Shown here in pieces: positions 1 through 42,562 of a DNA stretch of 42,562 nt. Under the pieces are notes generated by a model. The model worked only from the letters and a program-made list of their open reading frames with translations. It was not told where the DNA came from and made no database searches. Origin of the DNA: Arenicellales bacterium (GTDB lineage Bacteria; Pseudomonadota; Gammaproteobacteria; Arenicellales; UBA868); assembly GCA_030754035.1 (NCBI GenBank), contig JASMBC010000007.1, positions 1 through 42,562 of the forward strand. The letters are read 5' to 3'. How positions within the stretch are numbered: the stretch's first letter is position 1; each line of letters starts with the position of its first letter. Both the position numbers and the translations under genes were made by a program.

Positions 1-842
1 GTGGCCAGTCGCGGTTCTATGAACGCTATGCTGCGCAGGAGTATGTTGCCGAGTTTGCCGACGAGCTTGACATCCGCCTGATCAGCGTCGAGGAACGCCG
101 CTACGTGCCAGCACGCGGCTGTTACTTGCCGGTGGGGCAGATCGAGCAGGAGGCCGAGGCACTGGTGCCGTTGTCGGACGGAGACCTCAAGCGCATTCTG
201 GCGCGAGGCGAGGAAGTCCCCGAGTGGTTCAGTTTTCCCGAGGTGCTGCGACACCTGGAGCGGGTCCATCCGCCGCACAGCAAACTGGGCTTCACACTTT
301 TTTTCACCGGCCTGTCCGGCTCGGGCAAGTCGACACTGGCACGCATCCTCCATGCCCGCCTGATCGAGAATGGTCAGCGACCCGTGACGCTGCTCGATGG
401 CGACATCGTGCGGCGCAACCTTTCCAGAGAACTCGGTTTTTCGCGCGAGCACCGTGACCTCAACATCCGCCGCATTGGTTTTGTTGCCAACGAAATCAGC
501 AAGAACGGTGGGGTTGCAATCTGCGCGCCGATCGCACCCTACCAGGCTACCCGGCGGGCCATTCGCCAACTAATCGCTCAATACGGGGCTTTCATCGAGA
601 TCTACCTCGCCACCCCGCTGGCAGTGTGCGAGAGTCGCGACCGCAAGGGTCTTTATGCCAAGGCGCGCGAAGGCCTGATCCCGCACTTCACCGGCATCAG
701 CGATCCTTACCAAGAGCCGGAGCAGGCGGAACTGACCATAGACACCTCCGAACTTGCTCCCATGGAGGCGGCCCAGCGGATTCTGCTGTACCTGGTGCGC
801 GAGGGCTTTATCGACGCGGACGCGGCCTCAGCCATCCAGTGA
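1..842 (+). CDS. Bifunctional sulfate adenylyltransferase/adenylylsulfate kinase, C-terminal part
   Basis: Partial gene; the frame is open from base 3, so the true start lies upstream of the window and 279 residues are visible. The first ~40 residues (FYERYAAQEYVAEFADEL, then EERRYVPARG) match the end of an ATP sulfurylase domain. A linker with the fusion-type segment EEVPEWFSFPEV leads into an APS kinase domain. That domain has Walker [10 protein letters not shown], the DGDIVRRNLS segment, the NIRRIGFVANE helix and the lid-like CAPIAPYQATRR. The APS kinase phosphorylates adenylylsulfate to PAPS for sulfate assimilation in the cytoplasm; the sulfurylase half makes adenylylsulfate from sulfate and ATP. 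The GTG at 105 would give a free-standing kinase, but the upstream homology argues against it. The gene ends 5 bases from the convergent uvrA stop. Confidence 0.9.
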   Translation, partial: GQSRFYERYAAQEYVAEFADELDIRLISVEERRYVPARGCYLPVGQIEQEAEALVPLSDGDLKRILARGEEVPEWFSFPEVLRHLERVHPPHSKLGFTLFFTGLSGSGKSTLARILHARLIENGQRPVTLLDGDIVRRNLSRELGFSREHRDLNIRRIGFVANEISKNGGVAICAPIAPYQATRRAIRQLIAQYGAFIEIYLATPLAVCESRDRKGLYAKAREGLIPHFTGISDPYQEPEQAELTIDTSELAPMEAAQRILLYLVREGFIDADAASAIQ

Positions 843-847
843 GTTCG

Positions 848-3697
848 TCAGTCCGGCGCTTGCCGGGCCAGCAGGGGCTTCAGAAACTGCCCGGTATAGG
901 AACGCTTGCTGCGGGCTATGGCCTCGGGTGGGCCGGCGGCGACCTGCTGGCCGCCGCGGTGGCCGCCCTCTGGGCCAAGGTCGATGATCCAGTCGGCGGT
1001 CTTGATGACGTCCAGGTTGTGTTCGATCACCACTACCGTGTTGCCGTGATCCCGCAGCCGGTGCAGCACCTGTAGTAATTGGCGGATATCATGAAAGTGC
1101 AGGCCGGTGGTGGGCTCATCCAGTATGTACAGTGTGCGGCCCGTGTCACGTTTGGATAGTTCCCGCGCCAACTTGATGCGCTGAGCCTCACCGCCCGAGA
1201 GGGTGGTCGCACTCTGACCCAGGCCGATGTAGCCCAGCCCTACGTCGAGCAATGTATCGAGCTTGCGTTTGATCACCGGCACGGCACTGAAAAACCCGGC
1301 CGCTTCTGTCACGGTCATTGCCAGTACTTCAGCGATGGTGCGGCCCTTGTAGCGGATGTCCAGGGTCTCGCGGTTGTAGCGGGCGCCCTTGCAGGCGTCG
1401 CAGGGCACGTAGATGTCCGGCAGAAAGTGCATTTCCACCTTGATCAGGCCGTCCCCCTGGCAGGCCTCGCAGCGTCCGCCGCGCACATTGAACGAGAACC
1501 GCCCGACTTTGTAGCCGCGGGTGCGTGATTCGGGCACCGCCGCGAACAGCTCCCGGATAGGAGTAAAAAGACCCGTGTAAGTCGCTGGATTGGAGCGCGG
1601 GGTGCGGCCGATGGGGCTCTGGTCTATGTCGATGACCTTGTCGAAATGTTCCAGCCCTTCGATGGCCTGATGTGGCGCCGGCCGGTGCCGGCCGCTGTGC
1701 AGGTGGCGGGCCAGTGCCGGGTACAGGGTGTGGTTGATCAAGGTCGACTTGCCCGAGCCGGAAACGCCGGTGACACAGGTAAAAAGGCCAACCGGGATCT
1801 CAACGTCGAGGTTTTGCAGGTTGTTGCCGTGGGCGCCGCGAATGGCCAGCAACTGGTTGCTGGTTGGGGCGGTGCGCGTCGCTGGCAGTTCAATCTGCAG
1901 CTCGCCCTTGAGGTAACGGCCGGTCACGGATTCGGTGCTGGCAGCGATCGTTTCCGGCAATCCTTGTGCCACCACGCGGCCGCCGTGGATGCCGGCCCCC
2001 GGCCCGAGGTCGACCACGTGGTCGGCACTGCGGATTGCTTCCTCGTCATGCTCTACCATGACGATGGTGTTGCCCAGGTCACGCAGGTGAAACAAAGTAT
2101 CGAGTAGACGCCGGTTGTCACGCTGGTGCAGGCCGATCGAGGGTTCGTCGAGGATGTACATGACCCCGACCAGGCCTGAGCCGATCTGCGAGGCCAGGCG
2201 GATGCGCTGGGCTTCGCCACCGGAGAGGGTCTCGGCGGTACGATCCAGGGCCAGGTACTCCAGTCCGACGTTGACCAGAAAGCGCAGCCGCTCACCGATC
2301 TCACGGACGATGCGCGTCGCAATCTCGCCCTGGCGGCCGGGCAGTTGCAGTTGCTCGAAGAAGTCCAGCGATTCTTCAATGGGCATGGCGGTGATTCGGT
2401 GCACGGGTTGTTCTTTGATGAAGACGTGGCGCGCTTCGGTTCGCAACCGACTGCCGCCGCAGGTCTCGCACGGTTGAGTGTTGAGGTAGCGGGCGAGTTC
2501 CTCACGAATTACGTTGGACTCGGAGTCGCGGTAGCGTCGTTCCATGTTGGGCAGCACGCCTTCGAAAGTGTGAGCCCGGCGCCGCGGCCGCCGGCCATGG
2601 GCGCGCAGGTAAGTGAACGGGATCTCGTCCTTACCGCTGCCATAGAGAATCACCTGGCGAACCTTTTTCGGCAGCCGCCGGAAGGGTAACTCGATGTCGA
2701 AGTCGTAATGGTTGGCCAGGCACCTCAGCAGTTGGAAATAAAAAGCATTGCGCCGGTCCCAGCCGGCGATGGCGCCGGCGGCAAGACTCAGGCTGTGGTC
2801 GTGCACCACCCGCTCAGGATCGAAGAACTGGCGCGCCCCCAGCCCGTCACAGTCGGGGCAGGCGCCGGCCGGGTTGTTGAACGAGAACAGGCGCGGTTCC
2901 AGTTCAGTCAGGCTGTAGCCGCAGTGGGGGCAGGCGTAACGGGCCGAGAACAGTAGATCCCGGCTCTTGCCGGCCGTGTCGGCGGACAGTACCTCGACCA
3001 CGGCCAGGTCCTCGGCGATCGCAAGTGCAGTCTCGAACGACTCGGCCAGGCGTTGTTCACAGCCGCCGCGGATAACCAATCTATCCACCACTACATCGAT
3101 GCTGTGTTTGCGTTTGCGGTCGAGTTCGGGAGGGACTTCCAGTTCACAGACCACGCCGTCGATGCGGGCGCGGATGAAGCCCTGGGCAAGCAGGTTGTGC
3201 AGCAGCTGCTGGTATTCGCCCTTGCGGTCCTGCACTACCGGGGCCAGCAACAGTATTCGACTGTCCTCCGGCAAGACCATGACCCGATCGACCATCTCGC
3301 TGACGGTGCTGGCAGCGAGGGTCACGCCGTGCTCGGGGCAGCGTGGTTCGCCGACCCGCGCAAACAGTAGCCGCAGATAGTCGTAAACCTCGGTGACGGT
3401 GCCGACCGTTGAGCGTGGGTTGTGCGAGGCGGATTTCTGTTCGATGCTGATTGCCGGTGACAGGCCCTCGATGAGGTCGACGTCGGGTTTTTCCATCAGC
3501 GACAGAAACTGGCGTGCGTAGGCTGACAACGACTCAACGTAACGCCGCTGGCCCTCGGCGTAGACAGTGTCAAAGGCGAGCGATGACTTACCCGAGCCTG
3601 ATAGCCCGGTGATGACAATCAAACGGTCACGCGGCAGGTCCAGGTCGACGTTCTGCAGGTTGTGGGTGCGGGCGCCCCGTATCTTGATTGTGCGCAT
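848..3697 (-). CDS. uvrA: Excinuclease ABC subunit A
   Basis: UvrA is the damage-recognition ATPase of nucleotide excision repair; it forms a dimer, scans DNA with UvrB and loads UvrB at lesions. At 949 residues this is full length for the family. Visible features: N-terminal Walker A GLSGSGKS at residues 31-38, a zinc-finger pair (CPHC, then CPDC around residues 255-285), two ABC signatures ([18 protein letters not shown] and [18 protein letters not shown]), a second Walker [10 protein letters not shown] around residue 640, and a second zinc module (CEAC, CDAC). The start ATG is followed by the typical [16 protein letters not shown]. It is divergent from ssb, a common proteobacterial arrangement. 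In E. coli this pair is SOS-controlled, but I see no clear LexA box here. Confidence 0.98.
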
Positions 3698-4002
3698 GGG
3701 CTGGGCCGTGAAATGGGCAAACCGCTAATATTACGTGGCTTGCCAGGATATGTTCAAAGTCTTTTCGGGCTCATGGCGCTGCTCCAGCCCAGCGTCGGCG
3801 CTGCAAGACCCTGCGGTGCAGCCGACCCGGCAGCGGTTCCGCCAGCTGCTGCCCAAACAACTGCCGGAATCGACGGTATACTTGATCAACGAGGAGCCGC
3901 GTCGCTGCTAACGCTGCTGCTGGGCGGGTCGGACCGGGGTCGCAGGCGTGTTTCCGGCCGGCCCAAACGGGGCTCCGGGTAATAACAATAGCGGAGAGAA
4001 CA
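3698..4002. other. uvrA/ssb divergent intergenic region
   Basis: This 305-base stretch must hold the divergent uvrA and ssb promoters. I see no convincing CTGT-N8-ACAG LexA operator. A 53-codon plus-strand frame at 3750-3911 (MFKVFSGSWR..., ending INEEPRRC) looks protein-like at its C-terminal end but has no ribosome binding site or recognisable family, so I do not call it a gene. A purine-rich GGAGAGAA just before 4003 is the ssb ribosome binding site. Confidence 0.5.
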
Positions 4003-4452
4003 ATGGCTAGAGGCGTGAACAAGGCGATCATCGTGGGTAACCTGGGCCGGGATCCGGAGGTACGCTACTCGGCCAACGGCAACGCGATTGCTAACGTGAC
4101 TATCGCGACCACCGAGAGCTGGAAGGATCGCCAGTCGGGCGAACGCCAGGAAAAAACCGAGTGGCACCGGGTGGTGTTTTTCTCCCGGCTGGCCGAGATC
4201 GCCGGTGAGTACCTGAAGAAAGGCTCGCAGGTCTACATCGAGGGCCGCCTGCAGACGCGCAAGTGGGAAGACCGCGAGGGTAATGAACGCTACACCACCG
4301 AAATCGTCGCCAGCGACATGCAGATGCTCGGTGGCCGTGGTGGTGGGGGTGCTGGTGACACACAGGGTGCACCGGCCGATAATTTTGCCGCTGACAGCGG
4401 CTCGCCCAGCAAGGCGCAGGACGGCGACTTCGACGATGACATTCCGTTCTGA
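4003..4452 (+). CDS. ssb: Single-stranded DNA-binding protein
   Basis: SSB coats single-stranded DNA as a tetramer during replication, recombination and repair, and recruits partner proteins through its acidic tail. The 149-residue product has the OB-fold N-terminus ([19 protein letters not shown], then [20 protein letters not shown] and [13 protein letters not shown]), a glycine-rich linker, and the diagnostic C-terminal tail DFDDDIPF. The ATG at 4003 follows a good GGAGAGAA ribosome binding site, and the protein begins MARGVNKAI as in close relatives. It is divergent from uvrA. Confidence 0.97.
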
Positions 4453-4459
4453 GCCGAGC

Positions 4460-4480
4460 GGCGGGCAGGACCCTGCCGCC
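4460..4480 (+). terminator. Bulged GC hairpin after ssb
   Basis: GGCGG-G-CAGG pairs with CCTG-CCGCC across a 2-base loop, 8 bases past the ssb stop. There is no following T tract, so it could only be a weak or factor-dependent terminator. Confidence 0.35.
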
Positions 4481-4574
4481 AGCGATGGTGCCTTGGTCTC
4501 GCCTCAGGCGTCCGGATCGAGTATCTGCAGTTTGAAAAAATACGAAATACGAGTAGAGCGTTTAGGAGAGGTTT

Positions 4575-4601
4575 GGGACTCACTCTATTGGTGAGTTTCC
4601 C
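4575..4601. promoter_or_regulatory. Inverted repeat before the ligase/Liv block
   Basis: GGGACTCAC and GTGAGTTTCCC form an interrupted inverted repeat (CTCAC/GTGAG core, GGGA/TCCC outer arms) with a 7-base centre. It lies 24-50 bases upstream of the first gene of the block, a fitting place for a TetR- or GntR-type operator, or for a 5' leader hairpin. No regulator gene is adjacent, so the identity is open. Confidence 0.3.
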
Positions 4602-4624
4602 ATTAGCATTAATCGGCCGAGGAT

Positions 4625-6589
4625 ATGACCGAAGGAAAACCATTGGCGGATACCTTTCCCAGATTATTGCGGGAACGGGTCCGTGAGTCCGGTGATCGGC
4701 CGGCCGTACGGGAAAAGAAATACGGCATCTGGCAGACCTGGACCTGGCGCGAGTACGATCTCGTAATCCGTATATTCGCTCTGGGACTTGCCGAGATTGG
4801 TTTTAGCCGCGGCGATAAGCTGGTTCTCATAGGAGACAATCGACCGCGCTTGTATGCTGCGATGGCATCTGTGCAGTGCCTCGGTGGGATTCCGGTGCCG
4901 GCTTATCAGGATTCGGCGGCTGGTGAGATTCAATACGTGGTTGAGCACGCGGAAGCGCGCTTCATTCTTGCAGAGGATCAGGAGCAGGTCGACAAAGCTC
5001 TGGAGATTCGGGAGCAGTGCCCGTTCGTTCAGGCCATTATCTATGATGAGCCAAGAGGCCTGCGAGACTACGATTCCGAGCTTGTCTTGAGTTTCGATAG
5101 CATAGAAGAGCGCGGGCGGCAATTCGCGAAGCGTGATCCCGGGTTTCTCGATCAGGAGATAGATAAGGGCTCGGGTGACCATACCGCTGTCATTCTTTAC
5201 ACCTCTGGCACAACCGGCACACCCAAGGGTGTCGTGTTAAGTCACAATAATCTCATCATCACTTCTCGCCACGCGGTCAAGTTCGACCGCATAGATGAGC
5301 ATGTAAACGGCCTGTCTTACCTGCCGATGGCTTGGGTTGGAGATAATATTTTTTCTTTTGCGGAGGCGTTTGTTGCTGGCTTTTGCATCAATTGTCCGGA
5401 AAGCAGCGCCACCGTTATGCAAGACATGCGGGAGATTGGTCCCACGTTCTTTTTTGGGCCACCCAGAATCTTCGAGAACCTGTTGACCATGGTAATGATC
5501 CGGATGGAGGATGCCGGATGGATCAAGCGGACCATGTTTCACTACTTCATGGGGGTTGCCCGTCGGGCGGGCGGGCGTATCCTGGATCACCAGAGGGTTT
5601 CTGTATTGGATCGTCTGTTGTACGGCCTTGGGCAGGTCCTGGTATATGGCCCCTTGAAAAATACCCTTGGGATGGGTCGAATTCGCATCGCTTACACGGC
5701 AGGGGAAGCTATCGGCCCTGAAATTTTCGAGTTTTTTCGATCACTGGGCATTAATCTAAAACAGCTTTATGGCCAGACCGAGGCGGCAGTGTTTATCACC
5801 ATGCAGCCCGATGGCGAAGTCCGCTCCGAAACAGTGGGCACTCCTGCTCCCGAGGTGGAACTGCAGATTGCAGACAATGATGAAGTGCATTACCGCAGCC
5901 CCGGGGTCTTTTTGGAATACTACAAAAATCCCGAGGCGACGGCCGAGACCAAGACCGTAGATGGCTGGGTCAAGACTGGGGATGCCGGGTATGTCGACGA
6001 CGAAGGACATCTTCGGATCATCGACCGGGCTAAGGATGTCGGCAAGCTGAATGATGGGTCGATGTTTGCTCCCAAGTATATTGAGAACAAGCTCAAGTTC
6101 TTCCAGTACATTAAGGAAGTAGTAGCTTTTGGTGATCAGCAGGATTACGCAGCGGCACTGATCAATATTGACCTGGAAGCTGTCAGTAACTGGGCCGAAC
6201 GAAATAACATCACCTATGGCAGTTATCAGGAGATCGCAGCTCACCAGCAGGTTAGTGGCCTGATTGAGGACTGCATAGCAAAGGTCAATAAAGACCTTGC
6301 TGGCGATTCCCATCTTCGCTCATCGCAGATTCAACGATTTATTATTCTGCACAAAGAACTCGATGCCGATGATGGGGAATTGACCCGTACCCGAAAAGTG
6401 CGCCGGCGCTTTATCAGGGAAAAATACGCCTTGTTGATTGACGCGCTGTACTCAGATCAGCAACATGTCGCGATCGAATCGGAGGTTACCTTTGAGGACG
6501 GTAGCAAGGGTGCGGTCAGCGCAAACCTGCAAGTTTTCAATCTGCAAACTTTGCAGTCAACCAATGAGCCGATGGCTGCAGCAAGTTGA
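4625..6589 (+). CDS. Long-chain acyl-CoA synthetase-type AMP-dependent ligase
   Basis: This 654-residue protein belongs to the ANL adenylating superfamily, which activates a carboxylic acid with ATP and then forms the CoA thioester. Visible motifs: the A3 phosphate loop YTSGTTGTPKG at residues 192-202, LYGQTEAA around 383, KTGDAGYVDDEGHLRIIDRA around 455-475, and KLNDGSMFAPKYIEN near the hinge. The long form and its FAA1-like layout resemble long-chain fatty acyl-CoA ligases. It opens an operon with a complete Liv-type ABC importer (12 bases to the first ATPase gene), so its substrate is probably the imported acid; which acid is unknown. The ATG at 4625 is preceded by a close GAGG. A plausible operator lies at 4575-4601. 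Confidence 0.9.
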   Translation: MTEGKPLADTFPRLLRERVRESGDRPAVREKKYGIWQTWTWREYDLVIRIFALGLAEIGFSRGDKLVLIGDNRPRLYAAMASVQCLGGIPVPAYQDSAAGEIQYVVEHAEARFILAEDQEQVDKALEIREQCPFVQAIIYDEPRGLRDYDSELVLSFDSIEERGRQFAKRDPGFLDQEIDKGSGDHTAVILYTSGTTGTPKGVVLSHNNLIITSRHAVKFDRIDEHVNGLSYLPMAWVGDNIFSFAEAFVAGFCINCPESSATVMQDMREIGPTFFFGPPRIFENLLTMVMIRMEDAGWIKRTMFHYFMGVARRAGGRILDHQRVSVLDRLLYGLGQVLVYGPLKNTLGMGRIRIAYTAGEAIGPEIFEFFRSLGINLKQLYGQTEAAVFITMQPDGEVRSETVGTPAPEVELQIADNDEVHYRSPGVFLEYYKNPEATAETKTVDGWVKTGDAGYVDDEGHLRIIDRAKDVGKLNDGSMFAPKYIENKLKFFQYIKEVVAFGDQQDYAAALINIDLEAVSNWAERNNITYGSYQEIAAHQQVSGLIEDCIAKVNKDLAGDSHLRSSQIQRFIILHKELDADDGELTRTRKVRRRFIREKYALLIDALYSDQQHVAIESEVTFEDGSKGAVSANLQVFNLQTLQSTNEPMAAAS

Positions 6590-6601
6590 CGGAATCCAGA
6601 T

Positions 6602-7387
6602 ATGACTGAGCAGCAAGCCGGCAGCGTAGTATTAAGCTTTGATAATGTAAGCATCTCGTTTGGTGCGGTCACGGCGTTGTCTGGGGTGAGTTTCGAGATC
6701 CAAGAGCACGAAATTGTCGCCATCATCGGGCCCAACGGGGCCGGTAAAACCACCGCGCTTAATGTCATCAACGGGGTATACGAACCCACCGGCGGCACCA
6801 TCAGTTACAAAGGTGAGGTCAGAAAACGTATGCGCCCGCATCAGGCTGCAGTGCAGGGAATTGCCCGGACCTTTCAGAATGTGGCCTTGTTCAAGGGTAT
6901 GAGCACCCTGGACAACATCATGACCGGCCGCAATCTCAAGATGAAATCGAATCTGCTTATGCAAGGCTTGTATTGGGGTCCTGCACAGCGTGAAGAAATC
7001 GAACATCGTCAAGTTGTGGAAAAAATTATTGATTTTCTTGAGATTGAGTCAGTGCGCAAGACGACCGTTGGGCGGTTGCCTTTTGGCCTGCAAAAGCGTG
7101 TTGAGTTGGGCCGGGCATTGGCCGCCGAGCCGGAGATTCTGTTGCTGGACGAGCCCATGGCAGGTATGAATCTCGAAGAAAAGCAGGATATGTGCCGATT
7201 CATACTGGATGTTAACGACGACCTGGGTACTACAATCGTGCTGATTGAGCACGACATGAGCGTAGTCATGGACATCTCTGATCGAGTGATCGTGCTCGAT
7301 TATGGGCGCAAGATCTCTGAAGGGTCACCGGACGTGGTGCGCGGTGACCAGAAGGTGATTGACGCCTATCTGGGGGTAACCCACTAA
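6602..7387 (+). CDS. Liv-type ABC transporter ATP-binding protein (LivG-like)
   Basis: One of the two cytoplasmic ATPases of the importer encoded in this block. The 261-residue product has Walker A GPNGAGKT at residues 43-50, the LivG-type segment VQGIARTFQNVALFKGMSTL, Walker B ILLLDEPMAGMN and the switch histidine in IVLIEHDMSVVMDIS. The ABC signature is unusual: LPFGLQKRVELGRAL replaces the common LSGGQ form. LivG subunits energise branched-chain amino-acid-type transporters (HAAT family). Being cotranscribed with CoA ligases suggests a carboxylic acid substrate here. Confidence 0.93.
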   Translation: MTEQQAGSVVLSFDNVSISFGAVTALSGVSFEIQEHEIVAIIGPNGAGKTTALNVINGVYEPTGGTISYKGEVRKRMRPHQAAVQGIARTFQNVALFKGMSTLDNIMTGRNLKMKSNLLMQGLYWGPAQREEIEHRQVVEKIIDFLEIESVRKTTVGRLPFGLQKRVELGRALAAEPEILLLDEPMAGMNLEEKQDMCRFILDVNDDLGTTIVLIEHDMSVVMDISDRVIVLDYGRKISEGSPDVVRGDQKVIDAYLGVTH

Positions 7388-7433
7388 GGGTTACTGGGTG
7401 AACACACAACATGCAAACTAAGGATTAACTCGC

Positions 7434-8339
7434 ATGCTCATGGAACTGGCTTTTGCTATCGAGGTTCTGATCGCCGGGCTTTTGTCAGGCGTGATGTACT
7501 CGCTGGTAGCGCTAGGCTTTGTGCTGATCTTCAAGGCATCAGGCGTTTTTAATTTTGCCCAGGGCGCAATGGTGCTGTTCGCTGCACTCACGTTTGTTCG
7601 GATCCTGGAGATGGGTGTTAATTTCTGGCTTGCGGTCGCGATTGCATTGGCCGTGATGATCCTACTGGCCATCATTATTGAGCGGGTCATGCTTCGGCCA
7701 TTGGTGGCTCAGCCGGTGATTATTCTGTTCATGGCGACCATTGGGCTCAACTATTTTCTCGAAGGTTTGGCGCAGGGAATCTGGGATTCTCAGGTTCACG
7801 GTTTAGACATCGGCATACCGGACGTGCCCTGGATGTCGGTCTTGGAGTCGACCAACATCCTAATTAGCTTGTTTGACGTCTGGTCGGCTGTTATATGCGG
7901 GATATTGGTATTACTCCTCGCATTTTTCTTTCAAAAGGGGCGAATTGGTCGCGCCCTTCGTGCGGTGGCAGACGATAACCAGGCCGCGATGTCCGTCGGA
8001 ATCCCACTACAGCTGATCTGGGCAATTGTCTGGGCTGCTGCAGGCCTCGTGGCGCTAGTAGCGGGCACACTCTGGGGTCAGAGGTTGGGAGTGCAGTTCA
8101 GCATCTCGTTGGTGGCTTTGAAGGCGTTGCCGGTGTTGATCCTCGGCGGCTTTAATTCGATAGCGGGCGCCATCATCGGTGGCCTGATCATTGGCGCCAC
8201 GGAAAAGTTAGCCGAGGTCTATCTTGGCCCCATTATCGGTGGTGGAATCGAATCCTGGAGCGCTTACTTCATCGCGATGCTGTTCCTGATATTCAGGCCA
8301 CAAGGCCTTTTCGGCGAAGAAATCATCGAGCGGGTATAA
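7434..8339 (+). CDS. Liv-type ABC transporter permease (LivH-like)
   Basis: First inner-membrane permease of the importer, 301 residues with about eight hydrophobic segments. The N-terminal stretch GLLSGVMYSLVALGFVLIFK followed by GVFNFAQGAM is characteristic of LivH. The C-terminal part has the family loop GRIGRALRAVADDNQAAMSVGI, which contacts the ATPase, and the end IFRPQGLFGEEIIERV. An AAGGAT sequence precedes the start; a second in-frame ATG at 7440 is an alternative. It lies 46 bases after the LivG-like gene and 4 bases before the second permease. Confidence 0.93.
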   Translation: MLMELAFAIEVLIAGLLSGVMYSLVALGFVLIFKASGVFNFAQGAMVLFAALTFVRILEMGVNFWLAVAIALAVMILLAIIIERVMLRPLVAQPVIILFMATIGLNYFLEGLAQGIWDSQVHGLDIGIPDVPWMSVLESTNILISLFDVWSAVICGILVLLLAFFFQKGRIGRALRAVADDNQAAMSVGIPLQLIWAIVWAAAGLVALVAGTLWGQRLGVQFSISLVALKALPVLILGGFNSIAGAIIGGLIIGATEKLAEVYLGPIIGGGIESWSAYFIAMLFLIFRPQGLFGEEIIERV

Positions 8340-8343
8340 CTGG

Positions 8344-9408
8344 ATGCTTTATCGAGAAACCGGCCAGTTTAAAACTTCCTATAAGGGCGATATGGCGATC
8401 TTTACGATTCGTCAAGATCGCTGGGCCTTGATTGCAGTGCTGGTGTTTGTAGTTATCGGGGTACCTTTGATCGCCAGTCAACACGTGATCGCTGGTTACC
8501 TGGTTCCGTTTCTCATTTGGTCACTTGCAGCCATTGGCCTGAATATTTTGACTGGCTATACCGGCCAACTCTCGCTGGGGCACGGGGCGTTCATGGCTGT
8601 GGGTGCCTATTCCGCTTATAACCTCGCTTCGCGGGTGCCCGAATTACCGATTATTCTGGTGTTTTTGCTGGCGGGATTGATTGCTGCAGTGTTTGGCATT
8701 CTGGTTGGTAGTCCCAGTTTGCGGATCAAAGGTTTTTACTTAGCGGTGGCGACCCTGGCTGCCCAGTTTTTTGTCGAATGGGTTTTTGCGACTTACCCCT
8801 GGTTTGTAGGCGGGGCGGCGAGCATGGTAATCGATACGCCGCCGATGGATATTTTCGGGTACCGGATTAGCTCTCACCTGGATAATTACTATCTGGTCGC
8901 AGGGTTCGTAGTGGTGGGGGCTCTGTTTGCGAAGAACCTCGTTCGAAGTGAGATTGGACGGGCCTGGATGGCGATTAGGGATATGGACGTTGCCGCCGAG
9001 GTGATCGGCATCAGGCCACTCTATACCAAGTTGTCCGCCTTTGCGGTCAGCTCCTTCTACGGCGGAGTCGCTGGGGCGCTGTATGCTTTTTGCTATGTTA
9101 AGTCGGTTGACTTCACAGCCTTTGATCTGTTTGTGTCGCTGAAAGTACTTTTCATGGTCATCATCGGCGGCATGGGAAGTATTCTGGGCTGTTTCCTGGG
9201 CGCTGCTTTTATTGTGATCCTGCCGATCGTTCTCAACGAAATTGCGCATCTATTCGCTGGACAGGTGCCCTCGGCACTGCTCACTAATCTTGAGCATATG
9301 ATTTTTGGCGGGCTGATCATTTTTTTCCTGATTGTCGAGCCCCATGGTCTTGCGAGATTGTGGACCACAATGAAGGAGAAACTCCGGCTCTGGCCGTTTC
9401 CGCATTAG
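8344..9408 (+). CDS. Liv-type ABC transporter permease (LivM-like)
   Basis: Second inner-membrane permease, 354 residues. LivM hallmarks are visible: LIWSLAAIGLNILTGYTGQL then SLGHGAFMAVGAY, the cytoplasmic EIGRAWMAIRDMDVAAEVIG, and a C-terminal VEPHGLARLW. The start at 8344 gives a 16-residue polar extension; ATG 8392 (MAIFTIRQDRW) is an alternative, and neither has a strong ribosome binding site. It sits directly behind the LivH-like gene, as usual for partner permeases of HAAT transporters. Confidence 0.93.
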   Translation: MLYRETGQFKTSYKGDMAIFTIRQDRWALIAVLVFVVIGVPLIASQHVIAGYLVPFLIWSLAAIGLNILTGYTGQLSLGHGAFMAVGAYSAYNLASRVPELPIILVFLLAGLIAAVFGILVGSPSLRIKGFYLAVATLAAQFFVEWVFATYPWFVGGAASMVIDTPPMDIFGYRISSHLDNYYLVAGFVVVGALFAKNLVRSEIGRAWMAIRDMDVAAEVIGIRPLYTKLSAFAVSSFYGGVAGALYAFCYVKSVDFTAFDLFVSLKVLFMVIIGGMGSILGCFLGAAFIVILPIVLNEIAHLFAGQVPSALLTNLEHMIFGGLIIFFLIVEPHGLARLWTTMKEKLRLWPFPH

Positions 9409-9429
9409 GCGTGGTGATCCGGATTTTTT

Positions 9430-9469
9430 GGTTAAAGTGGTTTGTGTAAAAACGTGGTAATGTTTAACC
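9430..9469 (+). repeat. Inverted repeat between permease and binding-protein genes
   Basis: GGTTAAA and TTTAACC are perfect 7-base arms 26 bases apart. A second small hairpin (GCAAA-N6-TTTGC, 9476-9491) follows just before the binding-protein ribosome binding site. Such hairpins often let a binding-protein gene be expressed more strongly than its neighbours; this is inference from position. Confidence 0.3.
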
Positions 9470-9519
9470 CCTCTGGCAAATATTGGTTTGCAGGAGTGGA
9501 AATTCAAAGGAGGCAAAAG

Positions 9520-10875
9520 ATGAAGATAAAGAAGTTGGTCGTTGCATTCTGCTCCGGTCTGGTGCTGGGCGCATTTTCCATTGTGCCGGCTATGGCTGCT
9601 GATGAATCGGATCCGAATAAGGAGCAGTTCATTCCGGTGCTGACTTATAAGACCGGGCCCTTCGCAGCTGGCGGCAGTGGCTTCGCTGGCGGAATGGAGG
9701 ACTACATGACTCTGCTCAACAACCGCGATGGTGGGATCAACGGCATCAAGCTGGTCTGGGAAGAGTGCGATTATGGCTACAACACCGAACGCGGCGTAGA
9801 GTGCTACGAGCGCCTTAAAGGCAAGGGCCTCAAAGGTGCACCAGTGTTTCAGCCCTTATCAACCGGTGTGACTTATGCCCTGCTCGAACGGGCTGCTGCT
9901 GACAAGATCACCCTGATCTTTCTCGGTTACGGGCGAACTGATGCCACCCAGGGCCGCGTGTTCCCCTGGGGGTTCCCCGCCGTCACCAACTACTGGAATC
10001 AGAGTACGACAAAGTTGGCGTTCATCGCGCAGCAAGAAGGCGGTTTTGACAAGCTGAAAGGCATGAAGATTGTCAATCTTCATCTGAAGCACCCGTATGG
10101 AATTGAAACCATTCCGGTCTGGAATGCGATGGCCGCGAAATTTGGCTTTGAAGTTACTCACATTCCAGTGCCGTGGCCTGGTATCGACCAGAAATCGCTG
10201 TGGTTACAGATTCGAAAGATTCAGCCAAATTATGTGATTAATCGTAACTGGGGTATCTCTTGCACGGTGCCGTTGAAGGAAGCGGCCCGCATTGGTTTTC
10301 CGTCGGATCACATCATCGGTGTCTGGTGGTGCGGAGCTGAGGAAGACGCTATTCCGGCAGGTGCTGCAGCGAAGGGCTATATCACTTCTGCTTTTCACGG
10401 TACAGGTACCGATTTTCCAGTCATCCAGGATATTTTCCAGCACGTCTATGGTGTTATGAAGGGAAATATTGCTATGACTCGAGTCGGTAGCGTGTATTAC
10501 CTGCGTGGTATATCTGCGGGTATCATTACGACGGAAGTGATTCGTAAGGCCCAGGAGAAATACGGTGTGGGGCCAATCAGTGGTGAGGAATTCCGCTGGG
10601 CGATGGAAAATCTTGATCTCACGGCAGAAAGAATCGCTGAACTGGGTGCCACCAACGTGGTGCCTCCATTCAAGATTACCTGTGACGATCACGAGGGCGG
10701 CGGAGCCACATTCTTCCAGCAGTGGGATGGATCGGGTTGGAAAAAGATTACGGACTGGATCCAGCCCTTGGATGACATTACCCGTCCAATGATCGAAGCC
10801 TCGGCTGCCAAATATGCTGAAGAGAAGGGTATTACCCCGCGTTCTGGTATGTCGATGGGTACTGATTGCGGTTAA
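9520..10875 (+). CDS. Periplasmic substrate-binding protein of the Liv-type transporter
   Basis: Catches the substrate in the periplasm and delivers it to the two permeases. I start it at ATG 9520 because of the strong AAAGGAGG ribosome binding site just before it and a textbook signal peptide: MKIKK, a hydrophobic core, then PAMA before ADESDP. The 451 residues make it longer than LivK or LivJ (about 370). The fold type is periplasmic-binding family 6: TYKTGPFAAGGSGFAGGMED, then LLNNRDGGINGIKLVWEECD. It has an unusual number of cysteines and aromatic residues (GVWWCGAEEDAIP). This branch is typically found beside AMP-dependent ligases. The substrate cannot be read from sequence; an aromatic or fatty acid is more likely than leucine. 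Confidence 0.9.
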   Translation: MKIKKLVVAFCSGLVLGAFSIVPAMAADESDPNKEQFIPVLTYKTGPFAAGGSGFAGGMEDYMTLLNNRDGGINGIKLVWEECDYGYNTERGVECYERLKGKGLKGAPVFQPLSTGVTYALLERAAADKITLIFLGYGRTDATQGRVFPWGFPAVTNYWNQSTTKLAFIAQQEGGFDKLKGMKIVNLHLKHPYGIETIPVWNAMAAKFGFEVTHIPVPWPGIDQKSLWLQIRKIQPNYVINRNWGISCTVPLKEAARIGFPSDHIIGVWWCGAEEDAIPAGAAAKGYITSAFHGTGTDFPVIQDIFQHVYGVMKGNIAMTRVGSVYYLRGISAGIITTEVIRKAQEKYGVGPISGEEFRWAMENLDLTAERIAELGATNVVPPFKITCDDHEGGGATFFQQWDGSGWKKITDWIQPLDDITRPMIEASAAKYAEEKGITPRSGMSMGTDCG

Positions 10876-10895
10876 TTAGTCCGGACTAGAATCTC

Positions 10896-11723
10896 ATGGA
10901 GGCGGCCTTGAAAGACAAAGCAGCAACGCTGCTTAGCGTCAATAATATCGAGGTCGTATACGATCATGTGATACTGGTTCTAAAAGGAGTATCCCTGGAG
11001 GTACCCGAGAAGGGCATCGTTGCCCTTCTCGGGGCCAACGGGGCAGGTAAGACAACCACACTCAAGTCCATCTCCAACCTGCTGATGGCCGAGCGTGGCA
11101 ACATTACCAAGGGAACTATTGAGTATCAGGGAGAGCCCATTCAAGGGCTCTCTGCCAACCAGCTGGTTAAACGCGGTGTGATCCAGGTCATGGAAGGGCG
11201 CCGCTGTTTCGAACACCTGACTGTAGAAGAGAACTTGCTGACTGGGGCCTTTACCCGCTCGGATGGCGCCTCTTTAATCCGTCAGGATCTGGATCTGGTC
11301 TACAGTTATTTCCCGCGCCTCAAAGACCGCCGCAACAGCACCTCAGGTTACACCTCCGGCGGGGAGCAGCAGATGACTGCTGTCGGGCGGGCGTTAATGG
11401 CCCGGCCAAAGATGATTCTGTTGGATGAGCCCTCTATGGGTCTGGCACCAACACTCGTCGAGGAAATATTCGAGATCATGCAGCAGCTCAATGAAAAAGA
11501 GCAGGTAACTTTCCTGCTGGCAGAACAAAATACCAACATTGCTTTGCGCTATTCTCACTATGGGTACATTCTTGAGAATGGCCGGGTGGTGATGGATGGT
11601 GAGGCCAGTGCTTTGCTGGATAACCAGGATGTGAAAGAGTTTTACCTGGGCGTTAGCGGTGGCCAGAAGAAAAGTTTCAGGAAAGTAAAGCATTACCGTC
11701 GGCGCAAGCGCTGGTTGAGTTGA
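10896..11723 (+). CDS. Liv-type ABC transporter ATP-binding protein (LivF-like)
   Basis: Second ATPase of the importer, 275 residues. Visible: Walker A GANGAGKTT, the LivF-type GVIQVMEGRRCFEHLTVEEN, signature TSGGEQQMTAVGRALM, Walker B MILLDEPSMGLAP and an AEQNTNIAL switch region. It ends in a basic tail (KVKHYRRRKRWL) longer than in standard LivF, which I associate with importers encoded beside CoA ligases. It begins 20 bases after the binding-protein gene. A weak hairpin separates it from the downstream PaaK-like gene. Confidence 0.93.
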   Translation: MEAALKDKAATLLSVNNIEVVYDHVILVLKGVSLEVPEKGIVALLGANGAGKTTTLKSISNLLMAERGNITKGTIEYQGEPIQGLSANQLVKRGVIQVMEGRRCFEHLTVEENLLTGAFTRSDGASLIRQDLDLVYSYFPRLKDRRNSTSGYTSGGEQQMTAVGRALMARPKMILLDEPSMGLAPTLVEEIFEIMQQLNEKEQVTFLLAEQNTNIALRYSHYGYILENGRVVMDGEASALLDNQDVKEFYLGVSGGQKKSFRKVKHYRRRKRWLS

Positions 11724-11739
11724 TCTGAGGTCGTTGAAC

Positions 11740-11768
11740 AAGGCCAGAGCCTAGGCAGGGGGCCTTTT
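11740..11768 (+). terminator. Hairpin with short T run after LivF-like gene
   Basis: AAGGCC pairs with GGCCTT followed by TT; the self-complementary GCCTAGGC lies inside the loop. Weak intrinsic terminator or attenuator inside the operon. Confidence 0.3.
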
Positions 11769-11801
11769 GGGTAGTGTGAGTAGCTATTTGAGTTGTCAGT
11801 C

Positions 11802-13052
11802 ATGACAGATACAGATTTTTTTGATGCCCTGGAAACACGGGCGCCTGAGCAGCGAGAAGCGGAGCAGTTTTCCCTGCTGACCGAGCAGCTGCGCTATGCG
11901 AAGACCCAGACTCCAGCGTATACAGTTTTGCTGAAAGAGGTAGACCCTGATGTAGTCGGCGACCGCGACGCCTTGGCCAAGCTGCCGGTTACGCGAAAGT
12001 CAGAGCTGGCACAGGCGCAGGCGAAGACCCCGCCGCTGGGGGGATACTGCGGCCTTTCGGGGCGTACACTGCCCCGGGTATTTGCTTCTCCTGGCGCAAT
12101 TTTTGAGCCCCAGGGCAATACGCCGGATTTCTGGCGCATCGCGCGGGCCTTGTATGCTGCCGGCTGTCGCGAAGGGGATCTGGTGTACAACACTTTTTCC
12201 TATCACTTCACGCCTGCCGGATTCATGCTGGAAGGCGGTGCACACGCGCTGGGTTGCACGGTCTTTCCGGCTGGTACTGGCCAGAGCGAGCTGCAAGTGC
12301 AGGCGTTGGCCCACCTTCGCCCGCGGGTCTACATCGGCACTCCGTCCTTTCTCAAGATCCTGTTGGATAAGGCAGTCGACATGGATATTGATGTTTCGAG
12401 TATCGAAGTCGGCCTGGTTTCGGGAGAAGCCTTGCCGGGAACGTTACGCGAAGAGTTATCCGAAAAAGGCGTGGATGTGCTGCAGGCTTATGCCACGGCG
12501 GATGTGGGCCTGATTGCCTACGAGTCGCCCACGCGCGAGGGCTTGATCCTGGATGAAGGTGTACTGGTCGAGATCGTGCGCCCCGGTACTGGTGATCCGG
12601 TTGCATCGGGCGAGGTGGGTGAGGTGCTCGTGACAGTACTGCAGCCGGGTTATCCGCTCATTCGTTTTGCCACGGGGGATTTATCCGCATTTATGGACGG
12701 CACTAGCCCCTGCGGGCGTACCAACCGGCGCATCAAGGGGTGGATGGGGCGTGCCGACCAGACCGCCAAGGTGCGTGGTATGTTTGTGCATCCATCCCAG
12801 GTTGCCACCGTGACTTCCCGTCATCCTGAGGTCGCTCGTGCAAGACTGGTGATCGAACGTATCGATAATGCAGATGCCATGACCCTGCGTTGTGAACTCA
12901 CTAACTCGAGCATTGACCAGCAAGGACTTGCCGAGCAGATCAGTACCAGCATTCGGGATGTCTGCAAACTGCGCGGGGAGGTTGTTTTTACCGGGCAGGG
13001 CACTTTGCCCAATGACGGTAAGGTCATAGACGATCAGCGTCCACTCGACTGA
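11802..13052 (+). CDS. Phenylacetate-CoA ligase-like AMP-binding protein
   Basis: The 416-residue protein has the size and layout of PaaK-type aryl-CoA ligases. Family landmarks: ALYAAGCREGDLVYNTFSYH, LGCTVFPAGTGQSELQVQAL, VSGEALPGTLREEL, the A5-like DVLQAYATADVGLIAYES, YPLIRFATGDLSAF, and GRADQTAKVRGMFVHPSQV in the C-terminal domain. The phosphate-binding A3 loop, normally SSGTTGKPT in PaaK, reads FASPGAIFEPQGNT here, so the ATP-binding chemistry may differ. I chose ATG 11802 over the TTG at 11793 because it is the stronger codon; the ribosome binding site is weak either way. It closes the ligase/Liv block and may act on the imported acid. Confidence 0.82.
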   Translation: MTDTDFFDALETRAPEQREAEQFSLLTEQLRYAKTQTPAYTVLLKEVDPDVVGDRDALAKLPVTRKSELAQAQAKTPPLGGYCGLSGRTLPRVFASPGAIFEPQGNTPDFWRIARALYAAGCREGDLVYNTFSYHFTPAGFMLEGGAHALGCTVFPAGTGQSELQVQALAHLRPRVYIGTPSFLKILLDKAVDMDIDVSSIEVGLVSGEALPGTLREELSEKGVDVLQAYATADVGLIAYESPTREGLILDEGVLVEIVRPGTGDPVASGEVGEVLVTVLQPGYPLIRFATGDLSAFMDGTSPCGRTNRRIKGWMGRADQTAKVRGMFVHPSQVATVTSRHPEVARARLVIERIDNADAMTLRCELTNSSIDQQGLAEQISTSIRDVCKLRGEVVFTGQGTLPNDGKVIDDQRPLD

Positions 13053-13225
13053 TACCGCAAACTCTATCACCCGGGCGCTAATACCGCTCGCAAACGATTG
13101 TCCTTTCTACCTATCGCAGGCTTTGATGTTTTTGTTATTCGACACAGACCGGCCTGTGGTTTCGCTCTGGGGGCATCGCTTCGGGGTTTTCCTTGAGTGG
13201 AAATGACCTGGGCCAAATCATTGGC

Positions 13226-13255
13226 TTGTTTTTCCGATGCTGTTTTCTCTAGACT
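13226..13255 (+). promoter_or_regulatory. Possible sigma-70 promoter of speB
   Basis: TTGTTT (13226-13231), an 18-base spacer and TAGACT (13250-13255). Transcription would begin near 13262, which fits a speB start at GTG 13283 rather than at GTG 13256. Confidence 0.3.
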
Positions 13256-13282
13256 GTGACAGCAAAACCAACGGAGAACCCA

Positions 13283-14203
13283 GTGACTGACTCGGATATC
13301 CAGGACGATGTTTCTCTATACGCGAACCTGTTTGGCTTCCTTGGATTTCCCTTAAGCCGCGACCCGGTCGGCGCCGCGGCCGACGTGGCGGTGCTGGGGG
13401 TGCCCTACGACATGGGTACCACCGGCCGCGCTGGCACCCGCAGTGGCCCGGCGGCCATTCGCCAGGCCTCGGGCAACATACGCTGGGAACAGGCGCGCTG
13501 GCCCTGGAGCTACCCGCTCAAGCAAACGATCCAGGGCATCGACTGCGGTGATCTCGTCTTTGCGCCGGGCGACATTCCGGGCTTCGTCCAGGCCTTGGAA
13601 AAGCGGGCCACTGAGATTCTGCGCTCGGGTAAGACACTGCTCAGTTTTGGTGGCGATCACTTCATTACACTGCCGCTGCTGCGGGCCCACCATGGCGTGT
13701 ACGGGGAACTCGCCCTGATACATTTTGATGCCCATACCGATACCTATGCACAGGGCAGCGCGTTCGATCACGGCACCATGTTTCACCAGGCGCCTGCGGC
13801 AGGGCTGGTCGATCCCGGCTGCTCGGTGCAGGTCGGTATCCGCACCGAGTATGACCCCGGCAGCCACGCTTTCCAGGTGCTTGATGCCGACTGGGTCCAC
13901 AACCACGGGGTGGCGGCGACGGTTGCCGCGATTGGTGAGCGTGTGGGTGAGCGCAAGGCTTACCTTACCTTCGATATTGATTGCCTCGACCCCGCCTTTG
14001 CACCGGGTACTGGGACCCCTGTGGCGGGCGGCCTTTCCAGCAACATGGCACTGCAGATCGTGCGAGGCCTCAAGGGCCTGGACATCGTTGGCATGGATGT
14101 GGTGGAAGTGGCCCCGGCCTATGACAGTGCCGAGTTGACCGCACTTGCCGCCGCCACTGTGGCCATGGAGATGCTCTACCTGCAGGCCGAAAAACGCCGC
14201 TAA
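13283..14203 (+). CDS. speB: Agmatinase
   Basis: Hydrolyses agmatine to putrescine and urea in polyamine synthesis or arginine use. The product aligns along its length with the E. coli SpeB pattern: [35 protein letters not shown], the manganese site [16 protein letters not shown], then [19 protein letters not shown] and [20 protein letters not shown]. All manganese ligands of ureohydrolases (GGDH, DAHTD, DID) are present. GTG 13283 is the chosen start because GGAG lies 6 bases upstream (306 residues); GTG 13256 would add 9 residues without a ribosome binding site. It ends at a hairpin and faces a flavoprotein gene on the other strand. Confidence 0.9.
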
Positions 14204-14227
14204 GCCCCGGTCGCAGTCAACGCCTAA

Positions 14228-14264
14228 GACCTAGGCTGCATTCGTAATTCAGCAGCCGAAGGTC
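14228..14264 (+). terminator. Likely terminator of speB
   Basis: GACC-TA-GGCTGC pairs with GCAGCC-GAA-GGTC (10 pairs with a small internal loop), 25 bases past the speB stop. TTTT follows 6 bases later. Confidence 0.5.
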
Positions 14265-14324
14265 AGGGTCTTTTCCCGGCCCAGCATTATTTTTTACATC
14301 AATAAATGACTTGCTTATCCAGAG

Positions 14325-15554
14325 TCATCCACTCGGTGTCGCGAAATGGCCACTGGGGGCGTGTCGCACCCGTTCTCTCAGCCAGGCTTCATCATTATGT
14401 TCCGGGCGAAAACGATTAAGGGAGAAACGGCTGAGGTCGATGCCAGCATCACCATGCACAAGCCATTGGGCTAACGCCAGTGCCAGGCTGGCAGAACGCA
14501 GTATCCCGGCGGAATTTAAACCGGTAAGGACAAAATAGCCTCGCACCTCTGTCGCCTGATCTAAGATCGGAAATCCATCAGGGGTAAAACTTTCCGGTCC
14601 GTTTATCAAAGTCTTGATACCTGTATTGGCCAGCGCTGGCACAAGGTGCATGCCACGCTCCAGGTAGGGTCCAAACTGCTCCCAGTCTTCATTGAGAAGG
14701 CCAAACGAAAAGTTATCTGGCAATGTCTCAGGTGACACCGGCTTTGCATTGAGGTCAAAACAACCAATTAACAGCCCGCCGACTTCTTCGCGCCCGTAAA
14801 TCAATGCATCAGGATCTCTAAAAGTCGGCATATCCGGGGTGATGCCATCGATCGGCTCGGTCAACGCATAGAAGTGTTCTACCGGGTAAACGGGGATACC
14901 AATCTTATTTTGCAGCCCTAGCGGCCGAGACCATAGGCCAGCACAGTTGACAACATACTCACAGCCAGTAACTCCATGACTGGTCGCAACTCCGGTAACT
15001 GCGTTGTCGGTCACAACCACACTTTTCACCTCAGTGTGCTCGAAGAACTGAACGCCCCGGGACCGCGCTTTGCGCGCATAGGCATTTATCAGGTCTGTCG
15101 GATTAATCCGGCCATCACCCGGGCTCCATAAGGCCCCCACCAGATCATCCGTTCGAAACTGGGGTAGTTTTTCCTGTGCTTCCTGCGGAGACATTAAACA
15201 GGCTTCAACGTCCGCGCTATTGGCCGAGTCAACCAATAATCTGAATTCGGCCATTCGAGACACAGTGCGAGCAAGCATTACCCGGCCACAGCGCTGCCAG
15301 CCAATCGGTTGTTCTTGCTCAAAGCTTTCGTACAAATCGGCAGCCAGGCGGTTGAGCTTTACTATTTCGGGAATTTGGTCCAGCAACGGAATATTTCCTG
15401 CAGCATGCCAGCTGGTGCCGCAGCCAAGTTGGCCACGCTCAAGTACCACGACATTCTGCGAGCCCAGTTCTGCAAGGCGAAACGCGACTGCAGTGCCAAT
15501 AACACCGCCTCCAATGACAACGATTTGCGCGTGTTTGGGAAACGACTCAGCCAT
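14325..15554 (-). CDS. FAD-dependent oxidoreductase, dimethylglycine/sarcosine dehydrogenase-like, no folate domain
   Basis: A 409-residue flavoprotein of the DAO (D-amino-acid oxidase) fold. Visible: dinucleotide motif VVIGGGVIGTAVAFRLAELG (residues 12-31), GTSWHAAGN with the histidine at position 50, GALWSPGDGRINPTDLINAY, EHFYALTEPIDGITPDMP, REEVGGLLIGCFD, and NGPESFTPDGFPILDQATEV. These are hallmarks of the dehydrogenase half of dimethylglycine and sarcosine dehydrogenases, where the WHAAG histidine carries covalent FAD. In those enzymes a GcvT-like tetrahydrofolate domain follows; here the protein stops right after the flavin domain, and only 121 bases separate it from convergent speB, leaving no room for a broken remnant. 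It probably demethylates or oxidises an N-methyl or secondary amine; the exact substrate is unknown. Confidence 0.85.
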   Translation of the reverse strand: MAESFPKHAQIVVIGGGVIGTAVAFRLAELGSQNVVVLERGQLGCGTSWHAAGNIPLLDQIPEIVKLNRLAADLYESFEQEQPIGWQRCGRVMLARTVSRMAEFRLLVDSANSADVEACLMSPQEAQEKLPQFRTDDLVGALWSPGDGRINPTDLINAYARKARSRGVQFFEHTEVKSVVVTDNAVTGVATSHGVTGCEYVVNCAGLWSRPLGLQNKIGIPVYPVEHFYALTEPIDGITPDMPTFRDPDALIYGREEVGGLLIGCFDLNAKPVSPETLPDNFSFGLLNEDWEQFGPYLERGMHLVPALANTGIKTLINGPESFTPDGFPILDQATEVRGYFVLTGLNSAGILRSASLALALAQWLVHGDAGIDLSRFSLNRFRPEHNDEAWLRERVRHAPSGHFATPSG

Positions 15555-15667
15555 CGGGGTACAGGTTTTCCTGCTAAACCCTGTTATCAGTCACCGGCAC
15601 ATTTTATAGTGCTTTGGGTAAACCAGATCTAGATCCGCCGTGCAGACCAATGTCTAGGCCCGGGCAG

Positions 15668-16027
15668 TCAGTTGATCAGTTTGCCGATGAAGTGATTCAG
15701 GCCACTGGCGAATTCGCTTTCCAGTGGGAAAGACAGCATGCCCATCACCGTATAGCCCAGCAGCCAGGGCATCAGGTAGAAGCGGATCATGAAGAAAAAC
15801 CAGGCGATATAGAGCGGGATGAGAGGACGGACCACAAACTTTGGCGTAATCGGATTAAAAAGATGCAGTAGCGGGTTGGTAGCGCGGATAAAGAAACGGG
15901 CGAAGAAAAAGGCCGTATCTTCACGCAGAAACAGCGACATGCCGAAGCGGCCGATCAGGGTCCACATAATGACCCCCATAATGTAGTCTACGACCAGCAC
16001 CCAGATGGGAAATGCTTCGACCATCAT
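15668..16027 (-). CDS. Small hydrophobic membrane protein, YggT-like appearance
   Basis: 119 residues with about three membrane segments (FPIWVLVVDYIMGVIMWTLI, a middle amphipathic region NPLLHLFNPITPKFVVRPLI, and YIAWFFFMIRFYLMPWLLGY). The middle part, with proline-flanked helices after an ALINP-like segment, recalls YggT-family proteins, but I cannot assign it firmly. AAGGGG lies just before two consecutive ATGs (16027 and 16024). It follows the sodium symporter gene on the same strand but is separated from it by a strong intrinsic terminator, so it depends on read-through or its own promoter. Confidence 0.65.
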   Translation of the reverse strand: MMVEAFPIWVLVVDYIMGVIMWTLIGRFGMSLFLREDTAFFFARFFIRATNPLLHLFNPITPKFVVRPLIPLYIAWFFFMIRFYLMPWLLGYTVMGMLSFPLESEFASGLNHFIGKLIN

Positions 16028-16046
16028 TACCCCTTCGGTTTAATGC

Positions 16047-16084
16047 AAAAAAATGCCGGGACGAAGACAGGCTTCGCCCCGGCA
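16047..16084 (-). terminator. Strong intrinsic terminator of the symporter operon
   Basis: Read on the minus strand, a 13-position stem (TGCCGGG-G-CGAAG against CTTCG-T-CCCGGCA, one mismatch) with a 5-base loop is followed directly by seven T. It begins 21 bases past the symporter stop. Confidence 0.92.
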
Positions 16085-16104
16085 CACAGTTTAAGGGAAC
16101 AAGG

Positions 16105-17925
16105 TCAGTGCGTCGAAGCCAGCACCGATTTACCCTTCGGAATCCGGACTTCGTCCACCATCTTCTGGGTTTCCTCATCGGGTTCGGCTGTTGCCAGGCT
16201 AACCCCAACCATGGCGACCAGGCTCACCACACAACCAATGACGCCAAAGCGCAGGTGATCGATGTAGAGCCACGGCTCCATGCCGCCCCATTTGACCATA
16301 TACAGATACCAGGTTCCGGCGAGCAAGCCGAAGAACATACCGGCAATCGCACCCTGGCGGTTAGCCCGTTTCCACCAGACTCCAAGCACCAATGGGAAGA
16401 ACAGGCCCGACATAGCAAAGTCGAAAGCCCAGGCCACCGCGCCAAGGATGGTGGTGAGTTTCATACTGGCGACAAAGGCGGCAGCCGCACCGATGACGAT
16501 CAGCAGCACGCGGGCCACGATCAGGCGGTGTTTGGTATCAGCCTTAGGATCGATGATCTTGTAGTACAGATCATGCGAAAGCGCATTGGCGATCGCCAGC
16601 AGCAGACCATCGGCCGTGGACATCGCAGCCGCCATACCACCGGCAGCAACCAGGCCTGAGATCACATACGGCAGGCCGGCAATTTCCGGCGTTGCCAGCA
16701 CCACGATATCCCCACGCATGAAGAACTCGTTGATCTGCAGGAGACCATCACCGTTACTATCGGAGATCGCAACGAAGCCGACATTGCTCCACTTCTGTAT
16801 CCATTCCAGCGCATTGACTTCGGCGATGGCCTTGCCAATGATGCCGGTTGCCAGATTGGGATCAAGCACCTGCAGTTTGGTAAAGGTCGCCAGCGCCGGC
16901 GCGGTGAAATACAGCAGGAAGATGAAGAGCAGCGACCATGCGACCGACTGGCGAGCCGCCTTGACACTCGGTGTCGTGAAGTAGCGCATCAGGATGTGCG
17001 GCAGAGACGCCGTACCGGCCATCATGCAGAACACCAAAGTAACGAACTTCCACTTCGCGGCAAAGGAGGTACCGGCTTCATAGTGCGGTACCGTCAGCGC
17101 CTTCAGTCCAGCGAAGGCCTCGGTCGGCTTGATGCCCACCCCATGTAAGGTTTCGAGTTCGCCCAGTCGCATGACGGCCTCGCCGTATACCAACTGAGGA
17201 ATTATCCCAAAACCTTGCTTGTTGGACATCCAGATCACGGGTACGACATAGGCGATGATCAGCACGATGTACTGGGCCACCTGGGTCCAGGTTACCGCGC
17301 GCATGCCGCCCAGCATTGAGCACAGCAAAATACCCAGCAGGCCGAACCAGACGCCGACCTCGAAGGGAATCTGCAGCGCCCGCGAGGCGATGGTGCCGGT
17401 GGCGTTAATTTGCGCTGTCACGTACGTGAACGAGGCCAGCGTTAACACGCACACAGCCAAAAAGCGCGCCAGGTTGCCGCCATAGCGGGTACCGATGAAA
17501 TCCGGCACCGTGTAGCAGCCAAACTTACGCAGGTATGGTGCCATCAGTGAGGCCACCAGCACATAGCCGCCGGTCCAACCGACTACGAAAGCAATGTAGC
17601 CGTGACCGCCGAAGTAGATGCCCCCTGCCATCGCGACAAATGATGCGCCGGACATCCAGTCCGCTGCGGTCGCCATGCCGTTAAATACCGCTGGCACCTG
17701 GCGGCCCGCTACGTAGTAGGCGTCCACCTGCATGGTTCGCGAGAGCCAGCCGATGGTTGCATAGATCACCACGGTGAAGGCCACGAACAGGATGCCGATG
17801 GTGTCGGCTCCCAGCCCGGCCTGCTCCAGGATCGCCATCAGCAGGATGAAAACGACAAAACCGCCCGTGTATAGCCCGTAGACCTTGGGCAGATTGTCTA
17901 TAAAATCACCTTTGATAATTGCCAT
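16105..17925 (-). CDS. Sodium:solute symporter, VC2705/ActP-like subfamily (large subunit)
   Basis: Inner-membrane importer of the SSS (SLC5) family, 606 residues with about a dozen membrane helices. Landmarks: YYVAGRQVPAVFNGMATAAD then WMSGASFVAMAGGIYFGGHG, DFIGTRYGGNLARFLAV, and YVISGLVAAGGMAAAMSTAD followed by GLLLAIANALSHDLYYK. It belongs to the branch that works with a DUF4212 small subunit, which is encoded 12 bases upstream. This branch includes acetate and short-chain carboxylate permeases; the substrate here is not proven. Residues encoded at 16726-16761 read DSNGDGLLQINE, a perfect EF-hand-type loop. The ribosome binding site GGGAG precedes ATG 17925. The operon has a sigma-54 promoter at 18339-18354 and an intrinsic terminator at 16047-16084. 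Confidence 0.93.
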   Translation of the reverse strand: MAIIKGDFIDNLPKVYGLYTGGFVVFILLMAILEQAGLGADTIGILFVAFTVVIYATIGWLSRTMQVDAYYVAGRQVPAVFNGMATAADWMSGASFVAMAGGIYFGGHGYIAFVVGWTGGYVLVASLMAPYLRKFGCYTVPDFIGTRYGGNLARFLAVCVLTLASFTYVTAQINATGTIASRALQIPFEVGVWFGLLGILLCSMLGGMRAVTWTQVAQYIVLIIAYVVPVIWMSNKQGFGIIPQLVYGEAVMRLGELETLHGVGIKPTEAFAGLKALTVPHYEAGTSFAAKWKFVTLVFCMMAGTASLPHILMRYFTTPSVKAARQSVAWSLLFIFLLYFTAPALATFTKLQVLDPNLATGIIGKAIAEVNALEWIQKWSNVGFVAISDSNGDGLLQINEFFMRGDIVVLATPEIAGLPYVISGLVAAGGMAAAMSTADGLLLAIANALSHDLYYKIIDPKADTKHRLIVARVLLIVIGAAAAFVASMKLTTILGAVAWAFDFAMSGLFFPLVLGVWWKRANRQGAIAGMFFGLLAGTWYLYMVKWGGMEPWLYIDHLRFGVIGCVVSLVAMVGVSLATAEPDEETQKMVDEVRIPKGKSVLASTH

Positions 17926-17937
17926 ATTATTTTCTCC

Positions 17938-18228
17938 CTAGTTCGAACGGGCGCTGAGTTTGTCTTCGTCTTCGGCCACGCCGTGCTCCACGTCAATCGC
18001 GTGCTGGCGCCTGGCGAACCAGAAGATCAGCACTACGAAAATGATCAGGGAGCCCTGGGCAGCCATGTAGAAGCCCAGCGGAAAACCAAGGAAAGAAGCG
18101 TTGTTCAGGCTGTCAGCAAACCAGTGAACAAGGTACGAGAAGATGAACCAGATAATCAGGGTTGTGATCATCAGCCCTTTAGTCTTGGCCCAGTGCGCTT
18201 CACGTGTCGATTGATCCACGTCAGTCAT
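17938..18228 (-). CDS. DUF4212 sodium:solute symporter small subunit
   Basis: 96 residues with two membrane helices (GLMITTLIIWFIFSYLVHWF and GFYMAAQGSLIIFVVLIFWF) and polar ends. The layout W-A-K-T-K before the first helix, FADSLNN between, and FARRQHAIDVEHGV after the second are typical of DUF4212 proteins, which pair with VC2705-type symporters. A strong GGAGGG ribosome binding site precedes ATG 18228. First gene of the operon behind the sigma-54 promoter. DUF4212 is thought to assist the symporter; its precise role is not settled. Confidence 0.93.
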   Translation of the reverse strand: MTDVDQSTREAHWAKTKGLMITTLIIWFIFSYLVHWFADSLNNASFLGFPLGFYMAAQGSLIIFVVLIFWFARRQHAIDVEHGVAEDEDKLSARSN

Positions 18229-18338
18229 AGTTACCCTCCATTGCCCCGGGCATCACGCGGTGGTGCCACCCTTGGCAAACTGCAGTTATTGGCTAAAGCG
18301 AGACACCCATCCTTGGGCGGCCCATTACCTTCCGTATT

Positions 18339-18354
18339 AGCAATTTCCGTGCCA
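18339..18354 (-). promoter_or_regulatory. Sigma-54 promoter of the symporter operon
   Basis: On the minus strand the sequence is TGGCACGGAAATTGCT, a perfect match to the -24/-12 consensus TGGCAC-N5-TTGCW. Transcription should start near 18329, about 100 bases before the DUF4212 start codon. The adjacent regulator gene encodes a sigma-54 activator. Confidence 0.9.
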
Positions 18355-18425
18355 GTAGTGCTAACAGGGGGAAATTTGGGTTTGTCGGGGCTCTCGAGGT
18401 GACCACCGACAAAACGGCGGAGCAT

Positions 18426-18444
18426 GTGTTACCAAAGGTAACAC
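18426..18444. promoter_or_regulatory. Palindromic activator site upstream of the sigma-54 promoter
   Basis: GTGTTACCAAAGGTAACAC is a perfect palindrome with 8-base arms and a 3-base centre. It lies about 106 bases upstream of the expected transcription start, the usual place of an enhancer site for an NtrC-type activator. A second copy of the core lies at 23013-23029 before the kinase operon. Confidence 0.75.
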
Positions 18445-18509
18445 TCTGGGTGGGTAGATTGGAAACACCGGCGGGCAGGCAGCCGCACGGCGCAGTGCCG
18501 TCAGGCAGG

Positions 18510-19862
18510 TCAGCGGCTATCGGCTATCCGGCCCCGGGGAATGCCGAACTTCTGCCGGCGTTCCCACAACGTTTTGCGACTGATGCCCAGTTGGCGGGCG
18601 AGCTCGGTCTCGGTCAGGGAATTCTCGTTGCTGCACACGAAGTCCACAAAGTAGTCGTCCAGCGAACCGGAGAACGCGCTAGTGGCCGCTTGCGCTTGCC
18701 CACCCACTGGCGCCCGCTCCAGGTTCAACAGTTCCGGCAGGATGACCTCCTGGTCACACAGAATGATCGCCCGCTCCAGCGCGTTCTCCAGTTCGCGGAC
18801 ATTGCCCGGCCAGTCATAGCGTGCGATCAGCTCACGGGTCGACTCGGGTAGCCTACACAGCGGCCGGTTCAGGCTCCGACAGAGTTTCTCAAGCAGGTGG
18901 TTGGTGAGTGCTGGCAGGTCCTCCGTGCGCTCGCGCAGGGGTGGTAGGCGTATCTCGACCACCCGCAGGCGGTAGAGTAAGTCCTCGCGGAAGCGCTCGT
19001 CGCTGACCCGTTTTCCCAGGTTGCGGTGGGTGGCGGCCAGTACTCGGACGTCCACTCGCTTGACCTTGTGCGAGCCCAGGCGCCGTAACTCTCCTTCCTG
19101 GATTACTCGTAGCATTCCGGCCTGAGCTGCGGCCGAAAGTTCAGCGACCTCGTCCAGAAACAACGTGCCACCGTCGGCGCTCTCGATCAGCCCTGCGGTT
19201 GTTTTGTCAGCGCCGGTGAAGGCGCCTTTCTCGTAGCCGAAAAGTTCGGATTCCAGTAGCGTGTCGGGAATCGCAGCGCAGTTCATAGTTACCAGCGGTG
19301 CATCACTGCGGTTGCTTTGTTCGTGGATGGCGCGTGCTACCAGTTCCTTGCCAGTGCCTGATTCTCCAAAGATCAGCACCGTCGAATCGGTAGGGGCCAC
19401 CTTGGCAATGTGTGTGAAAACCTGGTGCATGGCCGGACAGTCTCCGACCATTCCTGACACTGGGTAACCCCGCTGGATGTCCTTGCGAAGAGCCTGGTTC
19501 TGTCGATTGATCCGGTCCTGCCGAATCAATCGGTCGGCCACAATGATCATCTCGTCGTGATTGAAGGGCTTGGCGATGTAATCGGCCGCCCCGGCCTTGA
19601 TCGACTCCACCGCCGAACTGATGCTTGCGTAACTGGTCATAATCAGTACCGGTACGCCCCCACACTGATCGATAATCTCGGTGCCAAGCCCGCCGGGTAG
19701 CCGCAGGTCGGCAATAATCAGATTGAACGAATCCAGTTCGTACTGACCCTTGCTCTGTGTTATCGAGTCGGCTTCGGCGACATCGTATCCGTGTCGGGCC
19801 AGCAACTTGGCCAGTGCCTGGCGAATCACGGCCTCGTCTTCGATGATCAGTATTCTGCCCAT
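18510..19862 (-). CDS. NtrC-family sigma-54 response regulator, CbrB-like
   Basis: 450 residues in three domains. Receiver domain: acidic pair E8-D9, phosphorylation site D52 in [10 protein letters not shown]76 and K98. AAA+ domain: Walker A GESGTGKE (166-173), the sigma-54 contact loop GAFTGA (213-218), Walker [10 protein letters not shown] (231-239). C-terminal Fis-type helix-turn-helix: [20 protein letters not shown]. When phosphorylated by its kinase it should remodel the sigma-54 holoenzyme at promoters such as 18339-18354. The kinase gene ends 18 bases upstream on the same strand. It most resembles CbrB given its partner; the exact orthology is inference. Confidence 0.93.
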
Positions 19863-19880
19863 GATTCCCGACGGTAGATT

Positions 19881-22823
19881 CTAGGGTGCGCCTTGCAGGA
19901 CTACCCGCACTTCAGTGCCGACTCCCGGCGCGCTGTCGACTTCGATTTCACCACCGTGATCACGTACGATGCCGTAGGTCAACGCCATGCCGAGGCCGGT
20001 GCCATCCCCAGGCTGTTTGGTGGTGACAAAGGGTTCGAATATCCGGGCACTGAGTTCGTCGGGCATACCGTGGCCATGGTCGCGCAGGCTGACCTGGATC
20101 AGTTCCGCGGATTTGCTCGCCAGAACTCGCACGCTACTGCCGGCCGGGCTGGCGTCATACGAATTGGTGAGGATGTTTACGAAAACCTGGCACAGGCGTT
20201 GCCGGTCACCTTCAATATTCAACTGGGGGTCGCAGTCGATCAAGACATCGATATTCTTGTTTGGCTGGGACAGTCGCACCAGCTCGGTCGCCTCCTCCAG
20301 GCAACCCCTGAGGTCGAACCGGTGTTTCTCCAGTTTGTCAGCATCACCGCGGCGGCTGAAGTTAACCAGGGTCTGAACGATGTTGTTGATGCGCTCGGTC
20401 TGCTGCAAAATGCCCTGCACTTCTTCGCGCATCTCGCTGTCACGGATTTCTTCTTTGAGATTCTGTGCAAGGCAGGCAATTCCGGTGACAGGGTTACCGA
20501 TCTCATGGGCAACACCCGAGGCAAAACGGCCGATCGACGCCAGCCGCTCGTTGTGCGCCAATTGATCCTCCAACAGGTGAACATTAGTAAGATCCTGTAA
20601 CAGTATGCTGGTGCCTAGGGGTTCGGCCGCCGAGCTGCCAGTATCGTTAGTTGTTGCTGCATTGCCGGGCGTGGCCTTGAGCAGTCCGAACCAGCGCGGC
20701 CGGCCCTCAAGATGAACAAGTTTCTTGTGTATCTCCCGCTGGTCACTGTCGAGAAACTGTTTCAGTAACTCACCCCAAGGTACAGGTAATTGATCAACCT
20801 GGGAGTCCAGCGCCTTCGATTTGTCTACTCCGGACAGCGTGCTCATGACGCCGTTCCAGGTGGTGATGCTGCCGGTAGAGGCGATCGAACAAACGCCCAC
20901 TGGCAGATCCTCCAGCACCTGTCGGTGGTAGCGGCGCATGGTGTCCAGTTGGGCCGCCAGTCCTCGCAGATGGCTACGCGAGGCCTCCAGGCGTTCTTCC
21001 ATGAAGCGCATCCTTTCGGCAACGGGTAGTTTGTGATCACGGTCAATCGGCAGGCGGGTTTCAACCACGTCGCGAGCAAAGTGTGGGCCCAGCAGTCCCG
21101 ACAGGTTGCGCTCGATGCGCTCGCGCAATCGTGCCAGCGCCTGGGTGTTGGTTTCTTCTTCTGCCATCTGCAGGTCGTGCCGGGCGCGCTGTACCTCGTG
21201 CTCTGCGGTTTGGGTGCCCAGAGCGGGGGCCAGGGCCGGGGCGAACTCACGCGACGAAGTGAGCCGCATCCGGCTGCGATACGGTGTGAGGATCTGCTGG
21301 GCGCACAGCGCGGCAGCCTCACGTTCGGCAGCATCCTGGCCCGTTAGAACCGACAGCAATACAAACAGCGTGCCGTTGATGGACAGTGAAACCAGCGTAG
21401 AGAAGGTCCACTTGTTCTGGCCTGCTATCTCCCACAGCGCAGCCTGGGCAGGTCCTTCACCTGGTCCAGCACCGGCCAGCAGCGGCAGGATGAGCACGAT
21501 AAACCAGGTCAGTCCTCCCCCGACCAGCCCCGCGATAAAGCCATTGCGGTTGGCACCCGGCCAGAACAGGGTGCCGATAATGCCAGGCAGGAACTGTGCA
21601 ACCGCAACGAAAGAAATCAGGCCCAGTTGTACCAGTTGGCTGCTGCGTTCGAAAGCGAGAAAGAAGCCGTAACCGGCAAAGACAAGTACCGCGATAATAG
21701 TCCGCCGTCCCCACAGTAGCCAACGGTAGAGGTTGACCGATGTATCGAGTGTGCCAGTGGCTGGAAGGATCAGATGGTTCACGGTCATGCCGGCCAGTGC
21801 CAGGGTACTGACGATAATCATGGCGCTGGCTGCAGAAACCCCGCCGAGAAAGACAAAGATAGTCAGTGCAGCAGATCCGGTATGCCGTGCAATTCCCAGC
21901 ACGTGGTAATCCGGCACGGTACCCAGATTCTGCTTGATCGCTGCCCACAGCACGATTGGAATAGCGAGGTTCAGCACCAGCAGAAAAAGTGGAAAGCCCC
22001 AGGCTGCACGTGACAGAGTCCCCGGGGAGATGTTCTCGGTGAAGAGCATATGGAACTGCCGCGGCAGCAAAAACGCAGCAGCAAATGACAGGATCAGTAC
22101 GCTGACCCAGGGGCCTTCCCGGGCCGGGGTGTACATCGCTTCAAGCGCTTCAGGGTGGCTATCCAGCCATTCACCAAGGCCGCCAATCCCGCCGAAGATA
22201 CCGGTGATGGCAACAACTGCCACCAGGATCAGGGCGAGCAGTTTTACCAGCGACTCAAAGGCGATCGCAACCACCAGCCCCTGGTGCTTCTCCCGCGGAG
22301 AGATATGACGCGCGCCAAAGAGCACGCCGAACAGTACTATGAGTACGCAAAAACTCAAGGACAGATATTGCGGCGCGAATTGCTGTGTCAGCACGCTGGC
22401 GGACTCAGTCACCGCCCGGATTTGCAGCGAGATATATGGCAGTGTCCCGGCCAGCATGAAAAGGGTAACCAGCACGCCGGCGGTCTGGCTGCGAAAACGG
22501 AACGCAAACAGGTCAGCCAGTGATGTCAGCTGGTATTCACGCACCAGGCGCAGGATCGGGCTGAGCAGTACCGGGCTGAGAATAAAGGCCAGGGTCAATC
22601 CCAGATAAACGGTCAGGAACATGAAACCGTTAGAATCGGCGTAACCCGCGCTGCCGTAAAAACTCCAGGTGGTGGCGTAGACGCCCAGCGACAGCACATA
22701 AATGGCCGGGTGCCGAGGCAACCAGGCCGGCAGCCAGTGCTTTTCGGTAGCGTAGGCAACCAGGAACAGTAACGATAGGTACAACAAGCTGCTGAGAAAT
22801 AGCCCCGGTGCCGACAGGATCAT
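19881..22823 (-). CDS. Transporter-domain histidine kinase, CbrA-like
   Basis: 980 residues from ATG 22823. The first ~500 residues form an SLC5/SSS sodium-symporter domain (LYLSLLFLVAYATEKHW, LADLFAFRFRSQTAGVLVTL, SAASAMIIVSTLALAGMTVN). A linker helix and coiled region (VQRARHDLQMAEEETNTQAL) and a PAS-like domain (VLEDLPVGVCSIASTGSITT) follow. The kinase core has phosphorylatable H773 in GVAHEIGNPVTG and ATP-binding motifs NILTNSYDAS, DHGHGMPD, GTGLGMAL. This architecture and length match CbrA, which couples substrate sensing or uptake to phosphorylation of its regulator. ATG 22823 overlaps the stop of a small membrane peptide gene by one base (TGATG), indicating translational coupling; an upstream in-frame GTG at 22922 would run inside that gene and is less likely. 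Confidence 0.92.
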   Translation of the reverse strand: MILSAPGLFLSSLLYLSLLFLVAYATEKHWLPAWLPRHPAIYVLSLGVYATTWSFYGSAGYADSNGFMFLTVYLGLTLAFILSPVLLSPILRLVREYQLTSLADLFAFRFRSQTAGVLVTLFMLAGTLPYISLQIRAVTESASVLTQQFAPQYLSLSFCVLIVLFGVLFGARHISPREKHQGLVVAIAFESLVKLLALILVAVVAITGIFGGIGGLGEWLDSHPEALEAMYTPAREGPWVSVLILSFAAAFLLPRQFHMLFTENISPGTLSRAAWGFPLFLLVLNLAIPIVLWAAIKQNLGTVPDYHVLGIARHTGSAALTIFVFLGGVSAASAMIIVSTLALAGMTVNHLILPATGTLDTSVNLYRWLLWGRRTIIAVLVFAGYGFFLAFERSSQLVQLGLISFVAVAQFLPGIIGTLFWPGANRNGFIAGLVGGGLTWFIVLILPLLAGAGPGEGPAQAALWEIAGQNKWTFSTLVSLSINGTLFVLLSVLTGQDAAEREAAALCAQQILTPYRSRMRLTSSREFAPALAPALGTQTAEHEVQRARHDLQMAEEETNTQALARLRERIERNLSGLLGPHFARDVVETRLPIDRDHKLPVAERMRFMEERLEASRSHLRGLAAQLDTMRRYHRQVLEDLPVGVCSIASTGSITTWNGVMSTLSGVDKSKALDSQVDQLPVPWGELLKQFLDSDQREIHKKLVHLEGRPRWFGLLKATPGNAATTNDTGSSAAEPLGTSILLQDLTNVHLLEDQLAHNERLASIGRFASGVAHEIGNPVTGIACLAQNLKEEIRDSEMREEVQGILQQTERINNIVQTLVNFSRRGDADKLEKHRFDLRGCLEEATELVRLSQPNKNIDVLIDCDPQLNIEGDRQRLCQVFVNILTNSYDASPAGSSVRVLASKSAELIQVSLRDHGHGMPDELSARIFEPFVTTKQPGDGTGLGMALTYGIVRDHGGEIEVDSAPGVGTEVRVVLQGAP

Positions 22824-22984
22824 CAGTTGTCGATCCTGCGGTGCGCCCAGGGAATCAGCAGGATAATCACCAGCCAGATGAGAAAGGGCAGGTACCAGGG
22901 TAGCGTTGCCCGCAGCCACCATCCGGTAACGGGGAAGGCCAGGACCAGCAGCGACAGGCCAAAGAGCAAAAAGGTTCGCTCCAT
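22823..22984 (-). CDS. 53-residue membrane peptide upstream of and coupled to the kinase (CbrX-like position)
   Basis: Short gene in a different frame from the kinase. The product begins MERTFLLFGLSLLVLAFPVT, has a second hydrophobic stretch LPWYLPFLIWLVIILLIPWA and ends HRRIDN: two membrane helices with a positive cytoplasmic end. Its stop overlaps the kinase ATG in TGATG, so kinase translation is probably coupled to it. From memory, pseudomonad cbrA is also preceded by an overlapping small hydrophobic gene, cbrX; the position is the same but I cannot confirm homology. The start ATG is preceded by no clear ribosome binding site. A palindrome lies 29-45 bases upstream. Confidence 0.75.
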   Translation of the reverse strand: MERTFLLFGLSLLVLAFPVTGWWLRATLPWYLPFLIWLVIILLIPWAHRRIDN

Positions 22985-23012
22985 CGCTGTTTTACACTAT
23001 TAGGCTCATGAT

Positions 23013-23029
23013 TGTTACAAAATGTAACA
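23013..23029. promoter_or_regulatory. Palindromic operator before the kinase operon
   Basis: TGTTACAAAATGTAACA: perfect 7-base arms, 3-base centre. It shares the half-sites TGTTAC and GTAACA, at the same N5 spacing, with the palindrome before the sigma-54 promoter (18426-18444). It lies 29 bases from the start of the small membrane gene and overlaps a possible -35 region, so autoregulation by the response regulator is likely. Confidence 0.7.
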
Positions 23030-23044
23030 TAACGTTGCGACAAG

Positions 23045-23063
23045 ACAAACCGATATGGTTTGT
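23045..23063. promoter_or_regulatory. Second, different palindrome in the divergent region
   Basis: ACAAACCGATATGGTTTGT: perfect 7-base arms around a 5-base centre. Its centre is 33 bases from the centre of the 23013-23029 site, about three helical turns. It could be an operator for the gene at 23106 or a leader hairpin. Confidence 0.45.
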
Positions 23064-23105
23064 TGCGAATATTGCCTGGACCCTATTGTGGCAGGGAGGG
23101 ATCGC

Positions 23106-23738
23106 GTGAGTGCAGCCGACCTGTTGCAAAAGGCGCGGGATTATCTGCGTCGCCGGCACAAAAAGATCGGGCCTATCACCGATCCTGACGCGCTTGCCGA
23201 TTTCATCGACACGCGTGCCAGCCTGGTGGCCCAGACCTCACTGTACGGTTACATCAAGACCCGTGCCGGTACCCGCTTTCCGGAGCTGTTCGAGAACGAG
23301 CAGTTTCTGGTATCGATCAATATTGCCAAATGGCAGATCTGGGCTGCTTGCGTGTCAGACCTGGCTGTTTTCGCCGGCGGCCTGCTCTATCGCGAAGTTC
23401 CTGAAACGGGCCGCGTGCGCCGCGTGCTGCAGCTTGCAATTGACCCACTCCTGGCCCGGACCGGACAGCCGCCAGAGGCGGGTGAGCAATTCGATGCCGC
23501 GCTGACAAGAGTGAAAGTGCGACTCGCCGGAGCGGTGTTCAGCGAGGCGGGCGAATCGGAAAATGCCTTCACGGTGAGCCCCGAAGCACTAGTTTACTGG
23601 TCGCCGATCGTCGACGAGTTGAAAGTGCTGGATGAAGCGATTGTCCGTAATTCCATACGTTTCCGCTGGCAGGAGCCGCGTCGGGAACTTCGCGAAGCGT
23701 TGCAATCGACGCAGTTAATGGATTCGTTGGGCAATTAA
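23106..23738 (+). CDS. Conserved-looking protein of unknown function, divergent from the kinase operon
   Basis: 210 residues from GTG 23106, chosen because GGGAGGG lies about 6 bases upstream; an upstream GTG at 23055 lacks one and would start inside a palindrome. The protein is soluble and largely helical, with a conserved-looking core (FIDTRASLVAQTSLYGYIKT, then FPELFENEQFLVSINIAKWQ and ACVSDLAVFAGG). I do not recognise a catalytic motif and propose no function. I recall similar proteins beside DUF4212/symporter or transporter-kinase genes in other proteobacteria, which would make it an accessory of this regulatory system; that link is inference. Confidence 0.8.
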   Translation: MSAADLLQKARDYLRRRHKKIGPITDPDALADFIDTRASLVAQTSLYGYIKTRAGTRFPELFENEQFLVSINIAKWQIWAACVSDLAVFAGGLLYREVPETGRVRRVLQLAIDPLLARTGQPPEAGEQFDAALTRVKVRLAGAVFSEAGESENAFTVSPEALVYWSPIVDELKVLDEAIVRNSIRFRWQEPRRELREALQSTQLMDSLGN

Positions 23739-23870
23739 CAAGACTCGAACCCGGCAGCACCAACGGTGCCGGTTCAAGTATCGCTGCCGTTTGCAGCGGT
23801 AGAATCAGCAACTAGCGGACAGCGGTGTCGTCAGTAATGACATGTCGCCCACCTACAAGGAGTTACGATA

Positions 23871-24461
23871 TTGAATGACAAACCGATCAGCCGGTATCCG
23901 GTGCCAGCCTTGGAAGACCTGCCACAGGATCTGCGTGAGCGGGTGCTGGCGGTACAGGAAAAAGCGGGCTTTGTGCCCAATGTGTTTTTAGCGCTGGCCC
24001 ACCGGCCTGACGAGTGCCGGGCCTTTTTTGATTATCATGATGCGCTGATGTTGCGCGAGAGCGGTTTGTCCAAGGCAGAACGTGAGATGATCGTAGTGTC
24101 AACGTCAGGCGCCAACGACTGTCAGTACTGTGTGGTGGCGCATGGTGCCATACTGCGGGTCTATGCCAGGGATCCACTGGTGGCTGACCAGGTGGCCATA
24201 AATTATCGCAAGGCTGACATCAGCCCACGACAGAGGGCCATGCTGGCGTTCGCCCACAAGGTGGCGTGCGATTCAGCTGCGCTGGCAGATGCCGATTACG
24301 ACGCCTTACGCCCGCATGGCTTCGACGACGAGGATATCTGGGACATCGCCGCCATTGCCGCCTTTTTTGCCCTGTCCAACCGCATGGCCAACTTCACCGG
24401 CATGCGACCCAACGACGAGTTCTATACCCTGGGCCGTGAACAGCGGCAGCCGCGGCCATGA
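23871..24461 (+). CDS. Peroxidase-related (AhpD/carboxymuconolactone decarboxylase-like) protein
   Basis: 196 residues. The start is TTG 23871: AAGGAG lies 6-7 bases upstream and no ATG occurs in frame for over 50 codons. The domain is the AhpD-like alkylhydroperoxidase fold: VQEKAGFVPNVFLALAHRPD, then LSKAEREMIVVSTSGANDCQ and YCVVAHGAIL, with the redox pair and proton-relay histidine in CQYCVVAH. Later FALSNRMANFTGMRPNDEFY is typical of the uncharacterised peroxidase-related branch. A role in hydroperoxide removal is inferred from the family. Its stop overlaps the thioesterase start by 4 bases (ATGA). Confidence 0.88.
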   Translation: MNDKPISRYPVPALEDLPQDLRERVLAVQEKAGFVPNVFLALAHRPDECRAFFDYHDALMLRESGLSKAEREMIVVSTSGANDCQYCVVAHGAILRVYARDPLVADQVAINYRKADISPRQRAMLAFAHKVACDSAALADADYDALRPHGFDDEDIWDIAAIAAFFALSNRMANFTGMRPNDEFYTLGREQRQPRP

Positions 24462-24844
24462 GTGCTCCGCCAACCGGTGTACCCTCGATCCGTACCGTCG
24501 CCATGCCGGCCGACGCCAATCCCAACGGCGACATCTTTGGCGGCTGGCTGATGGCGCAGATGGACGTTGCCGGGGGCACCCATGCTTTTGGTGTTGCCGG
24601 CGGCCGGGTGGTCACGGTCGCGGTTGATGCCATGTCGTTTCACCTGCCGGTGCAGATCGGCGACCAGGTTAGCTGTTACTGCACCACCGGGCGCATCGGT
24701 ACCACCTCAATCAGCGTGAAGGTCGAGACCTGGGTCAAGCGCCGTCATGACGGGCGCGAGGAAAAGGTGACCGAGGGACAGTTCACGTTTGTTGCCATCG
24801 ACCAGGATGGGTGCCCCCGGTCGGTTACACAGCCGGCCGATTAA
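24458..24844 (+). CDS. Acyl-CoA thioesterase, YciA-like
   Basis: 128-residue hotdog-fold protein. The signature NPNGDIFGGWLMAQMDVAGG contains the conserved aspartate of the YciA/acyl-CoA hydrolase active site; VAVDAMSFHLPVQIGDQVSC and SISVKVETWVKRR complete the fold. It hydrolyses acyl-CoA esters to free acid and CoA in the cytoplasm; the chain-length preference cannot be read here. It begins inside the stop of the previous gene (ATGA overlap) and ends 3 bases before the DUF1285 gene, so the three are one operon. Confidence 0.9.
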   Translation: MSAPPTGVPSIRTVAMPADANPNGDIFGGWLMAQMDVAGGTHAFGVAGGRVVTVAVDAMSFHLPVQIGDQVSCYCTTGRIGTTSISVKVETWVKRRHDGREEKVTEGQFTFVAIDQDGCPRSVTQPAD

Positions 24845-24847
24845 AGC

Positions 24848-25408
24848 TTGTCCACAGCGGATCCTCCGGAACTTACCGGCCTGGCTGCACGCCTGGGCGC
24901 GGCCGATCTGCCGCCAGTCCACGCCTGGCAGCCAGAATTCTGTGGCGATATGGACCTGCGCATTGCCCGCGATGGCAGCTGGCACTACCAGGGTTCCCCC
25001 ATCAGCCGGGTTCGCCTGGTGCGCTTGCTCTCCACCGTCATTCGCCGCGAGGGTGACGAGTACTTCCTGGTTTCGCCGGAACAGAAATTGCGCATCCGGG
25101 TGGACGACGCCCCGTTCGTTGCGGTCGAGATGGAAAGCGAGGGCCAGGGGCAGACACAGCGTCTGCTATTTCGCACCAACGTCAACGACGTGGTGGCGGC
25201 CGGGCGCGAACACCCGATGCGGGTGGTGGAACACGGCCCGGCGGCGGAACCCGCCCCCTACCTGCTGGTGCGTGACGGCCTCGAGGCACTGATCTCGCGG
25301 GCCGTCTACTACCAGCTGGCAGCAATGGTGATACCGGCCAGTGAAGGTGATGCCGGTGTCCTTGGGGTCTGGAGCGATGGTTGCTTCTTCGCGCTCGGCC
25401 GGGTCTAA
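24848..25408 (+). CDS. DUF1285 family protein
   Basis: 186 residues from TTG 24848. The segment PPVHAWQPEFCGDMDLRIAR then DGSWHYQGSPISRVRLVRLL is the DUF1285 hallmark, followed by FLVSPEQKLRIRVDDAPFVA. Structures of the family exist but I know of no firm function. The TTG start has no clear ribosome binding site; coupling to the thioesterase stop 3 bases upstream may serve instead. The stop region is duplicated in a 22-base imperfect repeat. Confidence 0.85.
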   Translation: MSTADPPELTGLAARLGAADLPPVHAWQPEFCGDMDLRIARDGSWHYQGSPISRVRLVRLLSTVIRREGDEYFLVSPEQKLRIRVDDAPFVAVEMESEGQGQTQRLLFRTNVNDVVAAGREHPMRVVEHGPAAEPAPYLLVRDGLEALISRAVYYQLAAMVIPASEGDAGVLGVWSDGCFFALGRV

Positions 25409-25432
25409 CGGCGCACTCGGTCGGGCCTAACG
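25391..25432 (+). repeat. Imperfect 22-base tandem duplication at the DUF1285 stop
   Basis: GCTCGGCCGGGTCTAACG recurs as ACTCGGTCGGGCCTAACG 22 bases later; the unit contains the DUF1285 stop codon, so both copies carry an in-frame-like TAA. Confidence 0.7.
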
Positions 25433-25448
25433 GCGCCGCCGAGTAGGG

Positions 25449-25464
25449 CCTGGAACGGGCCAGG
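25449..25464. terminator. Small hairpin between convergent genes
   Basis: CCTGG-N6-CCAGG, between the DUF1285 and cystathionine gamma-lyase stops. No T tract; a weak bidirectional terminator at best. Confidence 0.25.
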
Positions 25465-25481
25465 ATGATCGGTCGGTGGCC

Positions 25482-26624
25482 TCAGGCCTGTGTCAGTGCT
25501 TGTTCAAGGTCGCTGATAATATCTTCGACATCCTCGATGCCGACCGACAATCTCACCAGGCCGTCGGTCAGTCCGCGTTTGTGCCGATCCGCCAGTGGCA
25601 CGTCGACGTGGGTCATGCTGGCCGGGTGGGTGATCATGGTCTCGACACTGCCCAGGCTCTCGGCCAGCCCGCACAGCTGCACGTTGTTCATCAGGGTTTT
25701 ACCGGCTTCGGTGCCCCCGGTCAGTTCAAAAGTGATCATTCCACTGAAGCCCGACATCTGTGCCTTGGCCACCGCGTGTTGTGGGTGGGACGGCAGGCCC
25801 GGATAGAGCACCCGCTCGATCTTGTCATGTGACTCGAGGAATTGTGCTACCTGCATTGCTGATTCCTCGTGTCGGCGCATGCGCAGGTGGAGAGTTTTCA
25901 GACCGCTCAGGTTCAGCCAGCAGTCAAACGGACTGGAAACCGCGCCAATGGTCTTCTGGATGTACTTCATCTGCTCAAAGATATCCTGCCGGTTGGTGAC
26001 CAGGATGCCGCCGATGATCTGGTTGTGGCCGGACAGGTACTTGGTGGTGCTGTGCATGACAATATCGACACCGAATTCCAGTGGCCGCAGGAAGACTGGT
26101 GTAGCGAAGGTGGAATCCACTCCCAGCAGCAGGTCGTGCTCGCGGGCGATGCTGGCCATGGCCTCTAGATCGGTCACCTTGAGCAGGGGATTGGTCGGAG
26201 TTTCAATCCACAGCATCCGGGTCTTCGAGGTAATTGCTGCACGCACCGACTCGGTGTCGGTGCTGTCGACGTAAGTGAACTCCAGCCCGTGCCGCGCCAG
26301 CACGTTGTCGAAGTGGCGGGTCACGCCGCCGTATACGTCATCTCCGCTGACCACGTGATCGCCGCTGCCCAGCAATTTCAGGGCGGCGTCCACGGCCGAC
26401 ATGCCGCTGGCAAAGCTAACGCCGTACTTGCCGTTCTCGATGGCGGCAAGATTCTCTTCGAGCACTTGCCGCGTTGGGTTCGATGAACGCGTGTAATCGA
26501 AGCCCCGGTCTTTGCCCACTTCGGGCAGGACATAGGTGGCGGTCTCATAGATTGGGGGCACTATCGACCCGCTGGTGGGGTCTGGAATGATGCCGGCGCG
26601 AACTACTTTGGTATCAAACTTCAA
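25482..26624 (-). CDS. Cystathionine gamma-lyase
   Basis: 380-residue PLP enzyme of the Cys/Met metabolism family. Visible: SIVPPIYETATYVLPEVG, the YTRSSNPTRQVLEENLAAIE substrate region, FASGMSAVDAAL, WIETPTNPLLKVTD, the PLP lysine in MHSTTKYLSGHNQIIGG, and the C-terminal SLGSVETMITHPASMTH. Cystathionine gamma-lyase and gamma-synthase are hard to separate by eye. I choose the lyase because a cystathionine beta-synthase gene lies 32 bases upstream on the same strand: together they convert homocysteine and serine to cysteine (reverse transsulfuration), with 2-oxobutyrate and ammonia released. Confidence 0.88.
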   Translation of the reverse strand: MKFDTKVVRAGIIPDPTSGSIVPPIYETATYVLPEVGKDRGFDYTRSSNPTRQVLEENLAAIENGKYGVSFASGMSAVDAALKLLGSGDHVVSGDDVYGGVTRHFDNVLARHGLEFTYVDSTDTESVRAAITSKTRMLWIETPTNPLLKVTDLEAMASIAREHDLLLGVDSTFATPVFLRPLEFGVDIVMHSTTKYLSGHNQIIGGILVTNRQDIFEQMKYIQKTIGAVSSPFDCWLNLSGLKTLHLRMRRHEESAMQVAQFLESHDKIERVLYPGLPSHPQHAVAKAQMSGFSGMITFELTGGTEAGKTLMNNVQLCGLAESLGSVETMITHPASMTHVDVPLADRHKRGLTDGLVRLSVGIEDVEDIISDLEQALTQA

Positions 26625-26656
26625 CGCTATTCTCCCTGGTTGCAGGCAATGTCCGG

Positions 26657-28045
26657 TCAGGCGGCCTGCCGGTTCTTCTGTGTAATAAATTCAAGCATGT
26701 CGATCTTGTTGATGATGCCTGTAACCTGGCCCTCGTCCACAACCACGGCCACATTGTCATTTTCGAAGATGCGTTGTACTTGATCCAGTGTTTCGTTCGG
26801 CCCCACCTGGCCTTGCAGGGGGCGGGCAATCTCTCTTGCCTCGTCTTCCAGCGTATGTTCACCGCCAGCCACGGCGCGGAGGATATCGAGTTCCTCGACC
26901 ATTCTCAGGTCACCTTGGCCGATGCTCATTGGCATTTGCGAAATACCGAGTTCCGCCATGTGGGTGATCACGTTTTTGAGTGGCTCGTCGGGTTCGGCAA
27001 AAACCACTTGGTGCTGCTGGGAGGACAGTAGATCCTGCACTGTCCCCAGGTGAGAGTCCGGAGCAAAATAGCCCATGTCACGCATCCACTCGTCGTTAAA
27101 GCACTTGCTGATGTATCGGTCTCCCGAGTCGCAGATGACCGCGACCACGATTTTCCCCGGACCTAGTTTGCGTGCCTCCATCAACGCGCCGTGGAAGACC
27201 GTGCCAGTGGAGCCACCGGCAAATATCCCTTCGTGCCGGGTCAGTCTGCGGGCCATGTGGAACGAATCGCGGTCGGAAACGTTGACCACCTCGTCGATCA
27301 CCGAGAAATCCAGCGTTCCGACCATGAAGTCGTGGCCAATGCCCTCTACCCGATAGAGTGAGGGTTCGCTCCACTCACCTTTGTCGAAGGCCTCCTTGTA
27401 GATACTGCCATAGGGGTCCGGGCCGACCACGCGCACGCTGCGCCCGGCTTCCCTGGCCTTTTCTTTAAGATATTTGCCGGCCCCGGAGATGGTGCCGCCG
27501 GTGCCAAGGCCAGTCACAAATGAGTCAATCATGCCGTCCGTGGCCTGCCAGATCTCCGGGCCGGTGGTCAGGTAATGTGCCTCGGGGTTGTACATGTTGT
27601 AGTACTGGTCGGTGTACAGGGCTCCGGGGGTTTGGGCTGCAACGCGTTTAGCCACCTCGACGTAACTGTCTGGATGATGATGGTCCAGGTCAGTGGCGGT
27701 GACGATGACCTCGGCCCCGTAGGCCTTGAGCATATCGATCTTTTCCTGACTCATCTTGTCGGGGATCGTGAATACACAACGATAGCCCCGGGTTGCCGCT
27801 GCCATGGCCAGGCCCAGCCCGGTATTGCCCGAGGTGCTCTCAACCAGGGTCCCGCCCGGCTTGATTAGCCCTTCTTCCTCGGCTCGTCTGACCATGTTGA
27901 TGGCCATGCGGTCCTTGACCGACCCCGACGGATTCAGGTTCTCCATCTTCGCGAACACGGTTGCCATATTGGGTTCGACGATGTTGTTCAGCCGCACCAG
28001 CGGGGTGTTGCCGACAAGATCAAGAATGTTCTCGTAGTACTGCAT
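26657..28045 (-). CDS. Cystathionine beta-synthase
   Basis: 462 residues from ATG 28045, which follows a clear AGGAG; the longer frame from 28135 has no such site. Catalytic domain: MQYYENILDLVGNTPLVRLN, the PLP lysine in NPSGSVKDRMAINM, substrate loop STSGNTGLGLAMAAA and the phosphate loop GTGGTISGAGKYL. From about residue 335 the chain carries a pair of CBS domains (VVFAEPDEPLKNVITHMAEL and VGPNETLDQVQRIFENDNVA), often regulatory. It condenses homocysteine with serine to cystathionine, the first step of reverse transsulfuration, with the lyase directly downstream. Confidence 0.93.
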   Translation of the reverse strand: MQYYENILDLVGNTPLVRLNNIVEPNMATVFAKMENLNPSGSVKDRMAINMVRRAEEEGLIKPGGTLVESTSGNTGLGLAMAAATRGYRCVFTIPDKMSQEKIDMLKAYGAEVIVTATDLDHHHPDSYVEVAKRVAAQTPGALYTDQYYNMYNPEAHYLTTGPEIWQATDGMIDSFVTGLGTGGTISGAGKYLKEKAREAGRSVRVVGPDPYGSIYKEAFDKGEWSEPSLYRVEGIGHDFMVGTLDFSVIDEVVNVSDRDSFHMARRLTRHEGIFAGGSTGTVFHGALMEARKLGPGKIVVAVICDSGDRYISKCFNDEWMRDMGYFAPDSHLGTVQDLLSSQQHQVVFAEPDEPLKNVITHMAELGISQMPMSIGQGDLRMVEELDILRAVAGGEHTLEDEAREIARPLQGQVGPNETLDQVQRIFENDNVAVVVDEGQVTGIINKIDMLEFITQKNRQAA

Positions 28046-28161
28046 CAAGTGGTCTCCTGTATCGGGTATCGGCGGCGGCTCAGTCTGTCCATGGCTCGGT
28101 ATCCTGCTGCGACTGGACCCGGCTTGGCGGGACAAGTCGGCGCTCAGGCCGCACTGCGGGA

Positions 28162-29373
28162 CTAGTACTCGGCAATAGCACGCACCGCCTCGATGGCCTG
28201 GTTGATATCTTCCTCGTCGGTGAAAAAGCCCGGTGCAAAACGCACCGTGCCCTTGCGCTCGAGGGTGCCGCGATCCTCATGCACCAGCGGGGCGCAGTGC
28301 AGCCCGGGCCGTACGCACACGCTGTGATCGGCGTCGAGCATGGCGCCAACCTGCTCGGCCGGAATATCACCGATGTTCATCGATAGGGTCGCGACCCGCG
28401 GCTGGTTGTTCCGCGGCCCGTAGACGGCCACGTCCGGCAGCGCCTCAAAGGCCTCGATCAGCCGCCGGGTAAAGCCGGTCTCAACTGCGTGGATGTGTTC
28501 CTGGGCAACCCGGCAGGCCTGGCCGTGGTTGGCAGCAGGGCCTGCCCCGCGGGCCCGGCCGAGGTCGGCAAACCATTTTTGTGCCGCGTTCAGTCCGGCG
28601 ACCCCGGGCAAGGATAGAGTGCCGGCCTCAAGTCGATGTGGGTAGCCGTCAGGGTGAAAAGGCGAGAGCGAGTCGACCCCGGTACCGCCGGTGCGGAGCG
28701 GGCGAATGTCGACCCCGGCGGCGACAATCATGCCGCCTATGCCCATCGGGCCGAACAGTCCTTTGTGGCCGGTGTAGACGAGTACGTCGATGCCCCAGTC
28801 GTCCATGGGAATGGCCACTACGCCTGCGGTCTGGCAACTGTCGAGCACTAAGATGGCGTTGGTTTCCCGTACCACCCGGCCAATAGCTTCGATGTCCTGC
28901 AATGAGCCGGTAACGTTGGACGCATGGTTCACTACCACTACCCGAGTGTTGGGCCGGATACTCCTGCGAATCTCCTGCGGGTCGACGTAGCCGGCTTGGT
29001 CTGCCGCCACTCGGGTCACCGAGATTTGCCGATCGCGTTCAAAATGATTGGCGGGCCGCAACACCGCGTTGTGCTCCATGCGCGTGATGATCATGTGATC
29101 GCCAGGTTGCATGAGGCCGAGCAGGGCGATGTTCATCGAGTCGGTGGCGCTGAGGGAAAAGGTTACCCGTGCCGGGTCGCCGGCAAAGCCGAAAAACTCT
29201 GCCAGCAGTCGGCGAGTCTGCACGATCATGGTCTCGGCCTCGACCGCAAGTTGATGTCCCGAGCGCCCTGGGTTCACCCCGTGGCTGCGGAAAAACTGGT
29301 CCATGAACTCGTAGACCGGTTCCGGCTTGGGCAGCGTGGTGGCCGCGTTGTCAAAGTAATAATTTTCCTTCAT
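28162..29373 (-). CDS. Class V aminotransferase, cysteine desulfurase-like
   Basis: 403 residues. PLP-binding class V fold: YYFDNAATTLPKPEPVYEFM, GVNPGRSGHQLAVEAE, SATDSMNIALLGLMQPGDHM, DSCQTAGVVAIPMDDWGIDV, with the PLP lysine in YTGHKGLFGPMGIGG. A candidate catalytic cysteine lies in RPGLHCAPLVHE near the C-terminus. These features fit the cysteine desulfurase-related branch (TIGR01977-type) rather than housekeeping IscS. It would take sulfur from cysteine as a persulfide. First gene of the minus-strand sulfur group; the next gene, cystathionine beta-synthase, begins 116 bases on, so cysteine made by the group could be its substrate. Confidence 0.88.
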   Translation of the reverse strand: MKENYYFDNAATTLPKPEPVYEFMDQFFRSHGVNPGRSGHQLAVEAETMIVQTRRLLAEFFGFAGDPARVTFSLSATDSMNIALLGLMQPGDHMIITRMEHNAVLRPANHFERDRQISVTRVAADQAGYVDPQEIRRSIRPNTRVVVVNHASNVTGSLQDIEAIGRVVRETNAILVLDSCQTAGVVAIPMDDWGIDVLVYTGHKGLFGPMGIGGMIVAAGVDIRPLRTGGTGVDSLSPFHPDGYPHRLEAGTLSLPGVAGLNAAQKWFADLGRARGAGPAANHGQACRVAQEHIHAVETGFTRRLIEAFEALPDVAVYGPRNNQPRVATLSMNIGDIPAEQVGAMLDADHSVCVRPGLHCAPLVHEDRGTLERKGTVRFAPGFFTDEEDINQAIEAVRAIAEY

Positions 29374-29754
29374 GGAATTGCCCTGAAACCTATGCCGTGT
29401 CCGTGGCGCCTGGCAAATCTAGCCGTTTTTGCTGGCCGTCGTCTGTGGGTTTGCCCGCGGCCGGCTCGGCAGCTGTTTTTCCGGTGCAGCACTCGGGCGC
29501 ACACCGGCAGCACCGATTGTAAGGTCCAGGCCCCATGCCATACCATCGCAAATTTCCAGTCGGGGGCTAGTTGGCTCCGGCAAGGGGCAGCATTTGCGTC
29601 GACGTCTGGGGTGGCGGCGCGGGCCGGGCTGTTGCCGTGGCCATGTTGCGAGGCGATATACTGCAGTAACTTGTGATCGACGGTGGCTGGTGCACCCGCG
29701 CCATTGCTGCCTGTAGACAATCCGGCCCTGGGGTGGGCGGGCGCCGGCAAAGTG
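29374..29754. other. Divergent intergenic region of the two sulfur groups
   Basis: 381 bases between the desulfurase-like start and the CoA-binding protein start, presumably with both promoters. Long minus-strand open frames here run antisense into the next gene and look like shadows. I see no riboswitch that I can identify and no strong palindrome. A -10-like TATACT lies at 29657. Confidence 0.5.
29632..29662 (+). promoter_or_regulatory. Possible promoter of the CoA-binding protein/metY pair
   Basis: TTGCCG (29632-29637), a 19-base spacer (long), TATACT (29657-29662). About 90 bases before the start codon. Confidence 0.3.
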
Positions 29755-30252
29755 ATGGAGACGATGGAACAACAGCGAACGATCGCCGACATTGAAGGCA
29801 TACGGGAAATCCTGGCAACGGCCCGGGTGATTGCCGTGGTGGGACTCTCGGCTAACTGGTGGCGGCCCAGCTTCTTCGCGGCCAAGTACCTGCAGGATCA
29901 CGGCTACCGCGTTATTCCCGTCAACCCGAACTACCGCGAGATTCTCGGGCAGAAGTGCTATCCCGTACTGGAGGAGATTCCGGACAAGGTCGACGTGGTG
30001 GATGTATTTCAGCGCCCCGAGGTCACGCCGCCCATCGCTCGCAGCGCGGTGGCTGTTGGCGCAAAGGTGCTGTGGTTGCAATTAGGGGTGGTCAATGAGG
30101 AAGCCGCAGCGATCGCCCAGCAGGGCGGCCTCACTGTGGTAATGGACCGCTGCATGAAGATCGAGCATGGCCGCCTGCTGGGGGGGCTGAACCTCTTCGG
30201 GGTTGCTACCGGAGTGATCTCGGCGCGGCGCCCGAAGTGGCTGGTTTACTAA
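29755..30252 (+). CDS. CoA-binding domain protein, YccU-like
   Basis: 165 residues from ATG 29755; ATG 29764 is almost as good, and the frame open to 29683 is probably non-coding upstream sequence. A single Rossmann CoA-binding domain: VIAVVGLSANWWRPSFFAAK, then YLQDHGYRVIPVNPNYREIL, GQKCYPVLEEIPDKVDVVDV, LWLQLGVVNEEAAAIAQQGG and VMDRCMKIEHGRL. Proteins of this kind resemble the CoA-binding part of succinyl-CoA synthetase alpha but lack its other domains; the biological role is unclear. It lies 9 bases before metY, a pairing that suggests shared expression. Confidence 0.87.
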   Translation: METMEQQRTIADIEGIREILATARVIAVVGLSANWWRPSFFAAKYLQDHGYRVIPVNPNYREILGQKCYPVLEEIPDKVDVVDVFQRPEVTPPIARSAVAVGAKVLWLQLGVVNEEAAAIAQQGGLTVVMDRCMKIEHGRLLGGLNLFGVATGVISARRPKWLVY

Positions 30253-31551
<1,299 letters not shown>

Positions 31552-31922
31552 CTGTATTGCAGGCAAGATGTAAGAAAGCAGTGGCCTCACCATGGTTTTG
31601 TTGGGCACACCTTGAGTCCTTTTTGATACGGCCTTAATGTAACTCGTAGTGAAGGTCGCAACATGGGCTGCCGTTTCGATCTTCGACTTTAGGCCCCGTT
31701 ACCCTAATGGAGCTCAGTAGCAATATCAGCCTTAGCCTGGTGGTCGATTGGCAGAGCAGCGGGGTAGGCCATCGAGAGCGCCATCATTTCGAGCGAGTTA
31801 ACCTGTGGCGGGACATCGTGCCATGGCAGGCAACTACCGGAGCTATCGGCGCTCCGTGAGCCCTTAATGCAAAGTTGGCTGGAGGCGGCCACTTAGCGCC
31901 TTGCGTTTGCTTTGCACCTGAT
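31552..31922. other. Gap between metY and the RND pump, no gene recognised
   Basis: 371 bases between the convergent metY and RND pump stops. A 62-codon minus-strand frame (31704-31892) ends PIDHQAKADIATELH and has no recognisable family or ribosome binding site. No clear terminator hairpin with a T tract is seen. Confidence 0.5.
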
Positions 31923-34900
31923 TCAAGCGTGTGATGATACTGCCACCGTTTTTTGTTCACGCCGTTTTTCCCGCCAACTATGGATGTTGGCCTTCAGCAT
32001 CAGCGCACTGGGCGTTACCAGCAGTGTCAGGACCGTCGCGAAACCCAGGCCAAACACGATCGATGTCGACAGTTGTCTCCACCACTGGGTAGAGGGTGCG
32101 CCATAGGTGATCTCCCGCGTCAGAAAATCGAAATTGATACCCAACACCATCGGCATCAGCCCAAGTATGGTGGTCACGCTGGTCAATAGGACGGGCCGCA
32201 GCCGCTGCACACCGGTACGCAGGATTGCCTCCAGTGGGTCAGGCAAAGATTCGCGCAGCCGATCATGGGTATCAATCAGGACGATATTGTTGTTGACGAC
32301 GATACCAGCCAGAGCGATTACCCCGATACCGTTCATCACGATACCGAAGGGAGAACCTGTGATCAAAAGCCCGATCAGAACACCAATCGTTGACATCACA
32401 ACTGCGAACAAGATCAGAAAAGCGCTGTAGAAACTGTTGAACTGGGTAACCAGGATTGCCGCCATTACGAACAGGGCAACCAGAAATGCCTTGCTAAGGA
32501 AGGCCTGGGCCTTGGCTTGCTCCTCGTCTTCCCCTTTGAACACCACTTGGATCCGTGGATCAATCTCCGCCGTCTTAAGCCATTCGACGATTTCCTTGAT
32601 TTTATCATCGACCAGGAGCCCCTCGTCGACATCGGCCCTGACCGTGATCACTCTGCGGCCGTCTACACGCTTGACCATCCCGGTCTTCTTTTGCGCCTGC
32701 CGAACCACGAAGTTCGATATCGGTACCGAGCCGGCAGCTGTGTTCAGACGAACATGGTTCAGTTCTTCTATGGTGCGATGTTTCTCAGGAAACCGCGCCC
32801 GAATCTCTATCTCATCGTCACTGTCATCCGGACGATAGGTTCCGATCTTGTAACCCATAGTCGTCATCTGGACCATGTTCCCGACCGAGCCGATATCAGC
32901 GCCGTACTTGGCTGCCTGAGAACGGTCAACGATAACCTGCCAATCTATACCCGGCAGTGGCCGTGAGTCCTCAATGCTGTGCAGGCCCCTCATGGTGTCA
33001 AGTTGTGCGCGGACCCTTGCTGCCGCCGGGGCCAGCAGATCGGGGTGCCGGGAAGCCAGCTGGAGTTGGATCGGTTTGCCGACTGGTGGCCCCCCTTCCT
33101 CCTTGCGCAAGTCGATGATGACACCGGCGAGATCGGCTATTTGCGCCCGGATCGTCGTGAAGATCTGCTCAACTTTGGGGCGTGATCGCCAGTCGGAAAA
33201 CTCCATGGAGATGCTGCCGACGATGTCTTCCGACTCTTCGCTGTTGGCGTTCGGGCCGACCCGGGTATAGAAGGTCTCCACGCCACTGATGTCGAGTACT
33301 CTCCCCTCGACTTCACGCATTAGCGCATCCTGTTCATCCAGTGACAGATTGCCGCGCGCACGGACCTGAATTTTGGCATTGTCAGGTTCGACCTCGGGAA
33401 AAAATTCGATTCCCGAACCGAAAGTGCCATACAGAACCTGCGCCCCGACGAGCAGCCCCAAGGAGGCTGCCAGTACCTTGGCCGGATGGGACAGGGCGGC
33501 CCTGAGCACCTTTACGTAAGAGCCGGTGAATCCGGGAATCGAATCCAGTTCCCCGCGTTCACCCGCCTTTATCACTCGTATGGCAGCCGGGCTGGTGTTA
33601 CCCGGCCGACCGACCAGCGTGCCCAGGGTCGGCACAAAGATAAGTGCCATTAGCAGCGAGGCCGAGAGGGTAATCAAGACCGTCAGCGGCAGATACTTCA
33701 TGAATTCACCCACCACACCAGGCCAGAAAGTGAGTGGCAGAAAAGCGGCCAGCGTGGTCGCTGTAGAGGCGATGATCGGCCAGGCCATCCGGCGGGATGC
33801 GGCAGTGTAGGCAAGTCGGGGCGGCGAACCATCGCTCATCCGCCGATCAGCGTATTCGGTCACGACAATGGCGCCGTCCACCAACATCCCAACAGCCAGG
33901 ATCAGGCTGAATAGCACCACCATGTTCAGCGACACACCGAGTAAATAAAGTACCAGCAGGGCTGTCAGAAAGGACCCTGGAATGGCGATGCCGACCAGCC
34001 CGGCGGATCGTATTCCGAGCGCTGCGATGACGACAATCATTACCAGCAGCACGGCACTCATGACACTATTTTGAAGATCATTCAACAGTGTGCGGATGTG
34101 ATCGGATCGATCCTGTGAGTAGCTGACCGTAACCGCTTGACGCAGCGTTTCGGGCCAGAGCGCGCTTTCTTCTTTGACGATGCTGCGTACGCTTTCAATG
34201 GTTTCTATCACGTTTTCGCCCGAACGCTTGGAAACCTCCAGGGCGACCGCCGAACTTCCATTGACCCGGGCAAGACTCGTGGGATCCTTGAAGGTGCGCC
34301 GAACTTCGGCGATGTTGCCGACCCGTACCACGGCATCGCCATCGGCTTTAACGGGAAGCTCAATGATGTCTTTAACGCTCTCGAACAGGCCGGGTACTTT
34401 TACCGAGAATCGGCCCCGGCCAGTATCCTGGATGCCTGCTGCCACCAGCAGGTTGGAGCCTTTTACCGTCCCTGCCGCAACAGCAGGATCAAGACCATAA
34501 CTCTGCAACTCGACCGGGTCGATCAGTACCTCTACCATCTCCTTGCGGTCACCGGTAATTACGGCTTCCAACACCGACGGTATGCTTTCGATGTCGTCTT
34601 TGAGTTCCCGGGCAAGGTGGTAGAGGGCTCTTTCCGGGACGTTGCCGGCAAGAATCACTACCAGCACCGGGAACAGGCTGAAGTTCACTTCGTGCACTTC
34701 GGGGTCTTCTGTAGCCGCCGGAAAATTGCCCTTGGCAGCGTCGACCTTGTCCCGTACATCCTGCAAAGCAGTATCGGCATCGAAGCCGGCCTCGAATTCG
34801 AGCAGCACATTGCCCCCGCCCTCGTAACCAGTCGAGCGCATCTCCTTGATGCCCTCGATAACCCGTAACTCCTGCTCCAGCGGACGTATGATCAGGCGTT

Positions 34901-35081
34901 CAGAGTCTTCCGGTGATATGCCGTCATGGGTAACGGTGACGTAGATGATTGGAATGTTGATATCTGGTTGCGATTCCCGGGGAATATCCCGGTAGGCCAG
35001 CGAGCCGGCGATCAGGATAAACACCAGGGTCGCCAGCACGGTGCGCGAGTGGCCGACGCTACGATCAATCAGAGACAACAT
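31923..35081 (-). CDS. RND-family efflux transporter, inner-membrane permease
   Basis: 1052 residues, the usual RND size, with the two-fold repeat of large periplasmic loops and twelve membrane helices. N-terminal ATLVFILIAGSLAYRDIPRE then SQPDINIPIIYVTVTHDGIS; helix 4 carries GMLVDGAIVVTEYADRRM with a single aspartate where AcrB has a pair; the second half repeats the pattern (FAVVMSTIGVLIGLLITGSP then FGIVMNGIGVIALAGIVVNN). It exports small molecules using the proton gradient; whether drugs, lipids or metals is not evident, though it is closer to the HAE-type than to CzcA. Its adaptor lies 5 bases upstream. No outer-membrane channel gene is in the window. Confidence 0.93.
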   Translation of the reverse strand: MLSLIDRSVGHSRTVLATLVFILIAGSLAYRDIPRESQPDINIPIIYVTVTHDGISPEDSERLIIRPLEQELRVIEGIKEMRSTGYEGGGNVLLEFEAGFDADTALQDVRDKVDAAKGNFPAATEDPEVHEVNFSLFPVLVVILAGNVPERALYHLARELKDDIESIPSVLEAVITGDRKEMVEVLIDPVELQSYGLDPAVAAGTVKGSNLLVAAGIQDTGRGRFSVKVPGLFESVKDIIELPVKADGDAVVRVGNIAEVRRTFKDPTSLARVNGSSAVALEVSKRSGENVIETIESVRSIVKEESALWPETLRQAVTVSYSQDRSDHIRTLLNDLQNSVMSAVLLVMIVVIAALGIRSAGLVGIAIPGSFLTALLVLYLLGVSLNMVVLFSLILAVGMLVDGAIVVTEYADRRMSDGSPPRLAYTAASRRMAWPIIASTATTLAAFLPLTFWPGVVGEFMKYLPLTVLITLSASLLMALIFVPTLGTLVGRPGNTSPAAIRVIKAGERGELDSIPGFTGSYVKVLRAALSHPAKVLAASLGLLVGAQVLYGTFGSGIEFFPEVEPDNAKIQVRARGNLSLDEQDALMREVEGRVLDISGVETFYTRVGPNANSEESEDIVGSISMEFSDWRSRPKVEQIFTTIRAQIADLAGVIIDLRKEEGGPPVGKPIQLQLASRHPDLLAPAAARVRAQLDTMRGLHSIEDSRPLPGIDWQVIVDRSQAAKYGADIGSVGNMVQMTTMGYKIGTYRPDDSDDEIEIRARFPEKHRTIEELNHVRLNTAAGSVPISNFVVRQAQKKTGMVKRVDGRRVITVRADVDEGLLVDDKIKEIVEWLKTAEIDPRIQVVFKGEDEEQAKAQAFLSKAFLVALFVMAAILVTQFNSFYSAFLILFAVVMSTIGVLIGLLITGSPFGIVMNGIGVIALAGIVVNNNIVLIDTHDRLRESLPDPLEAILRTGVQRLRPVLLTSVTTILGLMPMVLGINFDFLTREITYGAPSTQWWRQLSTSIVFGLGFATVLTLLVTPSALMLKANIHSWREKRREQKTVAVSSHA

Positions 35082-35086
35082 TCAGA

Positions 35087-36181
35087 TCAAGTTCCGGACG
35101 GTTGCTCAGGAACGGCTTCAACCTTCTGCCCGACTCGCACGAACTCATGCCCGACCGTGATGACCCGGAGCGTTCGCGGCAGACCACCAAGCCAGGTACC
35201 ATCCGGCGTATCGGCCACCAGCGTGACTGGTAGAAACTCTACAATGCCGTCATCGTCGACGGCTTTTACTCCGATAACCCCGTCATCATCCAGCGTCAGC
35301 ACAGCGGAAGACAGTTTGTGTGAAAGGGTTTCCCCCACCGCCAGCGTGATCTTTGCCGTAATTCCCTCGGCAATCTCGTAACCCGGGTTTGGCACGTCGA
35401 GTTCGACCCGAAACGTTCGGGTCGAACTGTTGCTTGAGCGGGCGACGAAGGTGATTTGACCGGTGAGCTCGCGCTTGTCTACCAGCACAACTGTTCCAGA
35501 AACACCCGGTGTGATTTTGGCAACGTTGTGTTCTGACACGTCGCCGACGACGATGATTGTAGACAGATCCAGTATGGTCGCAACGGGCTCACCAATCTTG
35601 ACGTAATCGCCGAGTTCAACCATCCGTTGGTCAACGACTCCGTCAAACGGTGCCCGGATATGAGTCCGCTCGATGTCGACCCGAATTTGTTCCAGGCTTG
35701 CCTGTGCGGCATTCAACTGCGCTTCCGCTTCCGCCAGCGCAATTTTTGAACGCAGGTTTTTTTTCGATAATGACGATGCGGCTTTGTATTCGGTCTGCCG
35801 TTGTCTCAGCAGCGCCGCGGCTTGGCGCAAGCGGGCCGGCCGGTCGTCTGTAGCCAGGCGAACGACCAAATCACCACGTTTTACGATTTGCCCCCTGCTC
35901 GCTAAGACCTCCGCCACTGCTGCCGCAGTCTGAGCCCGTAGACGGACTCTGCGTTTCGCCTCAGTCGAGCCCAGTAGAATGATCCGTTCCGGTACGGTCT
36001 GCGCCTCGATGAGGCGGGTTCTCACTCGCGGCAACAATTCAGCTGTCGAATTGCCTTTGGATGCAGTCCGCTCAGCCGCTTCGGTACTGCGGTCACTCCA
36101 GTAGTTGTCGATCAGCCCTGATGCCAGCCAGCCGATTACGCCCAGCAAGATCAGAAAGGCAAGGAAAAAAGACTTTTTCAT
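35087..36181 (-). CDS. RND efflux periplasmic adaptor (membrane fusion protein)
   Basis: 364 residues. An N-terminal membrane anchor (KKSFFLAFLILLGVIGWLAS) is followed by a lipoyl-like half (VRLRAQTAAAVAEVLASRGQ), a coiled-coil hairpin (around residues 110-170, rich in A, L, Q, E), the second lipoyl half (THIRAPFDGVVDQRMVELGD) and a beta-barrel region (VVGDVSEHNVAKITPGVSGT). It links the inner-membrane pump to an outer-membrane channel. First gene of a two-gene operon with the pump. No clear ribosome binding site before ATG 36181. Confidence 0.92.
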   Translation of the reverse strand: MKKSFFLAFLILLGVIGWLASGLIDNYWSDRSTEAAERTASKGNSTAELLPRVRTRLIEAQTVPERIILLGSTEAKRRVRLRAQTAAAVAEVLASRGQIVKRGDLVVRLATDDRPARLRQAAALLRQRQTEYKAASSLSKKNLRSKIALAEAEAQLNAAQASLEQIRVDIERTHIRAPFDGVVDQRMVELGDYVKIGEPVATILDLSTIIVVGDVSEHNVAKITPGVSGTVVLVDKRELTGQITFVARSSNSSTRTFRVELDVPNPGYEIAEGITAKITLAVGETLSHKLSSAVLTLDDDGVIGVKAVDDDGIVEFLPVTLVADTPDGTWLGGLPRTLRVITVGHEFVRVGQKVEAVPEQPSGT

Positions 36182-36970
36182 TGTGCTGGTGTCAGTGAGG
36201 ATTCGTCCGTTGAGATGTTTTCACAAACCAATTACAAAGCGTCTAGAACGCAGCATTTACTTGCCATTCAGTCATACACGGCCGTGACTTGATTGCTGGG
36301 CATCGACGCAGTGCAGCTCTCTGCAAAGTGCCAGCGGAATCAGTGTTGACGCCATCATTCGTGCCAGCTTGTCCTGGCTGCGTTTGCCTCTAGCCAGTGC
36401 CGAACTACCGCGCTTTTTGGCGAAAGACGATGCCAGGTATTTCAACAACCCGGCATTAACTCGCGACCGCGCCCCACGATCTTGCTTACCAGTCACCCAG
36501 CGTACGCCGACCCAAATTATTTCGCTTGGCCCTTGGAATAACCCTCAACTTTGATTCGAAGTCACGCTCAGTCCTGCACTGCCAGGTATTATCGCACAGT
36601 GGTCTAGTCGGCCAATGGAGTTTTAATTTTTTTGTAAGCCACATTCGCGTGAGCAGCCTGTCCTTTTTGACGCGGTGATGGTAGGCGGTAGCAGAGGCAG
36701 CAGGTACGACCATTAGGAATGGGTTTCACTTATCTCCGATGAGGTTATTTACTCCAGGCCATACCGGGAAACGTTTACCATAGCAGTACGAAAGAAGGGT
36801 GTTACTATTGAGATGATGGTGCATATCGGAGTTCACGAACACAACGACGTCAAAGATCCCCGTGCCCTGGGTATAAAGGTGGTGCGCTTTATGGTTGTCC
36901 GCGACCGCTCTGGCTTACGACGATTAGGATGTCTAACATACGCAACAGTGCATGATCTAGGAAAGCGCAC
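36182..36970. other. 789-base gap between adaptor and NnrU genes
   Basis: Probably holds the promoters of both flanking genes. A minus-strand frame (36272-36496; NAGLLKYLASSFAKKRGSSA within it) and other short frames are open but match nothing I know and have no supporting signals. The composition is more mixed than in neighbouring genes, which suits decayed sequence. A possible small gene at its end is listed separately. Confidence 0.5.
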
Positions 36971-36974
36971 ATGA
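36813..36974 (+). CDS. Doubtful 53-residue ORF overlapping the NnrU start
   Basis: Begins at two adjacent ATGs (36813, 36816), product MMVHIGVHEHNDVKDPRALG to YATVHDLGKRT. Its TGA overlaps the next ATG in ATGA, as in coupled operon genes. There is no good ribosome binding site and no known family, so it may be chance. Confidence 0.2.
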   Translation: MMVHIGVHEHNDVKDPRALGIKVVRFMVVRDRSGLRRLGCLTYATVHDLGKRT

Positions 36975-37534
36975 CTTCGTTATTGCTGGGGTTGATTGTC
37001 TTTATAGGCCTTCACCAGTTGCCGGGACTGCCAACGCTCCGTGGGTTCCTGCTGCAAAGGCTGGGTGAGGGCGGCTACAAGGGCGCATTTTCTCTGGCTG
37101 CGCTGGTGGGTCTGGGCTTGATCGTCTACGGCAAATCGGTAGCGCAGTCTGTGCACGTATATGCGCCTTTAGAAGATCTGCGGATCGCGACGACATTGCT
37201 AGTGCTGGCTGCATTTGTGCTGTTCCCAGCATCAATCGTGCCTTGTAATCTGCGTCGGCTGGTACGCCACCCGCAACTTATTGCAGTAGCCCTCTGGGCT
37301 CTGGGCCACCTGCTGGTGAACGGTGACCTTGCCTCGGTATTGTTATTCGGCGGTTTTCTGGGCTTTGCCGTTAACGGCATCGTCAGCGCTAACCGCCGCG
37401 CTAAAGTGCCGGGCTTGGACAGAAAGCCACTGATGGCGGATCTTGCCGCGGTGGTTATCGGTCTGGCAGCCTGGGCCGCTCTTAGTTGGTTTCACGATCA
37501 GTTATTCGGTGTATCGGTACTGGCCATTAACTGA
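36971..37534 (+). CDS. NnrU family membrane protein
   Basis: 187 residues with five to six membrane helices. The pattern LLLGLIVFIGLHQLPGLPTL, RLGEGGYKGAFSLAALVGLG, then LRRLVRHPQLIAVALWALGH and LLVNGDLASVLLFGGFLGFA is the NnrU signature. NnrU was named from denitrification loci, but relatives (including carotenoid-isomerase-type Z-ISO proteins) occur without denitrification; no nitrogen-oxide genes are present here, so I infer no role. The start has AGGAA about 8 bases upstream. Confidence 0.9.
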   Translation: MTSLLLGLIVFIGLHQLPGLPTLRGFLLQRLGEGGYKGAFSLAALVGLGLIVYGKSVAQSVHVYAPLEDLRIATTLLVLAAFVLFPASIVPCNLRRLVRHPQLIAVALWALGHLLVNGDLASVLLFGGFLGFAVNGIVSANRRAKVPGLDRKPLMADLAAVVIGLAAWAALSWFHDQLFGVSVLAIN

Positions 37535-37605
37535 TAAAGCTCTTGCCTATCGCCTGCCGGCGCCAATTACCCGGTTAAATCTGAAACTCTCGAAGCCGAG
37601 CAGTC

Positions 37606-37658
37606 CCGGGCTGGTAGTGCCGTTCATTCTTTTGTTGTAAATACCTATACCAGCCCGG
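37606..37658. repeat. Perfect 11-base inverted repeat with 31-base loop
   Basis: CCGGGCTGGTA (37606-37616) and TACCAGCCCGG (37648-37658). It covers the end of the truncated NTF2-like fragment and lies 72 bases past nnrU. It could be a transcript-end hairpin or the scar of a rearrangement. Confidence 0.55.
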
Positions 37659-37809
37659 TCACAGCGACAGTTGGTGAGCAGTCAGCATTACTGATGAAGC
37701 AGGTCCGGGACTGGTGCCGGACAAATTGATAATCCTCATGTAGCAGGTCGAGATACCCGGTCGTGTCACGGGTATTGAAAGCATTTTGCATTTTTTCATA
37801 GATAGGCAT
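37645..37809 (-). pseudogene. Truncated NTF2/SnoaL-like fragment
   Basis: 54 codons from ATG 37809 with a good GAGGAA site. The first 34 residues (MPIYEKMQNAFNTRDTTGYL, then DLLHEDYQFVRHQS) look like the beginning of a small NTF2-like protein of about 110 residues. After HQS the similarity stops (RTCFISNADCSPTVAVTGLV) and the frame ends inside an inverted repeat. Other frames downstream do not restore it. I read it as a remnant whose 3' part was lost; a short functional protein cannot be excluded. Confidence 0.55.
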
Positions 37810-37833
37810 TAGCATTTCCTCGTAGTTTGACCG

Positions 37834-38099
37834 TTAAGCTTTCAGCACCTTGTTCAGAGTTTCTTGGGCTGCCGCCGCACGCCCTTTAGCCTTGACGCGT
37901 TTCCAATGTTTTATCACTTTACCCTTGGGGCGATTAAGACAGGCGAGCGGTTCAGCCCCAGGGTGATCTTGCCATACATGTTTTTCTCACCCCAAGCGCC
38001 ATACCTGTCTATAACCTTGTGATTCGGGGCAGAGAGCAGGGTAATTTTCAGTTTGTATTTGTTGGTGAATTTTTGATGCGATTCAGCTGAATCAGGGTT
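37834..38099 (-). pseudogene. Decayed peroxiredoxin Bcp/PrxQ, C-terminal half with frameshift
   Basis: Minus-strand translation gives NPDSAESHQKFTNKYKLKIT, LLSAPNHKVIDRYGAWGEKN, MYGKITLGLNRSPVLIAP; then, after a one-base shift near 37925-37932 (a short C run), PKGKVIKHWKRVKAKGRAAA and ETLNKVLKA before TAA. This is the second half of Bcp, including the typical WGEKxMYG and the W-x-K-V-K-x-K-G end. A stop lies directly before the homology, and the catalytic TPGCT-type half is absent, so the gene is dead by truncation and frameshift. Genuine Bcp is about 155 residues; about 88 remain. Confidence 0.85.
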
Positions 38100-38118
38100 T
38101 TAGGGGGGGTCAATTCTG

Positions 38119-38147
38119 TTGCCTGAACAAAAAAGTTATGATATAAC
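38119..38147 (+). promoter_or_regulatory. znuA operon promoter
   Basis: TTGCCT (38119-38124), exactly 17 bases, TATAAC (38142-38147). Transcription should start near 38154, which puts the ATG at 38160 almost at the transcript end and favours ATG 38196 as the znuA start. Confidence 0.75.
38135..38147. promoter_or_regulatory. Zur operator over the znuA -10 box
   Basis: GTTATGATATAAC is a palindrome (GTTAT-N3-ATAAC), and with its flanks it resembles the gammaproteobacterial Zur box GTTATANTATAAC. It covers the -10 element, so zinc-loaded Zur would block transcription. The zur gene is second in the operon. Confidence 0.8.
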
Positions 38148-38195
38148 ATTTCTTAATACATGTCGCCTGCAGTAGAACTTTTTAAAACCAAAATA

Positions 38196-39161
38196 ATGTT
38201 GAGAAAAATATCTGGAACAATCATCGCAGCTCTCTTGTCAGCATCAGCAACAAGCGTATCGGCAGTGGTTCCTCGGGTGGTTGCCGATATAACTCCGATA
38301 TATTCGCTGGCAGCACGAGTGATGGATGGAGTTGGGGTGCCGAGTCTCATTATCCAACACGGGGCCTCACCGCATGGATATTTACTGCGTCCATCGGCAG
38401 CGGTGGCGCTTGAAAAAGCGGACTTGGTTTTTTGGGTTACTGAAGGGTTAACTCCATGGCTGAAGAGCAGACTCGAAACCCTCGCTGGCAAAGCGCACGT
38501 CATCAAATTGATGGAGGTCGATGGCGCAGTCAGATTGAGTTTTCGGCAAGGCGCCACCTTTGCAAACCATGACGATCATCAAAGCTATGATGAGCATAAG
38601 GATTATGTCGACCCTCATGGTTGGCTGGACCCGGAGAATGGCAAGATCTGGCTCGATGTGATCGCGTCAGAGTTGTCCGAAATTGATCCTGCGAATGCCG
38701 GTATTTATGCCCAGAATGCCGCTGTTGGAAAAGCGGAAATATCAGAAGTGGCGGCACAAATCGACAGCACCCTTGCTTCCGTGCGTGGGGTTAACTTCAT
38801 CGTTTTTCACGATGCTTATCAGTATTTTGAAAAACGCTTTGGTATCTCGGCGTCAGGGTCTATCTCGCTTGGGGATGCCTCGGCCCCGAGTCCGGCGAGG
38901 GTCGCTAAGATTAGAGCAAAAGTCGCCGAACTGGGTATTAGCTGTGTCTTCTCAGAACCACAGTACAGCCCCGGTCTGGTTACGAGTGTTGTTGGAGACG
39001 CCGATATAAGAAGAGGAACTATAGACTCGCTAGGCGCTGAACTGGAGCTTGGAATAGCCTTTTATACGAAGTTGCTGGAGAGTATTGCCAAAGAGATAGC
39101 CGCTTGTGGGAAAGATTTAGTCATGGCCGACGTTGCCCAAGTTCTCGTATATAACGTTTAA
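38196..39161 (+). CDS. znuA: Zinc ABC transporter substrate-binding protein
   Basis: Periplasmic zinc-binding protein of the ZnuABC importer. From ATG 38196 the product has 321 residues and a clear signal peptide (MLRKISGTIIAALLSASATS then VSA). An ATG at 38160 adds 12 residues but would lie at the transcript start. Zinc ligands of the family are visible: the histidine of GASPHGYLLRPS, DPHGWLDPENG, and FIVFHDAYQYFEKRFG, plus the C-terminal ADIRRGTIDSLGAEL. A short histidine-rich loop HDDHQSYDEHKD fits ZnuA. Its codons are more AT-rich than those of the following genes. Its stop overlaps the zur start (TAATG). Confidence 0.92.
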   Translation: MLRKISGTIIAALLSASATSVSAVVPRVVADITPIYSLAARVMDGVGVPSLIIQHGASPHGYLLRPSAAVALEKADLVFWVTEGLTPWLKSRLETLAGKAHVIKLMEVDGAVRLSFRQGATFANHDDHQSYDEHKDYVDPHGWLDPENGKIWLDVIASELSEIDPANAGIYAQNAAVGKAEISEVAAQIDSTLASVRGVNFIVFHDAYQYFEKRFGISASGSISLGDASAPSPARVAKIRAKVAELGISCVFSEPQYSPGLVTSVVGDADIRRGTIDSLGAELELGIAFYTKLLESIAKEIAACGKDLVMADVAQVLVYNV

Positions 39162-39661
39162 TGATGCCAAAAAATTTCTTGCCAATCACCTCGACTCAGG
39201 TTTTCGTCAAGCACGATCATCGGGCCTGCGCCCGATCCGCGATGGAGGCGGCCCATGAACTTTGTGCTGCTCGCGGGCTGCGACTCACGCCGGTTCGGGA
39301 AAAAGTGCTGGCGTTGCTGCTCGAGTCCCATCAGGCACTGGGAGCCTACGCGGTACTGGAGAGGCTGGCGCAGGCGGGCTTTCGCTCCCAGCCACCCGTT
39401 GCATACCGGGCCTTAGACTTCCTGGTAGAGCACGGCCTGGTGCATCGGATCGAAAAACTGAATGCCTTTGTGGCCTGCAACCAGCCACAGGCAGGTCATG
39501 CCCCGGCATTCATGATCTGCAACAACTGTCACCAGGTCGCCGAGACACCCGGTAAGCGGGCAAGTGGAACCCTGGGCAAGAAGGCCCGGGCCATCGGTTT
39601 TCATATCCAAAGTACAGTGGTTGAGGCCGAAGGCCTTTGTGCGGCCTGCCAAGCGGCGTGA
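39161..39661 (+). CDS. zur: Fur-family zinc uptake regulator
   Basis: 166 residues. The winged-helix part (RGLRLTPVREKVLALLLESH, QPPVAYRALDFLVEHGLVHR) has the Zur pattern rather than Fur. The metal part carries FMICNNCHQVAE and GLCAACQAA, the two CxxC pairs of the structural zinc site. With zinc bound it represses the operon through the box at 38135-38147, closing a feedback loop since it is encoded inside the operon. ATG 39161 overlaps the znuA stop by one base; ATG 39242 (MEAAHELCAARG) would match the length of E. coli Zur more closely and is an alternative start. Confidence 0.92.
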   Translation: MMPKNFLPITSTQVFVKHDHRACARSAMEAAHELCAARGLRLTPVREKVLALLLESHQALGAYAVLERLAQAGFRSQPPVAYRALDFLVEHGLVHRIEKLNAFVACNQPQAGHAPAFMICNNCHQVAETPGKRASGTLGKKARAIGFHIQSTVVEAEGLCAACQAA

Positions 39662-39665
39662 TCTT

Positions 39666-40406
39666 GTGAGTCTGGTTTGCACACAGGGAGTCGGTGTACG
39701 CTTCGGCGGGCGGCGTATCTTGCGTGACATCGATTTATCGATACGCAACCGGGAAATTGTCACAATCGTAGGCCCCAACGGTTCGGGTAAGACAACACTG
39801 CTACGGGTGTTGATCGGTGCGCAGGTCCCAACTGAGGGGAAGGTCGTTCGCAAGGCTGGCGCGAACATCGGTTATGTGCCCCAACGCCTGGCAATTGATC
39901 GCACCATGCCGTTGACGGTTGCCCGCTGGCTGCGCCTGTCGGGTGCGCCTAAAGCCGTTGATTACCAGCATATGGCGGAGCGTGTTGGTATTGCCCAATT
40001 ACTCGGGGAGCAGATGGGCTCGCTTTCTGGGGGCGAATTCCAGCGTGCCCTGCTGGCACAAGCTTTGTTGACGCAACCGGCCCTGTTGGTGCTCGACGAG
40101 CCAACCCAGGGCCTGGATCAGCCGGCAATTGCTTCTTTCTATCGCTTGATTGAGGCTGTGCGCAAAGAGATCGAGTGCGCCGTGCTGATGGTCAGCCATG
40201 ACCTGCACGTCGTGATGCGATCTTCCGATCACGTGATCTGTCTCAATGGGCACGTGTGCTGCGAGGGTCCGCCAACCGTGGTTTCCGCTGCACCGGAATA
40301 CCAGGCCCTGTTTGGATTTGGCGCTGAAGGGGCTCTAGCCTTGTATCGCCACGAACATGATCACAGTCACGATCATGCAGACGAGGCTGACTCCCGTGTT
40401 GGATGA
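39666..40406 (+). CDS. znuC: Zinc ABC transporter ATP-binding protein
   Basis: 246 residues from GTG 39666, four bases past the zur stop; the longer frame from 39564 would run inside zur and its extra part has no ABC similarity. Walker A VGPNGSGKTTLLRVL, signature GSLSGGEFQRALLAQAL, Walker B LLVLDEPTQGLDQP and switch VSHDLHVVMRSSDHV are all present. The C-terminus is histidine-rich (HEHDHSHDHADEAD), as in many zinc transporter ATPases. It energises zinc import through ZnuB. Its last 11 bases overlap znuB. Confidence 0.93.
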   Translation: MSLVCTQGVGVRFGGRRILRDIDLSIRNREIVTIVGPNGSGKTTLLRVLIGAQVPTEGKVVRKAGANIGYVPQRLAIDRTMPLTVARWLRLSGAPKAVDYQHMAERVGIAQLLGEQMGSLSGGEFQRALLAQALLTQPALLVLDEPTQGLDQPAIASFYRLIEAVRKEIECAVLMVSHDLHVVMRSSDHVICLNGHVCCEGPPTVVSAAPEYQALFGFGAEGALALYRHEHDHSHDHADEADSRVG

Positions 40407-41190
40407 CTTCCTGGTCCGGGCAGCACTTGCGGGCACCGGGTTGGCGCTTGCGGCTGGGCCGCTGGGTTGTTTCGTGGTTTGGCGGCGCATGGCTTATTTT
40501 GGTGATGCCACGTCTCACGCCGCAATCCTCGGTGTGGCGCTGTCGCTGGCTTTCTCTTTGTCGATATTTATCGGGGTTTTGGTTGTAGCGCTGGCCATGG
40601 CACTCCTGGTACTGGCGCTTTCCGAGCGGGTTTATGCCATGGATACTTTGCTGGGAGTTGCCGCTCACGGTGCACTGGCACTGGGCCTGGTGGCCGTGTC
40701 ATTTCTGTCTGGGATTAGGATCGATTTGATGGCTTATCTATTCGGCGATATCCTTGCAGTCGGCCGAGTTGATCTTGCTGTGATCTGGATCGGTGCGGCA
40801 TTAGTGCTGGTCTTGCTGAGGGTCCGCTGGCAGGCCCTGCTCCTGGTAACGCTGAATACCGATCTTGCCGCCGCGCGGGGCTACGATGCCCGGCGCGAGC
40901 AACTGATACTGACACTGGCTTTGGCGGTGCTGGTGGCGGTGGCGATCAAGGTGGTAGGCGCACTGCTGATCACGGCTATGCTCATTATCCCGGCAGCGGC
41001 AGCGCGCTCGTTTGCCAAGACCCCGGAGGCCATGGCCGTCATGGCGGCGGTGATCGGCGTAATCTCGGCCCTGGTTGGACTGGCCGTATCTTTTCAATGG
41101 GACACGCCAACCGGACCGACCATAGTAGTGGCTGCCACTTTATTTTTCGTCGCCCCTGCTTTTGCCCAACTCACAGGAACGAGGCACTGA
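40396..41190 (+). CDS. znuB: Zinc ABC transporter permease
   Basis: Inner-membrane channel subunit, 264 residues with seven or eight helices. I start it at GTG 40396 since the product then begins MLDDFLVRAALAGTGLALAA as in the family, with GAGG 9 bases upstream inside znuC; ATG 40357 would overlap znuC by 50 bases. Landmarks: GPLGCFVVWRRMAYFGDATS, then HAAILGVALSLAF, LMAYLFGDILAVGRVDL, and VKVVGALLITAMLIIPAAAA. Confidence 0.93.
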   Translation: MLDDFLVRAALAGTGLALAAGPLGCFVVWRRMAYFGDATSHAAILGVALSLAFSLSIFIGVLVVALAMALLVLALSERVYAMDTLLGVAAHGALALGLVAVSFLSGIRIDLMAYLFGDILAVGRVDLAVIWIGAALVLVLLRVRWQALLLVTLNTDLAAARGYDARREQLILTLALAVLVAVAIKVVGALLITAMLIIPAAAARSFAKTPEAMAVMAAVIGVISALVGLAVSFQWDTPTGPTIVVAATLFFVAPAFAQLTGTRH

Positions 41191-41206
41191 GCCTGGCAGT
41201 GATCAC

Positions 41207-41908
41207 ATGAGCAAGCCGATGCCGGTACTGGAATTCGCCTCGCGTGGTGCGGCGCTGGCGGCGGCGGTCACGGGAGTGGTGGAGTCGTTGGCCCAGGCGC
41301 TGGCTGGCCGCGGCCGCGCATCGCTCGGCGTCTGCGGTGGTCGAACGGCAGCGGCCATGTTGCCGGTGTTGGCCTCGCAACTCATCGATTGGGAGTATGT
41401 CGACGTCTTCCTGGTGGACGAGCGCTGGGTTGACCCGAGCGACGACCAGAGCAACGAAAAATTGGTGCGCACGACGCTACTCCAGGGTCCGGCAGCGGTT
41501 GCCCGTTTCACAGGATTGAAATCAACCCACCACAGTGCCCGCCAGGCCGCACCGAACATAGAAGCCCGGCTGCAGGCCATTGCGCGGCCTTTTGATGTCG
41601 TTTTCCTGGGCATGGGGGACGACGGCCACATTGCCTCGTTGTTCCCGAGGGGCGCGGAGAACAGCGTTACCGATCGCCTGGTGACGGCGTCGACTGCCCC
41701 AGCCGGCACTCGTGAGCGCATCAGCCTCACGCCCGCCGCCCTGCAGCAGGTTCGGCGGATTGTCTTAGTGCTCTTTGGGCGCACCAAGCGAGCGCTGCTT
41801 GAGCAGGCCATTACCCAAGGCAGCCCGGTCGAACTGCCGGTGCGCCATGTCCTGCAGCAACAAGGCCCAGAACTACGCATCATTACAGCAGGAGAGGGCG
41901 ATGCTTGA
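41207..41908 (+). CDS. pgl: 6-phosphogluconolactonase (DevB type)
   Basis: Hydrolyses 6-phosphogluconolactone to 6-phosphogluconate in the pentose phosphate and Entner-Doudoroff pathways. 233 residues from ATG 41207 (a start at 41162 would overlap znuB). The family motifs are CGGRTAAAMLPVLA, VDVFLVDERWVDPSDDQSNE, FLGMGDDGHIASLFPRG and ISLTPAALQQVRRIVLVLFG. It lies 16 bases after znuB without a visible terminator and overlaps the following ligase gene by 8 bases, so it may be read from the znu promoter as well as one of its own. Confidence 0.92.
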   Translation: MSKPMPVLEFASRGAALAAAVTGVVESLAQALAGRGRASLGVCGGRTAAAMLPVLASQLIDWEYVDVFLVDERWVDPSDDQSNEKLVRTTLLQGPAAVARFTGLKSTHHSARQAAPNIEARLQAIARPFDVVFLGMGDDGHIASLFPRGAENSVTDRLVTASTAPAGTRERISLTPAALQQVRRIVLVLFGRTKRALLEQAITQGSPVELPVRHVLQQQGPELRIITAGEGDA

Positions 41909-42562
41909 GCGGTTGATCGACCCAAAAGCGCGAAGTTTCGAGGAACTGCAGCAGTCATTCCGCTGGCAGGTGCCCGAATACTTCAACATGGCGCACGCGG
42001 TGTGCGATCGGCACACGGCGCTTGCTGACAAAACGGCGCTTTTCTGCGCGAACGCGAGTGGCCAGCGCAGCCAGTACACCTTTGGCCAGTTTCAGGCGCT
42101 GTCCAACCGGCTGGCCAACGCCCTCAAAGAGGCCGGCGTAGCAGCCGGCGAGCGGGTAGCCATCGTTTTGCCCCAGCGGGTCGAAACGGCGCTGAGCCAC
42201 CTCGCCGTGTGGAAACTCGGCGCCATATCGTTGCCGCTGTCGGTGCTTTTTGGTCAGGATGCCTTGCGTTATCGTCTCGAAGACAGCGGCGCCCGGGTCG
42301 CTATCTGTGCCGCTGACGCGCTAGAACGAATACAGGCACTGGCGCCGGACCTGCCGCAACTGACCACTGTGATCGACTGCGATGATACGGCGGCAGGATT
42401 TTGGCCCCTGCTGGAGCGGGGCAGTGACAGTCTGCAGCGGGTTAATTCACGGGGCGATGATCCGGCGCTCATCATCTATACCTCAGGCACCACCGGCCCC
42501 CCCAAGGGGGCGGTGATTGCACATCGCTGTCTGCTGGGTAACCTGACCGGCTTCGAGATGTC
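41901..42562 (+). CDS. Acyl-CoA synthetase (AMP-dependent ligase), N-terminal part
   Basis: Cut by the window end after 220 residues; the whole protein should be near 540. ATG 41901 follows GGAGAGGG closely. The N-terminus FRWQVPEYFNMAHAVCDRHT resembles medium-chain or acetyl-CoA-type synthetases; the adenylation P-loop IIYTSGTTGPPKGAVIAHR is intact. It would activate a fatty or other carboxylic acid to the CoA ester. It is distinct from the long-chain type at 4625. The link to pgl (8-base overlap) is unexplained. Confidence 0.88.
   Translation, partial: MLERLIDPKARSFEELQQSFRWQVPEYFNMAHAVCDRHTALADKTALFCANASGQRSQYTFGQFQALSNRLANALKEAGVAAGERVAIVLPQRVETALSHLAVWKLGAISLPLSVLFGQDALRYRLEDSGARVAICAADALERIQALAPDLPQLTTVIDCDDTAAGFWPLLERGSDSLQRVNSRGDDPALIIYTSGTTGPPKGAVIAHRCLLGNLTGFEM

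Follow-up and report, generated by a model that had tools for sequence, protein, structure and literature searches.

Introduction

The CbrXA-CbrB system of Pseudomonas is the closest described counterpart of the locus considered here. In P. putida, cbrX (PP5704) encodes a peptide of 58 residues and overlaps the sensor kinase gene cbrA by 17 nt; CbrA is hardly made once the cbrX start codon is mutated, and a frame-shifted, restored peptide of equal length and other sequence gives near-normal CbrA expression, from which the authors concluded that translation of cbrX matters and not the peptide (PMC6591292). A 2026 preprint, with a structure at 1.9 A, found CbrX in a stable complex with CbrA, where it binds TM3 and TM8, lies beneath the TM6-7 loop and has both its N- and C-terminus inside, and reported that growth on histidine is still complemented by cbrAB without cbrX (PMC13022988). 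The CbrB subsites of P. putida read TGTTAC and GTAACA (PMC6296734). CbrAB has been reviewed as unique to Pseudomonadaceae (PMC8871633), and published work presents CbrAB/CbrX as a speciality of Pseudomonas and Azotobacter in which deletion of cbrX has no visible growth effect.

We analysed a stretch of 42,562 nucleotides from an Arenicellales bacterium (contig JASMBC010000007.1), hereafter the window, in which a sequence-only reading had picked out an unlisted small frame before a transporter-kinase gene. That reading likened its position to that of cbrX before cbrA and offered two guesses as to function, translational coupling or attachment to the kinase's SLC5 domain as a subunit, both of which had been published previously for the Pseudomonas homologue (PMC6591292 and PMC13022988, respectively).

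Results

Structure of the locus

The features of the locus are collected in Table 1. Translation of the minus strand of 22823-22984 gives MERTFLLFGLSLLVLAFPVTGWWLRATLPWYLPFLIWLVIILLIPWAHRRIDN* (53 residues and a stop), in which hydrophobic segments can be read at approximately residues 5-22 and 30-47, with a WWLRATLPW turn between them. From these segments, and from alignment to CbrX with its solved hairpin, two transmembrane helices forming an alpha-hairpin are predicted, and charged residues at both ends agree with an N-in/C-in orientation. The peptide stop (22825-22823) and the kinase ATG (22823-22821) have a single base in common. The description of an unlisted 53-residue peptide with two membrane helices and a TGATG overlap is borne out by this translation and by the conservation and selection of the frame reported below.

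Table 1. Features of the cbrX-like locus in the window
Feature	Position	Strand	Basis
cbrX homologue, 53-residue two-helix membrane peptide (predicted)	22823..22984	-	ORF translation, 10ed chain X homology, conserved frame
TGATG, peptide stop overlapping kinase start	22821..22825	-	read from sequence; overlap 1 nt
CbrA-type sensor kinase (SLC5, STAC, PAS, HisKA, HATPase), 980 aa	19881..22823	-	Pfam PAS/HisKA/HATPase; 10ed chain A
CbrB-like NtrC-family response regulator (receiver, sigma-54 AAA+, HTH)	18510..19862	-	domain scans
DUF4212 small symporter subunit, probable regulator target	17938..18228	-	Pfam PF13937 E 3e-28, TIGR03647
SSS-type symporter, 606 aa, DUF4212 partner	16105..17925	-	family read from translation; DUF4212 neighbour
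Palindrome TGTTACNNNNNGTAACA upstream of cbrX	23013..23029		half-sites equal to CbrB subsites of P. putida (PMC6296734)
Second palindrome TGTTACNNNNNGTAACA upstream of symporter operon	18427..18443		sequence match
Candidate sigma-54 promoter TGGCACGGAAATTGCT	18339..18354	-	sole mismatch-free match in window

A search of PDB chains with the single peptide sequence returned exactly one match, chain X of entry 10ed (Pseudomonas CbrXA; E 6.6e-5), and the family profile A1, built from 33 relatives, matched the same chain with E 2.4e-19. Chain A of this entry was matched by the window kinase over residues 6-594, which include the SLC5 and STAC domains (E 3e-166). By sequence and description, 10ed fits the P. 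putida CbrX-CbrA complex of PMC13022988; its PDB record labels chain X 'MFS transporter' despite the CbrX match. On sequence evidence the frame in the window is a real gene and its peptide a distant relative of Pseudomonas CbrX, and the parallel with cbrX extends beyond a matching position before the kinase to homology. Scans of the peptide and its relatives against Pfam and NCBIfam gave no credible match.

The window kinase (pLDDT of the AlphaFold model, 83) is a 100% match to the kinase of an Acidiferrobacteraceae MAG (L071). Its Na2-site lysine, K194, is the equivalent of K196 in P. putida CbrA and is invariant in every SLC5 kinase checked (254/254 CbrA-type, 35 short-clade and 31 CrbS-like), which suggests proton coupling throughout these kinases; the P. 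putida pocket residues S53, A56 and F248 are T51, S54 and S246 here. Together, the predicted SLC5-STAC-PAS-HisKA-HATPase kinase with its Na2-site Lys and the NtrC-type regulator have the architecture of CbrAB. The next genes downstream of the cbrB-like gene are those for DUF4212 and then the symporter.

Distribution and selection of the small gene

Whole genomes and named GTDB contigs were searched with the kinase, and the CbrX profile was scanned over the upstream DNA. The small gene lies at the same place in 117/117 CbrA-type loci with upstream DNA (79 named GTDB loci are outside the profile-building set), in all of L151-L181, where the match at L176 is weak, and in 134/135 further CbrA-type loci. 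These sets overlap, and removal of duplicates leaves 254 distinct CbrA-type kinases with cbrX directly upstream, from Gammaproteobacteria and some Betaproteobacteria. Sedimenticola selenatireducens, Thioalkalivibrio, Ectothiorhodospira shaposhnikovii, Solimonas flava and Spiribacter salilacus are among the named carriers, as are, on the betaproteobacterial side, an Azoarcus and a Rhodocyclaceae MAG. One locus, L303, looks like a true loss of cbrX, its place being taken by a gene read as gluQ-like, and no natural peptide-kinase fusion was found among the loci examined. The sequence-only reading had named beforehand a frame absent from relatives as grounds for its own rejection; the frame is conserved in relatives.

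Between the window and L072, cbrX shows dS 0.71 and dN 0.10 (dN/dS ~0.14), and other close pairs give dN/dS of ~0.04-0.4; the window peptide is under purifying selection. The conserved CbrX core, SP..WW....PWY.PYL.W...I, lies outside the overlap with the kinase. Selection at the level of amino acids points past coupling alone, which would not demand it.

Palindromes and promoters

The palindrome TGTTAC-N5-GTAACA occurs twice in the window, against an expectation of 0.03 when up to one mismatch is allowed; the rest of the assembly (1.75 Mb, 69% complete) has no further copy. Subsites of the TGTTAC/GTAACA type stand upstream of both candidate targets of the regulator. A perfect sigma-54 promoter sequence follows the second palindrome at a distance of ~80 nt and is itself ~110 nt before the DUF4212 start. 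Among relatives, a palindrome with at most two mismatches precedes cbrX in 81/107 loci, clustered ~215 nt before the kinase start, compared with 1/309 control stretches inside the kinase gene. Ten relatives have a DUF4212 gene 3.5-7 kb downstream; seven of them carry a sigma-54-like site, with 72-81 nt between palindrome and promoter. Elsewhere, as read from translations, the second palindrome precedes other transporters, acs-like or DUF294-like genes. No sigma-70 promoter was found before the window cbrX. These sites point to a self-controlled local circuit that would drive uptake of a carbon source. Separately, an inverted repeat, ACAAACC-N5-GGTTTGT, is present upstream of cbrX at 23045-23063 and is a possible site of another regulator.

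Co-variation between peptide and kinase

Direct coupling analysis was applied to the 254 CbrX-kinase pairs (effective number ~150), with transmembrane limits taken from the AlphaFold model. The strongest inter-protein pair joins CbrX F34 to kinase F69 in TM3 (z 8.5), and the third-ranked, CbrX I44 and kinase I81, also falls in TM3; the two are in parallel register, both running from outside to inside if CbrX is N-in. By alignment, F69 is F71 of P. putida CbrA, the pocket gate, which in the Pseudomonas structure adopts two rotamers above the bound histidine. The residues at CbrX 34 and kinase 69 are Tyr/Phe in 137 pairs, Phe/Tyr in 47, Phe/Phe in 32 and Tyr/Tyr in 8, and a test of this swap on independent pairs gave 7.2 opposite against 1.1 same (median p 0.07); in the second kinase clade described below the swap was uninformative. 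TM8 was not enriched in co-variation among the 254 pairs, plain MI-APC did not recover the TM3 pair, its signal being dominated by lineage differences, and the rank of the F34-F69 pair ranged from 1 to 486 on subsampling. For these three reasons we treat F34-F69 co-variation as a lead to a contact and not as proof of one.

A second kinase clade with a small gene

SLC5 kinases of 890-960 residues (~40% identical), found in Gammaproteobacteria and other classes of the phylum, also have a small hydrophobic gene, previously undescribed, just before the kinase (L040-L066, L182-L199). The profile of this gene, A3, aligns with the CbrX profile over its full length at 96.8-97.4% in hhalign, against controls of up to 1.1% for slices of the SLC5 domain and 0.1% for DUF4212. 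In a tree of 98 SLC5 domains, CbrA-type and short-clade carriers fall in one clade (SH-aLRT 99, 66 rows); the tree came from a fast LG+G4 search and its outgroup is distant, which makes the root less sure than this grouping. Five of the 66 rows have no small-gene match, three being cut by contig ends (L032, L095, L192), one having an unrecognised small frame (L217) and one being without the gene (L056). At L056, a frame that by eye resembles a PIN toxin occupies the place of the small gene. The long CrbS-like hybrid kinases outside the clade have the small gene in 0/31 cases, and one early gain is the simplest reading of this distribution. A CbrA-type kinase, a DUF4212 gene and a short-clade SLC5 kinase occur together within 16 kb in one further contig (G014:C29, 86867-102468).

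Tentatively, and with the odds rather against it, CbrX-type hairpins might be an old and general subunit of SLC5 kinases, gained once before the split of the CbrA and short clades, absent from CrbS-like hybrids and acting on the transporter gate. In that case residue 34 of CbrX, which is Tyr36 in P. putida, would face the Phe71-equivalent residue of TM3 and tune how the kinase reads substrate binding.

Discussion

The explanation that best joins these observations, and which we hold with good though not complete confidence, is that the small gene is the cbrX of a CbrXA-CbrB system, encoding an accessory subunit of the SLC5 domain, with kinase translation coupled to it and the regulator acting from the palindromes. 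The peptide would be an N-in/C-in alpha-hairpin that, like its Pseudomonas counterpart, docks on TM3/TM8 of the SLC5 domain beneath the TM6-7 loop, and the TGATG overlap would couple kinase translation to that of the peptide, such that the kinase is made where its subunit was just made. The most likely effect of the peptide is to stabilise the SLC5 domain or the kinase dimer, and thereby to influence the relay of substrate occupancy; catalysis would not need it. The kinase would then phosphorylate the adjacent regulator, which would act from the two palindromes, one ahead of cbrX and one ahead of the DUF4212-symporter operon. The present analysis shows the gene, its homology, conservation and selection, and the presence of the sites. 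Coupling and complex formation, both demonstrated by others for the Pseudomonas homologue, would extend to the window as well; the stabilising role and the binding of the regulator to the palindromes are further steps that we infer.

The overlap between cbrX and the kinase gene is 11 nt in 87/117 loci, 4 nt in 14 and 1 nt in 5, including the window. TGATG fits termination-reinitiation, and the case for coupling in the window rests on this overlap and on homology to Pseudomonas. The window kinase has its own AGGA 10 nt upstream of its start, which may make coupling looser than in Pseudomonas. A 9-bp hairpin at the cbrX end, formed also in L072, can hold this AGGA and the start paired to the codons that follow. 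Were coupling the whole story, the frame would be a leader whose translation exposes the kinase start, and the peptide would have no function of its own. The hairpin agrees with such a leader, and the P. putida data weigh against a role for the peptide itself, since a peptide of different sequence and equal length keeps CbrA expression and cbrAB without cbrX complements, deletion giving no growth phenotype on histidine. However, amino-acid conservation and a low dN/dS extend along the entire peptide and are not confined to the overlap, and the homologue is a chain of the solved complex (10ed). In L073, moreover, the hairpin is lost; it is only weakly unusual (0.095 of shuffles are as closed), and across 110 loci kinase starts are no more closed than inner sites, a comparison that rules out sequestration of kinase starts by hairpins as a family feature. 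We consider a leader without further function unlikely.

Much less probable again is that the peptide is a small symporter subunit of DUF4212/DUF997 type recruited to the sensor. Its similar size, two helices and SLC5-fold partner, and a DUF4212 gene in the same cluster, would agree with such an origin, but the peptide has no Pfam or NCBIfam match and its family compares with DUF4212 no better than with slices of the SLC5 domain. Membership of DUF4212 (PF13937) is rejected on both counts, and the comparison 'much as DUF4212' drawn in the sequence-only reading survives at most as a functional analogy. Profile comparison covered DUF4212; DUF3311 and DUF997 occurred too seldom in the genomes sampled to yield profiles. 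Short frames are common in GC-rich DNA, but a chance open frame of hydrophobic composition is refuted by conservation in 254 loci, by selection and by homology to a solved chain, and its probability is negligible.

As CbrX was already known, the finding of a cbrX gene is ordinary in kind. Its breadth, the selection upon it, the second clade and the pattern of binding sites are new relative to the literature searched: CbrAB has been described as exclusive to Pseudomonadaceae (PMC8871633), but the cbrX-kinase pair spans Gammaproteobacteria and some Betaproteobacteria. That the pair is conserved so widely and with so few losses, that the peptide is under selection and that a second clade has a homologue of it together imply that the peptide does something in nature. 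Hundreds of natural variants, with L303 and L056 as natural losses, are at hand for approaching the role of CbrX, as are two named residue positions.

Among known small partners of SLC5 proteins, MAP17, a subunit of human SGLT2, resembles CbrX in being a small membrane subunit and differs in having one helix, another sequence and another binding site. The DUF4212/TIGR03647 subunit is, like the window peptide, a small two-helix partner of an SLC5-fold protein encoded just before that partner, but there is no detectable homology and its partner is a transporter, not a kinase. The A3 small gene is homologous to CbrX over its full length, takes the same place before the kinase and keeps the conserved P and W...I, whereas it has its own motif, NYPLL..FD...GIPLLYLYLF..W, and often stops a few bases short of the kinase gene, without overlap. 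Closest of all is P. putida CbrX, to which the window peptide is homologous, with two predicted helices, a position directly before and overlapping a CbrA-type kinase, and an NtrC-type regulator downstream; the two differ in overlap (1 nt against 17), in length (53 residues against 58) and in the AGGA of the window kinase. In the window, the half-sites are identical to the P. putida CbrB subsites, but are set at a fixed N5 spacing, compared with 20-25 bp between centres in Pseudomonas. Whereas CbrAB in Pseudomonas serves a global catabolite-control network with crcZ, the palindromes of the window point to a local circuit of its own promoter and the adjacent symporter, which, with two sites in the assembly, may resemble what CbrAB did ancestrally more closely than global catabolite control does.
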